Positions 1 through 40,587 of a stretch of 40,587 nucleotides of DNA are shown here, one piece after another. The DNA is taken from the IMG/VR virus record IMGVR_UViG_3300006753_000017, positions 1 through 40,587 of that record; one strand, given 5' to 3'. The position numbers and the translations under genes were made by a program. The DNA is from a virus. Below the pieces are notes generated by a model that did no database searches, had not been told where the DNA came from, and saw only the letters and a list, made by a program, of their open reading frames with translations. The stretch's first letter is position 1. Each line of letters starts with the position of its first letter.

Positions 1-1280
1 CCGCCATTTGCGGGCGGCGTTCCATTTGTGTATGCATCCCAAGTCTCTGGAGTCCAACCGCTTGTGTTGGCCTGATTTCCACCACCGCTTGGGGTACCAT
101 ACTGGGCACCTTCCTGAAAGTTTTCCAAGCCACTCGGAGTACGGTACTGGGCACCTTCCTTAAAGTTTTCTAAGCCACTCGAAGGACGATACTGGGCACC
201 TTCCTTAAAGTTTTCCAAGCCACTTGAGGGACGGTACTGGGCGCCTTCCGTAAAGTTATCCAAGCCACTCGGAGTACGATACTGGGCGCCTTCCTTAAAG
301 TTTTCTAAGCCACTCGGAGTACGATACTGGGCGCCTTCCGTAAAGTTTCCTAAGCCACTCGGAGTACGGTACTGGGCACCTTCCTTAAAGTTATCCAAGC
401 CAGTGCCGACACTCGCTGGTGGAGGTGTACGAGTTGCTTCAGGACTAAACGAATCAGTGCTTCTACCGTACGTATCCGATCCCCGCATCGATTCAGGGCT
501 GAAAGTGTTTTGAGTTGTGCCTGCGCCTGCTCGTTCAGCCATTGCCAGCATATTCTGATCGACAGTAGAACGACCCGTTGTGCCAGCACCCAGTCCCGTG
601 CGATTCGCTTCAGGACTGGAAGGAGGGGGTGTTTGCGCTCCGACAGCGCGCCCCAATTCAGGGCTGAACGTGTCTGTAACCGTACCCGCACCCAAACCTC
701 CACGCCCCATCTCAGGGCTTGTATTCGGTAAAGTGGTGCCAGAACCTAAATTCGTCCGCAACGCTTCAGGACTTGCAACTGGCCCAGCGCCGCCTCGGAG
801 TGCAGGATCGCCCGCTGCGGCGGGCGACGCTGGCTGTGCGCGTGCCAACTCGGGACTAAAGGTATCTACGCTAGTTGTACCTGTACCCAACCCTGTACGA
901 GTTACTTCAGGGCTAAAGGTATCAACAGCCGTGGGACTAGGACCACCACGCGACGCAGGATCGACGGCTGAACCCGTACTTGCTGGAGCGCGCGACGCCT
1001 CAGGACTGAAGACATTTACAGTCGTGCCACCACCTACCGTATAGTTTTTACGACCGCTCTTTGGCCCGCTTGGAGTCGCAACCTGCTGCGCAGCACGTTC
1101 CTGTATCGCTACTAACGTCGCATTTGCCGACTCGCCTGCCTCCGCGTAAAGCGAGTTTACATTAGCAAGCCCGTGCTTCTTGACTTTTTGGGCAAAGTTC
1201 TGATAAATTTGTTCAAACGAAGGCTTATCCAAACGGGTAAGCATCGGAACCTTACTTTTTAGAATTGCCCTAAAATCCAT
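1..1280 (-). CDS. Repeat-rich virion-type protein, N-terminal 426 residues (gene continues at 40587)
   Basis: The gene starts at ATG 1280, 3 nt after the upstream stop, and stays open to base 1. Codon 427 uses bases 2, 1 and 40587, and the frame continues without a stop to 38931, giving 978 residues if the window is circular. Residues 1-85 look globular. Residues about 91-284 carry nine copies of an (F)SPExxR motif spaced by Gly/Thr/Pro-rich linkers. Residues 298-402 are seven tandem 15-residue units (consensus FKEGAQYRTPSGLEN). A Gly/Pro-rich linker then crosses the join. The gene lies in the late structural block between small fibre-like genes and the giant virion gene. A virion or tail-associated role is inferred from position and low-complexity repeats only; no family is recognised. 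Confidence 0.8.
   Translation of the reverse strand, partial: MDFRAILKSKVPMLTRLDKPSFEQIYQNFAQKVKKHGLANVNSLYAEAGESANATLVAIQERAAQQVATPSGPKSGRKNYTVGGGTTVNVFSPEASRAPASTGSAVDPASRGGPSPTAVDTFSPEVTRTGLGTGTTSVDTFSPELARAQPASPAAAGDPALRGGAGPVASPEALRTNLGSGTTLPNTSPEMGRGGLGAGTVTDTFSPELGRAVGAQTPPPSSPEANRTGLGAGTTGRSTVDQNMLAMAERAGAGTTQNTFSPESMRGSDTYGRSTDSFSPEATRTPPPASVGTGLDNFKEGAQYRTPSGLGNFTEGAQYRTPSGLENFKEGAQYRTPSGLDNFTEGAQYRPSSGLENFKEGAQYRPSSGLENFKEGAQYRTPSGLENFQEGAQYGTPSGGGNQANTSGWTPETWDAYTNGTPPANG
75..389 (-). repeat. Seven tandem 45-bp coding repeats
   Basis: Seven back-to-back 45-bp units each encode a 15-residue unit of the type FKEGAQYRTPSGLEN. Variation is mainly at the second residue (K, T or Q), at R-T-P versus R-P-S, and at the residue before N. 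Units abut without spacers and the frame is preserved. Confidence 0.95.
429..1010 (-). repeat. Nine dispersed (F)SPExxR coding motifs
   Basis: Nine copies of a short motif (for example TFSPEVTR, TFSPELGR, SFSPEATR) are separated by variable Gly/Thr/Pro linkers. A tenth copy, AFSPEAIR, is the last seven to eight residues of the same protein across the window join (stop at 38931), which supports the two halves being one gene. Confidence 0.85.
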
Positions 1281-1282
1281 TT

Positions 1283-1696
1283 TCAGAGTATCCCTTGCAA
1301 CGACTGGGTAACACCGAATCGGCGCAGCGCGTTAGCGATTTGGTCCGACATTGTGCCCCCATAGAACTGTTCCTCAATCTCCTGACGCTGACGGTCTAAC
1401 TGGCGTCCCGCTTCCTCTGTTTGCGCCGCCAACCCATACCGTTGCAACTCTGCTTGCGCCGCACCTCGTTCACGACCGCGACTATGCAAACCAGAATCAA
1501 CCATCCCGCGACGATTAAAAGTTCCTCCAAGAGCGCGTGCAGCATTTTGTGCCTGCTTATTGATATTGAATTTTCCGAACACGCTCTGACGTTGCAACCC
1601 TTCACGGGCACGCTGAATATCGTCAAAGCCGTAACCGTAATCGGTTACACGCCTCCCAATGCCAGAGGCTCGTGCCGCATTGTCACCGTAAGCCAT
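1283..1696 (-). CDS. Hypothetical late protein, 137 aa
   Basis: The protein is rich in Arg, Gln and Ala. The central part carries a NRRGMVDSG segment of a kind often seen in phage internal virion or tail-assembly proteins, followed by a predicted long helix rich in Arg/Glu/Gln. No membrane segment or catalytic motif is visible. It starts at ATG 1696 with GGGG seven to ten bases upstream, just after the stop of the fibre-like gene at 1703, and ends 2 nt before the start of the repeat-rich gene, so it is co-transcribed with both. A structural or assembly role is inferred from context; the family is not recognised. Confidence 0.75.
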   Translation of the reverse strand: MAYGDNAARASGIGRRVTDYGYGFDDIQRAREGLQRQSVFGKFNINKQAQNAARALGGTFNRRGMVDSGLHSRGRERGAAQAELQRYGLAAQTEEAGRQLDRQRQEIEEQFYGGTMSDQIANALRRFGVTQSLQGIL

Positions 1697-1702
1697 AACT
1701 AT

Positions 1703-2146
1703 TTAACCCCAAGTAATCGGAATGTTGCTAACCAAAACCTTCTTCGTGGCAGACGCATCCGTATCGTATGCAATCACATAATCTGTAAGGGCCGCTTCGG
1801 CCCCCAATGCTGTCAACCGACTCGCATCCACAACCAACGTAGCCGCACCAGAAGTGACCCCGCCATTCAAGCCACTCGTAGCAGCCGTAGTAATTCCAGT
1901 AATATCACCCTGTGGCGCCAAATCCGCTATCGACTGTGCAGTAACCTTCTTTGACGAATTATCTGTAACATCCTCAACAGCCACATAGTCGCCTGTGGCG
2001 ACCGTGGCTGTACTCAATTCAGACAAATCCAAAGCCAACGCTACAGTCCCAGACGTACCACCACCCGACAAGCCATTCCCCGCCGTAACACCCTCAATGT
2101 CGCCCTCAAACGCTGACGACTGTTCAGAAGTTCGCTGATTTCTCAT
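1703..2146 (-). CDS. Small fibre-like protein with two GDITG modules, 147 aa
   Basis: After about 15 polar residues the protein has two modules starting with GDI(E/T)G. The first has a GxGLSGGGTSGT stretch followed by LDLSEL and a DYV...DVTDNSSKKV segment. The second is more diverged (GDITGITTA, then DYVIAYDTDASATKKV). Such Gly/Ser-rich GDITGVTAG modules are common in phage tail fibres and spikes. The same module occurs once in the neighbouring gene 2590-2880, indicating local duplication. The start ATG 2146 overlaps the previous stop by one base (TAATG). A baseplate, spike or fibre-tip component is likely. Confidence 0.75.
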   Translation of the reverse strand: MRNQRTSEQSSAFEGDIEGVTAGNGLSGGGTSGTVALALDLSELSTATVATGDYVAVEDVTDNSSKKVTAQSIADLAPQGDITGITTAATSGLNGGVTSGAATLVVDASRLTALGAEAALTDYVIAYDTDASATKKVLVSNIPITWG

Positions 2147-2436
2147 TATGTCGGTCCATAGTAGGTAGCGAATACAACTGAATCGGACGAACCGACCCGA
2201 ATCAACTTCACGGCAGCCATATCGGTAAACAACTCAATGCTCGTATACGGAGCCAGATAATGCCCCACACTCGCCGTGGGAGTACCCCACCGTAAGCGCA
2301 CAGGTTCCGCCCCGTTGGTCAACAGAGCAGAATAGATCGCTGACGGAACCGTCAAAGCGACAGCCGTTGACGAAACCGTCAACGACTGGTCGCTCTGAGC
2401 AACCCCAAAATCTGAAGATCGGTTCCTAAGGGACAA
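2146..2436 (-). CDS. Hypothetical small structural protein, 96 aa
   Basis: The protein is beta-rich, with alternating Val/Ser/Thr strands and no Cys, transmembrane segment or catalytic motif. The likely start is TTG 2436, preceded by AGAGG at a normal distance and lying inside the 3' end of the 53-aa gene 2426-2587. It ends in a TAATG overlap with the next gene. Its position among fibre-like genes and a predicted small beta-sandwich suggest a decoration or fibre-associated protein. No family is recognised. Confidence 0.65.
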   Translation of the reverse strand: MSLRNRSSDFGVAQSDQSLTVSSTAVALTVPSAIYSALLTNGAEPVRLRWGTPTASVGHYLAPYTSIELFTDMAAVKLIRVGSSDSVVFATYYGPT

Positions 2437-2587
2437 TTAAATCCTCTTCTACTGTTGCACCGTTCATGCCTGCCAACTGCTCCTGTAATACAGCATTTTC
2501 GGCCCGCTTCACAGCGAGTTCCCATTCCAACTGTCCACGCTCCGACAGGTTCCGCAGAACATCTTCGATACCAATGCTTGTTTCCAT
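2426..2587 (-). CDS. Small helical protein, 53 aa
   Basis: A short gene starts at ATG 2587 with GGAG six bases upstream and ends in TAG at 2426-2428, inside the next gene, whose TTG start overlaps it by 11 nt. The peptide is almost entirely amphipathic helix, with a heptad-like pattern of Leu/Val and Glu/Arg (LRNLSERGQLEWELAV and following), and ends in an acidic tail. The good ribosome-binding site, tight packing and lack of an alternative reading support it. It could be a coiled-coil chaperone or a small tail-associated protein. Confidence 0.65.
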   Translation of the reverse strand: METSIGIEDVLRNLSERGQLEWELAVKRAENAVLQEQLAGMNGATVEEDLIVP

Positions 2588-2589
2588 TT

Positions 2590-2880
2590 TTAACTCCAAA
2601 CGGCTGGCAAGTTTGTTACCAGCACTTTCTTTGATGAATTATCTGTCACATCCTGAATGATGACGTAATCAGTCAACGCTGCGTCTGTACCCAGCGCCGA
2701 CAATTCCGACACATCCAGAGTTAACGTTACTGTACCAGACGTTCCACCACCTGACAGACCAACGCCTGCCGTAACCCCTGTAATATCGCCCGAAATGTTT
2801 TGCGAAATCTTTCGCAACTCATACTCAATCGAACGAGCATTAGCGCCTACGAAACGGTGTGTTGGAGTGTAGGTAGGCAT
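2590..2880 (-). CDS. Small fibre-like protein with one GDITG module, 96 aa
   Basis: The start chosen is ATG 2880, which overlaps the upstream stop by one base (TAATG) and gives MPTYTPTHRF; an upstream in-frame start exists but would overlap the preceding gene. Residues 1-35 form a predicted helix (ANARSIEYELRKIS). The rest is one GDITGVTAGVGLSGGGTSGT module ending in DVTDNSSKKVLVTNLP, closely similar to the first module of the 1703-2146 protein. The arrangement of a short helix plus one beta-rich repeat suggests a small trimeric fibre or attachment subunit. Confidence 0.7.
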   Translation of the reverse strand: MPTYTPTHRFVGANARSIEYELRKISQNISGDITGVTAGVGLSGGGTSGTVTLTLDVSELSALGTDAALTDYVIIQDVTDNSSKKVLVTNLPAVWS

Positions 2881-3104
2881 TACGCCACCTCCGCGTGCCA
2901 CTCCAAGTGGCGTTGCTGTGACGACCGTACTTCGCGTACATCGCCTTTCACTTCAATCACATCGGTTCCTATTGCTTCCAGTTTCGCTTGGTTCAGCGCA
3001 TGTTGTTCCGTGTTTTCCCGCACAGTTTTGCGTACCAGATTGAACAGGCCAGTCACTATCGCTGCTGCTGTTGCGCCGATTGCTCCGACCCATTCGATAC
3101 CCAT
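2880..3104 (-). CDS. Holin-like small membrane protein, 74 aa
   Basis: The N-terminus is one hydrophobic segment (about residues 5-24, VGAIGATAAAIVTGLFNLV), followed by basic residues RKTVR and a long polar helix with coiled-coil character (about 30-70). One N-terminal membrane span plus a soluble helix resembles the XhlA-type layout of lysis-associated membrane proteins. The start ATG overlaps the stop of the S74 fibre gene (TAATG). The endolysin lies far away at 28655-29404 beside another small membrane protein, so the assignment as holin is uncertain; a membrane-anchored tail accessory protein is the alternative. Confidence 0.55.
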   Translation of the reverse strand: MGIEWVGAIGATAAAIVTGLFNLVRKTVRENTEQHALNQAKLEAIGTDVIEVKGDVREVRSSQQRHLEWHAEVA

Positions 3105-5107
3105 TACGCGGCTTCAAGGGCTTCCAAACGGGCAGTCAACTCTTGTACTGCTCCAACCAAGTTCGTTGTAACCGCTGCCCACTCCACCATCTTGTAGTCG
3201 GAAACAACGGCCATGACGTTGTTTCCGTCGTCGTCTAGAATAGGTATCTGCTTATCGAACCAAACTGTGTTACCGTCCGCGTCTATTCGTGGAACCTGTG
3301 TCTCGTTGCCGTCCTCGTCAACCTCTGTATCAAACTGTTGCTGTGATTCGGTTGTAAACTGTTGCTCTTGTTCAATCACAGCATGAACAGACGCTGGCAC
3401 ATGCAACTCTGCTTCTTGGGCGACTAACCCCTGTCGGATGTCCCGATCATCGGGGTCGGCAATGTAACGGAAGTTCACAGGCCGCAACGCCGTAACCGCT
3501 GCAAGTGAATTACCAGAGTCGATGGTTTCAATATCGCGCTTCAACCGCTCATCAGATGGGGTGCCGAAGTAGGCGGTCGTTGTATCGCAATAGATGCCGT
3601 TCGTTAGCAGTCCAGTGTTGCGGGTAAACCGTGCCAGATAGTGATTGCTGGTGTCGTCGGAGGTCATAAATAGCCGTAGACACAGTTCTTCCTGAGTGGC
3701 ATTCTTGACATCCAACGTATACGTCGCGTCATAGTCGGGACCGATACCCACTCGGCCAGCGCCATCTTCAATCGTCATGCGCGTTGCTTCATCCACCTGA
3801 AACTCAAGGTGACGGCCACCACTGTTATGGCCGATATACATAGAAGTGCCATCCAGAGCGACATACCCACTGTACCCGTTGCTGTCAATCCTGAGTTGGC
3901 CGTTAGCCCCACTGTCAGGTGTCATGTCAGTCCCGTTGTGCAGTATGAGTACGCCAGTACCTGATAGGGTCATCTGTTTAGCGATACCAGCATCGGCATT
4001 CGTCCAGAACTCCAGCGCCGTATTTGCATCGTCAGCCGTGCCCGACGACCACGTTCCATCCTGACGGGCGCGGATGCGGGCGGTCGTGCGGTACAGACTG
4101 TTCTTCTGACCCTCAAAGTCGATGTCGGCCAGAGTCTCCGTACCGCCACCCGTATCCATAGCGTTCGTGGAGGTGATCTGGTAGGTCGGCGTGTCGCCTT
4201 GCACATGGAGTTCGTGGGCGGGCGAGGTGGTGCCGATGCCGAAGCGGCCCGCAGTCGTAAAGGCAAAGCGGTTCACTCCACCTGTCTGGTCCCGCAACAC
4301 CATCGAGTCTTGAATCGAACCGTTGACAAGCCACTTCCACGCCTGAGCGTCATTTATGATCTGGACATGGGCTGCGCCACCAGCAACCGTCGTTTGAACT
4401 GTCAAACCTCCACTGGACCCAGCCGTTCCTGCACCGTCAACGATCAACTCATCAACGTCCTCGTCCCAAAGCATGTACGCGGTGTCGGTGGCTCCAAAGA
4501 ACTTGACATCGTGACCTGTGTCATTGACACCGACAGTTACCGTGCCGTCAATCTGGACTGCACCATCAATGTCTACAGCGTCAAGGTTTGTAGTGCCGTC
4601 AACGTCAAGATCGTCAGCGATTGTGACGTTACCATCTGCAATGTCCAACGCAGTATTGCCGTCAGTACCAGTAATCGTCAATTTCTCAGCGGACGAATCC
4701 CACACAAAACTGTCACCTGCGGTATCAGAATAGAAAGTAACATCCTCACCGTATCCATCAGAACCCACCGTCAGGGTGCCATCACCGATAACAACATTGC
4801 CATCAGAAACATCCAACGCCGTCGTACCATTCGCACCCTCAATGGTCAACTTGTTCGTATCGGCATCCCACTCAAAATAGTCACCTGAGGTGTCACCCCA
4901 CAGTTTCACATCATGTCCAGCACCCGACGACCCCAACGTCAAAGTGTTGTTCAACTGAATAGCACCAGTGATCGTCCCGCCGTCCAGTTGTAACAGTCCG
5001 GGCGTAGTGTTGACGAATGCTTCGATGTCGTCAAAGTTGGTGTTCATCTGCGAGGCAACGATTGCGGTGCCCGACGAGAACGAGTTCGTTACTCCTAATA
5101 CTGCCAT
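3104..5107 (-). CDS. Tail fibre with C-terminal S74 chaperone domain, 667 aa
   Basis: Residues 1-50 probably anchor the fibre to the tail. Residues about 50-260 are repeats of a LTVGSDGYGEDV...DSFVWDSSAEKLTI...ALDIADGNV type, a beta-repeat common in environmental phage fibres. The middle holds a second beta-rich region (GRFGIGTTSPAHELHVQG). The last 140 residues contain GTPSDERLKRDIE, the signature of peptidase S74 intramolecular chaperones. The Ser and Lys of SDERLK form the self-cleavage dyad in this family, followed by ALRPVNFRY and GLVAQE. These domains trimerise the fibre and then cleave themselves off. AAGGTAG precedes ATG 5107. This is probably the main receptor-binding fibre. Confidence 0.92.
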   Translation of the reverse strand: MAVLGVTNSFSSGTAIVASQMNTNFDDIEAFVNTTPGLLQLDGGTITGAIQLNNTLTLGSSGAGHDVKLWGDTSGDYFEWDADTNKLTIEGANGTTALDVSDGNVVIGDGTLTVGSDGYGEDVTFYSDTAGDSFVWDSSAEKLTITGTDGNTALDIADGNVTIADDLDVDGTTNLDAVDIDGAVQIDGTVTVGVNDTGHDVKFFGATDTAYMLWDEDVDELIVDGAGTAGSSGGLTVQTTVAGGAAHVQIINDAQAWKWLVNGSIQDSMVLRDQTGGVNRFAFTTAGRFGIGTTSPAHELHVQGDTPTYQITSTNAMDTGGGTETLADIDFEGQKNSLYRTTARIRARQDGTWSSGTADDANTALEFWTNADAGIAKQMTLSGTGVLILHNGTDMTPDSGANGQLRIDSNGYSGYVALDGTSMYIGHNSGGRHLEFQVDEATRMTIEDGAGRVGIGPDYDATYTLDVKNATQEELCLRLFMTSDDTSNHYLARFTRNTGLLTNGIYCDTTTAYFGTPSDERLKRDIETIDSGNSLAAVTALRPVNFRYIADPDDRDIRQGLVAQEAELHVPASVHAVIEQEQQFTTESQQQFDTEVDEDGNETQVPRIDADGNTVWFDKQIPILDDDGNNVMAVVSDYKMVEWAAVTTNLVGAVQELTARLEALEAA

Positions 5108-5111
5108 TTAT

Positions 5112-6686
5112 CTACCTTAGTCGGCGTGGAAGGTACGTAAACGCTAAAGCGTTTACTTCCCACGTATGATTTGTCAATTTTGGACCGTCAATCCGCATAC
5201 TTACTGCCTGCGCTGTCCCGATTGTCGGCAAACGCTTAACATCAGTCACAACTGCCTCTGCGTCAGCGGCCCACAACGCTAAAGTTGCTGAACCTTCGCC
5301 ACTGTCATCCCACACGGCGGTGTTCCATACGGACGTTGAGTCGCGGCCCGCGACCACAACGTCGAATGTCTTATACGCCTGTGCCTTATCAAAGTCACGA
5401 TAGACGCTTACACCCAACGTAATAGCCGATTTAGCCAATGTCACCATGCGGGCTTTGCCCCACCGTTTCTTAACAATTGGGTTCTTTGTCGTTATCCACG
5501 GGGTTGTAAAGTGGGAATCAATGTGGGCTTCTGAGGAGCCAAGGTAGCGGTCTGTAACCCGCGTATCATCCGCATCCATGTGAACAACGCTGCCTGTGTT
5601 TGTAACACAGCCACCGACTGCAATCGGAGTAGAGTTCGGAGGTCGATACGCATACAGCGGCCCCGCGTCAATATCTGTCGTCGTCCACGCACCACCCTCA
5701 CCCAACGACGGATCGTACACTAATGTGCGTCGTACGGTAGCGGCCCCGCTGGCAGTCCAATCAACCGATACGTACAGACGGTTGTTGGCCCATGCCAACT
5801 GAGGCGGATTCGTAAACGTAATGCGTCCGTCGTCAATAGCGGGCTGCAACTTGTTGAACACCCAATGGAACCGTTCCCCGTCATACAGGTAGACGCCTTG
5901 ATGTCCGTGCCATGTGAACACCCCGTAGGGGGTGGACACGGGGCTAGAAAGTGCTACTGAGCCGACTGAGTTCGATAGTTGAACTACTTGGAAAGAATCG
6001 GAGTCGAAGCCAAATACGGCATACGCACTGTTGTTCTTAAACACGACCAGACGGTCGCCGTGGGGAACCAACCCAGTAATGTAGTCACCGTGTTCGCCCT
6101 TATCAATGTCCACATAGTCGGATGCCGACCATTTTTCGGCATCGTTCAGGTTCGACCAACGCAGACGAAACTTTTCGCCTTCAATGTTGCCAACCCAAAC
6201 AAAGTTGTTCCAGACTGCAATATACTGCGCCTTCGGCATATTCCCTGCCGAACCGTCAGTTGTAGTTCCCAAGTCGGCGTCGGTGGAACCATCCCACTTG
6301 AACGACACCTTGTCGTATGAGACACCGTATGCGATGTTATTGAACGTAACCCCGTATACGCGCGAACCCGCAGTTCGCGCCGTAATGTTCGTCAAGGCGG
6401 TAAAATTAGTGGTTGCAGAATGGGCAACGGCGGTACCGTAGTTGACCATCAACTGGTTTGTGGCACCGTCAGTATGGAAGCCCCAAATGCCCTTTACATC
6501 AGCACTCAAAGCCGTAGAGTTACGTCGGTCGATGCCGTTTCGCATGGCGACCCCGCCACGGGGATCGACACTGACGTTCATCATGTCGGGGGATTCGTTT
6601 TCGGCAAGGTCGAACTGATCTGCCCGCAAATTCAGGCCACCCGCAAATGATTCTAATGTCGCCAACCTGAAGTCGCGTTTAGCCAT
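5112..6686 (-). CDS. Beta-propeller-like tail (nozzle/stabilisation) protein, 524 aa
   Basis: The protein opens with MAKRDFRLATLESFAGGLNLRADQ..., then NESPDMMNVSVDPRGGVAMRNG, an N-terminal signature of phage tail proteins that report genome load and form the lower podovirus tail. The body is a series of repeated beta segments, with WNNFVWVGN, RLRWSNLNDAEKW and ITGLVPHGDRLVVFKNNSAY all typical of propeller-like tail stabilisation proteins. Length and location directly after the adaptor gene fit a tail nozzle or needle-tip protein. The start is ATG 6686, 6 nt after the adaptor stop; its Shine-Dalgarno sequence is weak. Confidence 0.78.
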   Translation of the reverse strand: MAKRDFRLATLESFAGGLNLRADQFDLAENESPDMMNVSVDPRGGVAMRNGIDRRNSTALSADVKGIWGFHTDGATNQLMVNYGTAVAHSATTNFTALTNITARTAGSRVYGVTFNNIAYGVSYDKVSFKWDGSTDADLGTTTDGSAGNMPKAQYIAVWNNFVWVGNIEGEKFRLRWSNLNDAEKWSASDYVDIDKGEHGDYITGLVPHGDRLVVFKNNSAYAVFGFDSDSFQVVQLSNSVGSVALSSPVSTPYGVFTWHGHQGVYLYDGERFHWVFNKLQPAIDDGRITFTNPPQLAWANNRLYVSVDWTASGAATVRRTLVYDPSLGEGGAWTTTDIDAGPLYAYRPPNSTPIAVGGCVTNTGSVVHMDADDTRVTDRYLGSSEAHIDSHFTTPWITTKNPIVKKRWGKARMVTLAKSAITLGVSVYRDFDKAQAYKTFDVVVAGRDSTSVWNTAVWDDSGEGSATLALWAADAEAVVTDVKRLPTIGTAQAVSMRIDGPKLTNHTWEVNALAFTYLPRRLR

Positions 6687-6692
6687 AACGAG

Positions 6693-7415
6693 TTACCAAA
6701 CAATCCCACCCGTGCTTGCATACCGCAACGCCCCATACCCAGCCAAATAGCGGGTGTTCGTGCGGGAATTAGCGATCATTGGTTGAGGTGCAGGCGTGTC
6801 AGCATACCTGCGTGCCACGTTGTCAAGTTCGATCTGAAACTGCTGCATGTACTGACTCGCCATCAGCGGGTCTTCCTGCTGCAAATATGCCTTCGCCAAC
6901 CCGTAGGTAGCGAGAATAGGATGGAAAGCGTCAGGTAGATCAGGTTCTGTGCCGTCGTCTGTCCCGACCCCGAAAGCGGTCGGATTACGGATAGCGCGTA
7001 CAGTGACCGTCAGAGTGTCGCTGTCAGGAGTCGGATAGAATCGTACGGTGTCGTTCCAGATGCTGTACTCCCACGGTTCACCTGAAGTGGAGACATCCAG
7101 CGGATGATTGAATTCTGCTGCATCTCTTCCAACGTACGCTAGTACATGGTCGTCGGTGCGTAGTGCTACTATTTCTCGTAGCCCCGTCCCTTGGATAACG
7201 TCTGTTCCGATATAGGCCAGCGTGTAGTCCTTTTCTCCCGATGTGGTAGTAAAGGACGTTATGGTTTCAAAGAACGGCCAACGCTTCTCGCTGAAAACGA
7301 TAGTGTCGAAACCCTGCCCCAGCATGGTGTCAAGCACCGTGTCCGATACGTCGGTGGAGTCGATGTCGATAACAGAGCGGATTTGGTCCCGCATCTGTTT
7401 AATAGTCATCGCCAT
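6693..7415 (-). CDS. Head-tail adaptor protein, 240 aa
   Basis: The first 30 residues (MTIKQMRDQIRSVIDIDSTDVSDTVLD) are the helical start typical of phage adaptor or connector proteins that dock on the portal. A beta-rich middle (SGEKDYTLAYIGTDVIQGTGLREIVAL and WNDTVRFYPTPDSD) follows, then helices (LATYGLAKAYLQQEDPLMASQYM) as in gp11-like adaptors. The start ATG 7415 overlaps the preceding stop (TAATG); an internal ATG two codons on is an alternative. The order portal, scaffold, capsid, small gene, adaptor, propeller is typical of podoviruses. Confidence 0.8.
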   Translation of the reverse strand: MAMTIKQMRDQIRSVIDIDSTDVSDTVLDTMLGQGFDTIVFSEKRWPFFETITSFTTTSGEKDYTLAYIGTDVIQGTGLREIVALRTDDHVLAYVGRDAAEFNHPLDVSTSGEPWEYSIWNDTVRFYPTPDSDTLTVTVRAIRNPTAFGVGTDDGTEPDLPDAFHPILATYGLAKAYLQQEDPLMASQYMQQFQIELDNVARRYADTPAPQPMIANSRTNTRYLAGYGALRYASTGGIVW

Positions 7416-7687
7416 TAGAGTACCGCCTTTGCCGCCTGTCGTGTATGTGAGGCACAGAGAACAGACCCAGCAACGGGGCGCGCTTTACACGCCGCCCCGC
7501 TGCGGGTCGAAGCAGAACAAAGTGTGGTCTGAGGGGGTTCCCACTCGTCAACGAGTTCTGAAACCCCTGCCACCAAACGGGCGCCTTTAGCGACCCCCAT
7601 CGCATACGTAGCGGGAGGAGCGCCAACCGACCCTGCTGGGATAGCGTCGGGTCGGGTTGCAAGCGCGGGAACGCTATGGCGTACCAT
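7415..7687 (-). CDS. Small zinc-binding-motif protein, 90 aa
   Basis: The C-terminal half contains CSASTRSGAACKARPVAGS followed by LCASH, i.e. Cys-x8-Cys-x10-Cys-x2-His, a pattern found in many phage and bacterial small proteins and likely to bind one zinc ion. The N-terminal half is Ala/Pro-rich without obvious fold. It lies between the capsid gene and the adaptor gene; a strong hairpin (7710-7740) separates it from the capsid gene. ATG 7687 is preceded by a modest GGAA. Its role is unknown; nucleic-acid or virion association is possible. Confidence 0.7.
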   Translation of the reverse strand: MVRHSVPALATRPDAIPAGSVGAPPATYAMGVAKGARLVAGVSELVDEWEPPQTTLCSASTRSGAACKARPVAGSVLCASHTRQAAKAVL

Positions 7688-7709
7688 TTGTTTCCGTTCT
7701 GCTAGACAG

Positions 7710-7740
7710 TTTGTGGGGGCGGGACTTCCGCCCCCACAAA
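7710..7740. terminator. Strong hairpin after the capsid gene
   Basis: A perfect 13-bp stem (TTTGTGGGGGCGG with its complement) closes a 5-nt loop between the capsid stop (7751) and the next gene start (7687). There is no U-tract on the minus strand, so it may act as an mRNA 3'-end stabiliser or partial terminator rather than a classical intrinsic terminator. It would let capsid mRNA accumulate above downstream genes. Confidence 0.6.
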
Positions 7741-7750
7741 CAAATTGTTA

Positions 7751-8692
7751 TCAGGTAATGCCAAACATGTAACCCTGACGAGCGCGGTTGCTGCAAGTCA
7801 AGTTACCGTAAGACAAAATCTGCGCGTAACGCGCATCCTGATTGGTGGGCCGCACGAACGGTGTTGGCTTGAACCAAACGTCCGAATGAGCCACAAGGCG
7901 CAGATACTTGGTGTTCAGGAACATCAATTCTCCTGAAGTGCAAGCACTGTCAAATGTGACGGGTGCGCCCTTGTAAAGCAGATTCTGGAATCCAGCGTCT
8001 GCCGTACCAGCATCCGAATACCGCAACTGCGGCTGAAGCAGAGCCTCATAGGACTCGTATACAGCCTGCGTGCCGATCAGGATGGTTGGCTGGTCGTTAC
8101 CGACTGAAACGGTGTTGTAGACATTTGCCATTGTAGCAAGTGCCAAAGCGCCACCTTCGTCGGTTTCCGTCGATGCCCACCAAGAGTTCCCCGTATCAGT
8201 CGGATCAATCCCACCGAGGGCTGTGTTGGGCTTGGTAACAATCAGATCCAGACCAATCCAGTCCTTGCTGCTGTTACCCGTGCCATCACCCCAAAACATG
8301 GTGTTCATGTTCTCAATGACGGTTTCCTCAGCCTGCATGATCTTGCCTTCCAGCAGATCAATGATTTCGGCTTCGCCGTTGTTCTTTGCTTCTTCAATAC
8401 CGTTGATCGTGATAGTGACCGCGTACTGCTTCCAGTCGTACTCAGCGGCAGAAATGCCAGTCTGAGCAGTCGTGGAAATGGTATCCGATCCACTATACGA
8501 GGCAGCGGTGCTGTTGGTCCCATAGATGAGCGGAACAACGATCTTTGCACCACCACTGATGCGCCGAATGGTCTGTCCATTGGTCAGCGCGTAAAACAGT
8601 GGTCGGGCAGAGAAGATGTTGTCCGTCAACTTAGGGATGTAGTTCTTCAACGTGGTTGATAGAATCTGATCGAAATTATCATTTCCTGCCAT
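7751..8692 (-). CDS. Major capsid protein, 313 aa
   Basis: The sequence is typical of HK97-fold major capsid proteins of this size. A short N-terminal helix (LSTTLKNYIPKLTDNIF) leads to ARPLFYALTNGQTIRRISGGAKIV, an E-loop-like segment, then a spine-helix-like segment (EAKNNGEAEIIDLLEGKIMQAEETVIENMNTMFWGDG). The second half has an A-domain-like stretch with QAVYESYEALLQPQLRYSD. It lies directly after the scaffold. The start ATG 8692 has a very strong Shine-Dalgarno sequence (AAAGGGGTGA), as expected for the most abundant virion protein. A downstream hairpin supports high expression. Confidence 0.92.
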   Translation of the reverse strand: MAGNDNFDQILSTTLKNYIPKLTDNIFSARPLFYALTNGQTIRRISGGAKIVVPLIYGTNSTAASYSGSDTISTTAQTGISAAEYDWKQYAVTITINGIEEAKNNGEAEIIDLLEGKIMQAEETVIENMNTMFWGDGTGNSSKDWIGLDLIVTKPNTALGGIDPTDTGNSWWASTETDEGGALALATMANVYNTVSVGNDQPTILIGTQAVYESYEALLQPQLRYSDAGTADAGFQNLLYKGAPVTFDSACTSGELMFLNTKYLRLVAHSDVWFKPTPFVRPTNQDARYAQILSYGNLTCSNRARQGYMFGIT

Positions 8693-8721
8693 GTCGAATC
8701 ACCCCTTTCAAATATAGTTGG

Positions 8722-9381
8722 TTAGTTGTTAGATTCTTCTAAAGCCAGACGGTATGCGTCACGGATCGAAGACACCGCGCCGACAGCACGTTCCACATTA
8801 TCCGAGGTTGAACCTCCCGTAGTCGAATCGACCACGTTCGCAGCCCGCTTCTCTTCCATAATATCAGCATTCCTAGCCCTATCCTGCATCGCCCCGTAGG
8901 TCATATGCGTGTAAGCGGCATCCAAATTGCCTATGTTGTTGCGAAGAGCGTGTGCGTATAGTTCACTCTCGTTAATATCAGTTCCGTACTTATTGCGCAG
9001 CGTCTGCAAGTCCTTCTGCAAATTCTGCTGTCTTCCCGCTCGTTCTTGTTCTTCAATGGAAGTTTCAATTCGTCGCAAGCGTTGTTCTTCGGGGTCCAAA
9101 TCTTCAAATGTTTCCACTTGAGTAGTCTGGTTATCCTCGTAGGTCAGTCCAAAAGCGTTGGTCAATGCGTCGATTGCGCCAACTGGATCAGCCTCTAATG
9201 CTTGTACGATTGCCTCTCCTTGAGCCAATCTCTCGCGTTCGGATGCCAACTCCTGCGTCTTACGGGTGTAATCCGCCTGACGTTGGTACCCATTTTGAAG
9301 TTCATCCAGTGAAACCTGCTGTTCTACCCCGTCTACTTTGACGGTATGCAAGTTTCCTGTTGGTTGTTCTTCATTTTCCAT
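8722..9381 (-). CDS. Capsid scaffolding protein, 219 aa
   Basis: The protein is acidic and almost wholly helical, with a long Gln/Glu/Arg-rich coiled coil at about residues 40-140 (YTRKTQELASERERLAQGE, then EEQRLRRIETSIEEQERAGRQQ). The N-terminus has TVKVDGVEQQVSLDELQNGYQRQADY, a start widely seen in phage scaffold proteins. Position between portal and capsid genes is the standard place for the scaffold. No protease motif is visible, so the scaffold is probably released or degraded otherwise. ATG 9381 is preceded by AAAGGA. Confidence 0.88.
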   Translation of the reverse strand: MENEEQPTGNLHTVKVDGVEQQVSLDELQNGYQRQADYTRKTQELASERERLAQGEAIVQALEADPVGAIDALTNAFGLTYEDNQTTQVETFEDLDPEEQRLRRIETSIEEQERAGRQQNLQKDLQTLRNKYGTDINESELYAHALRNNIGNLDAAYTHMTYGAMQDRARNADIMEEKRAANVVDSTTGGSTSDNVERAVGAVSSIRDAYRLALEESNN

Positions 9382-9429
9382 GTGGAATCCTTTCGGTTGT
9401 TCCTATTGTAAAGAAAGTAGTGTCCCAAA

Positions 9430-11337
9430 TCACAGATTTGGTAGTTCCATACCCATCTGATTCTGCAATTGGGCCAACAATTCGGGCGGTACCCCGCCCG
9501 TAGCCTCAAACACCTGATCTGGCGGGGGTGCTGGACCCATGCCGCCTGCCATCGGCGGCGGCATCATGCCTTGCGGCGGTCCTCCCTGTGGTGGCCCCTC
9601 CTCAGGAGGAGGCCCACCCTGCGGAGGCATCGCAGGCTCTTGCTGCACCAAGAACTTTTCAGGGTTTTGCACCCCAAACCCGTACGAAAGCACATACCGT
9701 GCCAACTCAGCAGGATCAATAATCATGCCGACCAATGGAGCCAAGGCGTTCATCAACGAAATCGCCTGCTGGCGTCGACCCGTTTCGTTCAATGGCTGCG
9801 TTGAGCCACCCTCAACTGAAAAGTCAAATTCGCCAATAATGTCATCTCTTGTATAAGCAACGTAATGTTGCTGGTCGTCTTTGCCCGTAATGCGGACCAT
9901 CTGATCGCGTGTCATGTACTGCTGCATCAACTGAATAACGTGACGGGCCACCTCACCAATACAAATTTCGACCATCGCCAACTTATCAGACGCGCGTGCA
10001 TTCCCTGCATCTGCAATAATCGACGCCTCCGTCGCCGTACGACGAATCTCAGGCATCTGCCCACGGGCATATTCAGACACACCGCTGACAGTGTTAACAT
10101 CATTTTCGATAATCGTAGAATGGTTGTACATTTCGGGCGCCAAAGGCACCTGCGGCAACGGTACAACAACCTCACCCAACGGCCTGTTCTCGTCCACAAC
10201 GGGTACAAACCGTCCGTCGTCGTCGGACTCCAACGCTTCTCGCCCCTCAGGACCGAATGAACGCTCATGGTACAGATACTTGCGTGCATACCGCTTGCGA
10301 TGGTTGACCATCTGTGTCCGCGTCTTATTCAACTCTTCCTGTAGCGACTCAATGGCTTCCAAGTCGCCCATCGGGTAGAAAGAATCAGGAATATCGTAAT
10401 TGCGGAGTAGAACAAACGGATGCCCAAAGTTGTATGGCATCGGAATAGGATCAAGCAGATAGTCGTCTGCGCCATCGGCACAAACCGAGATCAAACCCTC
10501 GTCCAAATCATAGTATTCGTACAGTGTAACCCGTTCAATCAAATCAGAATACTTGTCGCGTTCATCGTCGTTTTCCCAACGAACCTTCAAGCCCGAATCG
10601 GCTTGCAGGTTCTGCCGAACACTTCTACGGAACCGCTTATCGCGTCGAACCTCCTCAATTGGACGTACAATCCGCTGGGCAATCCACTTAGCATCCTCCA
10701 AACAAGTGGCCTCAGGATCGACAAACATATCGAATGGTGAAATGCGTTCCACAAACGGCTGATCCTCCACAATTTCCATCTGTGTAAACGGAATCGAATC
10801 CTGTATCTCCTGATCTGTCGGCAAATCTCCCGCCATCTCAGGATTTTCGTAACCAAAATCGGCTGCCTCTACCTGTGCGGTAACGTATTCTTCCCCTATT
10901 TCGTATTCTGACCGCTCACGCTCTTCCTCAACGAACTTCCACCCGACCTTCATCCAACCGTGGCCCAAGATGAGAAAGTCTTTAACCGTGCGGCGGAACG
11001 GCTTACGGTAGTCGTGATGACGCCACAAATAGTTGGCGATAGCCTCAACAAAAATAGCGCGATCAGCGTCGTCTTCCCTGTTGGCAACCACCGTAATCTT
11101 CGGATGGTTCACCGCAACAGACGGAGCGATCACATTAATCGTAGAAAACGCCAAATTAACCGAAATACGATCAACGGGTGTACCAATACCCCCCACATCC
11201 CAATAGGTCTTACCACGGTACAAGTCAATCATGCGACGCCACTTGTCCTCGTAACCCTCGTCGTGGCGCCAACGCTTCGCCATCTCCAAGCGTTCTTTAG
11301 TGTTCTCGTACCGCTCCGAGCGGCTCTTTCGTGCCAT
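9430..11337 (-). CDS. Portal protein, 635 aa
   Basis: The length and layout match portal proteins of podoviruses. A basic N-terminus (MARKSRSERYENTKERLEMAK) leads to WRHDEGYEDKWRRMIDLYRGK and NVIAPSVAVNHPKITV, then a central wing (FDMFVDPEATCLEDAKWIAQR), a stem and crown region with helices (LEAIESLQEELNKTRTQMVNH), and a tail rich in Pro, Gly, Met and Gln. The portal forms the dodecameric DNA channel at the capsid vertex and contacts the terminase and adaptor. It lies downstream of the terminase genes; the start ATG 11337 follows the previous stop by 3 nt. Confidence 0.92.
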   Translation of the reverse strand: MARKSRSERYENTKERLEMAKRWRHDEGYEDKWRRMIDLYRGKTYWDVGGIGTPVDRISVNLAFSTINVIAPSVAVNHPKITVVANREDDADRAIFVEAIANYLWRHHDYRKPFRRTVKDFLILGHGWMKVGWKFVEEERERSEYEIGEEYVTAQVEAADFGYENPEMAGDLPTDQEIQDSIPFTQMEIVEDQPFVERISPFDMFVDPEATCLEDAKWIAQRIVRPIEEVRRDKRFRRSVRQNLQADSGLKVRWENDDERDKYSDLIERVTLYEYYDLDEGLISVCADGADDYLLDPIPMPYNFGHPFVLLRNYDIPDSFYPMGDLEAIESLQEELNKTRTQMVNHRKRYARKYLYHERSFGPEGREALESDDDGRFVPVVDENRPLGEVVVPLPQVPLAPEMYNHSTIIENDVNTVSGVSEYARGQMPEIRRTATEASIIADAGNARASDKLAMVEICIGEVARHVIQLMQQYMTRDQMVRITGKDDQQHYVAYTRDDIIGEFDFSVEGGSTQPLNETGRRQQAISLMNALAPLVGMIIDPAELARYVLSYGFGVQNPEKFLVQQEPAMPPQGGPPPEEGPPQGGPPQGMMPPPMAGGMGPAPPPDQVFEATGGVPPELLAQLQNQMGMELPNL

Positions 11338-11340
11338 AAC

Positions 11341-11607
11341 CTACACCCAACGTCGCCCAACGTACACAGGGTCTTTCCCCGCTGCACGCGCTTCCGATAG
11401 TACCTTCTGTTCGCGCTCCTTCAACGTCATATGCTGCTCATCAGGCGGCAACTGGGAACGGTACCCGCGCCCAGTCACAACCGTCAAACTCAACGTCTTT
11501 TGACGAAACTCCCACATACGTTGCAACTCATCGTCAGACAGCGGACCCCGCTGTCCAACGATGTAGTCACAAAATTCCGTATAGGAAGCGTCAGCAGGTA
11601 GAATCAA
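11341..11607 (-). CDS. Hypothetical protein between terminase and portal, 88 aa
   Basis: The start is TTG 11607, overlapping the stop of the upstream gene by 4 nt (TTGA), so translation is probably coupled. The protein is helical and polar (SYTEFCDYIVGQRGPLSDDELQRMWEFRQ) with a basic C-terminal part (TLKEREQKVLSEARAAG). No catalytic motif is seen. Small genes between terminase and portal are often head-assembly accessory proteins, but the sequence alone does not show the function. Confidence 0.65.
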   Translation of the reverse strand: MILPADASYTEFCDYIVGQRGPLSDDELQRMWEFRQKTLSLTVVTGRGYRSQLPPDEQHMTLKEREQKVLSEARAAGKDPVYVGRRWV

Positions 11608-11861
11608 CGAACAGCAGAGTTGGGCTGCTTGGAAGCAGGCTCAACTTTGCCCGTCTTACCGTGCTGATTCTCAGGCGTCGAACGCGGACGAGTCCCCGCA
11701 GCCTTATCACCACGGTGAGCCTTGTCCTTGCCCAAGCCGACAGTAGCCTTCTGCGACCCGCCCGGTCGGGCGGGACCGTTGGACAGCATCGATGTCTTAC
11801 CCAAAATGGGCTTACCGCCTGCACCAACGTCATTGTACTTAGCCATTCGGCCAATTGCCAT
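11604..11861 (-). CDS. Hypothetical basic low-complexity protein, 85 aa
   Basis: A strong ribosome-binding site (AAAGGAG) precedes ATG 11861. The product is rich in Gly, Lys, Ala and Pro with no predicted fold (for example GKTSMLSNGPARPGGSQKA and RSTPENQHGKTGKVEPASKQ). Nothing in it suggests catalysis. It may be a disordered, nucleic-acid-associated packaging or virion protein. It sits between the terminase nuclease gene (stop 11899) and the 88-aa gene whose start it overlaps. Confidence 0.65.
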   Translation of the reverse strand: MAIGRMAKYNDVGAGGKPILGKTSMLSNGPARPGGSQKATVGLGKDKAHRGDKAAGTRPRSTPENQHGKTGKVEPASKQPNSAVR

Positions 11862-11898
11862 AGGACTCTCCTTTGTTCAGTATGTCCTACAAGAATGC

Positions 11899-12564
11899 TT
11901 ATGCTGTCCCACGCGACAGATGTATACCAATAGTATCATCCGTCGGGGCACCCGGCGGAATCTGCTTCATCCACCAATCAAACGTCCACGTATCATCCAC
12001 ATGCTGCACATACTCAGGCACATACGCGAACTTGCGCATCTGGTTCGCTACCGCCAACGCCATCACCCGATCATCATACGGTGAACCAGACATCGACCCA
12101 CGATCATTCCGTACAAACGTACGCAACTCCGCAATCGTAGAATCACAATGCAAAATCAATTCATCGTTCTTCAAAGCCTTCGCCAAATCATCAATCATCA
12201 ACGGCTTAGACGTACGAGTCGTCTTCCACCCATACTCCTGCGAAATACGCTGAGAAGACGTATTCAACGCACGCCGACGATACATGTTCGGATACCCCAA
12301 CTGACGCAACACCGTAATCGTCGTCAAACCGTGGTTATTGGCCTCAACGCAACAAAGAGCGTTACCGTACCACAATCCCAAACGGTACACCTCGGTAGCC
12401 AACTCATCAGGCGGAATACGCCCATGCCAAACAGCGACCTGCTCGCCCTTCTTCGCGTCAATAACCTGAACACATGAATAATCGCCATGCCCCAACCCCT
12501 CAGCAGTATCCACACCCAAAACATACCCCGACCAACGCTCAGGACGCTCCCACACCGTCAACAT
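11899..12564 (-). CDS. Terminase large subunit, separate nuclease domain, 221 aa
   Basis: This is the RNase H-like nuclease half of a large terminase. YVLGVDTAEGLGHGDYS (Asp19) begins the core, CVEANNHG carries the second acid (Glu74), and PYDDRVMALA carries the third (Asp164/165), together the metal-binding triad. The HGRIPPDELATEVYRLG segment is also typical of the family. It normally forms the C-terminal half of one protein; here it is a separate reading frame starting at ATG 12564, with GGAG five bases upstream and a 7-nt overlap with the ATPase gene (ATGTTGA). It cleaves concatemeric DNA during packaging. Confidence 0.9.
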   Translation of the reverse strand: MLTVWERPERWSGYVLGVDTAEGLGHGDYSCVQVIDAKKGEQVAVWHGRIPPDELATEVYRLGLWYGNALCCVEANNHGLTTITVLRQLGYPNMYRRRALNTSSQRISQEYGWKTTRTSKPLMIDDLAKALKNDELILHCDSTIAELRTFVRNDRGSMSGSPYDDRVMALAVANQMRKFAYVPEYVQHVDDTWTFDWWMKQIPPGAPTDDTIGIHLSRGTA

Positions 12565-13445
12565 CTGAACTCCAAAACATCCGTTTGGGCTTCATGGAGA
12601 TAGCCGTCAACACCCTGTCGAACATGCACACGCATATCGTTAAGAACGTCAAGATCGAACACAGGGTTACCAGAACGAACAAATGCGTCCTCGGCACTCG
12701 TCGGATACTCCTGCGCGAGTTGCCACGGCAACATCGAATCCTTCTTACCTTCATACCAAGCCTCATCCCTATCCTCAGACGCAGACCACGGAAAAAACAT
12801 AGCATCAAACTTGTTGTTACCCGTAGACGCCCCATTCCACAACTGATGAAAAAAGTTCCCCGACCCATTCGCAGTAGACAACCCGATAATGCGGCCACCC
12901 ACATCGGCAACAGGCTCAATAGACGCCCACGCCTCCTCAGGGTTCGGCAAGAACGCCCACTCATCCACAACCACCAACGTAGCAGACTCACCACGCGCAG
13001 GGTCAGATGCCGAAGGCATCGACGTAATCTGAGAACCATTATCAAACCCCATGCGTTGCTGATGATCCATCAACGACTGCGGACCCCGCTCAATCATCCA
13101 CATCGGCAAATGCTTAAACCCATACTTAGTTTTACGCAACAACAAAATCGACTCCCGCTCCGTACGCGACAAATCAATAATGTTCTGATCATCGTGAAAA
13201 AACGCCAACCAAAACTGATGCGCAGACACCAACGTCGTCCACCCAATCTGACGAGCCTTCAAAGTCAACGAATAACGATTACTTTCCCACCGACGCAACG
13301 CCTCAGACTGCGCCCCACGCAACTTGAATAAAATACGGCCATGAGCAGGATGCGCAATATGCCAATAACTTTCCAAAAAATAGACTTCGCTGCGTTGACA
13401 TTTACGCCACTCAGCCTCCTGCCTCAATTCCCCCAGCCGACTCAC
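12558..13445 (-). CDS. Terminase large subunit, separate ATPase domain, 295 aa
   Basis: This is the packaging motor half. It has an adenine-binding N-terminal region (FLESYWHIAHPAHGRILFKL), a Walker A-like KARQIGWTT (residues 63-71), a Walker B LVVVDEWAF (about 157-164) and the coupling motif GLSTANGSGN (about 195). It ends just after the ATPase domain, at the linker where the nuclease domain would normally continue. The last codons overlap the start of the nuclease gene by 7 nt, so both products are probably made from one mRNA by termination-reinitiation and assemble as two chains. It powers DNA translocation through the portal. Confidence 0.9.
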   Translation of the reverse strand: MSRLGELRQEAEWRKCQRSEVYFLESYWHIAHPAHGRILFKLRGAQSEALRRWESNRYSLTLKARQIGWTTLVSAHQFWLAFFHDDQNIIDLSRTERESILLLRKTKYGFKHLPMWMIERGPQSLMDHQQRMGFDNGSQITSMPSASDPARGESATLVVVDEWAFLPNPEEAWASIEPVADVGGRIIGLSTANGSGNFFHQLWNGASTGNNKFDAMFFPWSASEDRDEAWYEGKKDSMLPWQLAQEYPTSAEDAFVRSGNPVFDLDVLNDMRVHVRQGVDGYLHEAQTDVLEFRC

Positions 13446-13454
13446 CGAAACAAC

Positions 13455-13649
13455 TCACTCTCGCCAATGGCTGGGATTATCGTCCAAAAAACGTTCATAA
13501 TCGCCAACCTCACGCAAAACAATAGTCACACCCCCAGACGAAGAGTCTGGAGAATCTCCCCTAACGGCCACTAGAAACCCGCCGACAGCAGCAACAAGAG
13601 CAGCAATCGCACCGATAACCTTGGCTGCATTCCCGCCATCTACTGGCAA
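13455..13649 (-). CDS. Small membrane protein, 64 aa
   Basis: The likely start is TTG 13649, with GGAAGAAG nine bases upstream, 4 nt after the stop of the preceding basic gene; a longer reading would overlap that gene. One membrane span (about residues 9-28, AAKVIGAIAALVAAVGGFLV) is followed by a short polar tail ending YERFLDDNPSHWRE. Lying directly before the terminase ATPase gene, it may be a lysis-related or membrane-anchored accessory protein; no family is recognised. Confidence 0.6.
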   Translation of the reverse strand: MPVDGGNAAKVIGAIAALVAAVGGFLVAVRGDSPDSSSGGVTIVLREVGDYERFLDDNPSHWRE

Positions 13650-13653
13650 GTAG

Positions 13654-13893
13654 TCACTTCTTCCGCCTTGGTCGCTTCTTCGCAGTGAATCCTGAGCCAC
13701 GCTTCGCCATCTTGCCAGACTTCTTCGCAACCGTACCCGACCCCGACCGACGCGCCGACGAAATCATCGCACGATCAGCAGACGAACGCTTTTTCGTAGC
13801 AGTCGCAGCCTTCTTGCGTACCTTCGTTCCGAATCGGACCTGAGGTATAACAAGATTGCTTACATCATCCCACCACTTCTTACTTGTACCCAT
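13654..13893 (-). CDS. Small Lys/Arg-rich basic protein, 79 aa
   Basis: The start is ATG 13893 with AAAGGAAAG upstream; a GTG codon immediately before it is an alternative. After a short N-terminal helix (SKKWWDDVSNLVIPQVRFG) the protein is overwhelmingly Lys, Arg, Ser and Ala (KKAATATKKRSSADRA and following, ending KKRPRRKK). This composition suggests binding to nucleic acid and a possible packaged or DNA-condensing protein. It is placed between the small terminase and the ATPase gene. Confidence 0.7.
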   Translation of the reverse strand: MGTSKKWWDDVSNLVIPQVRFGTKVRKKAATATKKRSSADRAMISSARRSGSGTVAKKSGKMAKRGSGFTAKKRPRRKK

Positions 13894-13933
13894 CACTTCT
13901 TTCCTTTTCTATTAGAAACCTTCTTACCAGACT

Positions 13934-14386
13934 TCAAGACACCGCCCTAAGACCAACAACCTCAGACTCCAAAGCATCAGCCAACTCAGAATCAGACATA
14001 CCAGCCACCTCACGCGCATCATCAACAACCAAACGCCGCTTCGGCGTAAACTTCTCCACATACTGCAAATACAAAGACGCAGCCTTAGTATCCCCCGCCG
14101 CAGCCCGCTGCCAAAGAGCATCTACGACGCTCTGAACCCTTTCAGGGTTAACGTTCAATTCGGCAGCGCGCCGATCCCATTCACGAATGAATCGTGGATC
14201 ACGCTTGATCCGCCGAATAGAATCCTCATGGAGATCATTCTCCGCAGCCCAGTCGCGTTGCGTAGACGGCGCACGCTCTGGCCCCTGTAGCAACCAATCC
14301 AACAACGTACCCCACAGAGCAGGCATCACCTTCGTACCTGTGTCTACGTCTGTTTTCCAGCCTTTGCCGCCACCGTTTTGAGCCAT
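13934..14386 (-). CDS. Terminase small subunit, 150 aa
   Basis: The start at ATG 14386 (MAQNGGGKGW) is preceded by GAAAGGGG; the frame is open upstream, but that part lies in the hairpin-rich leader and reads as non-coding. The core (STQRDWAAENDLHEDSIRRI and following) is a helix-turn-helix of the phBC6A51-type small terminase, followed by a helical oligomerisation part (DALWQRAAAGDTKAASLYLQYV). It is the first gene of the late operon, upstream of the ATPase and nuclease chains. It would select the packaging site on the DNA. Confidence 0.82.
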   Translation of the reverse strand: MAQNGGGKGWKTDVDTGTKVMPALWGTLLDWLLQGPERAPSTQRDWAAENDLHEDSIRRIKRDPRFIREWDRRAAELNVNPERVQSVVDALWQRAAAGDTKAASLYLQYVEKFTPKRRLVVDDAREVAGMSDSELADALESEVVGLRAVS

Positions 14387-14416
14387 ATGAAACCCCTTTC
14401 CTGATTGTAAGCGCAG

Positions 14417-14464
14417 GTGTCCCAAACGGGCATTGTACCAACCCAATGAACAAAAATGGGACAC
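14417..14464. promoter_or_regulatory. Nested inverted repeats upstream of the late operon
   Basis: GTGTCCCA (14417-14424) and TGGGACAC (14457-14464) form an 8-bp inverted repeat. Inside it is a second pair, CATTG (14431-14435) and CAATG (14444-14448). A TACAAT hexamer on the minus strand lies within it and could be a -10 element for the late operon, but no good -35 is visible. The symmetry suggests an operator for a regulator of late transcription. Confidence 0.4.
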
Positions 14465-14482
14465 TTCAACCCATAAGTACTT

Positions 14483-14541
14483 GGTACTGAGTAAACATTC
14501 CCCGTCGCCTCCCAGCGACGGGGAATGGTACTGAGTAAACA
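14483..14541. repeat. Direct repeat flanking a 13-bp hairpin
   Basis: GGTACTGAGTAAACA occurs at 14483-14497 and 14527-14541. Between and overlapping the copies is a perfect 13-bp hairpin (14496-14527; arm CATTCCCCGTCGC, loop 6 nt). The inverted form of the repeat (TTTACTCAGTACC) recurs at 22489-22501 before the nuclease gene. The repeats may be binding sites for a phage regulator or part of a small RNA ending at the terminator 14566-14591. Confidence 0.65.
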
Positions 14542-14565
14542 ACCAATAACGCATACAAGCGCACA

Positions 14566-14591
14566 AACCCCCCACAGGGGGTTCTTTTTTT
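14566..14591 (+). terminator. Rightward intrinsic terminator
   Basis: A 7-bp stem (AACCCCC with GGGGGTT, loop CACA) is followed by C and seven T on the plus strand, a textbook Rho-independent terminator. No plus-strand gene precedes it, so it would end either a short RNA begun near 14450-14480 or antisense read-through coming around the circle from the early block. Confidence 0.75.
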
Positions 14592-14619
14592 GCACAATCT
14601 GCCCCTCCATATCTATACA
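14590..14619 (+). promoter_or_regulatory. Candidate early promoter
   Basis: TTGCAC (14590-14595) and TATACA (14614-14619) are separated by 18 bp, a weak match to a sigma-70 promoter, directly after the terminator U-tract. If used, the early mRNA would carry a leader of about 650 nt containing the whole hairpin array. This is pattern-matching only. Confidence 0.25.
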
Positions 14620-14635
14620 TATGCATGTGCGCGCC

Positions 14636-15272
14636 CCGTACCCCCCAAGGGGGGGTACGGCACCCTCCACGGCCCCTATGGGCCGTGGTCCGTCGGTCGG
14701 CGGGGGGAACAAGCACCGTAGGTGCTTGAACTAGTTACTAAACCTCTGGTTTAGTACGGGAAACAGGCCGAATGAAACTTGCAACGTAGTTGCAACTGCG
14801 GAATCGTCACCGAACGTAGTTCGGACTGCTGGAATCAACACCAACCGTAGGTTGGTGTACGCAGGCGAGGCTGGCTGGTTTCTGGCAATCTCCGCTTACA
14901 ACTATGTTGTAAGCGGTGATTGGGGTCTGGTTTGGTTGGTTGCTTTGCTCAACTATGTTGAGCAAAGCAACCAGTTTTGGCACTCTCTCCAACCAATCTA
15001 TGATTGGTTGGAGAGAGTGGTTGGCGGCTTTGTCGTTGTTCTCATAACCCTAAAGGGTTATGAGAACAACGGTGATTCGGCTTGGTTTGGATTCTCGTCG
15101 TACAAATCGTAGATTTGTACGACGAGGCTGGTTCTTCTGATTTCCCCTTCTTCGAAGGGGAAATCAGAAGAACCAATTGTACTGCTTCCCCCTAAAGGGG
15201 GAAGCAGTATTCTCCTTGGTGGTATCTTCTCATCACCCTAAAGGGTGATGATAAGAAGATACCACCAAGGAG
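14636..15272 (+). repeat. Array of fifteen consecutive hairpins
   Basis: Hairpins lie at 14636-14660, 14667-14688, 14710-14728, 14736-14756, 14779-14795, 14810-14824, 14838-14858, 14892-14916, 14937-14973, 14981-15019, 15034-15071, 15094-15126, 15129-15175, 15180-15209 and 15212-15272. The first carries one bulged G and the last a 3-nt bulge; the rest are perfect. From 14710 on, stem lengths are 8, 9, 7, 6, 9, 11, 17, 18, 18, 15, 22, 14 and 28 bp, and the longest lie nearest the gene. Loops are GTA (five times), TAT (three), CCCTAAAGGG-type (three), TCT and TTC. Arms differ from hairpin to hairpin, while some spacers repeat (CGAGGCTGG twice; GGTGATT...TGGTTTGG twice). Confidence 0.95.
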
Positions 15273-15280
15273 GAAAGCCA
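15212..15280 (+). promoter_or_regulatory. Hairpin sequestering the ribosome-binding site of the first early gene
   Basis: A 19-bp lower stem (15212-15230 with 15254-15272), a 3-nt bulge (15251-15253) and a 9-bp upper stem form the last hairpin of the array. The Shine-Dalgarno sequence AAGGAGG (15267-15273) lies in the lower stem and the start codon is at 15281. Translation would need the stem to be opened, processed or bypassed. Confidence 0.75.
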
Positions 15281-15736
15281 ATGAAGACCCTGACCATCAC
15301 CGAAGCCTCGGCTTCGGCTATTGTTCGGCTTGCCGAACAGATCGTGGAAAGCGGCATCTTCGATGCCGTTGAGAACACGGTCACGGTTCCTTCGGAACCG
15401 TCGGTTGCCGTTCCTGTGTTTGAGGTTCCCTCAAACAAGGTTGTGGAGCCTTCGGCTCCAGCGGTTGCCACCGCAACTGCCAAGCCTTCGGCTTGGAAGT
15501 TGGAGAAAGCGGCAAGGTCAGCGAAGAACAAGAGCATTAATGCTAGCATTAATGCTCGTCTTGCCAATGCCACCAAGGCAAACGACATCGGAGATGTCGA
15601 CAAGGTACTCGCTTCCCTTCGGGAAGCGATGGAGTTGGTGCCGACGCACCTTGACAAGCAAGGGAACCTTGCTTGGAAAGGTACGGTCGATCGCATCGTC
15701 GCCAAGGCCCAGTCCCTTGGACTGGCTACGGCGTAG
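15281..15736 (+). CDS. First early gene, hairpin-encoded protein, 151 aa
   Basis: The start is ATG 15281 with AAGGAGG eight bases upstream. The product is unrecognised. Residues 1-30 are helical (LTITEASASAIVRLAEQIV). Residues 35-75 are a Pro/Val/Ala linker with PSEP, PSAP and PSAW segments. Residues 75-150 are basic and helical (KLEKAARSAKNKS, SINASINAR, DKVLASLREAMELVP). The coding DNA is packed with at least eleven perfect hairpins or palindromes of 7-9 bp stems or longer, and the PS(E/A)P segments are the translation of their TTC loops. The protein may be a small nucleic-acid-binding early protein; the RNA itself could be the functional product. Confidence 0.75.
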   Translation: MKTLTITEASASAIVRLAEQIVESGIFDAVENTVTVPSEPSVAVPVFEVPSNKVVEPSAPAVATATAKPSAWKLEKAARSAKNKSINASINARLANATKANDIGDVDKVLASLREAMELVPTHLDKQGNLAWKGTVDRIVAKAQSLGLATA

Positions 15737-15803
15737 CGTCTGCGGCGGGGGAGTCTTCGACTCCCCCGCTGTGGTGCGGGGCGGGAGTCTTCGACTCCCG
15801 CCC
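15300..15803 (+). repeat. Hairpin series inside and after the first early gene
   Basis: Perfect hairpins lie at 15300-15317, 15322-15339, 15352-15368, 15383-15401, 15417-15437, 15444-15460, 15480-15496, 15583-15599, 15610-15628, 15655-15675, 15709-15725, 15745-15769 and 15779-15803. A 26-nt perfect palindrome (15532-15557) contains AGCATTAATGCT twice. Most loops are 3 nt and mainly TTC. Loops fall in different codon phases. The last two stems (11 bp each, GC-rich) lie beyond the stop codon and may act as a terminator or 3'-end stabiliser, although no U-tract follows. Confidence 0.93.
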
Positions 15804-15882
15804 TGTACTGCGCTTGTGTACGCTGTGTGCATGGGTGCGTGTAGAGTTCTTGATTAGTGGTTGAGTGCGCAGGAGGTGCGTA

Positions 15883-16191
15883 GTGTTTGGTTCAGCGTTG
15901 TTTGATTGTCCTAACATGCTTGGGCGTGTGTTGTCGGCTTTGCATCCTGAGCGGTACACGCTTGGTGAGGTTGAGTTGTTGTCCATGCTTGGGTACGAGG
16001 CGGGGCGTGAGTTGGATTGGGAGGATTGGCCTGATGCGGAGGAGTTGCGTGAGATCAGGAATCCTAGGGCGTCTGTTGCGTGGAGTGAGGATTTGTATGG
16101 TACGCATACATGGTCGCTTGAGGAGTGGCGGTTTTTGGATGCGATTGGGTTGACCTATGGTCATAACGGGAGGATGGTGTATTGTGCTTGA
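15883..16191 (+). CDS. Hypothetical early protein, 102 aa
   Basis: The start is GTG 15883, preceded by AGGAGG with 6 nt between. The protein is acidic, with segments HPERYTLGEVELLSMLGYEAG and DWPDAEELREIRNPRASVAW, mixed helix and no membrane span or known motif. It begins a chain of small early genes in which stops and starts overlap. This is typical of phage early regions that encode host-takeover proteins, but no specific role can be assigned. Confidence 0.7.
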   Translation: MFGSALFDCPNMLGRVLSALHPERYTLGEVELLSMLGYEAGRELDWEDWPDAEELREIRNPRASVAWSEDLYGTHTWSLEEWRFLDAIGLTYGHNGRMVYCA

Positions 16192-16399
16192 GTATGAGGG
16201 TCACGACTGTGACGATGAGGGTTGTGAGGCTAGTGCGGAGGCGTGGGAGGCTGTCCACTTCCCTCATGGTCGCAAGGGCGTGGATGAGTGGGACTCTCTC
16301 TCCCCTCTCTCTCATCAATCGAAGATTGATGATGAGAGAGAGGGAGAGAGGTTTCCGATGATTGACGGTTTCCGCGATGCACAGGAGGTGCTGAGATGA
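16184..16399 (+). CDS. Hypothetical acidic early protein, 71 aa
   Basis: The start chosen is GTG 16184, with GGGAGGA upstream and an 8-nt overlap with the preceding gene; a longer reading from 16157 is possible. The N-terminal half is rich in Asp, Glu, Cys and His (EGHDCDDEGCEASAEAWEAVHFPHG). The second half is encoded by a long hairpin (16294-16350), giving SLSPLSHQSKIDDEREGERF. The end overlaps the next start by ATGA. The function is unknown; the region may be constrained by RNA structure as much as by protein. Confidence 0.6.
   Translation: MLEYEGHDCDDEGCEASAEAWEAVHFPHGRKGVDEWDSLSPLSHQSKIDDEREGERFPMIDGFRDAQEVLR
16294..16350 (+). repeat. Long coding hairpin with TC/GA arms
   Basis: A stem of about 24 bp with small bulges closes a GAA loop (16321-16323). 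The inner 9-bp stem (TCATCAATC with its complement) is followed by a 3-nt bulge on the right arm, as in the hairpin before the first early gene. The outer part is CCCTCTCTCTC with its complement. It lies inside gene 16184-16399. Confidence 0.85.
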
Positions 16400-16713
16400 T
16401 TGACGTAACGTGTGTGGATGCGAATGAGGGCTTGTATGCCATGTTCATGGATGATGAGGGTGTTGATACGTTGGTAGGTGCGCTGGTGTGGTTGGCGGAT
16501 GCGGTAGCGGATAGGACGCCGCTCCCGTCTACGCTGAATCGCATCTGGGGGGAGTTGGAGGATGTGCAGGAGTGGGCACAGACGCGTATGGAGGAGATGA
16601 TGGATGAACATGGGGAAGGAACGGACTGTGCGTGTCCTGTCTGTGTGGAGATGGCAGAGGTGCACAATGCGGCAATGGATGACAATGAAGAACAGCAGAT
16701 AGGCTCGTTGTAG
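16396..16713 (+). CDS. Hypothetical acidic early protein, 105 aa
   Basis: ATG 16396 overlaps the upstream stop (ATGA) and has AGGAGG at the correct distance. The protein is strongly acidic and helical (ANEGLYAMFMDDEGVDTLVG, EDVQEWAQTRMEEMMDEHG), with a Cys-rich patch TDCACPVCVE that could bind a metal. It has no recognised family. A small acidic protein in the early block could mimic DNA or bind a host enzyme; this is speculative. Confidence 0.7.
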   Translation: MIDVTCVDANEGLYAMFMDDEGVDTLVGALVWLADAVADRTPLPSTLNRIWGELEDVQEWAQTRMEEMMDEHGEGTDCACPVCVEMAEVHNAAMDDNEEQQIGSL

Positions 16714-16967
16714 CGAGGGTAAATAGGCTTTAGGCTGCAAGCGGCACCCGTGTGGTGCGTGGCATCGGGTTACCTACGGTTGTAGACGTAGGTGCGCAGG
16801 GCTACATCCTTGTGTGGGAACTGAACGAGTGCTCATGGTTCCTAAGCCCGTGTAAGTCCCTGAAAGGAAACGTAAACACAGGTAGTGTGTGTAGGAGTTG
16901 CCTGTCCCTGCGCATAGCGTTGCCTGTCCAAAAAGCGGTAGGGTTTGTCCCCCGCAACAGGCGCCAC

Positions 16968-17047
16968 GGGGGTGGTTCTGGTTTCGACGCAAGTGAAAGC
17001 CGCATGTCGGACGCTTGTGGACAGGGGTTCGATTCCCCTCACCTCCA
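16968..17047 (+). ncRNA. Mini-tmRNA: tRNA-like domain without mRNA-like domain
   Basis: The 5' end (GGGGGUG at 16968-16974) pairs with CACCUCC (17040-17046) in a 7-bp acceptor stem containing G3-U70, the alanine identity pair, followed by discriminator A 17047. Next to the 5' arm is UUCUGGUUUCGACG, closely matching the conserved D-loop part of tmRNA. The T arm (AGGGG UUCGAUU CCCCU, 17023-17039) is standard, preceded by GUGGAC as in tmRNA. In true tmRNA about 250-300 nt separate the two ends; here only about 30 nt do, and the resume codon, tag reading frame and pseudoknots are absent. CCA is not encoded. CGCAAG/CUUGUG (about 16988-17019) may form a shortened P2 stem. Confidence 0.75.
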
Positions 17048-17156
17048 CTTGGAGGGTGTACGTTCACCGTGGTAGTTGCAGCGGGAACTTAGCCTAGCCG
17101 TGCGTGAAGTATGCCTTTATGGATGAAGCGCCGAAATTGAGCGGTTAGCCGTGTTG

Positions 17157-17240
17157 GGTGGCACCCTCCTTCTACCCGCAGCACAATCGGTTGCGGCGAA
17201 TGGGGAGGGTGTGCCTGTCCTAAGCAGGTGGCACCCTCCT
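17157..17240 (+). repeat. Paired GGTGGCACCCTCCT repeat with internal complement
   Basis: The 14-nt sequence GGTGGCACCCTCCT occurs at 17157-17170 and 17227-17240. Between them GGAGGGTG (about 17205-17212) is complementary to CACCCTCC in either copy, so two mutually exclusive hairpins are possible, a layout seen in attenuators and other switching RNAs. The gene downstream starts at 17426. Confidence 0.5.
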
Positions 17241-17425
17241 CGCTGCATGTGCTTGTTCAGGGGGTTGGGCCGTCTTTGCCCCGTTGTCAACCAACAGACG
17301 AGCCACGGGGAGTCGCCAGTCCCACGTAGCGTACGGCTTAGTTACCGTACAGGTGCTTGCATCAACTGGCACGTTCTGCATGAGTATGCATTGGCAATGA
17401 ATAGGCGCTTACAGGAGGTAAGAGC

Positions 17426-17803
17426 ATGAGTACACATAAGGTTATCGTTACCTTCGAGATGGAGGAAATGACGGGCAGTCCCGAGGAGTCCGCTGAGGTC
17501 TTGTTAGACCTGTACGTGGCTGATGAGGTGACTGTTGTGAATGTGTCTGCGTATGAGGTGATACCTACGGACACGGATCAGTTTGATTACGGTGACGATG
17601 AGGTTAGGCGTGGGTCGATGAGTGCGTTGTCGATTAATGCGCCACCTCGTCCGAAGACTACGAAGGAGATGGAGGCTGAGGCTAACTTGATTGCGCGTGA
17701 TGAGCGTTGGAGGCCGATCATTCCGATGCATGGGAATGCGTTGGAGAAGTTTGAGGCTGAGTGCGCTGAGTTCGTCCGTGATGCGGAAGAGGATCAGGGT
17801 TGA
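17426..17803 (+). CDS. Hypothetical early protein, 125 aa
   Basis: ATG 17426 follows AGGAGG with 7 nt between. The N-terminal 45 residues look like a beta-alpha unit (HKVIVTFEMEEMTGSPEESAEVLLDLY), a pattern also seen in many small phage proteins. The middle is acidic (TDTDQFDYGDDEVRRG) and the C-terminus helical. No catalytic residues are apparent. It follows the structured non-coding region and precedes a hairpin at 17818-17857. Confidence 0.72.
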   Translation: MSTHKVIVTFEMEEMTGSPEESAEVLLDLYVADEVTVVNVSAYEVIPTDTDQFDYGDDEVRRGSMSALSINAPPRPKTTKEMEAEANLIARDERWRPIIPMHGNALEKFEAECAEFVRDAEEDQG

Positions 17804-17817
17804 TGCGTGTGGAATCC

Positions 17818-17857
17818 CCCATCTTCTCTCTCTCTCTCTTGAGAGAGAGAAGATGGG
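17818..17857 (+). terminator. 17-bp hairpin between early genes
   Basis: A perfect 17-bp stem (arm CCCATCTTCTCTCTCTC) closes a 6-nt loop, starting 14 nt after the stop of the 125-aa gene. There is no U-tract after it, so mRNA processing or stabilisation is as likely as termination. The TC/GA-repeat arm resembles those of the hairpins at 16294-16350 and 22457-22488. Confidence 0.7.
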
Positions 17858-17896
17858 AAGTGTTGGAAATAGCCATTTGATGTACGGAGGTACGTT

Positions 17897-18202
17897 ATGA
17901 GAGACAGTTTGTATGTTGGTGATGGGCCGTGGGATGAGCCTTGTCCGCAGTTGGGTAGTGATGCCTACATTCGTGAGGCACGGGCGCATTTGGAGCGGTT
18001 TATTGACCAGATCAGGCGCCATTACGGTAATGAGCCTGAGGGTGGTCGGTTGTGTATTCAGGCGAACCCGCATGACTTTGGCACGTACTACTCATGTGAG
18101 TATGTGTGGACGAATGAGGCTGCTGCTGAGTATGGGTTTGCGGTTGAGGGTGACGACCTTGGCGTGTTGACCTATTGGGATAAGGAAGAGGTAGACGCAT
18201 GA
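17897..18202 (+). CDS. Hypothetical early protein, 101 aa
   Basis: ATG 17897 is preceded by GGAGG. The protein is acidic with aromatic-rich strands (CIQANPHDFGTYYSCEYVW) following a helix (YIREARAHLERFIDQIRRHYG), giving a small alpha-beta domain. Such short proteins are widespread in actinobacteriophage early regions, but no function can be read from the sequence. It ends with ATGA overlapping the next gene. Confidence 0.72.
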   Translation: MRDSLYVGDGPWDEPCPQLGSDAYIREARAHLERFIDQIRRHYGNEPEGGRLCIQANPHDFGTYYSCEYVWTNEAAAEYGFAVEGDDLGVLTYWDKEEVDA

Positions 18203-18327
18203 AGCGTGAGAGTGTAGAACAGGTGCTTATGCGCTTGTTTGTTGATTTGGAAGCGGGTATCGGTTACGACGACCTGCTTGCGGAAGCCATAAATGACATA
18301 TTTGACGCACTGGAGGTGCAGGTATGA
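18199..18327 (+). CDS. Very small early protein, 42 aa
   Basis: A short frame starts at ATG 18199 and overlaps both neighbours by ATGA (upstream stop 18200-18202, downstream start 18324). Its product is a single amphipathic acidic helix (ESVEQVLMRLFVDLEAG, then DDLLAEAINDIFDALEVQV). The double ATGA coupling and the tight fit between two genes are the main support. It may bind a partner protein; the role is unknown. Confidence 0.6.
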   Translation: MKRESVEQVLMRLFVDLEAGIGYDDLLAEAINDIFDALEVQV

Positions 18328-19022
18328 GTGCAATAGCGTTTAGAGCAGAGGTAACAGCGCATGAGGACGAGATGTCCAACTTCGCGCAGAGCGTGTGGGA
18401 GAACATCTCTGACACGGTGGATGAGAAGATTGCCGATGACGCGTGGGATGCTGTGTCTTCGCAGGTATCTGATGCCATCAGCATGGATGCGTGGGATGCT
18501 GTGTCTGACGGCGTGTACGATGCTGCCCGTGAGGCTGCGGAGGAGTACAACAACAACAGCGATGACGTTGAGAGCGTTGTGTCTGAACTGTTGCGTCAGT
18601 ACAACGACATAAGCGTGGGGAACCATTGTACCATTGGTGAGCGTGCGACTGAGTTGGTGACGAAGGTCATCCAGTACCACTTGGACACCTCGTTTGAGGA
18701 TGGTGGTTTGCTGTCCTCTCAGGTGGTTGTGAACGCCGATGAGGTTGAGGCTCAGATTCAGGGTGCGAATGAGGGCTTGCAGCGTGTGACCGTGTTGGAA
18801 GACAAGGTTGCGCAACTGGCTGAGGAGAACGGTGTTCTCACGAACAGGATTGACGACCTGACGGGCATGGTGTCACGCCTAGAAGCGACAACGGCAGGCT
18901 TGAGGGCCAAGCATGACACTCCTGAGGCCACGTTGGCGCACGCTGAGTCCACGCTGAAGCATGTCTTGATCGCTGTGCAGGATGCACGGGGTCACGCTGT
19001 GAACAGCGGGGAGCCGTTCTAA
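18324..19022 (+). CDS. Hypothetical coiled-coil early protein, 232 aa
   Basis: The N-terminal half is acidic with a near-repeat (DDAWDAVSSQVSDAI and MDAWDAVSDGVYDAA). The C-terminal half (about residues 150-205) is a heptad coiled coil (LQRVTVLEDKVAQLAEENGV and following). It begins in an ATGA overlap and ends in a TAATG overlap with the next gene. It may form oligomers that recruit other early factors. No known domain is recognised. Confidence 0.72.
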   Translation: MSAIAFRAEVTAHEDEMSNFAQSVWENISDTVDEKIADDAWDAVSSQVSDAISMDAWDAVSDGVYDAAREAAEEYNNNSDDVESVVSELLRQYNDISVGNHCTIGERATELVTKVIQYHLDTSFEDGGLLSSQVVVNADEVEAQIQGANEGLQRVTVLEDKVAQLAEENGVLTNRIDDLTGMVSRLEATTAGLRAKHDTPEATLAHAESTLKHVLIAVQDARGHAVNSGEPF

Positions 19023-19249
19023 TGGGCGGCATGACACGTATGCACTTTCGGGCAATAGCCCGAGTGTTTAACAATGAATACGTCAAGACGCACGATCCCG
19101 AGACAGATGGGCGTTTTGTGGATGGTTATGAGAGTGCTTTGTGGCGCATGTCGTCACGGTTGGCGTCTGTGTTTGCAGGGTTTAACCCGAACTTTGATCG
19201 GGAGAAGTTCATTGACGCTTGTACCCAAAACGAGGAGGGTTTGGAATGA
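19022..19249 (+). CDS. Small conserved-type phage protein, 75 aa
   Basis: The start is ATG 19022 (TAATG overlap), with GGGGAG about nine bases upstream. The pattern MHFRAIARVFNNEY, ALWRMSSRLASVFAGFNPNFDREKFIDAC is of a type seen in many phages: a short helical protein ending in a NPNFDRxKFxxAC motif. The family is found in early regions; its function is unknown. It overlaps the next start by ATGA. Confidence 0.72.
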   Translation: MGGMTRMHFRAIARVFNNEYVKTHDPETDGRFVDGYESALWRMSSRLASVFAGFNPNFDREKFIDACTQNEEGLE

Positions 19250-19524
19250 TAGTATCTGCTACGTGTAAGCATTGCCACTCAACGGATTCTTTGCGGGTTG
19301 AGGACGGTCCCTACAACCGTTGGCTAAACCGTGAAGTCCTTGTGCAAGATGCGTTTCCTGACCTTACGCCCGATCAGCGCGAGTTGCTGATCGGGCACAG
19401 GGGCGGATGGTTCGTCTGTCATAGGTGCTGGGATGTTGTGTTTGCAGACGACGAGGAGGAGGAGGTGGACCCGCCTACGTGGGATAAGCCTGAACCTCCG
19501 TGGAAAGATGAACCGCGTGATTAG
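19246..19524 (+). CDS. Small zinc-ribbon-like protein, 92 aa
   Basis: ATG 19246 overlaps the previous stop and has GAGGAGG upstream. Two Cys pairs are visible: CKHC (residues 7-10) and CHRCW (about 58-62), which together could bind zinc. Between them lies FPDLTPDQRELLIGHRGGWF, a segment characteristic of a small phage family. The tail is acidic and Pro-rich. Nucleic-acid or host-protein binding is possible; the function is unknown. Confidence 0.72.
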   Translation: MIVSATCKHCHSTDSLRVEDGPYNRWLNREVLVQDAFPDLTPDQRELLIGHRGGWFVCHRCWDVVFADDEEEEVDPPTWDKPEPPWKDEPRD

Positions 19525-19714
19525 CGAAGAGTTCCTAGAGTATTACATGTGGTCATTTGTTGCCACATGCTTTAGTGTGTCTATATGGATATGGATATAC
19601 AGGTATGTGAAAGAACGGCGGCGGGAACGTGCGGCATTCGTTTCCGCTTTGCGCCAGAAGTATGATTTGCCGCGTAAACGCCCATACAATTGGGCAAAGG
19701 AGAAGAATACATGA
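19508..19714 (+). CDS. Small membrane protein, 68 aa
   Basis: The frame starts at ATG 19508, 17 nt before the end of the preceding gene, with GGAAAG just upstream. One membrane span (about residues 12-32, YYMWSFVATCFSVSIWIWIY) is followed by a strongly basic tail (VKERRRERAAFVSALRQKY), so the tail should be cytoplasmic. It may disturb or mark the host membrane early in infection, or anchor a phage complex. It overlaps the next start by ATGA. Confidence 0.65.
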   Translation: MNRVISEEFLEYYMWSFVATCFSVSIWIWIYRYVKERRRERAAFVSALRQKYDLPRKRPYNWAKEKNT

Positions 19715-20736
19715 GTAGAGAGACAGTTGATAACGCCTTAGCGGGCGTACACAACTTCTTGTCGACGTTGGAGGGGTACCGTAAGGGTACTGATCCCGAC
19801 CGCAGTCAGGAAGTTGCGACGGACATAGGTGCGTCGGTGCCTGCTATGGCTGAGGCAATGGGTGGTGTGTTTCCTGTTACGTATGTACCCTCAGGGTATA
19901 TCGCTAACGACGGAGAGTTTTACGCACCCGTGTATCAGCAAGGCAAGTACAAGGGTGAAATCCTTGACAGGTACGTGATCCGTGGCGACACGGGACAGGT
20001 GCTTGGCTCGCATTCAGGGAAGTACCCTGAGCGTAAGGGCTATCAGCATGTGTATGACACGTTGGAGCAGTTGTTCCCCGAGTCGTGCAATAGCGTGAGT
20101 GTGTTTGGTAACGGTGAGCGTGTGGTTGTTGAGCAGGTGCTTGACACTCCGTTCGACTTGGGTGGTGGCGACACCATTCAGCCGTTCATCTATACTCGTA
20201 TGTCGCTGAATGGCATGTGGAAGACGGAGATCATCCCGATTCAGCAGCGCATCAGTTGCGAGAACATGCTTGGACACGCTGGTCAGTTGATTGGCGTGAA
20301 GGCCACGAAGAACCACGACAACATGCTCACCATGCGTGCGGCTGTGTTGGAGTCTTCGATGCAGCAGGCAGAAACGATGCAGCGCATGGCTTTGGTGCTT
20401 AAGGATCAGGCGTTTACCGATGTGGAGTTTGCACAGTTGGTGAGCACGGTGTTTCCGAATCCTGAGCCTGACGCCCACCACAAGACGGTGACGGCTCGCA
20501 ACCTGCGAGTGGCTGCCGTTGGTAAGGCATGGCGTGCTGAGAAGGAAATGTGGGACACGGAGGTGGGCAACCGTTGGTTGGCTTACAATGCGTTCCAAGG
20601 TGCCGAACAGCACCGCATCAGCACGGGATACAAGGATACAGACTCTGCTAAAGAGCGTTCCTACATCCGTGCATTAGACGGCAAGACACCGATTGCGGAC
20701 GCTGCGTTGCAGTATCTGGCAGAGGTGGCCGCTTAG
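19711..20736 (+). CDS. DUF932-family (phage/plasmid-like) protein, 341 aa
   Basis: Length and segments fit the DUF932/TIGR03299 family found on phages and plasmids. These include GYIANDGEFYAPVYQQGKY, LDRYVIRGDTGQVLGSHSGKY, the SVFGNGERVVVEQVLD strand, a central IPIQQRISCENML with a Cys, and a C-terminal helical part with AYNAFQGAEQHRIS. The family is often next to replication genes, but its biochemical role has not been established to my knowledge. The start at ATG 19711 has AAGGAG upstream and overlaps the previous stop. Confidence 0.78.
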   Translation: MSRETVDNALAGVHNFLSTLEGYRKGTDPDRSQEVATDIGASVPAMAEAMGGVFPVTYVPSGYIANDGEFYAPVYQQGKYKGEILDRYVIRGDTGQVLGSHSGKYPERKGYQHVYDTLEQLFPESCNSVSVFGNGERVVVEQVLDTPFDLGGGDTIQPFIYTRMSLNGMWKTEIIPIQQRISCENMLGHAGQLIGVKATKNHDNMLTMRAAVLESSMQQAETMQRMALVLKDQAFTDVEFAQLVSTVFPNPEPDAHHKTVTARNLRVAAVGKAWRAEKEMWDTEVGNRWLAYNAFQGAEQHRISTGYKDTDSAKERSYIRALDGKTPIADAALQYLAEVAA

Positions 20737-20810
20737 TCAGGTGTGTGGCCGTCATACGTGACCTCCGCCCGTCCCTTTCGGGTGTATGGCGGTCACGCAC
20801 CCCTTTCGAG

Positions 20811-20903
20811 GGCAGGGACACACGTAACAGTACACCCAACTATCTGAAAGGATAGGTGGGCATCGACTGTTGCGCCCGTTTCGTGAACGTATGTGTCCCT
20901 GCC
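20811..20903 (+). repeat. 12-bp inverted repeat in the leader of the ParB-like gene
   Basis: GGCAGGGACACA (20811-20822) and TGTGTCCCTGCC (20892-20903) are perfect inverted repeats about 70 nt apart. Inside lies a small hairpin (CTATC...GATAG). They precede the ParB-like gene (20942) and could fold the leader into a long stem or act as an operator. Confidence 0.65.
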
Positions 20904-20941
20904 TTCGTTTCGTAATAACCCCAACCCCTAGGAGGAATACT

Positions 20942-21832
20942 ATGGGGATTACTGCACGTAAGGGACGAGTCGTGCCGTCCAACAGCAGACACATAACGTC
21001 TGTGCAGGTGATTGGCCCGATGGAAGCGGCCATTCTCCTGAAGAATGCTGCCCCCAATCGTACCGTGAGTGACCTGTTGGTCACGAAGTATGCGATTGCA
21101 ATGTTGGAAGACGAGTGGGTAGACATAGGTGTCCCGATCATCTTTGATGAACAGGGGCGCCTAGCCGATGGACAACATCGTTTACAGGCGATTGTTGAGA
21201 GCGAGACTGCGCAACGGTTTTCCGTTGTGAAGGGTGTGGACTATGCGTCCCTGCTGCTTGCTGTCGATTTTGGTCGTAAGCGGTCTGTTGCGGATGTGTT
21301 GCGTATTGTGAGTGAAGACCCTGACGATTCTCGTCATTTCAAGTACTCGCAGTCGTTGCCTGCTACCGCTAAGGCCGTGATGTTGATGCAGTCCATTGGC
21401 GATCCCAACCCCAATCAGGCTGTTGCTCGTACTATGAGTGAGCGTGTGGTCTTGGAGTTTATTTTCCAGAATCAGGCACCATTGGAACAGGCATGTCGTC
21501 GTACTGCCCGTGTGAAGTATCATGTTCCGTTGATTGCTAGCGCATTGTCTGCTGGTTTCTTCTTGTTCAACGAGTTGAGCGAGGAAGACGCAGACACATT
21601 TGTAGAGGAGTTGTGTGCGCCTACAAGCACGGATGGGAACCCTGCTTGGGTGCTGCAATCACAGGTGCTGAAGGACCGCAACTTGCGGAATCCGAGTTTC
21701 AGCGCCGATCAGCGGTTGGGTTTGGCATATTTGATCAAGGCATGGAACGCTTTTCGTTCGGGCCGCATGGTGAGTCGTTTGAGTTACCGTGCGTTTGGTC
21801 CGAAGCGGGAAGACTATCCGCTGCCTGAATAG
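20942..21832 (+). CDS. ParB/Srx-fold nuclease-like protein, 296 aa
   Basis: ATG 20942 is preceded by AGGAGG. The N-terminal part contains GPMEAAILLKNAAPNRTVS and IIFDEQGRLADGQHRLQAIV. The DGQHRL motif (about residues 76-81) is the hallmark of ParB-like Srx-fold domains that bind nucleotides or act as nucleases or regulators in phages. The rest is helical, with conserved-looking HFKYSQSLPATAKAVMLM. Free-standing ParB-like proteins of this length are common in actinobacteriophages near replication genes. No DNA-partition partner (ParA) is present, so plasmid segregation is unlikely. Confidence 0.75.
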   Translation: MGITARKGRVVPSNSRHITSVQVIGPMEAAILLKNAAPNRTVSDLLVTKYAIAMLEDEWVDIGVPIIFDEQGRLADGQHRLQAIVESETAQRFSVVKGVDYASLLLAVDFGRKRSVADVLRIVSEDPDDSRHFKYSQSLPATAKAVMLMQSIGDPNPNQAVARTMSERVVLEFIFQNQAPLEQACRRTARVKYHVPLIASALSAGFFLFNELSEEDADTFVEELCAPTSTDGNPAWVLQSQVLKDRNLRNPSFSADQRLGLAYLIKAWNAFRSGRMVSRLSYRAFGPKREDYPLPE

Positions 21833-21839
21833 ACTAGAG

Positions 21840-21872
21840 TGCGGGCGAGAGGCAATGGGCTTCTCGCCCGCA
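21840..21872 (+). terminator. Hairpin after the ParB-like gene
   Basis: An 11-bp stem (TGCGGGCGAGA with its complement) with an 11-nt loop begins 7 nt after the stop codon at 21832. It is not followed by a U-run, so it may be a partial terminator or an mRNA 3' protector. Confidence 0.5.
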
Positions 21873-21891
21873 TTCGTAAGATGGGAAATGT

Positions 21892-22368
21892 ATGTGGATA
21901 TTTACACAAGATGGTTTCTACTCAGTAACGCAGGGTGCCAAGCACCCGCATTTGTTTGAGTGGGAGCCTGAGGGGTTTAGTTTAGAGCGGGAAGAGTATC
22001 TGTTGATACGTACCCGTGATACCGAATCTATGGAGAACGCTAAGTTGCGTGTTCTGACGGCGGGCATTGAGCCGCCTGATGGCGAGTGGACTGGCACGAT
22101 ATGGACTCTTGATAATTCGGACTATGAGCATCGGATGTTGATGCCGAGGCATTTATGGGCGGAGTTGCTGGAATGGCATGGCGCCAATTTGACTTACCCG
22201 AGTTTCAAGACGTACTTGAGCAAGGCGTGGACTGAGCAGTACGGGCCGCATGTGGGAAGACAGCGCAGTCTAGCGTTGATGGAAATGTGGTGTACCATGA
22301 AGGACTATTGGCCTACTGACAAATGGCACTACTGGGATACTCATGGGTACGGTTGCCGCGAGTCGTAA
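21892..22368 (+). CDS. Conserved-type phage protein, 158 aa
   Basis: The N-terminus MWIFTQDGFYSVTQ followed by a middle LIRTRD resembles a family widespread in actinobacteriophages (MWIFxxxGFYSV..., then a (V/I)RxR segment). The C-terminus WHYWDTHGYG is aromatic-rich. The family's function is unknown; it probably binds a host or replication protein, as it is regularly placed in early regions next to nucleases. ATG 21892 lies 60 nt after the previous gene, and its Shine-Dalgarno sequence is modest (GATGGGAAATG). Confidence 0.7.
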   Translation: MWIFTQDGFYSVTQGAKHPHLFEWEPEGFSLEREEYLLIRTRDTESMENAKLRVLTAGIEPPDGEWTGTIWTLDNSDYEHRMLMPRHLWAELLEWHGANLTYPSFKTYLSKAWTEQYGPHVGRQRSLALMEMWCTMKDYWPTDKWHYWDTHGYGCRES

Positions 22369-22408
22369 CACGTTCGTAACAGAGTTGGCGCAGAATCTTA
22401 GTCAAAAA

Positions 22409-22488
22409 GTACCACGCCGACACAAACGAGCCAGTAGGCTCAGTGGTACCCAGTACCTCCTCCCCCTCTCTTCAGAGAGGGGGAGGAG
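22409..22488 (+). promoter_or_regulatory. Structured leader of the nuclease gene
   Basis: Three dyads precede the gene at 22515: GTACCAC/GTGGTAC (22409-22415 and 22443-22449), an inner hairpin GAGCC-AGTA-GGCTC (22428-22441), and a perfect 15-bp hairpin 22457-22488 (arm CTCCTCCCCCTCTCT). The left arm also contains CCTCCT, able to pair with the Shine-Dalgarno AGGAGG at 22505-22510, so an alternative fold could hide the start. Confidence 0.6.
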
Positions 22489-22501
22489 TTTACTCAGTAC
22501 C
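22489..22501 (-). promoter_or_regulatory. Third copy of the GGTACTGAGTAAA motif, inverted
   Basis: TTTACTCAGTACC is the reverse complement of the 13-nt core repeated at 14483 and 14527. It lies between the 15-bp hairpin and the Shine-Dalgarno sequence of the nuclease gene. In all three places a GC-rich perfect hairpin adjoins the motif. Confidence 0.6.
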
Positions 22502-22514
22502 GTTAGGAGGAAAT

Positions 22515-23315
22515 ATGAAATACGCTTTACATAGAGCAGGTGATGGGCGATGGGTGCACACATGGGTTCGCCAATCTTCGATCAAGACTGCGGACATGTG
22601 CATGGAAAGGTTTCGCAATACCATCTTCGGGCTTGTAGAAGAGCCTACGAAAGATGCTGCGTCGCTTGGCACGGTGTGCCATGCGGTTGCAGAAGATGCT
22701 TTGACGGCACGGATGGACGAGCAGGGAGAGATGGAGGAATCCGATCTACACGCTGCGTTCGATTACTATTGGGCTGACACGGTACCCACGATTGAGCGGT
22801 GGGAATCGTATGCGCCCGATCAGGCCGCACAGTTGGGCAAGGAGAAGTTGTCATCGTGGTATACGGAAGTGTACCCGCAATTGTGGCCTAAGGCGGTAGA
22901 GCATTACTTTGAGGTTCCGCTCATCGAAGACGATGAGCGCATAGTGAATCTCACGGGGACAGTTGACCTAGTAGAGAGCGACCGCTTGTGGGATTGGAAG
23001 TTCCCAAAGCGTGACTATTCCAGAAATGCTTGGGAGTACGAAAGGTGGGATGTGCAAAGCATAGCGTACTGCTATGCACTAGGTATCCCCAACTTTTCAT
23101 ATGCGATCATGCACCCTGCGGGGGTAGGTCGCATGGATTTAGTGCGTGACCAGACACACTTTGACTGGTTACGCACAAAGGTCTTGGCACTATGCCGCTA
23201 CGTTGAAGCCATGCCCACACCACCGTGGGTACTAGGCGACAACGGGTGGTGGTGTTCCGAGAAATGGTGTGCCGATTGGGCGCACTGCAAAGGTTCCAAC
23301 GAAAGGAAACCATAA
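22515..23315 (+). CDS. RecB/Cas4-like PD-(D/E)XK exonuclease, 266 aa
   Basis: The start is ATG 22515 with AGGAGG at correct spacing. SLGTVCHAVAEDAL (motif I with His), LTGTVDLVESDRLWDWKFPK (the Asp and the DxK of the catalytic core) and WDVQSIAYCYALG (motif IV QxxxY) define the nuclease. A single N-terminal Cys (Cys29) plus three C-terminal Cys (about 247, 252 and 258; WCSEKWCADWAHC) suggest a 4Fe-4S cluster as in Cas4/AddB. The enzyme probably resects DNA ends during recombination-dependent replication. Its stop overlaps the next start (TAATG). Confidence 0.85.
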   Translation: MKYALHRAGDGRWVHTWVRQSSIKTADMCMERFRNTIFGLVEEPTKDAASLGTVCHAVAEDALTARMDEQGEMEESDLHAAFDYYWADTVPTIERWESYAPDQAAQLGKEKLSSWYTEVYPQLWPKAVEHYFEVPLIEDDERIVNLTGTVDLVESDRLWDWKFPKRDYSRNAWEYERWDVQSIAYCYALGIPNFSYAIMHPAGVGRMDLVRDQTHFDWLRTKVLALCRYVEAMPTPPWVLGDNGWWCSEKWCADWAHCKGSNERKP

Positions 23316-24043
23316 TGGCATTTACGCCACTAAGCCCTACTGAGAGGGCATCAATTGAAGCGCAGGTGTTGATGAAGGCTTCGGTCGAACTGACCGTCGC
23401 TGAAATCAACAACGGCGACGAAGGTGTGGCCGTGACGATGGCAGTTGACAACGCTATCGCTCTGGCACAAGGACTGTCGCAGGTGAAGGAGACACTGCTT
23501 CAGCAGACCGTCGCTGACGTACAGCCCGTCGTAAACGTAACGGACGCAACGGCGACTGCCATAGCGACCGTAAAGGAAGCATTTCCTGAGGCGCAGCCCG
23601 CTCCACAGGTCGCTCCCGCACAGCGTGAGTCGCTGTACATTGACGACAGCCAGTATGCGGCAGTCAACAAACTGCTCATGCATGAGCGTGCTATCGGAAT
23701 CACCTATGGTTCACAGCAATCAGCGTTCATGGACAATCAGGCGATCCGCAAGTTGTTCGCCGCAGGTATCCGTCAGTTCCCTGACGACTACTGGGCAGAG
23801 TCCATGCGTGGCAAGGACATTCCGATTACCAAGAACGGCAAGTGCGGACTTGGTGACTTCAAGATTAAGCGTGGTACCAGCCTGAACGAAGACGGTTCAC
23901 ATGCTGTGAGCCAAGGCGAAGGCGACCACCCGCTTGCCAACAAGAGCGGTTACTTCGGTGGGCTGGTCAAGCACAGTCCATTCACATGGGGTGAGCGTCC
24001 AGATGCGATTGATCCGCAGAACTGGTTGGCAGCAATTGCCTGA
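23315..24043 (+). CDS. Hypothetical protein between nuclease and helicase, 242 aa
   Basis: The start is ATG 23315, overlapping the upstream stop by one base. The N-terminal part is helical and acidic (LSPTERASIEAQVLMKASVEL). A Pro/Ala/Gln linker follows (FPEAQPAPQVAPAQRES), then a compact C-terminal domain with DDYWAESMRGKDIPITKNG and SGYFGGLVKHSPFTWGE. Such a partner next to a RecB-like nuclease is often a single-strand binding or annealing protein, but no ERF, RecT or OB-fold signature is clear. It could also be a nucleotidyl or primase accessory protein. Confidence 0.65.
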   Translation: MAFTPLSPTERASIEAQVLMKASVELTVAEINNGDEGVAVTMAVDNAIALAQGLSQVKETLLQQTVADVQPVVNVTDATATAIATVKEAFPEAQPAPQVAPAQRESLYIDDSQYAAVNKLLMHERAIGITYGSQQSAFMDNQAIRKLFAAGIRQFPDDYWAESMRGKDIPITKNGKCGLGDFKIKRGTSLNEDGSHAVSQGEGDHPLANKSGYFGGLVKHSPFTWGERPDAIDPQNWLAAIA

Positions 24044-24065
24044 GCGTCTAAGCCTTGAGGACGCA

Positions 24066-25034
24066 ATGAGGCTGGTTGGAGCGGGAGCGGCTGCGGCTGC
24101 TCCCGCCCCAGCGGCGGTTGAGATTGAGGGTATTACGTCTGCTGACTTGAAGCGGTTGTACACCCCCAAGACTGAACAAATGTCACGGATGCGCACAGAC
24201 TTGAGCGCAGGAGGAGAGTGGAAGTTTGGAATACGAGGGTTTGATGAAGCCACGCTAGGTGGCGCACGCGCAGGTCAGTTGGTCACCCTGATCGGTAAGA
24301 CGCACACGGGTAAGACGTTGCTGGCTATGAACATGGCTGCACGTAACCGCAACCACAGGACACTGTGGGTTAGCCCCGACGAAACTGAATCAATGTTTTG
24401 GGGGCGGTACACGGCTATGCGTTTGGAGATCAGCCAGAAAGACTGGTTGGGTCGCCTCATCCGAGGCGACGAGGCGGCATGGAATCGCACTAGCGAGATC
24501 ATGGCGAGCGAAACCAACCTGCACTTTGAGTCCACGGGTATGTCCGTGGACGATTTGGACAAGGCTATGCGGATTGCGTCTGCGCAATTGTGGGATGGTC
24601 AACGCCCACAGGTGCTTGTATATGATTATTTAGAATTGATACGTGGAGGTGGACCAAACGACCACGCCAGTGTGCAAGCAAAAATTGAATCCTTCAAGCA
24701 ACTGGTATCCGACTGGCGAGTAATCGGAGTCGTAGTCCACCAATCAGGCAGAGGAGCAGGCAATCGCGGACGAGCAGGCGGCATCGACTCAGGTCGATAC
24801 GCCTCCACCAGCGAAAGCCACTTCGTCATCGAAACATGGCGCCGATGGGACGACGTTAGCCTAGAAGAAGACGTACGCTCCTACTACGAAGATGAAGTCA
24901 GCGTGGGTCTACACAAGAACAAAGCAGGCGAAGGCGAGAAGGCAGAGGTAAACCTCACCATCCACCCGAGCGGCAGACTTCTAGAACCGGGCGTAACGTG
25001 GGAGCAGATGAACTTGGACGGGTTTGATGTCTGA
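24066..25034 (+). CDS. DnaB/RecA-type replicative helicase, 322 aa
   Basis: The core is a RecA-family ATPase. It has a Walker A GKTHTGKT (residues 77-84), a helical stretch, a LWVSPDETESMFWGRYTA segment, a Walker B VLVYDYLELI (about 180-190), and GVVVHQSGRGAGNRGRAGG (a DnaB-like H4/loop region). The leader is an Ala/Pro-rich linker. A longer form from TTG 24036 would add ten residues overlapping the previous gene. The order RecB-like nuclease, helicase, primase suggests a compact replisome that borrows a host DNA polymerase. The start is not certain; ATG 24066 has GAGG upstream. Confidence 0.85.
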   Translation: MRLVGAGAAAAAPAPAAVEIEGITSADLKRLYTPKTEQMSRMRTDLSAGGEWKFGIRGFDEATLGGARAGQLVTLIGKTHTGKTLLAMNMAARNRNHRTLWVSPDETESMFWGRYTAMRLEISQKDWLGRLIRGDEAAWNRTSEIMASETNLHFESTGMSVDDLDKAMRIASAQLWDGQRPQVLVYDYLELIRGGGPNDHASVQAKIESFKQLVSDWRVIGVVVHQSGRGAGNRGRAGGIDSGRYASTSESHFVIETWRRWDDVSLEEDVRSYYEDEVSVGLHKNKAGEGEKAEVNLTIHPSGRLLEPGVTWEQMNLDGFDV

Positions 25035-26043
25035 ACCAATCTGGAACCTATTTGAAGGGTTCCCATACGCATACGGCAGCGACGCTGGCGGTTGCGTATG
25101 GGACCACGTAGACCAACGTCTATTGTTGCGCCATCGTAGCGGTGAGGAAATGATCGGGGTGTACCCAATGGTATACGATCCTGAGGAAACCCTTCCCGCT
25201 GGTAGCGGTGGTTGGCAAGAAGTAGACGGGCACAAAATTTATCCTGACATGAAACCCGAATTGTGGAAGTGCATGTGGGGCGCCATCGACATTGACGAAG
25301 GCGACGACTCGCTCATCTATGCGCAGAACGTAGCCACCGTGTTACAGGCGCTGGCAATGCAGGGATGGGTGGAACTGTCTCGCTCCAAGGGCTGTCACGT
25401 ATGGGTCTTTGCCGAAGACTGGGTTGAAGCGCCTACAATGCGACGAGCGTTGCAGGCGGTATGCCAGATGGCTGGCATCAAATACGATGCCGTGTACCCC
25501 AAGCAGGACTCGTTGCCCGGTCCACCGGGCAACTATATGCGTCTACCGTATGGTGGCGCTAGACCTGAAGGTCGTCAGGAGATGGTGGACGAGAACGGGT
25601 ACCCGATTGACTACTACAACTTTGTGATAGATGCTGAAGGCACCCGTGTCAAGATTGACCTGTTGGAGATTGCGGCAGGGCTATGGGTAGATCCTACGCC
25701 TGATTTGCCACCTACGCGGGCCTATTCGCGGGAGCCGTTGATGAAAATTGATGGCACTCGTTTGCGTGGGGTAGCACGTAGGATGTACGACGATGGTCCC
25801 CATTCGTACTACACTCAGCAGCATGGTGCTGGCAGAGGACGACATGGGTTCCTCAACAGGTTCGCCCGTGCCATGTGGGAAGCAGGGTACGGAGTGACCG
25901 ACATCGTGGTGTGGACGAAGGACTTAGATTCTCGTCTAGGTACATGGTGGTCCGAAGGGCCGAAGTTTGCAGGAAGGCAAGACTGTGACCGACAAGTCGA
26001 ACGACTCGTTACCGACGCACAGCAGCGCGCAACCGTCCACTGA
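25027..26043 (+). CDS. Archaeo-eukaryotic-type primase (AEP), 338 aa
   Basis: MWGAIDIDEGDD (Asp88, Asp90) is the metal-binding hhhDhD motif, SRSKGCHVWVF (His124) is the nucleotide-binding sxH motif, and VYPKQDSLPGPPGNYMRLPY matches the PKQ...GN-LP segment of AEP primases of the type found in phages and TOTE-like elements. A C-terminal helical region follows (GRGRHGFLNRFARAMWEAG). It starts 8 nt inside the helicase gene (ATG 25027) and its end is overlapped by the RusA gene (58 nt). It likely synthesises primers with the neighbouring helicase; no zinc-binding domain is seen. Confidence 0.87.
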   Translation: MSEPIWNLFEGFPYAYGSDAGGCVWDHVDQRLLLRHRSGEEMIGVYPMVYDPEETLPAGSGGWQEVDGHKIYPDMKPELWKCMWGAIDIDEGDDSLIYAQNVATVLQALAMQGWVELSRSKGCHVWVFAEDWVEAPTMRRALQAVCQMAGIKYDAVYPKQDSLPGPPGNYMRLPYGGARPEGRQEMVDENGYPIDYYNFVIDAEGTRVKIDLLEIAAGLWVDPTPDLPPTRAYSREPLMKIDGTRLRGVARRMYDDGPHSYYTQQHGAGRGRHGFLNRFARAMWEAGYGVTDIVVWTKDLDSRLGTWWSEGPKFAGRQDCDRQVERLVTDAQQRATVH

Positions 26044-26380
26044 GTTCTCTTTCTTGGTGGGGGGGCGTCCCGTACCCAAGGGGCGTCCTCGTATGTCTCG
26101 TAAGGGACGGGTGTACACGCCTGCTACGACTGTACGCGCGGAGGCGGAGTACGCTGTGGCGGTGGGAGAGGACGGTCCCGTCTTTGACGGGCCAGTCCGT
26201 GTAGAATTGATCTTCACGGAAGAACACACGGCGGTTACCATCACGCCAGTAGAAGATTGGACGACTCCCTTGCGTGGAGACTTGGACAATTATGTGAAGT
26301 TGGCTTTGGATGGTATCCAACGTGCTGGCATTATCGTGAACGACCAGCAGGTCGTTCATATTGACGCTACGAAAGTGTGA
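25985..26380 (+). CDS. RusA-family Holliday-junction resolvase, 131 aa
   Basis: The start chosen is GTG 25985, with AGGAAGG upstream; TTG 25967 is an alternative. GGRPVPKGRPRMSRKGRVYTP is the typical RusA start, and RGDLDNYVKLALDGIQ contains the DxDN catalytic acids, followed by NDQQVVHI. RusA resolves branched DNA formed during recombination-dependent replication and before packaging. The 58-nt overlap with the primase end indicates tight coupling. Confidence 0.88.
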   Translation: MTDKSNDSLPTHSSAQPSTEFSFLVGGRPVPKGRPRMSRKGRVYTPATTVRAEAEYAVAVGEDGPVFDGPVRVELIFTEEHTAVTITPVEDWTTPLRGDLDNYVKLALDGIQRAGIIVNDQQVVHIDATKV

Positions 26381-26384
26381 CGCT

Positions 26385-26834
26385 ATGTCATTCGCGGATC
26401 AACCATTCTCACATCGCTTTCAGACGATGGGAGATATTTCGGAACGCAAGTTTGAAGAATTGTGCGACCGTAAGTTTTGTCGCTACGGGCTGAATCGTCC
26501 ACCGATTCACATGGGTTCGTTGCCGCCTAGCGTACGGTACACGCCTGACTATCTGACTTCTGAATCTTTTGTAGAGGTGCAGGGGTTGGGGTCGGATCAG
26601 GTGTTGAAGTTGAAGTTGGAGAAGATGAAGGCGTTGCGGTCATGGCATCGAATGCATCGTGTTGTTTTGTTTGTATACGATTCGTCCAATGATCGACACG
26701 CCAACATACCCCTTGGGCAACTACAAAAATTGTGCGTGAAGGCAGACGTAAAGGCGTTCCCCGAAGGAAAAGAATACTATGCGATTCCTGCTGCGCTAGT
26801 ATGGGCAGATGAGTCGCAAAGAAATACCAACTGA
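26385..26834 (+). CDS. Putative PD-(D/E)XK-like nuclease, 149 aa
   Basis: The chosen start is ATG 26385 (MSFADQPFSHRF), 4 nt after the RusA stop. The order GDISERKFEELCDRKFCRYG, YTPDYL, then SFVEVQGLGSDQVLKLKLEK has the layout of a small PD-(D/E)XK enzyme: an Asp in a beta turn, then a strand with E-x-Q, then a helix with Lys residues. The exact catalytic set is not unambiguous. A role in recombination or host-DNA degradation fits its location after RusA. Confidence 0.65.
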   Translation: MSFADQPFSHRFQTMGDISERKFEELCDRKFCRYGLNRPPIHMGSLPPSVRYTPDYLTSESFVEVQGLGSDQVLKLKLEKMKALRSWHRMHRVVLFVYDSSNDRHANIPLGQLQKLCVKADVKAFPEGKEYYAIPAALVWADESQRNTN

Positions 26835-27144
26835 CCCCGTTCACCTTGGGTGGTTGCAGGAGTCACTTGGTGTCGCGGGCGAAAAAATTTCGTCCGAAGA
26901 TCGTGCTGAACTGTGTGATCTGGTATTGAATGTGTACGATAAGTTGGAGGAAAAAGACTTATGGATAATGAACGCGCTATTGTTTGAACGCTTAAGTCTA
27001 AGGGATGTCCAATATGTATTGGGTATTCCGAAGACAACAGTGGCGCGTAAACGAGATGAAATCTTACAAAAACTGGGTGAAGAATTATCTAAACACCCAC
27101 TAGTAAAGGAGTATTTAAATGACAATTCCACGGATAAATCCTGA
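26809..27144 (+). CDS. Sigma-region-4-like HTH regulator, 111 aa
   Basis: The start is ATG 26809, overlapping the preceding gene by 26 nt. The C-terminal half has LSLRDVQYVLGIPKTTVARKRDEI, a clear helix-turn-helix resembling sigma-factor region 4, preceded by the helix KDLWIMNALLFER. The N-terminal half (EDRAELCDLVLNVYDKLEEK) looks like a dimerisation or small sigma-like part. No full sigma factor is seen. It could redirect host RNA polymerase to the late block or act as a repressor. Confidence 0.7.
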   Translation: MSRKEIPTDPVHLGWLQESLGVAGEKISSEDRAELCDLVLNVYDKLEEKDLWIMNALLFERLSLRDVQYVLGIPKTTVARKRDEILQKLGEELSKHPLVKEYLNDNSTDKS

Positions 27145-27661
27145 AACGTGGGACGCAGCCGCAGGGCTGATGGCTAACAACATAGACATAAAGCGTGCCC
27201 GTGGAGTACGACACCCCTTTCACGCTGACCCCCATGCATCGTTAGGAGTGTTGCGCTCAGAGTACGACCACTTTTCCGCCCGTTACTACGGGGCGGAAGT
27301 AAACGAAGACATCGCCTGCAACTGGTTTCAGGCAATCGCAATCATAACACTAGACCAAGCATTTGTAATGAGCGAAGCGGTAACGTCAGCCTCGTCCGTG
27401 CTGCCGCTACTACGCATGAAGATGGAAGACTACGGATACGACAACATCGACAGGTTCGGACTGGACGGCATCCTTGTGCGCTTGCACGACAAGATCGCAC
27501 GCCTAGAGAACCTGTACGAGAAGGGCGCGGAAGCAAGCAATGAGTCGCTTACAGACACACACGCAGACATCATCGGCTACTGCATCATCGGATGCATGGT
27601 AGCGATGGACTTGTGGCGGTTGCCGTTGAACGATCAGTTCGTTCACCCGTCACTGGCTTAG
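27119..27661 (+). CDS. Nmad1/DUF1599-like protein, 180 aa
   Basis: The C-terminal half (MKMEDYGYDNIDRFGLDGIL followed by VRLHDKIARLENL and ESLTDTHADIIGYCIIGCM) matches the layout of the nucleotide-modification-associated domain 1 (DUF1599) family: an EDYG-type turn, a VRLxDKxxRLxNL helix and an ESxxDTxxDxxxY helix. The family is linked to nucleotide metabolism or base modification in phages. ATG 27119 lies within the end of the previous gene, with AAAGGAG upstream. Confidence 0.65.
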   Translation: MTIPRINPETWDAAAGLMANNIDIKRARGVRHPFHADPHASLGVLRSEYDHFSARYYGAEVNEDIACNWFQAIAIITLDQAFVMSEAVTSASSVLPLLRMKMEDYGYDNIDRFGLDGILVRLHDKIARLENLYEKGAEASNESLTDTHADIIGYCIIGCMVAMDLWRLPLNDQFVHPSLA

Positions 27662-27674
27662 GAGGAAGATTAAT

Positions 27675-28208
27675 ATGGGTATGTCTAGGCAAAAGGCGAA
27701 TAGAAGACGTCACTATGAGGAAAACAGGGAGAGAGAAATACAAAGGGCGTTGGAGTGGAGTAAGGCTAATCCTGACAAAGTGCAAGCGTCCCGCCTTAAG
27801 TATCGTGAACGTCATAGGGAAGAGTTAAACGCAAAAAGTAAGGCGTATAGGAAAGCCAATTATGAGAAGGTTGCAATCGCAGACCAGCGAAAAACTCGTA
27901 TTTATCGGGCTAGAAAAGCGAATGCTAAAAGTGATGGGCATACAATCCCTGAACTTCACCAATATTGGAGAGAACAGGGCATTGACCCGAAGCGATGCAC
28001 TTATTGCGGTAAGTGGTATCGGCAGTGGAATAACCCTTGGAAAAGTTCGCAAGGTGACCACGTAATCCCACTGCATAGGGGAGGCACCGATACTGTTGAA
28101 AATTTGATGCCGTGTTGCCGCTCCTGCAACGCATCTAAGAGTGATCGCCTACTTCATGTCGAATGGACTCCACCCAACATGCGGGAACTAGAAACCAGCG
28201 CCCGCTAA
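27675..28208 (+). CDS. HNH endonuclease, 177 aa
   Basis: The N-terminal half is Lys/Arg/Asn-rich helix (KANRRRHYEENREREIQRAL). The C-terminal half is a standard HNH domain: CTYCGKW (first Cys pair), QGDHVIPLHRGGTD (catalytic His in DH), then NLMPCCRSCNASKS (Asn plus the second Cys pair). ATG 27675 follows TAGGAGGA. It is the last early gene and ends with its stop codon overlapping the oppositely oriented last late gene. It may be a homing or free-standing endonuclease, or a packaging helper, since HNH proteins often aid terminase in phages. Confidence 0.87.
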   Translation: MGMSRQKANRRRHYEENREREIQRALEWSKANPDKVQASRLKYRERHREELNAKSKAYRKANYEKVAIADQRKTRIYRARKANAKSDGHTIPELHQYWREQGIDPKRCTYCGKWYRQWNNPWKSSQGDHVIPLHRGGTDTVENLMPCCRSCNASKSDRLLHVEWTPPNMRELETSAR

Positions 28209-28513
28209 TCTATTCCGTCAAAATCCATGATCGCAGTCGCACGAACAATCAACTCGCTGATCGTGGAAAACACGTAACTATGCAAGGGACTGTTATCAAA
28301 GTCCCCCGTAATCGCTTCCGCTGAAAAAGCCATCGCGTGTTCAAACGGAAGCACCAGCAACAGGCCCAAACTGCCCTCATGCCACACCGCGTGACTACCA
28401 TCGTCCACGTTCAACACGCTGGAACTGGCCTTCAGACTCTCCTGAATCTCAGCCGCAATGGCGTCGCCTTCTTGCGCGCGCCATTGCTCAAAGGCAGCGT
28501 TGTCTTTCTCCAT
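28205..28513 (-). CDS. Last late gene, hypothetical protein, 102 aa
   Basis: ATG 28513 lies one base after the stop of the small membrane protein. The protein is acidic and mixed alpha-beta (EKDNAAFEQWRAQEGDAIAAE, then SLGLLLVLPFEHAMAFSAEA). A hydrophobic stretch near residue 50-65 could be a short membrane-interacting part, but no true span is evident. Its end meets the HNH gene end to end (stop codons share two bases). Position after endolysin and holin candidate suggests a lysis or late-accessory role. Confidence 0.65.
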   Translation of the reverse strand: MEKDNAAFEQWRAQEGDAIAAEIQESLKASSSVLNVDDGSHAVWHEGSLGLLLVLPFEHAMAFSAEAITGDFDNSPLHSYVFSTISELIVRATAIMDFDGID

Positions 28514-28514
28514 G

Positions 28515-28667
28515 TCAACGCTTCAATACGCCAGCAGGATTCTTCAGCATAAGGCCACCGATAAAGGTGACGGCTGCTTCTCCGCCGATGGAGCCGACCG
28601 CAGCCAACACCACCACCGCTGCAAGCGCAGCCAAACTCATAATTTCACTTCGTCCTAAACTACCCAT
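28515..28667 (-). CDS. Holin candidate, 50 aa
   Basis: A short frame starts at ATG 28667, overlaps the amidase end by 13 nt, and has GGAG seven bases upstream. The product has one hydrophobic segment (about residues 10-29, MSLAALAAVVVLAAVGSIGG) and possibly a second, weaker one (AAVTFIGGLML), ending in a basic tail (KNPAGVLKR). A tiny membrane protein immediately after the amidase is the classic place for a holin, so this is a better holin candidate than 2880-3104. Confidence 0.65.
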   Translation of the reverse strand: MGSLGRSEIMSLAALAAVVVLAAVGSIGGEAAVTFIGGLMLKNPAGVLKR

Positions 28668-29404
28668 AGGTATCTCCATGTTGTCGGGCCGACAGTGCCG
28701 TCGACCTTGATCGAATACTTAGACTGAAACTTCGCAACCTCTCGCTTCGTCTTGCGACCGTACGCTCCGTCAACAACCAACCCAGCGCCAGTCCTCTCGT
28801 TCAAGCGCGACTGTACCATAGACACGTACTTGCCGCGAGAACCCTTCCGCAACGGACGCTGCGACAGCACCTTCGCACCAACGTCCACCAGATACTTGAC
28901 GATCCCGTCCCAATCCACAGACTGTGGATTCTGTACTTCCTCCTGCATCCCTTCCTTGATCCACTTCGCCAGCGTATCCGACGGGCAATAGGTCTTCTTG
29001 AAATCTCTGTGGCATTTGATCCATAGATTCCCTCCATACTTGCGCCGTATCTCGTCCACAACCGTGCGGATAGCGGCCTTTCCCTTCTCCGTCAGGTCAT
29101 CTCCCGACCCGATGTATGAGATCGCAACAGTCTTTGAATTCCAGCCGCGTGTAGCACCGCCTACATGCCAGCCGCGACCCTCAAAGACTTCTCCCGTGTC
29201 ACCCGACACCAACCAATTGTACGCGATAGTTGTCCACCCCCGCGTATGCACATGGTACCTGTCGTGGCCTCTGACACGCTTCGCAGGGTCAGAGGCTCCT
29301 CCTGTGGTGTGATGCACCACAATGCCCACAGGAGCCTTCCTGAAGGCTCTCATGGGCTTCTGTGTGGGGATAGCACCCCATTGCTTACGTGATACGTATT
29401 CCAT
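28655..29404 (-). CDS. Endolysin: N-acetylmuramoyl-L-alanine amidase with peptidoglycan-binding domain, 249 aa
   Basis: MEYVSRKQWGA and IVVHHTTGG (zinc-binding His) begin an amidase_2/PGRP-type catalytic domain. WHVGGATRGWNSKTVAIS and IKCHRDFKKTYCPSD (second His and the Cys ligand) complete it at about residues 1-145. The last 70 residues (GSRGKYVSMVQSRLN and VDGAYGRKTKREVAKFQ, ending WRYLW) are a peptidoglycan-binding PG_binding_1 repeat. It cleaves the peptide from muramic acid in host peptidoglycan for release. It overlaps the holin candidate. Confidence 0.9.
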   Translation of the reverse strand: MEYVSRKQWGAIPTQKPMRAFRKAPVGIVVHHTTGGASDPAKRVRGHDRYHVHTRGWTTIAYNWLVSGDTGEVFEGRGWHVGGATRGWNSKTVAISYIGSGDDLTEKGKAAIRTVVDEIRRKYGGNLWIKCHRDFKKTYCPSDTLAKWIKEGMQEEVQNPQSVDWDGIVKYLVDVGAKVLSQRPLRKGSRGKYVSMVQSRLNERTGAGLVVDGAYGRKTKREVAKFQSKYSIKVDGTVGPTTWRYLWVV

Positions 29405-29423
29405 ACCTATTAGTTCCCTTGTC

Positions 29424-32400
29424 CTACGGGTTTTCGTTTTGGCTTTCGCGTATTAACTGGCGCATGTCTTGCAACTCTTCTACCTCTTTCCAATACGCAG
29501 CATCAATAACGCGCTGCTGCTCTTCAAGCGTATTGGTACGCAAACCCATACCGAACGCGAAACTCATCCACGTTGACAATGTACGTTGCTGATACCTCTC
29601 CTCCGACGGAAACAGCCGTCGCATGTCCGTGAACGTGGGCAACAATTGCCCCATCGTGTGTAATTCATAATCGCGCATCAACCAAACATCGTTTTGTTTC
29701 TCAGCCAACCCAAGGGTGTCCAACATCGGCATCAACAACGGAATGTTTCGATACGCAGTGGGTACCTGCTGATACCGACCATCGAACGAATACCCTTTCC
29801 ATAAATTCTGCTTGGCTTTCCACTCATACGGTGCCTTGATCAACGGTGTAATCTGAGTACCCACACTACCCAACATCACCTGAATACGATCCGTAACCGA
29901 CATGTCCTTGTCAAACGCCAACGCAGGATCAATCAACTCCAACGGAGTCTTGAACGGCAAGTCAGGCAGAACAAACATGTTCTGACCCTTATACTTGAAC
30001 GGCAACTGAATCGCACCCTGCCGAATAAAATACGGAGGCACAATCGCCGCCTTTTCCTGCCCCATCTCAATGTTGCGCTTTGCCTTCAAATACATCGACA
30101 TCTTCGCAGGGTTCTTCCCAACCTGCTCAATCATCAACGGTAGCGCGTGCTTCGTCCACGTATAGAACGGAATAAGACGCTTGATGACCTTGGACTCAAA
30201 GGCCGACAGGTCACTATAGTCGAAGTGCCATTTCGTAATCGCATCGAAAGCATCGTCAACGGTGCCGTTGCTATGCTTCAAGACATCGAATCCCAACACG
30301 CCGCGTACATAGGTTTCAGTTCCAACACCGACGTTGCGCGACAGCCGCAATGGAGCGTTCCGCGAATTGAACGGATTGACCGTACCCCACGCACGACGAA
30401 ACCCGCCTTGCTCCAACGGAGACTGTAGAAACTCTGCCGCAACCTGACCACTGGAACCACCTAGAATGTTACCCTCATACATCTCGCGTACAATCGCAAC
30501 ATCGTCAGCATTGACATTGCCCCAAACGCCACGCTTCTTCATCGAAGCCTTCATCGAATTAGCCCTACGAGTCATCCCCTGCTCAACCGCAAGGTCATAC
30601 TGGAACTTCCAATACGCACGCTGAAACTGGCGATAACTACTGAACTTCACACCATGCAAGAAATTCATAAACGTTGCAGAAAAGAAGTTACGCATATGGA
30701 AACCGGGCTTGGCAATCATGTAGCCTTTAAGCAGGTTGTGAACCTTGTCATAGTGGCGTAGGAATTCACCCCATCCGCCCTGCGCATTGAAGCGTGTCAC
30801 GGCAGTCATGGCTTCGACCATTGCTTCTGGTCCTTGCGAGTTAGACCCGAAGGCTTTGTACCCTGACATCCATAGTTGCTCTAGGACTTCTTCGCGGTCT
30901 GCGAAGTCGCGGAGCGGGAACCAGAACTCGTCGTCAGAAACGAACTTTTCAAACGGTCCTTCAGCCTTCCCCGCTCGGATCTTTGCTATCCCTTCAAGAC
31001 CTGCCTGCAAATCTTTCCCTACCTCTGACACCTCCGAAGGTGGGAATCCTACCTCCCCGAAAATGCCATCCATTATTCTAGCCTGATGTCTGTAATCAGA
31101 CGGTCTTGCGCCTGCCTTGACGGTTTTTGGCCCTTGGATAGACCACGCCAGCGCGTTGCTGATAGACTGATCTACTTGGTTCACGGTAACCATGTGTATG
31201 TGTGACACCGCTACTGCTATATCTTTAAATATCTCTGCCAACTCGTCGTCAGGGGTCGCCGCCGCATTCGCCCGCAACGCTTCCAACTGTTCCTGCGCCT
31301 TTACCGCATTAGCGACGCGCTCATCTGCCAAGTCCAGTGCAGCATCAGCGCGGTCGAAGTGGTCCCTTGCCCCGTCCCATTGTCCCTTGAGAGCGTCTAC
31401 TTGGTTACGTGCGGTTTGCAATTCTGAACGCGACAGAGCAAGTGCTTTGTTGGTAGCGTCCCGATCCAACAACACTTCAGCCTTTTCTTGCTGCAAGGCT
31501 GCCAACAAATCGGGCTGTTGTGCCTCGTCAAACTCACGGGGCACAAACTGAGCGTTCGCCATTTCCTCGTATTCTCTCAGGAACTGTTCCGCGTTCATAA
31601 AGACATCATGTCCCGTGTCGCCCATCGCACCTGTCTGCCCTCTGAACTTATCCAATTCTGATAGGAGGCCACCAGCGTTTACAGTGTCAGGCATAAGTGC
31701 GCGCGGATTTGTCAACATGAAATTAGACAATATAGGTGCGTCCGCGTGGCCCGCAGCAGTATTCCAACGGGCTCTTTCTTCGTTGAACCAAACAGAAACA
31801 GAGTACCCGTTGTTGTCACTAGCCAAACTGCCCGAAGACAACGACCGCCTGTACGCCTCCAAGAAACGAGCGTGCGTACGAACAGCACCCCTCAATTGTT
31901 CCGTTTCGTACGGCGAACGCGATGGCGCGGACCACCCCTGTTGATCAGGAGGAACGCGAGAAGGAGTCTCCGCTGTTGCCCACCCCCTCGTCCTCCCAGT
32001 ATGCAAAGGACCGCCATGAGACTGCACTGTTGCGCTTGGCTTGAACGTTGCCCTCGCCGCCATCTCACCCGTTTCACGGTGCTGTGCCGCAGTGAACCTA
32101 TGCGCATAGTTGCCCATTTTGACGAAAATATTATGATCTGCGGCTCCTGCAATCGTCTCCATTGGTCCAAGGAGGGAATTAAGAACCTGAGCGTTTTCCG
32201 CTTCAAACCGATTGCCGAAACCTGAACCAACCTTTGACGAATCGTTGCTTATCGAAGCAATGAATGTCAATACGTCCTCCTGAAGTTGCGCCTTGGGTTG
32301 CGCGGCAAGGTTGTCCAAACCCTTTATCAACATGTCGTAGCGAGACAGATCATCCCCCGCCGCTTCCGCAGTCTGGAGTAGCGCCTGCAACGGATTCTCC

Positions 32401-35400
32401 CCTAAAGGCACTGAAACGCCATTGTGCATTGCGTGCAACGCAGACCTGATATTCCCATCGTATGCGCTCTTTGTGTTAAGCCATCCGATGAACGTCATCT
32501 TGTGACGCCATGACATGCCTTCAGGGAAAACTCCGCGAGCCTCCAACGCGGTTACCGTATCAACCACCTTTGCCCCCTGCTTAATCTTTGTGCTGGCTGC
32601 CCAACCATCTTCTTCAATCGTGCTAATAGCCCTACCCGCACGCCAATCATGCACCAACCCTTCCCACAAGTCAGGGTCCACATCGCGGGCACGTTCATAC
32701 ATGTCAAACAGCATGTCGAACTGACCATGTTCCGTAGTAGCGTGACTGTATTGACCCTCGGTTCCGAAGATACCAGCAGCGTTCCCTTCTCCGCTAAGAA
32801 GATTGTCAATCTTGCCTTGAAGCCCTTGCAACTTAGTCAACTGCTCAGGAACTCTAGGATCAAGGCCGTCGGCCTGCTTCACAATAGCCTCCGCTGCACG
32901 CAGACGGTCATGTGCAGGAAGCCCATACACTTTGATACTTGCCGCACCATGCGGCAAGTTGACCCTGAGTTGATGATTGTACCTACCCCCAATCACCATG
33001 TCGTACACGACTGCCATGATGTTCGCATTGGGAGCAGACTGATCTAACCAATTAGCACTGTTGGTACCTAAAAGCCAATGCGGAGCGAAATAGCCACCAT
33101 GACCTGATGCATGGTTCAGCCTCAACAACTGTCTGTGTACCTTCGGGTCGCTTGTGGGAACAGTGTGACCCGAAGAGGTTCCTGCTTTAACCCGTCCAAT
33201 AAAGTAATGAGTTTGTTCAGCACCATGAAACACCTCGGGGACAAACCCGACAAGTTCAACATCAAGGCCCGTTTCCTCATACGCCTCGCGTACAGCAACC
33301 TGCATAGGGTTCTCATCAGCCATACCTGCGGTACGAGTCTGTGGCCCCTTGGAATGCGTCCAACGATTACCCCCGTTGATCTGGCCTGTAGTCGCATCGT
33401 TAGTGGGCATACGCAAATAGACAGAATCTACGCCATCCATAATGACAACACCGTAACTACCCGCCGCTTCCTCCCACGGCACCTCGTCGGCTGTCTTCGG
33501 CAAGAACTCTGTCGCCCGTATGGCAAATGTTTCGGGCGCGGATTTATAGCCCCCTTCTGCGCTCCATGCCACTTCCTCCTGCGACCCTTGTTCAACTTTC
33601 CACACAGCGTAGTCATCGGGACCGACGTTCTCCCTACCAAAGTTGTCAACGGTGTCGACAATCTCAGGGTCTTTCCAAAATGGGTGATCTGGTGGCGGCA
33701 ACGGTTCTTCAGGAGAAGGGATACTCCCAGCAGGAGTCTCCTGCCCCTTCATCAACATCTGCGCCTCTATCAGATCATCTCCCGACAACTGCGCCATCCA
33801 GTCTTCGACATCGTCCGCCTGCTTCGGCCCTGCCTCCGCAGCCACAAACGTTGTCTCATCAATTTCGCTTCTGAACATCCCGTGCATCAAGGTAGGATCG
33901 TCAATGTCTAAAGCGTGGCGGGCTGCCAACATGCGTTCCAGTATCCCGCTTTCCCGCAAATCCCAGACATGCCTCACAACGTCTACGTCGCGGGCCTGCG
34001 CACCAACGTTCTCAGCGTTGCGACCCAACTCGTCAATTGCATCTGTAATCGTAAACGATTCCAACGCTTGACTTTCATGTACTCCACTCGTCCCGCTCTT
34101 GGGGGAAAGCCACGCCCGCAAACCCTGCTCCTCCGACGTTCGCTGCGTCGCTCCATAAGTGCCTGTAAGCGCCTCATCAATCTGTGCGGGACCAACCCCC
34201 GCCCGTGCAAGGGCTTCCCCGATCAGATCGTCGCCCGTGTTGTACGTCAAACCGAAGTCTTCGGCCATCTTCTGAGTGCGTGTTTCCAACCAATCAACAA
34301 ACATGTGAATATCTTCTTCAGGGGCATCTGGCAACTGCTTTCGCACCCACTTGGCCCAGCCCCCATTTGCGGTACGTGCAGTCAACAGGCGGTCAATTTG
34401 CCGCTTCAACTCCCCCGCCATGCCGACTCCGCCTTCAACATCATCGAATGTAGAACGAAACTGCCGCCACATGCTGATAGTCTTCGCCTGATTTCTCTCA
34501 AACTTCAAATCAAAGAAACCTGCGATTTCGTCAACGTTCCTATAGTCATATGATCCACCCTTAAGTTCTCCTTGTGCCCGATAGTGAAACGCTGATCCGT
34601 TGTCCAACCGAAAAACTTCACCCGTCATCTTGTTGACACCGATGTTGTCACCTGCATATCCGACCGCATCAAGGTTCCCGATGAGCATGTCTGTTGCTAT
34701 TTGGTCGCCAAGAAGATCAGACATAGGTGTGTGCACAGTACGGTCAAGCGTTTCAGGAGTGATGTAATCGTGGACATCGCTATAGATTGCGCCGTAAGGA
34801 TGTTCGGAGTACGTTTGAACGATACGGTACGTGCCGTCTGCCATCTTCTCCCGATACTGGTGGGTCATTGGCACATGTATACCTTGAACGAGTTCGTCTT
34901 CCCAATCGGTGGCCTTCCATATGCCCGCAAACTGGCCCTCATCGACCTGACCGTACCAACTCGCAGGGGCAGAACCAGTAACGATTTCGTTGTAGAGGCG
35001 ATCAGCGAGAACTTCGCCGCTTACACGGTGGCGTGCCGCATCAGCGGTCACCCCTGAAGGGTATGCTCCCGCAACATCTACATATCTTTTAACGTAGAAA
35101 CGTTTAATGGTTCCATCAGCCAACGTGTACTTAATCTTGTACCCTTCGTTGGAGCCGCCCTTCACCCCCAAGTCAGAACCAGCATCTTCAGCAAAAGCCA
35201 TTCCCCCGCTCCCCTGCCAACCGTCAATAATCTCCCCATCAGCAAACAATCTACTGATGGGGATGTCGTCTGTCGCAAACGGCATCTGAGAACCGTGGGG
35301 GGCACGTATGATTTCGTTTTGGAACCGCATGAGGTAAGCGACATCAGAGATGGTCAAATTTTCATAGATCAACCCATCGGGTGTCGTCGCCGTAATTACA

Positions 35401-38400
35401 GGCGCATCAGCCAACTGTGTTTCCAAGTGCTGCGCCCGCGCCCGTAAGGAAATCTTCGCAGTTTCTATGTACTGGTCAAGGGCCAACCCGTCGGGGATCG
35501 TGGTCACCGCCCGCGAATCCCCGAAAACGCCATAATACGTGGAAGCCGCATTTACGAATTCAGAATCTTTCATCGCCGTCGGCCATATGTCATCCCACAA
35601 CATATCGCTGGATGGGTCGTTCGCTTGCTTCCACAATTCGTCCAACTTGGTAAGCATCAGCCTCTTTGAATCCGTAACATTCATCGGAGAAGGAATGCTC
35701 CCCACCAGTTGATCAGGGCCAAGGTGCTGAATCCCCTTCTCCAACAGTTCAACCGACCTCTTCACCTGATCGGTCAAAATTGTTCTAGCGGACTCAACCT
35801 GTGACAGCGACGACGCAATCCCCGTAGCGTCCTTAGCCCTTACGTGCATTTCCAAGCCAAGCCAACTCGCCAACCCACTACTATCTAAGTCCCCGACAAT
35901 CGCTTCAACGTTTCCAAGTATCTCAGTTGCTTCATCAGAGTTGACAACTCTGTCCCCGATCTTCAACTCCCACCCGACAACATCAGAAGCCTGCTCGTAC
36001 GCGACGTTTCCAGCCTCATCAACAACGCCAACCTCCGCTGGAGCAACAGTATCGCGGATAGGTGTGAAGCCCTTCTTTCCGTCGCGTGCAGCCGCCATCG
36101 CATATTCGTCTACGCTTCCCCCGACGTACTCATCGAACGAACCAACAAACTTTTCAAACGCTTTCCGATCTCCAAAGACAGTGTATATTTTGTCTTCCAA
36201 AGTCAACGCTGCATAAGTTGCCGCCCGCAACCTGCTCAACTCCAATTCAAACATGGGCTTCGACTTGTACAAATCGTCCAGCACCTTGACGATTTCTTGA
36301 ACCTCACGCTCCATCTCCACAAGGCGCTCAAACGGAGCGCCCTCCATGTCTACACGCAGCCCCCGTTCCCTACCCTCAAGATCAAGAATCCGTTTCTCAA
36401 TAAACATGACCTCCTGTTCAAGCAACAGGAACTCTTGCGCTTTTACGTCATGTGCTTCTACGGCCCGCTTGTACGATTCGTCAGCCATTCGCAGTGTCTC
36501 TCTGGCCTCCACTATCGAGTCCGCTGCATCAGCCTGATCTTTACCAAAGCGTTCTATCGCTACCTTCAACTTGTGATCCAAGTCTGTCTCAGCACGAAGC
36601 AGCGTGGACGCCGCTGAACGAACATCCACGACAGCATCAGTCATTCTGAGGTCAGGGATGTGAACGGCCATTGCCGTACGGTCAAAGAAGACGCCCTGCT
36701 TCTTCATTAGCGTGTCAGTGAATACTTCACCCACACGCTTGGAAATTGCGTCAACGTACACGCTGAGGGCCACCCGCAGGTCTTCGTCAAACAGAGCGTA
36801 GGAGATGCCATGTCGCTCCATGATGTCAGCGATCTGCTTCTCAACGTCTTGAGCGATCTCACCGCTGGGCATCTCCGAACCCGCCTTATACAAGTCTTCC
36901 CCTAAGAAGTCGTGCTGGCGTCCTGACGCACGCACGGCTGCGTCTGCTTCAGCAGGTGACGCACCCTTGGCGACCTGTGCATCAACCAAGAAATCAAATT
37001 CTTCTTTAGAAATATACGAACGTGTCTGTTCAAAGCCACTCTCCTTATATGCATGGCCTTTGTGCGACCTGTTGACAAGCCCCCTACCTTTGGCCTCCAA
37101 ATAGTTACGTGCCTCTTCGGACAAAACGCGAGGAACGTAATCGGAAGAAAGACCAAGGAAATTCTGCCCCGCACGTTCGTTAGCCATTTGACGCAAATCT
37201 CGCATCAACAAACGTCCCTTGTCCGTCAACTCTTGACCAACCCTCGCGGCAGCGTCCTCGCTGCCCGCGATGGCATGGTACAAATCAGCACTATTGGCAC
37301 CCGCCACATCGGCTTCCTTGAAAAAGGCATCCACCTTCCTCAACAGTTCCTGCCGTGTGGTGCGCCCCGCCATGTCGCCCCGTCCAGCAGCGTGCAAAAA
37401 CGCTTTCATGTGATGAACGCCTACAGCGTCACCCTCCTGCATCGCCGTCTTCATCAACTGGCGTATTTCAGGAGCGCGACCACCACGCTTCATCCAACCA
37501 ATCAGTCCACCGTAACCCGTTCCGACCTTCTCCTGTGTTGCTTTGCCAGCCATTTGGGCAGCCTTGGCAACTGGGCCTTTGCCAATAATGTTGCGGCCAA
37601 AGAAGGCAGTACGGGCAGCCTGTGGCACACCACGTACCCACGTACCAATAAACGGTGCCCGCGTGTTAGACCCCCAAAACTTTAACCCAATCGGCTGTTG
37701 CAGTTTGTGGCGGAATATTGCCTTACCGACTCTACCCGTGAATGGAACCCTCCACCCAAATGCAAATGTCAGGTCTTCAACCTCGTCGGCAACAATCCAC
37801 GGATTCGTATAGCCCCTAGTTGCACCTGCTGTTACATCGTCAACGGCGCGAGTCGCTATCTGCGACGGTGAGCGCAGCGAGTTATCCAACTGGCTAGCGG
37901 CAATATGGCGGGCTGCGATACGCATTTCATCGTCGGTGACCGCAGTCGCTCCCCGCCGAATTGCACGGGCACCCGCATCATACAACTTTGTAATATCATC
38001 AATCAAAGCATTATCTAATGTCATAATGAGTGAAGTATCAAGCGGATCGGTCGGACCGTGAACACCACCCAACCTGTTCAAATCCAACTCAACGACATCA
38101 TCAGAAACCCGCGTAACAAAGTTATCGGTTCCCTTTACAAGATCGTCAGCAACCCCACGCATGACATTATCGTCCAACAATCTAGTGTTTCGGAATAACC
38201 CACCGAACACCCTGCCAGCATCATCGCCTACATGGGAAATAATCGCCTTACGGACAGCGTGACCACCGATAATACGGGCACCTTCGCCCGTCAATTTAGC
38301 CCCGATACCGATTGCCTTGCCAACCAAGCCAAGCCAAGTCAACGGATCAAGCGCAACATCACCCGCAAAGCCAGCCAGCCGTGCCCACTTCAAATTCTCA

Positions 38401-38927
38401 GGTTCCTGCCAAACGTCGAAATCGGCAAGCATCTCACCAAACGTATAGGTGCCCCCAATCTTGTCCCAAGCATCCCCCCAACTCAGACCACCCTCTTCGG
38501 GACGCTTCCTGACAACATTCTCCACAAGCAAACGAGTACCCGTAACCGCAACAGTTAGAGGCTTCATCAAATACTCTAACGCAGTAGCAAACGGACCCTC
38601 CGTCATCGCCTGACCTGCGTCGTAGGCGAGTTTTTCATGCCACGGCAACTGTTCAATCGCAGTATCATGCTGCGCTTGCCGTATCCACTCCTGAACCCTT
38701 AGGGTTGGTTCCCAACCCGAATGTGCAACTGGCCCCTCAAGCCCCAAAACCCGCTGCAACGCATTCGTTGTCGTTGGCTCTCGGTACCTTCCAGCAGACG
38801 GCTTAATCGTTGGGGGAGTAACGCGCTTACTTTTGATCTTCGGCTTGATGTCAGGCGGAGCCAGAGCCTCCGCCGCCCGAAGACGAACATTGGGAGGACC
38901 AGCAGCCTGACTCGGCGGGCGAGCCAT
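29424..38927 (-). CDS. Giant multidomain virion-type protein, 3167 aa
   Basis: This gene takes up nearly a quarter of the genome. The N-terminal 750 residues are helical with basic stretches (RVTPPTIKPSAGRYREPTT; SHKGHAYKESGFEQ). Residues about 775-890 and 2470-2560 are long coiled coils. Residues about 1225-1480 resemble an atypical kinase fold: FYVKRYV, a helix with EVLADRLY, DMLIGNLDAVGYAGDN and VFRLDNGS. Residues about 1830-1960 contain a Nudix-type core (REAYEETGL). Residues 2735-2960 (GFHMRNFFSATFMNFLHG; FYTWTKHALPLMIEQVGKNP) resemble the C-terminus of large podovirus internal or ejection proteins. Located between the repeat-rich gene and the endolysin, it is probably packaged in the virion and ejected with the DNA. 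Confidence 0.85.
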   Translation of the reverse strand: MARPPSQAAGPPNVRLRAAEALAPPDIKPKIKSKRVTPPTIKPSAGRYREPTTTNALQRVLGLEGPVAHSGWEPTLRVQEWIRQAQHDTAIEQLPWHEKLAYDAGQAMTEGPFATALEYLMKPLTVAVTGTRLLVENVVRKRPEEGGLSWGDAWDKIGGTYTFGEMLADFDVWQEPENLKWARLAGFAGDVALDPLTWLGLVGKAIGIGAKLTGEGARIIGGHAVRKAIISHVGDDAGRVFGGLFRNTRLLDDNVMRGVADDLVKGTDNFVTRVSDDVVELDLNRLGGVHGPTDPLDTSLIMTLDNALIDDITKLYDAGARAIRRGATAVTDDEMRIAARHIAASQLDNSLRSPSQIATRAVDDVTAGATRGYTNPWIVADEVEDLTFAFGWRVPFTGRVGKAIFRHKLQQPIGLKFWGSNTRAPFIGTWVRGVPQAARTAFFGRNIIGKGPVAKAAQMAGKATQEKVGTGYGGLIGWMKRGGRAPEIRQLMKTAMQEGDAVGVHHMKAFLHAAGRGDMAGRTTRQELLRKVDAFFKEADVAGANSADLYHAIAGSEDAAARVGQELTDKGRLLMRDLRQMANERAGQNFLGLSSDYVPRVLSEEARNYLEAKGRGLVNRSHKGHAYKESGFEQTRSYISKEEFDFLVDAQVAKGASPAEADAAVRASGRQHDFLGEDLYKAGSEMPSGEIAQDVEKQIADIMERHGISYALFDEDLRVALSVYVDAISKRVGEVFTDTLMKKQGVFFDRTAMAVHIPDLRMTDAVVDVRSAASTLLRAETDLDHKLKVAIERFGKDQADAADSIVEARETLRMADESYKRAVEAHDVKAQEFLLLEQEVMFIEKRILDLEGRERGLRVDMEGAPFERLVEMEREVQEIVKVLDDLYKSKPMFELELSRLRAATYAALTLEDKIYTVFGDRKAFEKFVGSFDEYVGGSVDEYAMAAARDGKKGFTPIRDTVAPAEVGVVDEAGNVAYEQASDVVGWELKIGDRVVNSDEATEILGNVEAIVGDLDSSGLASWLGLEMHVRAKDATGIASSLSQVESARTILTDQVKRSVELLEKGIQHLGPDQLVGSIPSPMNVTDSKRLMLTKLDELWKQANDPSSDMLWDDIWPTAMKDSEFVNAASTYYGVFGDSRAVTTIPDGLALDQYIETAKISLRARAQHLETQLADAPVITATTPDGLIYENLTISDVAYLMRFQNEIIRAPHGSQMPFATDDIPISRLFADGEIIDGWQGSGGMAFAEDAGSDLGVKGGSNEGYKIKYTLADGTIKRFYVKRYVDVAGAYPSGVTADAARHRVSGEVLADRLYNEIVTGSAPASWYGQVDEGQFAGIWKATDWEDELVQGIHVPMTHQYREKMADGTYRIVQTYSEHPYGAIYSDVHDYITPETLDRTVHTPMSDLLGDQIATDMLIGNLDAVGYAGDNIGVNKMTGEVFRLDNGSAFHYRAQGELKGGSYDYRNVDEIAGFFDLKFERNQAKTISMWRQFRSTFDDVEGGVGMAGELKRQIDRLLTARTANGGWAKWVRKQLPDAPEEDIHMFVDWLETRTQKMAEDFGLTYNTGDDLIGEALARAGVGPAQIDEALTGTYGATQRTSEEQGLRAWLSPKSGTSGVHESQALESFTITDAIDELGRNAENVGAQARDVDVVRHVWDLRESGILERMLAARHALDIDDPTLMHGMFRSEIDETTFVAAEAGPKQADDVEDWMAQLSGDDLIEAQMLMKGQETPAGSIPSPEEPLPPPDHPFWKDPEIVDTVDNFGRENVGPDDYAVWKVEQGSQEEVAWSAEGGYKSAPETFAIRATEFLPKTADEVPWEEAAGSYGVVIMDGVDSVYLRMPTNDATTGQINGGNRWTHSKGPQTRTAGMADENPMQVAVREAYEETGLDVELVGFVPEVFHGAEQTHYFIGRVKAGTSSGHTVPTSDPKVHRQLLRLNHASGHGGYFAPHWLLGTNSANWLDQSAPNANIMAVVYDMVIGGRYNHQLRVNLPHGAASIKVYGLPAHDRLRAAEAIVKQADGLDPRVPEQLTKLQGLQGKIDNLLSGEGNAAGIFGTEGQYSHATTEHGQFDMLFDMYERARDVDPDLWEGLVHDWRAGRAISTIEEDGWAASTKIKQGAKVVDTVTALEARGVFPEGMSWRHKMTFIGWLNTKSAYDGNIRSALHAMHNGVSVPLGENPLQALLQTAEAAGDDLSRYDMLIKGLDNLAAQPKAQLQEDVLTFIASISNDSSKVGSGFGNRFEAENAQVLNSLLGPMETIAGAADHNIFVKMGNYAHRFTAAQHRETGEMAARATFKPSATVQSHGGPLHTGRTRGWATAETPSRVPPDQQGWSAPSRSPYETEQLRGAVRTHARFLEAYRRSLSSGSLASDNNGYSVSVWFNEERARWNTAAGHADAPILSNFMLTNPRALMPDTVNAGGLLSELDKFRGQTGAMGDTGHDVFMNAEQFLREYEEMANAQFVPREFDEAQQPDLLAALQQEKAEVLLDRDATNKALALSRSELQTARNQVDALKGQWDGARDHFDRADAALDLADERVANAVKAQEQLEALRANAAATPDDELAEIFKDIAVAVSHIHMVTVNQVDQSISNALAWSIQGPKTVKAGARPSDYRHQARIMDGIFGEVGFPPSEVSEVGKDLQAGLEGIAKIRAGKAEGPFEKFVSDDEFWFPLRDFADREEVLEQLWMSGYKAFGSNSQGPEAMVEAMTAVTRFNAQGGWGEFLRHYDKVHNLLKGYMIAKPGFHMRNFFSATFMNFLHGVKFSSYRQFQRAYWKFQYDLAVEQGMTRRANSMKASMKKRGVWGNVNADDVAIVREMYEGNILGGSSGQVAAEFLQSPLEQGGFRRAWGTVNPFNSRNAPLRLSRNVGVGTETYVRGVLGFDVLKHSNGTVDDAFDAITKWHFDYSDLSAFESKVIKRLIPFYTWTKHALPLMIEQVGKNPAKMSMYLKAKRNIEMGQEKAAIVPPYFIRQGAIQLPFKYKGQNMFVLPDLPFKTPLELIDPALAFDKDMSVTDRIQVMLGSVGTQITPLIKAPYEWKAKQNLWKGYSFDGRYQQVPTAYRNIPLLMPMLDTLGLAEKQNDVWLMRDYELHTMGQLLPTFTDMRRLFPSEERYQQRTLSTWMSFAFGMGLRTNTLEEQQRVIDAAYWKEVEELQDMRQLIRESQNENP
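33210..33440 (-). other. Nudix-like segment in the giant protein
   Basis: The order GMADENPMQVAV followed by REAYEETGLDV has the RExxEExG core of the Nudix box. The spacing between the first Gly and the next Glu is shorter than in the canonical Gx5E pattern, so this is Nudix-like rather than certain. Nudix enzymes cleave nucleoside diphosphates linked to another moiety, such as NAD or ADP-ribose. A virion-delivered Nudix could act on host nucleotides at the start of infection. Confidence 0.6.
34490..35250 (-). other. Kinase-like segment in the giant protein
   Basis: Residues about 1225-1480 hold, in order, a Gly-rich segment (DGWQGSGGM), a strand with Lys (RFYVKRYV), a helix with Glu (GEVLADRLY), a catalytic-loop-like DMLIGNLDAVGYAGDN and a metal-binding-like FRLDNGS. 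This order resembles HipA/Fam20-type atypical kinases (K, E, D-x-x-x-x-N-x-D...N, then DNG). Catalytic activity is not proven from sequence; the resemblance is by motif order only. Confidence 0.45.
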
Positions 38928-38930
38928 CAG

Positions 38931-40587
38931 TTACCGAATCGCTTCAGGACTGAAAGCGTCGGGGTAACCCGTTGTGTCGACGTTACCACCAGCACCTTGA
39001 GGGTACTCAAGCGGGTTCGGGACGCGGTTCTGCTGTTCAACCCGATAATCTATCCCGCTAGGATTATTCGGTATATACTCAAGCCCCGCCTCTTCTGTCA
39101 ACCTAGGAATCAAGAAACCCATCATCGCCTCCAACACCGCAATGTCCTCCTGAGACATCGCCCTTGAACCCGACTGACCCGCTGATGCGGGTCCGGGCTG
39201 CGCGTACCTTGCTAGTGCTTCGTCTTGCGCGTCCTTGTTCATAAACGAAAGCGAAAGCGCGATCATCTTCAGTCCGTCGTCAACGTCGGGGTAGTCTCTT
39301 TCAAGTACACCAAGAACCGAATCGGGGGGTGCTTCTTCTGCGTTCATTGCAGCGTAGTCTTCGGCAGCCAAGAGGTTACTTGTCTCGTATTCGTTCAAAC
39401 GGGCGTCAGCCTGTATCTTATTTTCATTTGTCTGCCAGTCACGTTGCGCCTCTGCCGACAGTTCACCCCAGTTGTACTGGTTCAGTGCCTGCGTGCCCTG
39501 CCACCTTTGCTGATCTTTGCGTTCTTGCGACCGCCAGTTCTGTTCCGCTATGGCTTGCAACTCCCGCCAATCACGGTCATCAACAGCCTGCTGGCCCTGC
39601 CAATCACGCTGCAAGCCAGCCTCACGCGACTGCCAATCACGCTGCGCGATAGACTCACCCGTCTGGTACGCCTGCTGCTGCGTAATCTCACCCTGACGCT
39701 GAGAAATGTCTTCCAAACGTCCAGCCTCATTCAACGTGGCACCCGTCCGTTGACCAGCAATGTTGGTCAACGCCTGCGCTAGCGCCTGATCGCGTTCAAT
39801 ACCAAACTGTTCCTGACGCATCGCTTCCTGCATCACCTGCTGCTGTTCCTGTATGTTCAACTCAGCCATACCCTCAGACAACGACTGAGCCAACTGGTTC
39901 TCCAAACGGAACTTCTCGTCGCCTACAGCCATCTTGGCCTCAGCCGCCAACTGCGCAGGCGCAGCCAAACGCTGCGCTGCACCCTGATTGGCAACCTGAG
40001 CCAAACGATCCATACCCGCAGTCGTAGACAGCGCCTGCGAACCCGTCAAACCACCTGTAAGCGCCGCTACTTCTTCAAACTCTGAAGTAACCTGACCACC
40101 CAATGCGCCACGGGAAGCCTGAATGCGTGCCTGCTGATCGGCAGTCATCTGACCAGCACGGGTAGCCGCCTGCTCCGCTACCTGCCGTTGGATGTCTTGA
40201 CGATACTGTTCCTGTTGGTTCAGGTCGCCTTGGAGTTGACCCTGAATGTCACCGATCTGACCCATACGGCGCTGTTCGCTCTGTTGTAATGTAGCCAACT
40301 GCTGTGCGTTCAATTCGTTTAGGCTTACGCGACCTGATTCGACCAACGCCCGAATCTGGTCGGAGAAGTCCTGTGTCTGCAAGGTACCAAATTGATCTTT
40401 GGTAGTTTGCGCCAACGTGTCATATGCGGTATTGATCTGCCCAGTCAGATCAGTTGGGGCGTTAAATCCTGCGGTCGGCGGTACTCCACCGCCAGCGGGA
40501 GGCACTCCACCTCCGCCTGTACCACCGCCAGCGGGGGGCACTCCACCTCCTCCAGCACCGTCTCCTGCAGGAGGCAGTCGTCCACCG
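38931..40587 (-). CDS. Repeat-rich virion-type protein, C-terminal 552 residues (continues from base 1)
   Basis: This is the second half of the 978-residue gene that begins at 1280. It starts with a Gly/Pro-rich linker (blocks of GGGVPPAGGG). A long helical, Gln/Ala/Arg-rich region follows (for example MGQIGDIQGQLQGDLNQQEQ), with seven tandem 11-residue units near its end. The last part (NRVPNPLEYPQG; PDAFSPEAIR) ends with one more copy of the SPExxR motif from the N-terminal half. GTG 40541 could be taken as a start if the window were linear, but the frame is open to the edge and continues. A membrane-active internal virion protein is plausible; no family is recognised. Confidence 0.82.
   Translation of the reverse strand, partial: GGRLPPAGDGAGGGGVPPAGGGTGGGGVPPAGGGVPPTAGFNAPTDLTGQINTAYDTLAQTTKDQFGTLQTQDFSDQIRALVESGRVSLNELNAQQLATLQQSEQRRMGQIGDIQGQLQGDLNQQEQYRQDIQRQVAEQAATRAGQMTADQQARIQASRGALGGQVTSEFEEVAALTGGLTGSQALSTTAGMDRLAQVANQGAAQRLAAPAQLAAEAKMAVGDEKFRLENQLAQSLSEGMAELNIQEQQQVMQEAMRQEQFGIERDQALAQALTNIAGQRTGATLNEAGRLEDISQRQGEITQQQAYQTGESIAQRDWQSREAGLQRDWQGQQAVDDRDWRELQAIAEQNWRSQERKDQQRWQGTQALNQYNWGELSAEAQRDWQTNENKIQADARLNEYETSNLLAAEDYAAMNAEEAPPDSVLGVLERDYPDVDDGLKMIALSLSFMNKDAQDEALARYAQPGPASAGQSGSRAMSQEDIAVLEAMMGFLIPRLTEEAGLEYIPNNPSGIDYRVEQQNRVPNPLEYPQGAGGNVDTTGYPDAFSPEAIR
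39411..39641 (-). repeat. Seven tandem hendecad (11-residue) units with invariant Trp
   Basis: Seven contiguous 33-bp units encode RDWQSREAGLQ, RDWQGQQAVDD, RDWRELQAIAE, QNWRSQERKDQ, QRWQGTQALNQ, YNWGELSAEAQ and RDWQTNENKIQ. Trp is fixed at position 3 and the rest is polar helix. An 11-residue periodicity is typical of right-handed coiled coils or amphipathic helices lying on membranes. Confidence 0.9.

Follow-up and report, generated by a model that had tools for sequence, protein, structure and literature searches.

Introduction

Some RNA viruses carry ordered RNA structure on the scale of the genome. The locus described here resembles them in that folding is apparently kept without sequence conservation, also through coding sequence, but differs in that it belongs to a DNA phage, consists of discrete perfect hairpins and occupies the first 1.2 kb of one putative transcript. 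Leaders that mask the Shine-Dalgarno sequence offer a second comparison: the last hairpin here is likewise predicted to pair AAGGAG, at seven loci. However, in this case up to 14 further hairpins precede it, a hairpin-filled coding sequence follows it, and no conserved sequence, ligand pocket or Rfam match accompanies it.

Two further systems act at the DNA level. The promoters of the N4 virion RNA polymerase are three DNA hairpins with short stems and conserved stem and loop bases (PMC4496689). The present locus shares with them the 3-nt C(GNA)G-type loops and the placement of hairpins upstream of early genes; unlike them, it has approximately 30 hairpins of variable sequence, with stems of up to 22–28 bp. 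In quasi-palindrome mutagenesis, template switching between inverted repeats homogenizes the arms and inverts the spacer (PMC8604942; PMC8794818), and template switching by itself can suffice to preserve perfect arms that diverge less than the sequence around them (PMC8604942). Arm homogenization, double-sided multi-base changes and exact loop inversion are all observed here, but those systems show scattered single events whereas here about 30 adjacent hairpins form one promoter-proximal block in several lineages. A preliminary description of this locus, made from the sequence, knew of no phage element with such a layout, and we found none in the open-access literature.

Organization of the control region

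The window is the whole stretch of DNA analysed, positions 1–40,587 of IMG/VR record IMGVR_UViG_3300006753_000017 (40,587 nt, 40.6 kb), from an uncultivated, probably marine phage. Scanning of its proteins revealed a terminase, portal, capsid, DnaB-like helicase and AEP-type primase. A 3167-aa protein encoded at 29424–38927 on the minus strand gave a weak NUDIX match as its sole match. Relatives are present on two MAG contigs, assigned to Acidimicrobiaceae TMED189 and to a Euryarchaeota bin; mis-binning is possible, and these contigs were left aside as pointers to the host. Late genes run leftward from a small-terminase-like gene at 13934–14386 and early genes run rightward, with the first start at 15281. 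The cumulative GC-skew minimum lies at 14–15 kb, where it is confounded with divergent transcription; it is the sole pointer to the single-strand replication origin that a preliminary description of the locus listed among possible roles. Between the late and early genes the order is the TGGTACTGAGTAAACA repeats with their hairpin, a terminator-like hairpin, the motif TATCTATACAT and the hairpin array. The parts are as follows.

14482–14541, unstranded: two TGGTACTGAGTAAACA direct repeats flanking a 13-bp hairpin (14496–14527), conserved upstream of the promoter motif
14566–14596, plus: intrinsic-terminator-like hairpin with a run of seven T, from sequence
14610–14620, plus: TATCTATACAT, promoter-like motif, one copy in one orientation, conserved in relatives
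14636–14660, plus: hairpin 1, C-run stem, 11 bp
14667–14688, plus: hairpin 2, 9 bp; a different 9-bp hairpin stands here in L009 and L010
14710–14728, plus: hairpin 3, 8 bp, loop GTA (TTC and ATA in relatives)
14736–14756, plus: hairpin 4, 9 bp
14779–14795, plus: hairpin 5, 7 bp
14810–14824, plus: hairpin 6, 6 bp, apex GAACGTAGTTC; the GTA loop is TAC (inverted) in L009 and L010
14838–14858, plus: hairpin 7, 9 bp
14892–14916, plus: hairpin 8, 11 bp (17 bp if one mismatch is allowed)
14937–14973, plus: hairpin 9, 17 bp; loop GTA in L009, TAC in L010
14981–15019, plus: hairpin 10, 18 bp
15034–15071, plus: hairpin 11, 17 bp with a TAAA loop (18 bp with a 2-nt loop); loop inverted to TTTA in L010
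15094–15126, plus: hairpin 12, 15 bp; L009 and L010 have different hairpins of 17 bp and 18 bp
15129–15175, plus: hairpin 13, 22 bp, replaced in relatives
15180–15209, plus: hairpin 14, 13–14 bp
15212–15272, plus: hairpin 15, 18 + 9 bp with a 3-nt TAA bulge; Shine-Dalgarno AAGGAG in the 3' arm
15281–15736, plus: EARLY1, first early gene, 151 aa, with 12 coding hairpins, most having a C(TTC)G loop
15745–15769, plus: GC-rich hairpin, 11 bp, directly 3' of the EARLY1 stop codon
15779–15803, plus: second GC-rich hairpin, 11 bp, end of the fold signal

The TGGTACTGAGTAAACA repeat element is conserved upstream of the promoter motif and lies outside the array. The motif GTACTNAGTA occurs in the window at 14484–14493, 14528–14537 and 22491–22500, three copies against 0.05 expected, and looks like a candidate binding site for a phage regulator; TACTNAGTA, which is related to GTACTNAGTA, is incorporated in hairpin arms of the L102, L180 and L244 arrays. 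The terminator-like hairpin may insulate the region against rightward transcription from upstream, and TATCTATACAT is a putative early rightward promoter. The array begins approximately 15 nt 3' of this motif.

Two RNA elements were noted further into the early region. A Pistol self-cleaving ribozyme scores above the Rfam cut-off (51–53 bits) at 16703–16764 (plus strand) of the window, at 3085–3146 of L009 and at 144–206 of L091; it would sit in the early transcript of this lineage, 3' of the hairpin block. About 200 nt 3' of the ribozyme is an 83-nt tmRNA-like element (window 16968–17050, plus strand; L009 3252–3334; L098 1680–1762, minus strand). It matches both ends of the tmRNA model (70–81 bits), lacks the entire mRNA-like middle, and the third pair of its acceptor stem is apparently G-U. 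This element is perhaps a tRNA-like RNA freed by the ribozyme.

Extent and strength of the fold

All fifteen hairpins reported for 14636–15272 in the preliminary description were located, as were the spacer repeats that it named. Its list of loops (GTA, TAT, TTC, TCT) is accurate but incomplete, as TAAA also occurs. The arms do differ from one hairpin to the next, yet some are duplicated within one array; in L010 the arm TGGTTGCTTTACTCAAC is found twice. In total 41 perfect hairpins with a stem of 8 bp or more occur in the 40.6 kb, and 22 of these fall within 14496–16332.

The recommended comparison with dinucleotide shuffles gave a folding energy for 14600–15300 of -403 kcal/mol against -231 ± 7 (z -25.5), and the opposite strand folds at z -25.1. 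Values of about -25 on both strands exclude chance as the source of the array. Windows of 150 nt within the array have z of -3.3 to -12.2, compared with a mean of -0.9 in the rest of the window. The end first proposed for the feature, 15272, proved too early: both local folding and codon shuffling carry it through the open reading frame at 15281–15736 to 15803. Local fold z remains at -3.7 to -7.8 across EARLY1 and the two GC-rich hairpins behind it and reaches zero at 15826. The hairpin-rich block, 14636–15803, is thus about 1.2 kb long and comprises the leader, the first gene and the 3' hairpins. One more hairpin follows at about 16298–16352; like those at 17818–17857 and 22457–22488 among other early genes, it is long, perfect and CT/GA-rich, and these possibly share the origin of the array.

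The array does not correspond to a known repeat or RNA family. We rejected an array of direct repeats or mobile elements because the arms differ, and comparison with REP/BIME, CRISPR, attC and other repeat families revealed no common unit, each arm matching its own partner. Terminators or attenuators in series were likewise rejected: a U tract follows 1 of the 15 array hairpins on the plus strand, about the shuffled expectation. Rfam 15, searched in both modes, returned nothing above the gathering cut-off in 14380–16400, and the sub-threshold matches were mostly to microRNA-type hairpins.

Distribution among related phages

Searching viral contigs with the promoter motif and with four proteins (capsid, small terminase, large terminase and EARLY1) yielded approximately 350 loci. 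The longer form of the motif, TATCTATACATA, is present in exactly one copy in each of 96 of 244 loci and always reads toward EARLY1. Directly behind the motif nearly all relatives have the C-run hairpin, whether or not an array follows, and hairpin frequency declines with distance downstream of the motif. Taking a leader array as dense when it has 5 or more stems of ≥12 bp, we found such arrays in at least six lineages (those of the window, L098, L102, L180, L224 and L244), most of which share no arm sequence with one another. The majority of 117 distinct control regions lack an array, and most relatives with the same promoter motif have none in the leader. An artefact of amplification or assembly is unlikely since the same array is found in contigs from different metagenomes (L098, L100 and L097; L224 and L225).

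No second array was found elsewhere in approximately 3 Mb of related phage DNA. A DNA search of 50,697 phage records with 14000–17000 as the query gave zero matches, and the array is absent from MW202803 (Manatee Spring), which among named relatives is the closest in capsid and terminase.

Hairpins within the EARLY1 coding sequence

The coding hairpins of EARLY1 comprise 95 paired bp, compared with 6.1 ± 6.2 after synonymous-codon shuffling (z 14.3); in the identical test other genes gave z of -0.3 to 5.5. The hairpins extend into the conserved C-terminal domain. Many relatives' EARLY1 genes have z of 5–19, with 20 of 40 distinct genes above 5. Coding hairpins are commoner among relatives than leader arrays, and some relatives coat the gene only; conversely, the L098 lineage has a leader array without coding hairpins.

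Some genomes have two copies of the gene. There, paralogs distal to the promoter have few or no hairpins (z -0.5 to 2.6), as illustrated by the proximal and distal copies of L035 (15.3 versus -0.5) and L232 (5.3 versus -0.4), while in L095 and L207, each with two copies, neither is hairpin-coated. That the proximal copy is coated and the distal one is not indicates that the feature tracks position behind the promoter motif and not the protein. The EARLY1 family (40 distinct members) has no match in Pfam or PHROG. The protein has a low-complexity linker and, with low confidence, TPR-like C-terminal helices; a profile search against the PDB matched only designed TPR proteins, via one short helix pair, which indicates no function.

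Hairpin change between close relatives

Arms that drift without compensation, a pattern that would speak against the earlier proposal that folding itself is selected, were not seen: when 12 orthologous hairpins were compared between the window, L009 and L010, all arm changes were double-sided (7, 3 and 3) and none was single-sided. This supports the view that folding, and not sequence, is selected or actively maintained. The sequences of the relatives differ while folding is kept, and so it seems to be the fold, not the letters, that is preserved. The paired changes include C-G to G-C and G-C to T-A swaps. Hairpins 6, 9, 11 and 15 show exact reverse complementation of the loop between arms that are unchanged or nearly so, and a TTTA to TAAA loop difference separates L224 from L356. 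Hairpins 2, 12 and 13 have their places taken by other perfect hairpins in relatives. Among the three close relatives approximately 5% of arm sites, 16–23% of spacer sites and 40–49% of loop sites diverge, figures that leave out hairpins replaced outright and in which hairpin 6 is placed one base off, with negligible effect; for comparison, fourfold sites of the terminase diverge by 10–30%. The slow divergence of the arms is not proof of selection, because template switching itself conserves arms (PMC8604942).

In six unrelated arrays, 14 of 935 pairs are non-Watson-Crick and only 1 of these is G-U; stem lengths cluster at 16–18 bp. Pair swaps that cannot pass via G-U, together with the loop inversions, constitute a footprint of template switching. 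We consider it quite likely, judging from these sequence comparisons, that the hairpins are generated by template switching during replication, and this origin is better supported than any function. It would account for the perfect arms, the missing G-U pairs, the inverted loops and the continuation into the first gene. As template switching yields paired changes in one step, covariation at this locus is not proof of RNA function.

Loop composition and possible signals at the RNA level

C(GNA)G triloops form very stable DNA mini-hairpins. Among 250 distinct triloop hairpins, 130 are C(GNA)G or its complement, against about 31 expected. Neither orientation of the array loops predominates (TAAA 9, TTTA 8; GNA 63, TNC 67), the loop-closing pair is C-G in 127 of 165, and GNRA and UNCG tetraloops, which are stable in RNA, are nearly missing. 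The 5' arms are pyrimidine-rich and array features are strand-symmetric. Taken with the template-switch footprint, the DNA-stable loops make it most likely that the generating process acts at the DNA level.

Other features point to RNA. On the plus strand the spacers are rich in G and T and poor in A (T 317, G 258, C 160, A 130). In the window, L009, L010, L180, L224, L244 and L232 the Shine-Dalgarno sequence is predicted to pair within the last hairpin, and the paired AAGGAG lies 11–16 nt 5' of the start codon; outside the three close relatives the stems that pair it are dissimilar. In L052, L035, L212, L209 and L191 it is only partly paired or not paired. Near early-gene start sites of relatives, a hairpin apex with the sequence GAACGNAGTGA occurs at 16 distinct sense sites and 0 antisense sites, and this confinement to the sense strand points to RNA. 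Its flanking stems covary: all 10 pairs that vary have both bases altered, and the score is 0.94 against 0.24 when shuffled, in twelve rows picked by motif and clear stem. The motif is absent from the window and has no Rfam match; in this group of phages it is a candidate for a novel cis-acting RNA motif. Since these sense-only hairpins also lack G-U pairs, the G-U test is not decisive in discriminating RNA from DNA. On long covarying stems the motif was observed in L324 (3961–3971), L251, L191, L185, L207, L317 (two copies), L351, L348, L192, L074, L312, L232 and others. The sequence GAACGNAGUGA forms a hairpin in relatives.

Discussion

The limits of the block, the Shine-Dalgarno pairing and the sense-only GAACGNAGTGA hairpins, set against the counter-evidence, lead us to rank as most likely, though still tentatively, that 14636–15803 is a densely folded early mRNA whose hairpins template switching would create and mend, and whose fold would shield the transcript and gate translation. 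Transcription would begin near 14625–14630 and read through the array, polymerase template switching during replication would create the hairpins and keep them perfect, and the last hairpin would gate translation of EARLY1. The least certain step is that the fold would be retained to protect the early mRNA by leaving few unpaired entry points for RNase or Rho. The block is bounded by the promoter-like motif on one side and by the hairpins behind the EARLY1 stop codon on the other; with the predicted masking of the ribosome binding site, this strengthens the structured early leader first suggested in the preliminary description. Against a folded mRNA, the loops have neither a strand preference nor RNA-type tetraloops, unlike RNA-selected loops, most relatives with the same motif have no leader array, and L098 has no coding hairpins.

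These observations bear on other explanations. The main rival, which we hold to be somewhat less likely, is that the array is a mutational by-product: the stretch immediately behind the early promoter, perhaps an R-loop or a start of replication, would be a template-switch hotspot where perfect hairpins form and loops invert more quickly than point mutations can disrupt them, and the leader and EARLY1 linker would merely tolerate the result. Loop inversions, double-sided changes including transversional pair swaps, the missing G-U pairs and the enrichment of C(GNA)G triloops on either strand would all follow, as would the small sequence conservation, the patchy presence, and the coating of the proximal EARLY1 copy with the distal paralog spared. 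The GC-skew minimum falls at the region, and RNA-DNA hybrids are known to provoke template-switch-type mutations in highly transcribed DNA (PMC3820800). However, the arms diverge 3–5 times more slowly than the spacers, beyond what unbiased arm-to-arm copying predicts, the coding hairpins are held against codon shuffling even in the conserved C-terminal domain, and neither recurrent Shine-Dalgarno pairing nor a sense-only apical motif is expected from mutation alone. The strand symmetry of loop closing, 5' arms and loop orientation would suit an element acting as DNA, with hairpins or cruciforms serving as a replication start, as sites for structure-specific phage proteins or as N4-like hairpin promoters; the phage encodes a primase as well as a DnaB-like helicase, and the GNA-type triloops are as in N4 promoters (PMC4496689). 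We regard such an element as improbable: the block follows a transcription unit instead of occupying both sides of the intergenic region, its stems offer no conserved sequence for a specific protein to read, the GC-rich loop-proximal arms are poor cruciform seeds, and GAACGNAGTGA in relatives is sense-only. N4-type promoters in particular were rejected, as the array stems are unrelated and lack conserved stem and loop bases, and no single-subunit RNA polymerase was detected in the 3167-aa protein or the other scanned proteins. A decoy RNA, whose many stable hairpins of 16–18 bp would sequester a host RNase or a protein that binds double strands, or would guard against RNA-targeting defence, could explain why this stem length recurs across unrelated arrays and why structure is maintained without sequence. 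We judge it very unlikely, as it has no known partner, would not require overlap with a Shine-Dalgarno or coding sequence, and is missing from the majority of relatives.

Returning to the folded early mRNA, it is possible, although we hold this with some doubt, that the block represents a phage element of a new class, in which perfect hairpins cover the first kilobase of an early transcript, are selected for folding alone and are continuously rebuilt by template switching in replication. If so, sequence would turn over within a lineage while the fold persists, possibly allowing escape from sequence-specific defence while the early mRNA stays RNase-resistant. It would be a natural case of inherited nucleic-acid shape rather than sequence, with paired changes arising by template switching often enough to be seen when close relatives are compared. 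The array would then be a dense test bed for the origin and evolution of long perfect stems, and it carries a warning that covariation, commonly taken as proof of RNA function, can stem from a DNA copying process. For the phage itself, the fold would be a sequence-free means to protect or gate its first mRNA.

Follow-up and report, generated by a model that had tools for sequence, protein, structure and literature searches.

A predicted phage-borne tmRNA reduced to its tRNA-like domain and its relatives among phages

What is an RNA of 80 nt that has both ends of a tmRNA but no message between them, and what could a phage gain from it? The question is raised by a locus in a viral contig (IMG/VR record IMGVR_UViG_3300006753_000017, positions 1-40,587), the whole of which, at 40,587 nt, is referred to as the window. 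The alanine identity of both tRNA-Ala and tmRNA is given by a G3-U70 pair together with A73, and the motifs UUCGAC and GGAC are typical of tmRNA.

Anatomy of the window element

An initial annotation had described the locus as an 80-nt mini-tmRNA of alanine identity that lacks an mRNA-like domain, and the evidence supports it as a tRNA-like domain of the tmRNA type. Its coordinates (16968-17047) are exact, and the acceptor stem GGGGGUG/CACCUCC with G3-U70, the D-loop sequence UUCUGGUUUCGACG, GUGGAC, the T arm and the discriminator A are all present in the sequence. The covariance model search that it had proposed finds the Rfam tmRNA model RF00023 matched at both ends (16968-17050, plus strand; 70 bits, E 2.2e-25; model positions 1-374), with 14 nt standing in for 306 model positions. 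The element has the following parts.

16968..17047, plus strand: mini-tmRNA, tRNA-like domain only (Rfam RF00023 and the independent covariance model R1)
16968..16974, plus strand: 5' strand of the acceptor stem, GGGGGUG, including G3 (sequence; G3-U70 in 74/74 representatives)
16988..17019, plus strand: P2 arm, CGCAAG/CUUGUG, with a short apical hairpin around GAAAGCCGCAUGUCGGAC replacing the mRNA-like domain
17023..17039, plus strand: T arm, AGGGG-UUCGAUU-CCCCU (covariance model alignment; T-stem pairs covary across the family)
17040..17047, plus strand: 3' strand of the acceptor stem, CACCUCC (U70), then discriminator A73 (sequence)

The order is thus acceptor stem, D-loop-like UGGUUUCGAC, P2 with its apical hairpin, GGAC, T arm and discriminator A. 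The acceptor stem of 7 bp contains G3-U70 followed by A73, the reduced D arm contains UUCGAC, and P2 lies where the anticodon stem would be. CCA is not encoded, the discriminator being followed by CUU. Because P2 is closed by a short hairpin, the mRNA-like domain with its resume codon, tag frame and stop is absent, and the pseudoknots are absent too, there being no room for them in the ~30 nt between the two tmRNA halves.

The covariance model R1 was built from an 18-sequence alignment that contains no member of the window lineage; with it, the window copy reaches 74.7 bits (E 4.5e-17) and ordinary tRNAs no more than ~25 bits. As R1 was trained solely on elements of other phages, a chance match is excluded. 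Folded by itself, the window copy has a predicted minimum-energy structure (-32.1 kcal/mol) that differs from the tRNA-like fold (-30.0 kcal/mol); support for the latter comes from covariation and from the relatives.

Two other identities were rejected. Against a tRNA-Ala, ARAGORN reports neither a tRNA nor a tmRNA in the window, P2 with its apical hairpin takes the place of an anticodon arm, and there is no cloverleaf with a 7-nt loop. Against a permuted two-piece tmRNA, the 5' half precedes the 3' half and the model RF04321 gives only 23.3 bits relative to a cut-off of 47. Judged from its sequence, the element is almost certainly a phage-borne tmRNA reduced to the tRNA-like domain.

The window lineage and the flanking modules

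The mini-tmRNA is present in five close relatives that cover the region, namely L275, L276, L277 and L279, whose neighbouring protein is 85-89% identical, and L064; four further contigs (L020, L043, L057 and L078) are other cuts of the same sequences and are not counted again. The copies are 96-100% identical to that of the window and the acceptor stem, whose loss in relatives would have spoken against the initial annotation, is kept. An assembly artefact or deletion in a full-length phage tmRNA was another concern, and phages with annotated full-length tmRNAs do exist; but these five contigs have the same 80-nt element, more than 100 other contigs have a similar short apical hairpin replacing the mRNA-like domain, and the explanation is refuted. 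A copy 94% identical to that of the window is found in L186, which is a different phage judging by its flanks and terminase. In L077 (13747-13836) the flanking blocks are nearly identical to those of the window locus and the acceptor and T arm are kept, with unrelated sequence in place of P2 and the apical part. Three distant relatives covering the region (L286, L287 and L288; 42-45% protein identity) contain no match to the mini-tmRNA. A portal-protein search turns up two distantly related phages and does not point clearly to a host.

The 712-nt flank had been called gene-free and structured. It contains no recognised genes, but its excess of structure is weak (z -1.90 relative to shuffles, 1/20 of which are equally stable), apart from a self-cleaving ribozyme that had gone unnamed:

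16703..16764, plus strand: Pistol self-cleaving ribozyme (Rfam RF02679, 51.4 bits relative to a gathering score of 34.5)

The ribozyme lies upstream of the mini-tmRNA and overlaps the stop codon of the ORF at 16396-16713, and its cleavage could part the upstream mRNA from the RNA bearing the mini-tmRNA. It also occurs in L276 (632-693), in L277 (3013-3074) and, by sequence, in L077; it is not detected in L279 or L064 and is thus not obligatory for the mini-tmRNA. Together with flank blocks B, C, E and G it is variously present, partial or missing in the close relatives. No sigma-70 promoter was found near the mini-tmRNA in the window.

Several further features of the region were recorded. Two blocks, at 17049-17170 and ~17195-17240, are bounded by GGAGGGTG...CACCCTCC, and the first is present or absent as one unit between relatives, resembling a mobile or cassette element. 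At 17351-17419 there is a sub-threshold match to the NLPC-P60 RNA (19.4 bits relative to 53.7), with GGUGCUUGCAUCA in common. Some relatives have a second tRNA-like element directly 3' of the mini-tmRNA (L276 ~879-975, L275 ~322-415), consisting of GCACGGG...CCCGTGC, a T arm with a TTCGATT loop, an odd D arm and a 6-nt anticodon-like loop; its predicted fold is a near-cloverleaf (-43.3 kcal/mol), and no Rfam family matches it at the gathering threshold. Elsewhere in the window, a minus-strand ORF of 3167 aa (29424-38927) is very large for a 40-kb phage and adjoins an endolysin gene.

A family of reduced tmRNAs and its selection signature

A pattern in which the two tmRNA halves stand only a short distance apart, with the 3' acceptor strand left free, identified at least 119 stretches of viral contigs (scan 1). 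The same pattern gave 28 matches in one genome per species from 84,980 bacterial and archaeal species, 22 of which failed a test for acceptor and T-stem pairing. Those regarded as genuine are L258, L260, L263, L267 and L269; L252 looks like an ordinary tRNA and was rejected. L258 is a phage contig, with terminase and PhoH genes, and L267 and L269 have PHROG matches of unknown function. Three of the four cellular bins with a mini-tmRNA also contain a full-length tmRNA. In L263 the mini-tmRNA (6776-6856) sits among chromosomal genes of a cyanobacterial MAG contig, adjoining a gltD-like gene, and that bin also holds a full-length tmRNA match.

Among the viral and genome matches listed, 86 of 111 distinct sequences passed the pairing test. 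All 86 have G3-U70 and 85 have the discriminator A, while pair 5-68 is G-C, A-U or C-G. The filter itself uses pairing, yet a G-C at 3-70 would have passed too; for this reason a second scan was run with the acceptor wholly free. It gave 63 distinct sequences among the matches listed, with G3-U70 in 62 and A73 in all 63; compared with its siblings, the sole exception (L148) has lost sequence close to its 3' end. Pairs 4, 5 and 6 covary in this set, with G-C, C-G, A-U and U-A all seen. Taken together, the two scans yield at least 130 distinct mini-tmRNAs, mostly 59-85 nt, which fall into at least 76 clusters under 85% identity; 74 representatives could be parsed. The scans are limited by their patterns, and these counts are lower bounds rather than a census.

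Two other searches did not enter the counts. A loose apical pattern (TCGAC..AAAGCCG..TCGGA) gave chance matches only in viral contigs, the T arm almost never being present, and a search with the T arm and 3' acceptor sequence recovered for the most part cyanophage tmRNAs of the permuted type, along with other 3' ends. In Synechococcus phage S-CAM1 (L082/L083, ~2980-3060) and many viral contigs a permuted tmRNA-like order is seen, with the 3' piece, a short loop and GGGGGTG; these cyanophage arrangements are unannotated or overlap a hypothetical protein.

The G3-U70 pair is present in 74/74 representatives. Pairs 2-6 of P2 are formed in 91.9% of cases in these sequences versus 43.0% (sd 2.6) when strands are dealt between sequences, and covariation in the uniform alignment of 18 sequences scores 0.652, compared with 0.149 when shuffled and at most 0.117 when slid. 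MAFFT misaligned the 5' acceptor strand of the mixed set because the D-linker varies in length, and pairing was therefore counted by script and on the uniform subset. UUCGAC and GGAC are near invariant. The search patterns themselves required part of UUCGAC; GGAC, left free in scan 1, is kept in 73 of the 86 pairing-filtered sequences. In most members a P2 of ~6-7 bp leads through an A-rich internal loop to a short hairpin, and one A and one CC of this apical part are at least 90% conserved (50 diverse sequences); in a smaller group, such as L161 and L207, P2 is closed by a simple loop. Neither a tag frame nor a pseudoknot can fit in members of the family.

These data bear on the reading of the element as a captured relic, also raised in the initial annotation and here taken as a host ssrA caught at an attachment site, its middle lost and the rest decaying. 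The gene ssrA is a common site of phage integration (PMC9004378, PMC11915505). However, compensatory covariation is strong and the identity elements are invariant over 74 diverged sequences, the element is 96-100% conserved across the window lineage, in which the modules beside it are variably present, both gene ends are present, unlike in an attachment-site remnant, and no integrase was found among the window proteins tested. The proposal is effectively refuted, and we consider it very improbable.

In five related contigs (L013, L019, L031, L052 and L068) the mini-tmRNA is located where, in L031, an ORF (848-1750) runs through it uninterrupted; the product of this L031 ORF has no PHROG match. 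The five mini-tmRNAs are 97.5-100% identical, compared with 51-94% (gapless) for the 160 nt upstream and 82-100% for the next 55 nt downstream, a pattern that suggests selection on the RNA. tRNA-like processing of the embedded element would cut that message.

The family includes a marine podophage lineage, phages of Streptomyces and Stenotrophomonas, and phage contigs in Prochlorococcus and flavobacterial (Sinomicrobium) assemblies. Unannotated mini-tmRNAs are present in the isolated Streptomyces phages BRock, pSt2308, Alone3 and LuckySocke and in Stenotrophomonas virus Jojan60, and in Streptomyces phage GiJojo by similarity. G3-U70 is retained despite other changes in the stem, as in BRock (GGGUUUG/CAAAUCC) and Alone3 (GGGUCUG/CAGAUCC). 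Each of 30 phage records has one tmRNA match clear of the tRNA background, of ~62-83 nt; 29 are over the cut-off and the thirtieth, Alone3, scores 36.8 bits. None of the 30 contains a full-length tmRNA, and phage-encoded SmpB was found neither in these 30 nor in the window record.

In BRock, pSt2308, Alone3 and LuckySocke the mini-tmRNA is inside a tRNA cluster, directly after tRNA-Val, and 21/71 representatives have a tRNA within 1 kb, compared with 7/71 random positions; the association with tRNA genes is thus genuine, although incomplete. This placement, including that in the Streptomyces phage clusters, would fit an alanine-chargeable sink that shields real tRNAs from defence toxins acting on acceptor ends or aminoacyl groups, and which, lacking an anticodon, could not be cut by anticodon nucleases. 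Such a role seems improbable to us, as most mini-tmRNAs are not near tRNAs, and a decoy for acceptor ends could do without the GGAC joint and D-loop region specific to tmRNA, both of which are kept.

Possible action on host ribosome rescue, and known systems

Trans-translation is essential in many bacteria and is a drug target. On balance we lean towards a role for the mini-tmRNA as an RNA that can be charged with alanine and that interferes, in an SmpB-dependent way, with host trans-translation; the effect during infection would be dominant-negative. Host RNases and the CCA-adding enzyme would mature the RNA, host AlaRS would charge it via G3-U70, and host SmpB and EF-Tu would deliver it to the A site of ribosomes that have stalled where a message ends. 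The nascent chain would then pass onto its alanine, with no resume codon and no stop codon on offer, so that tagging by host tmRNA would be blocked or short-circuited. The tmRNA anatomy, the selection on alanine identity and fold, the spread among phages and the lack of a phage SmpB all support interference; the minimum-energy fold of the window copy, which is not tRNA-like, and the failure to find a sigma-70 promoter nearby count against it.

An anti-rescue function, one of the options in the initial annotation, is favoured, and it has an experimental precedent in mycobacteriophage DS6A (PMC11915505, PMC4131195). An RNA of the DS6A type, comprising only the tRNA-like domain, is reported to have strongly inhibited endogenous tmRNA in E. 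coli whether chargeable or not (PMC4131195, PMC11915505, citing Mao 2009), perhaps via titration of SmpB (PMC4131195). The reported inhibition needed no charging, yet G3-U70 is invariant, and a pure decoy would not account for the selection for alanine; a pure decoy for AlaRS, also suggested at the outset, is unlikely. The invariance implies that charging matters, which favours a nascent-chain acceptor that enters the ribosome over a passive sponge, and the alanine may serve some positive purpose.

One such use would be tag-less rescue that benefits the phage. The charged RNA would take the nascent chain, and could do so more than once as it requires no mRNA; at least one untemplated alanine would be added, and after release by ArfA/ArfB or peptidyl-tRNA hydrolase the ribosomes would be recycled with no proteolysis tag. 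The invariant alanine identity, unneeded by a simple decoy, fits this tailing, as does the persistence alongside SmpB of mitochondrial tmRNAs with no tag frame, thought to help with incomplete messages (PMC11915505); the reported inhibition of tmRNA in E. coli by the DS6A-type RNA speaks against it (PMC4131195, PMC11915505). We regard alanine tailing as a tentative alternative, and give similarly limited credence to its general form, in which a charged tmRNA with no messenger part would serve many unrelated phages as an active translation effector, for phage-controlled tag-less rescue with untemplated alanine, and not for mere soaking up of SmpB. At a broader level, many phages probably use an RNA corresponding to the tRNA-like half of tmRNA to jam or hijack host ribosome rescue.

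Interference with trans-translation, for which DS6A was a single anecdote, would on these data be an apparently common and testable phage strategy, and the invariant G3-U70 sharpens the question of why an inhibitor must be chargeable. The cultured carriers BRock, LuckySocke, Alone3, GiJojo, pSt2308 and Jojan60 make the family testable at once.

The standard bacterial tmRNA (RF00023) shares with the mini-tmRNA both ends, G3-U70, UUCGAC, GGAC, the T arm and A73, but it has a tag frame and pseudoknots and is ~350 nt long rather than ~80. The permuted two-piece tmRNA of phages such as Methylophilales phage Melnitz is likewise a phage-encoded relative of ssrA, common in marine phages (PMC9004378), but it is complete with its coding piece, whereas the mini-tmRNA is unpermuted and has no coding part. 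Mitochondrial tmRNAs that lack the mRNA domain (jakobids and oomycetes; RF02544) and two plastid forms of 65 bp are also devoid of a tag frame. The mitochondrial RNAs are kept together with SmpB and are usually permuted, and the organellar forms are the cell's own gene, whereas the present element is delivered by a phage to a cell that ordinarily possesses a full-length tmRNA of its own.

The closest likeness by description is to the DS6A RNA (Phage__Mycobacterium.9, tmID 11587; Mao 2009; Hudson 2014; Nawrocki 2025), both being phage genes for a tRNA-like domain only. Of the 97,179 sequences in the 2025 tmRNA database survey, 79 are phage tmRNAs and 9 are 'standard, no CDS' forms, and that of DS6A, one phage sequence, is described as an exception (PMC11915505). 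No other phage precedent was found in the open-access literature searched, up to that survey. DS6A is a single mycobacteriophage, whereas the present family spans several phage groups and most members have a common apical motif. The kind itself is already known, from DS6A and from the organellar tmRNAs with no tag frame; the size and breadth of the family, its selection signature and its presence in cultured phages appear, relative to the open-access literature, to be new.
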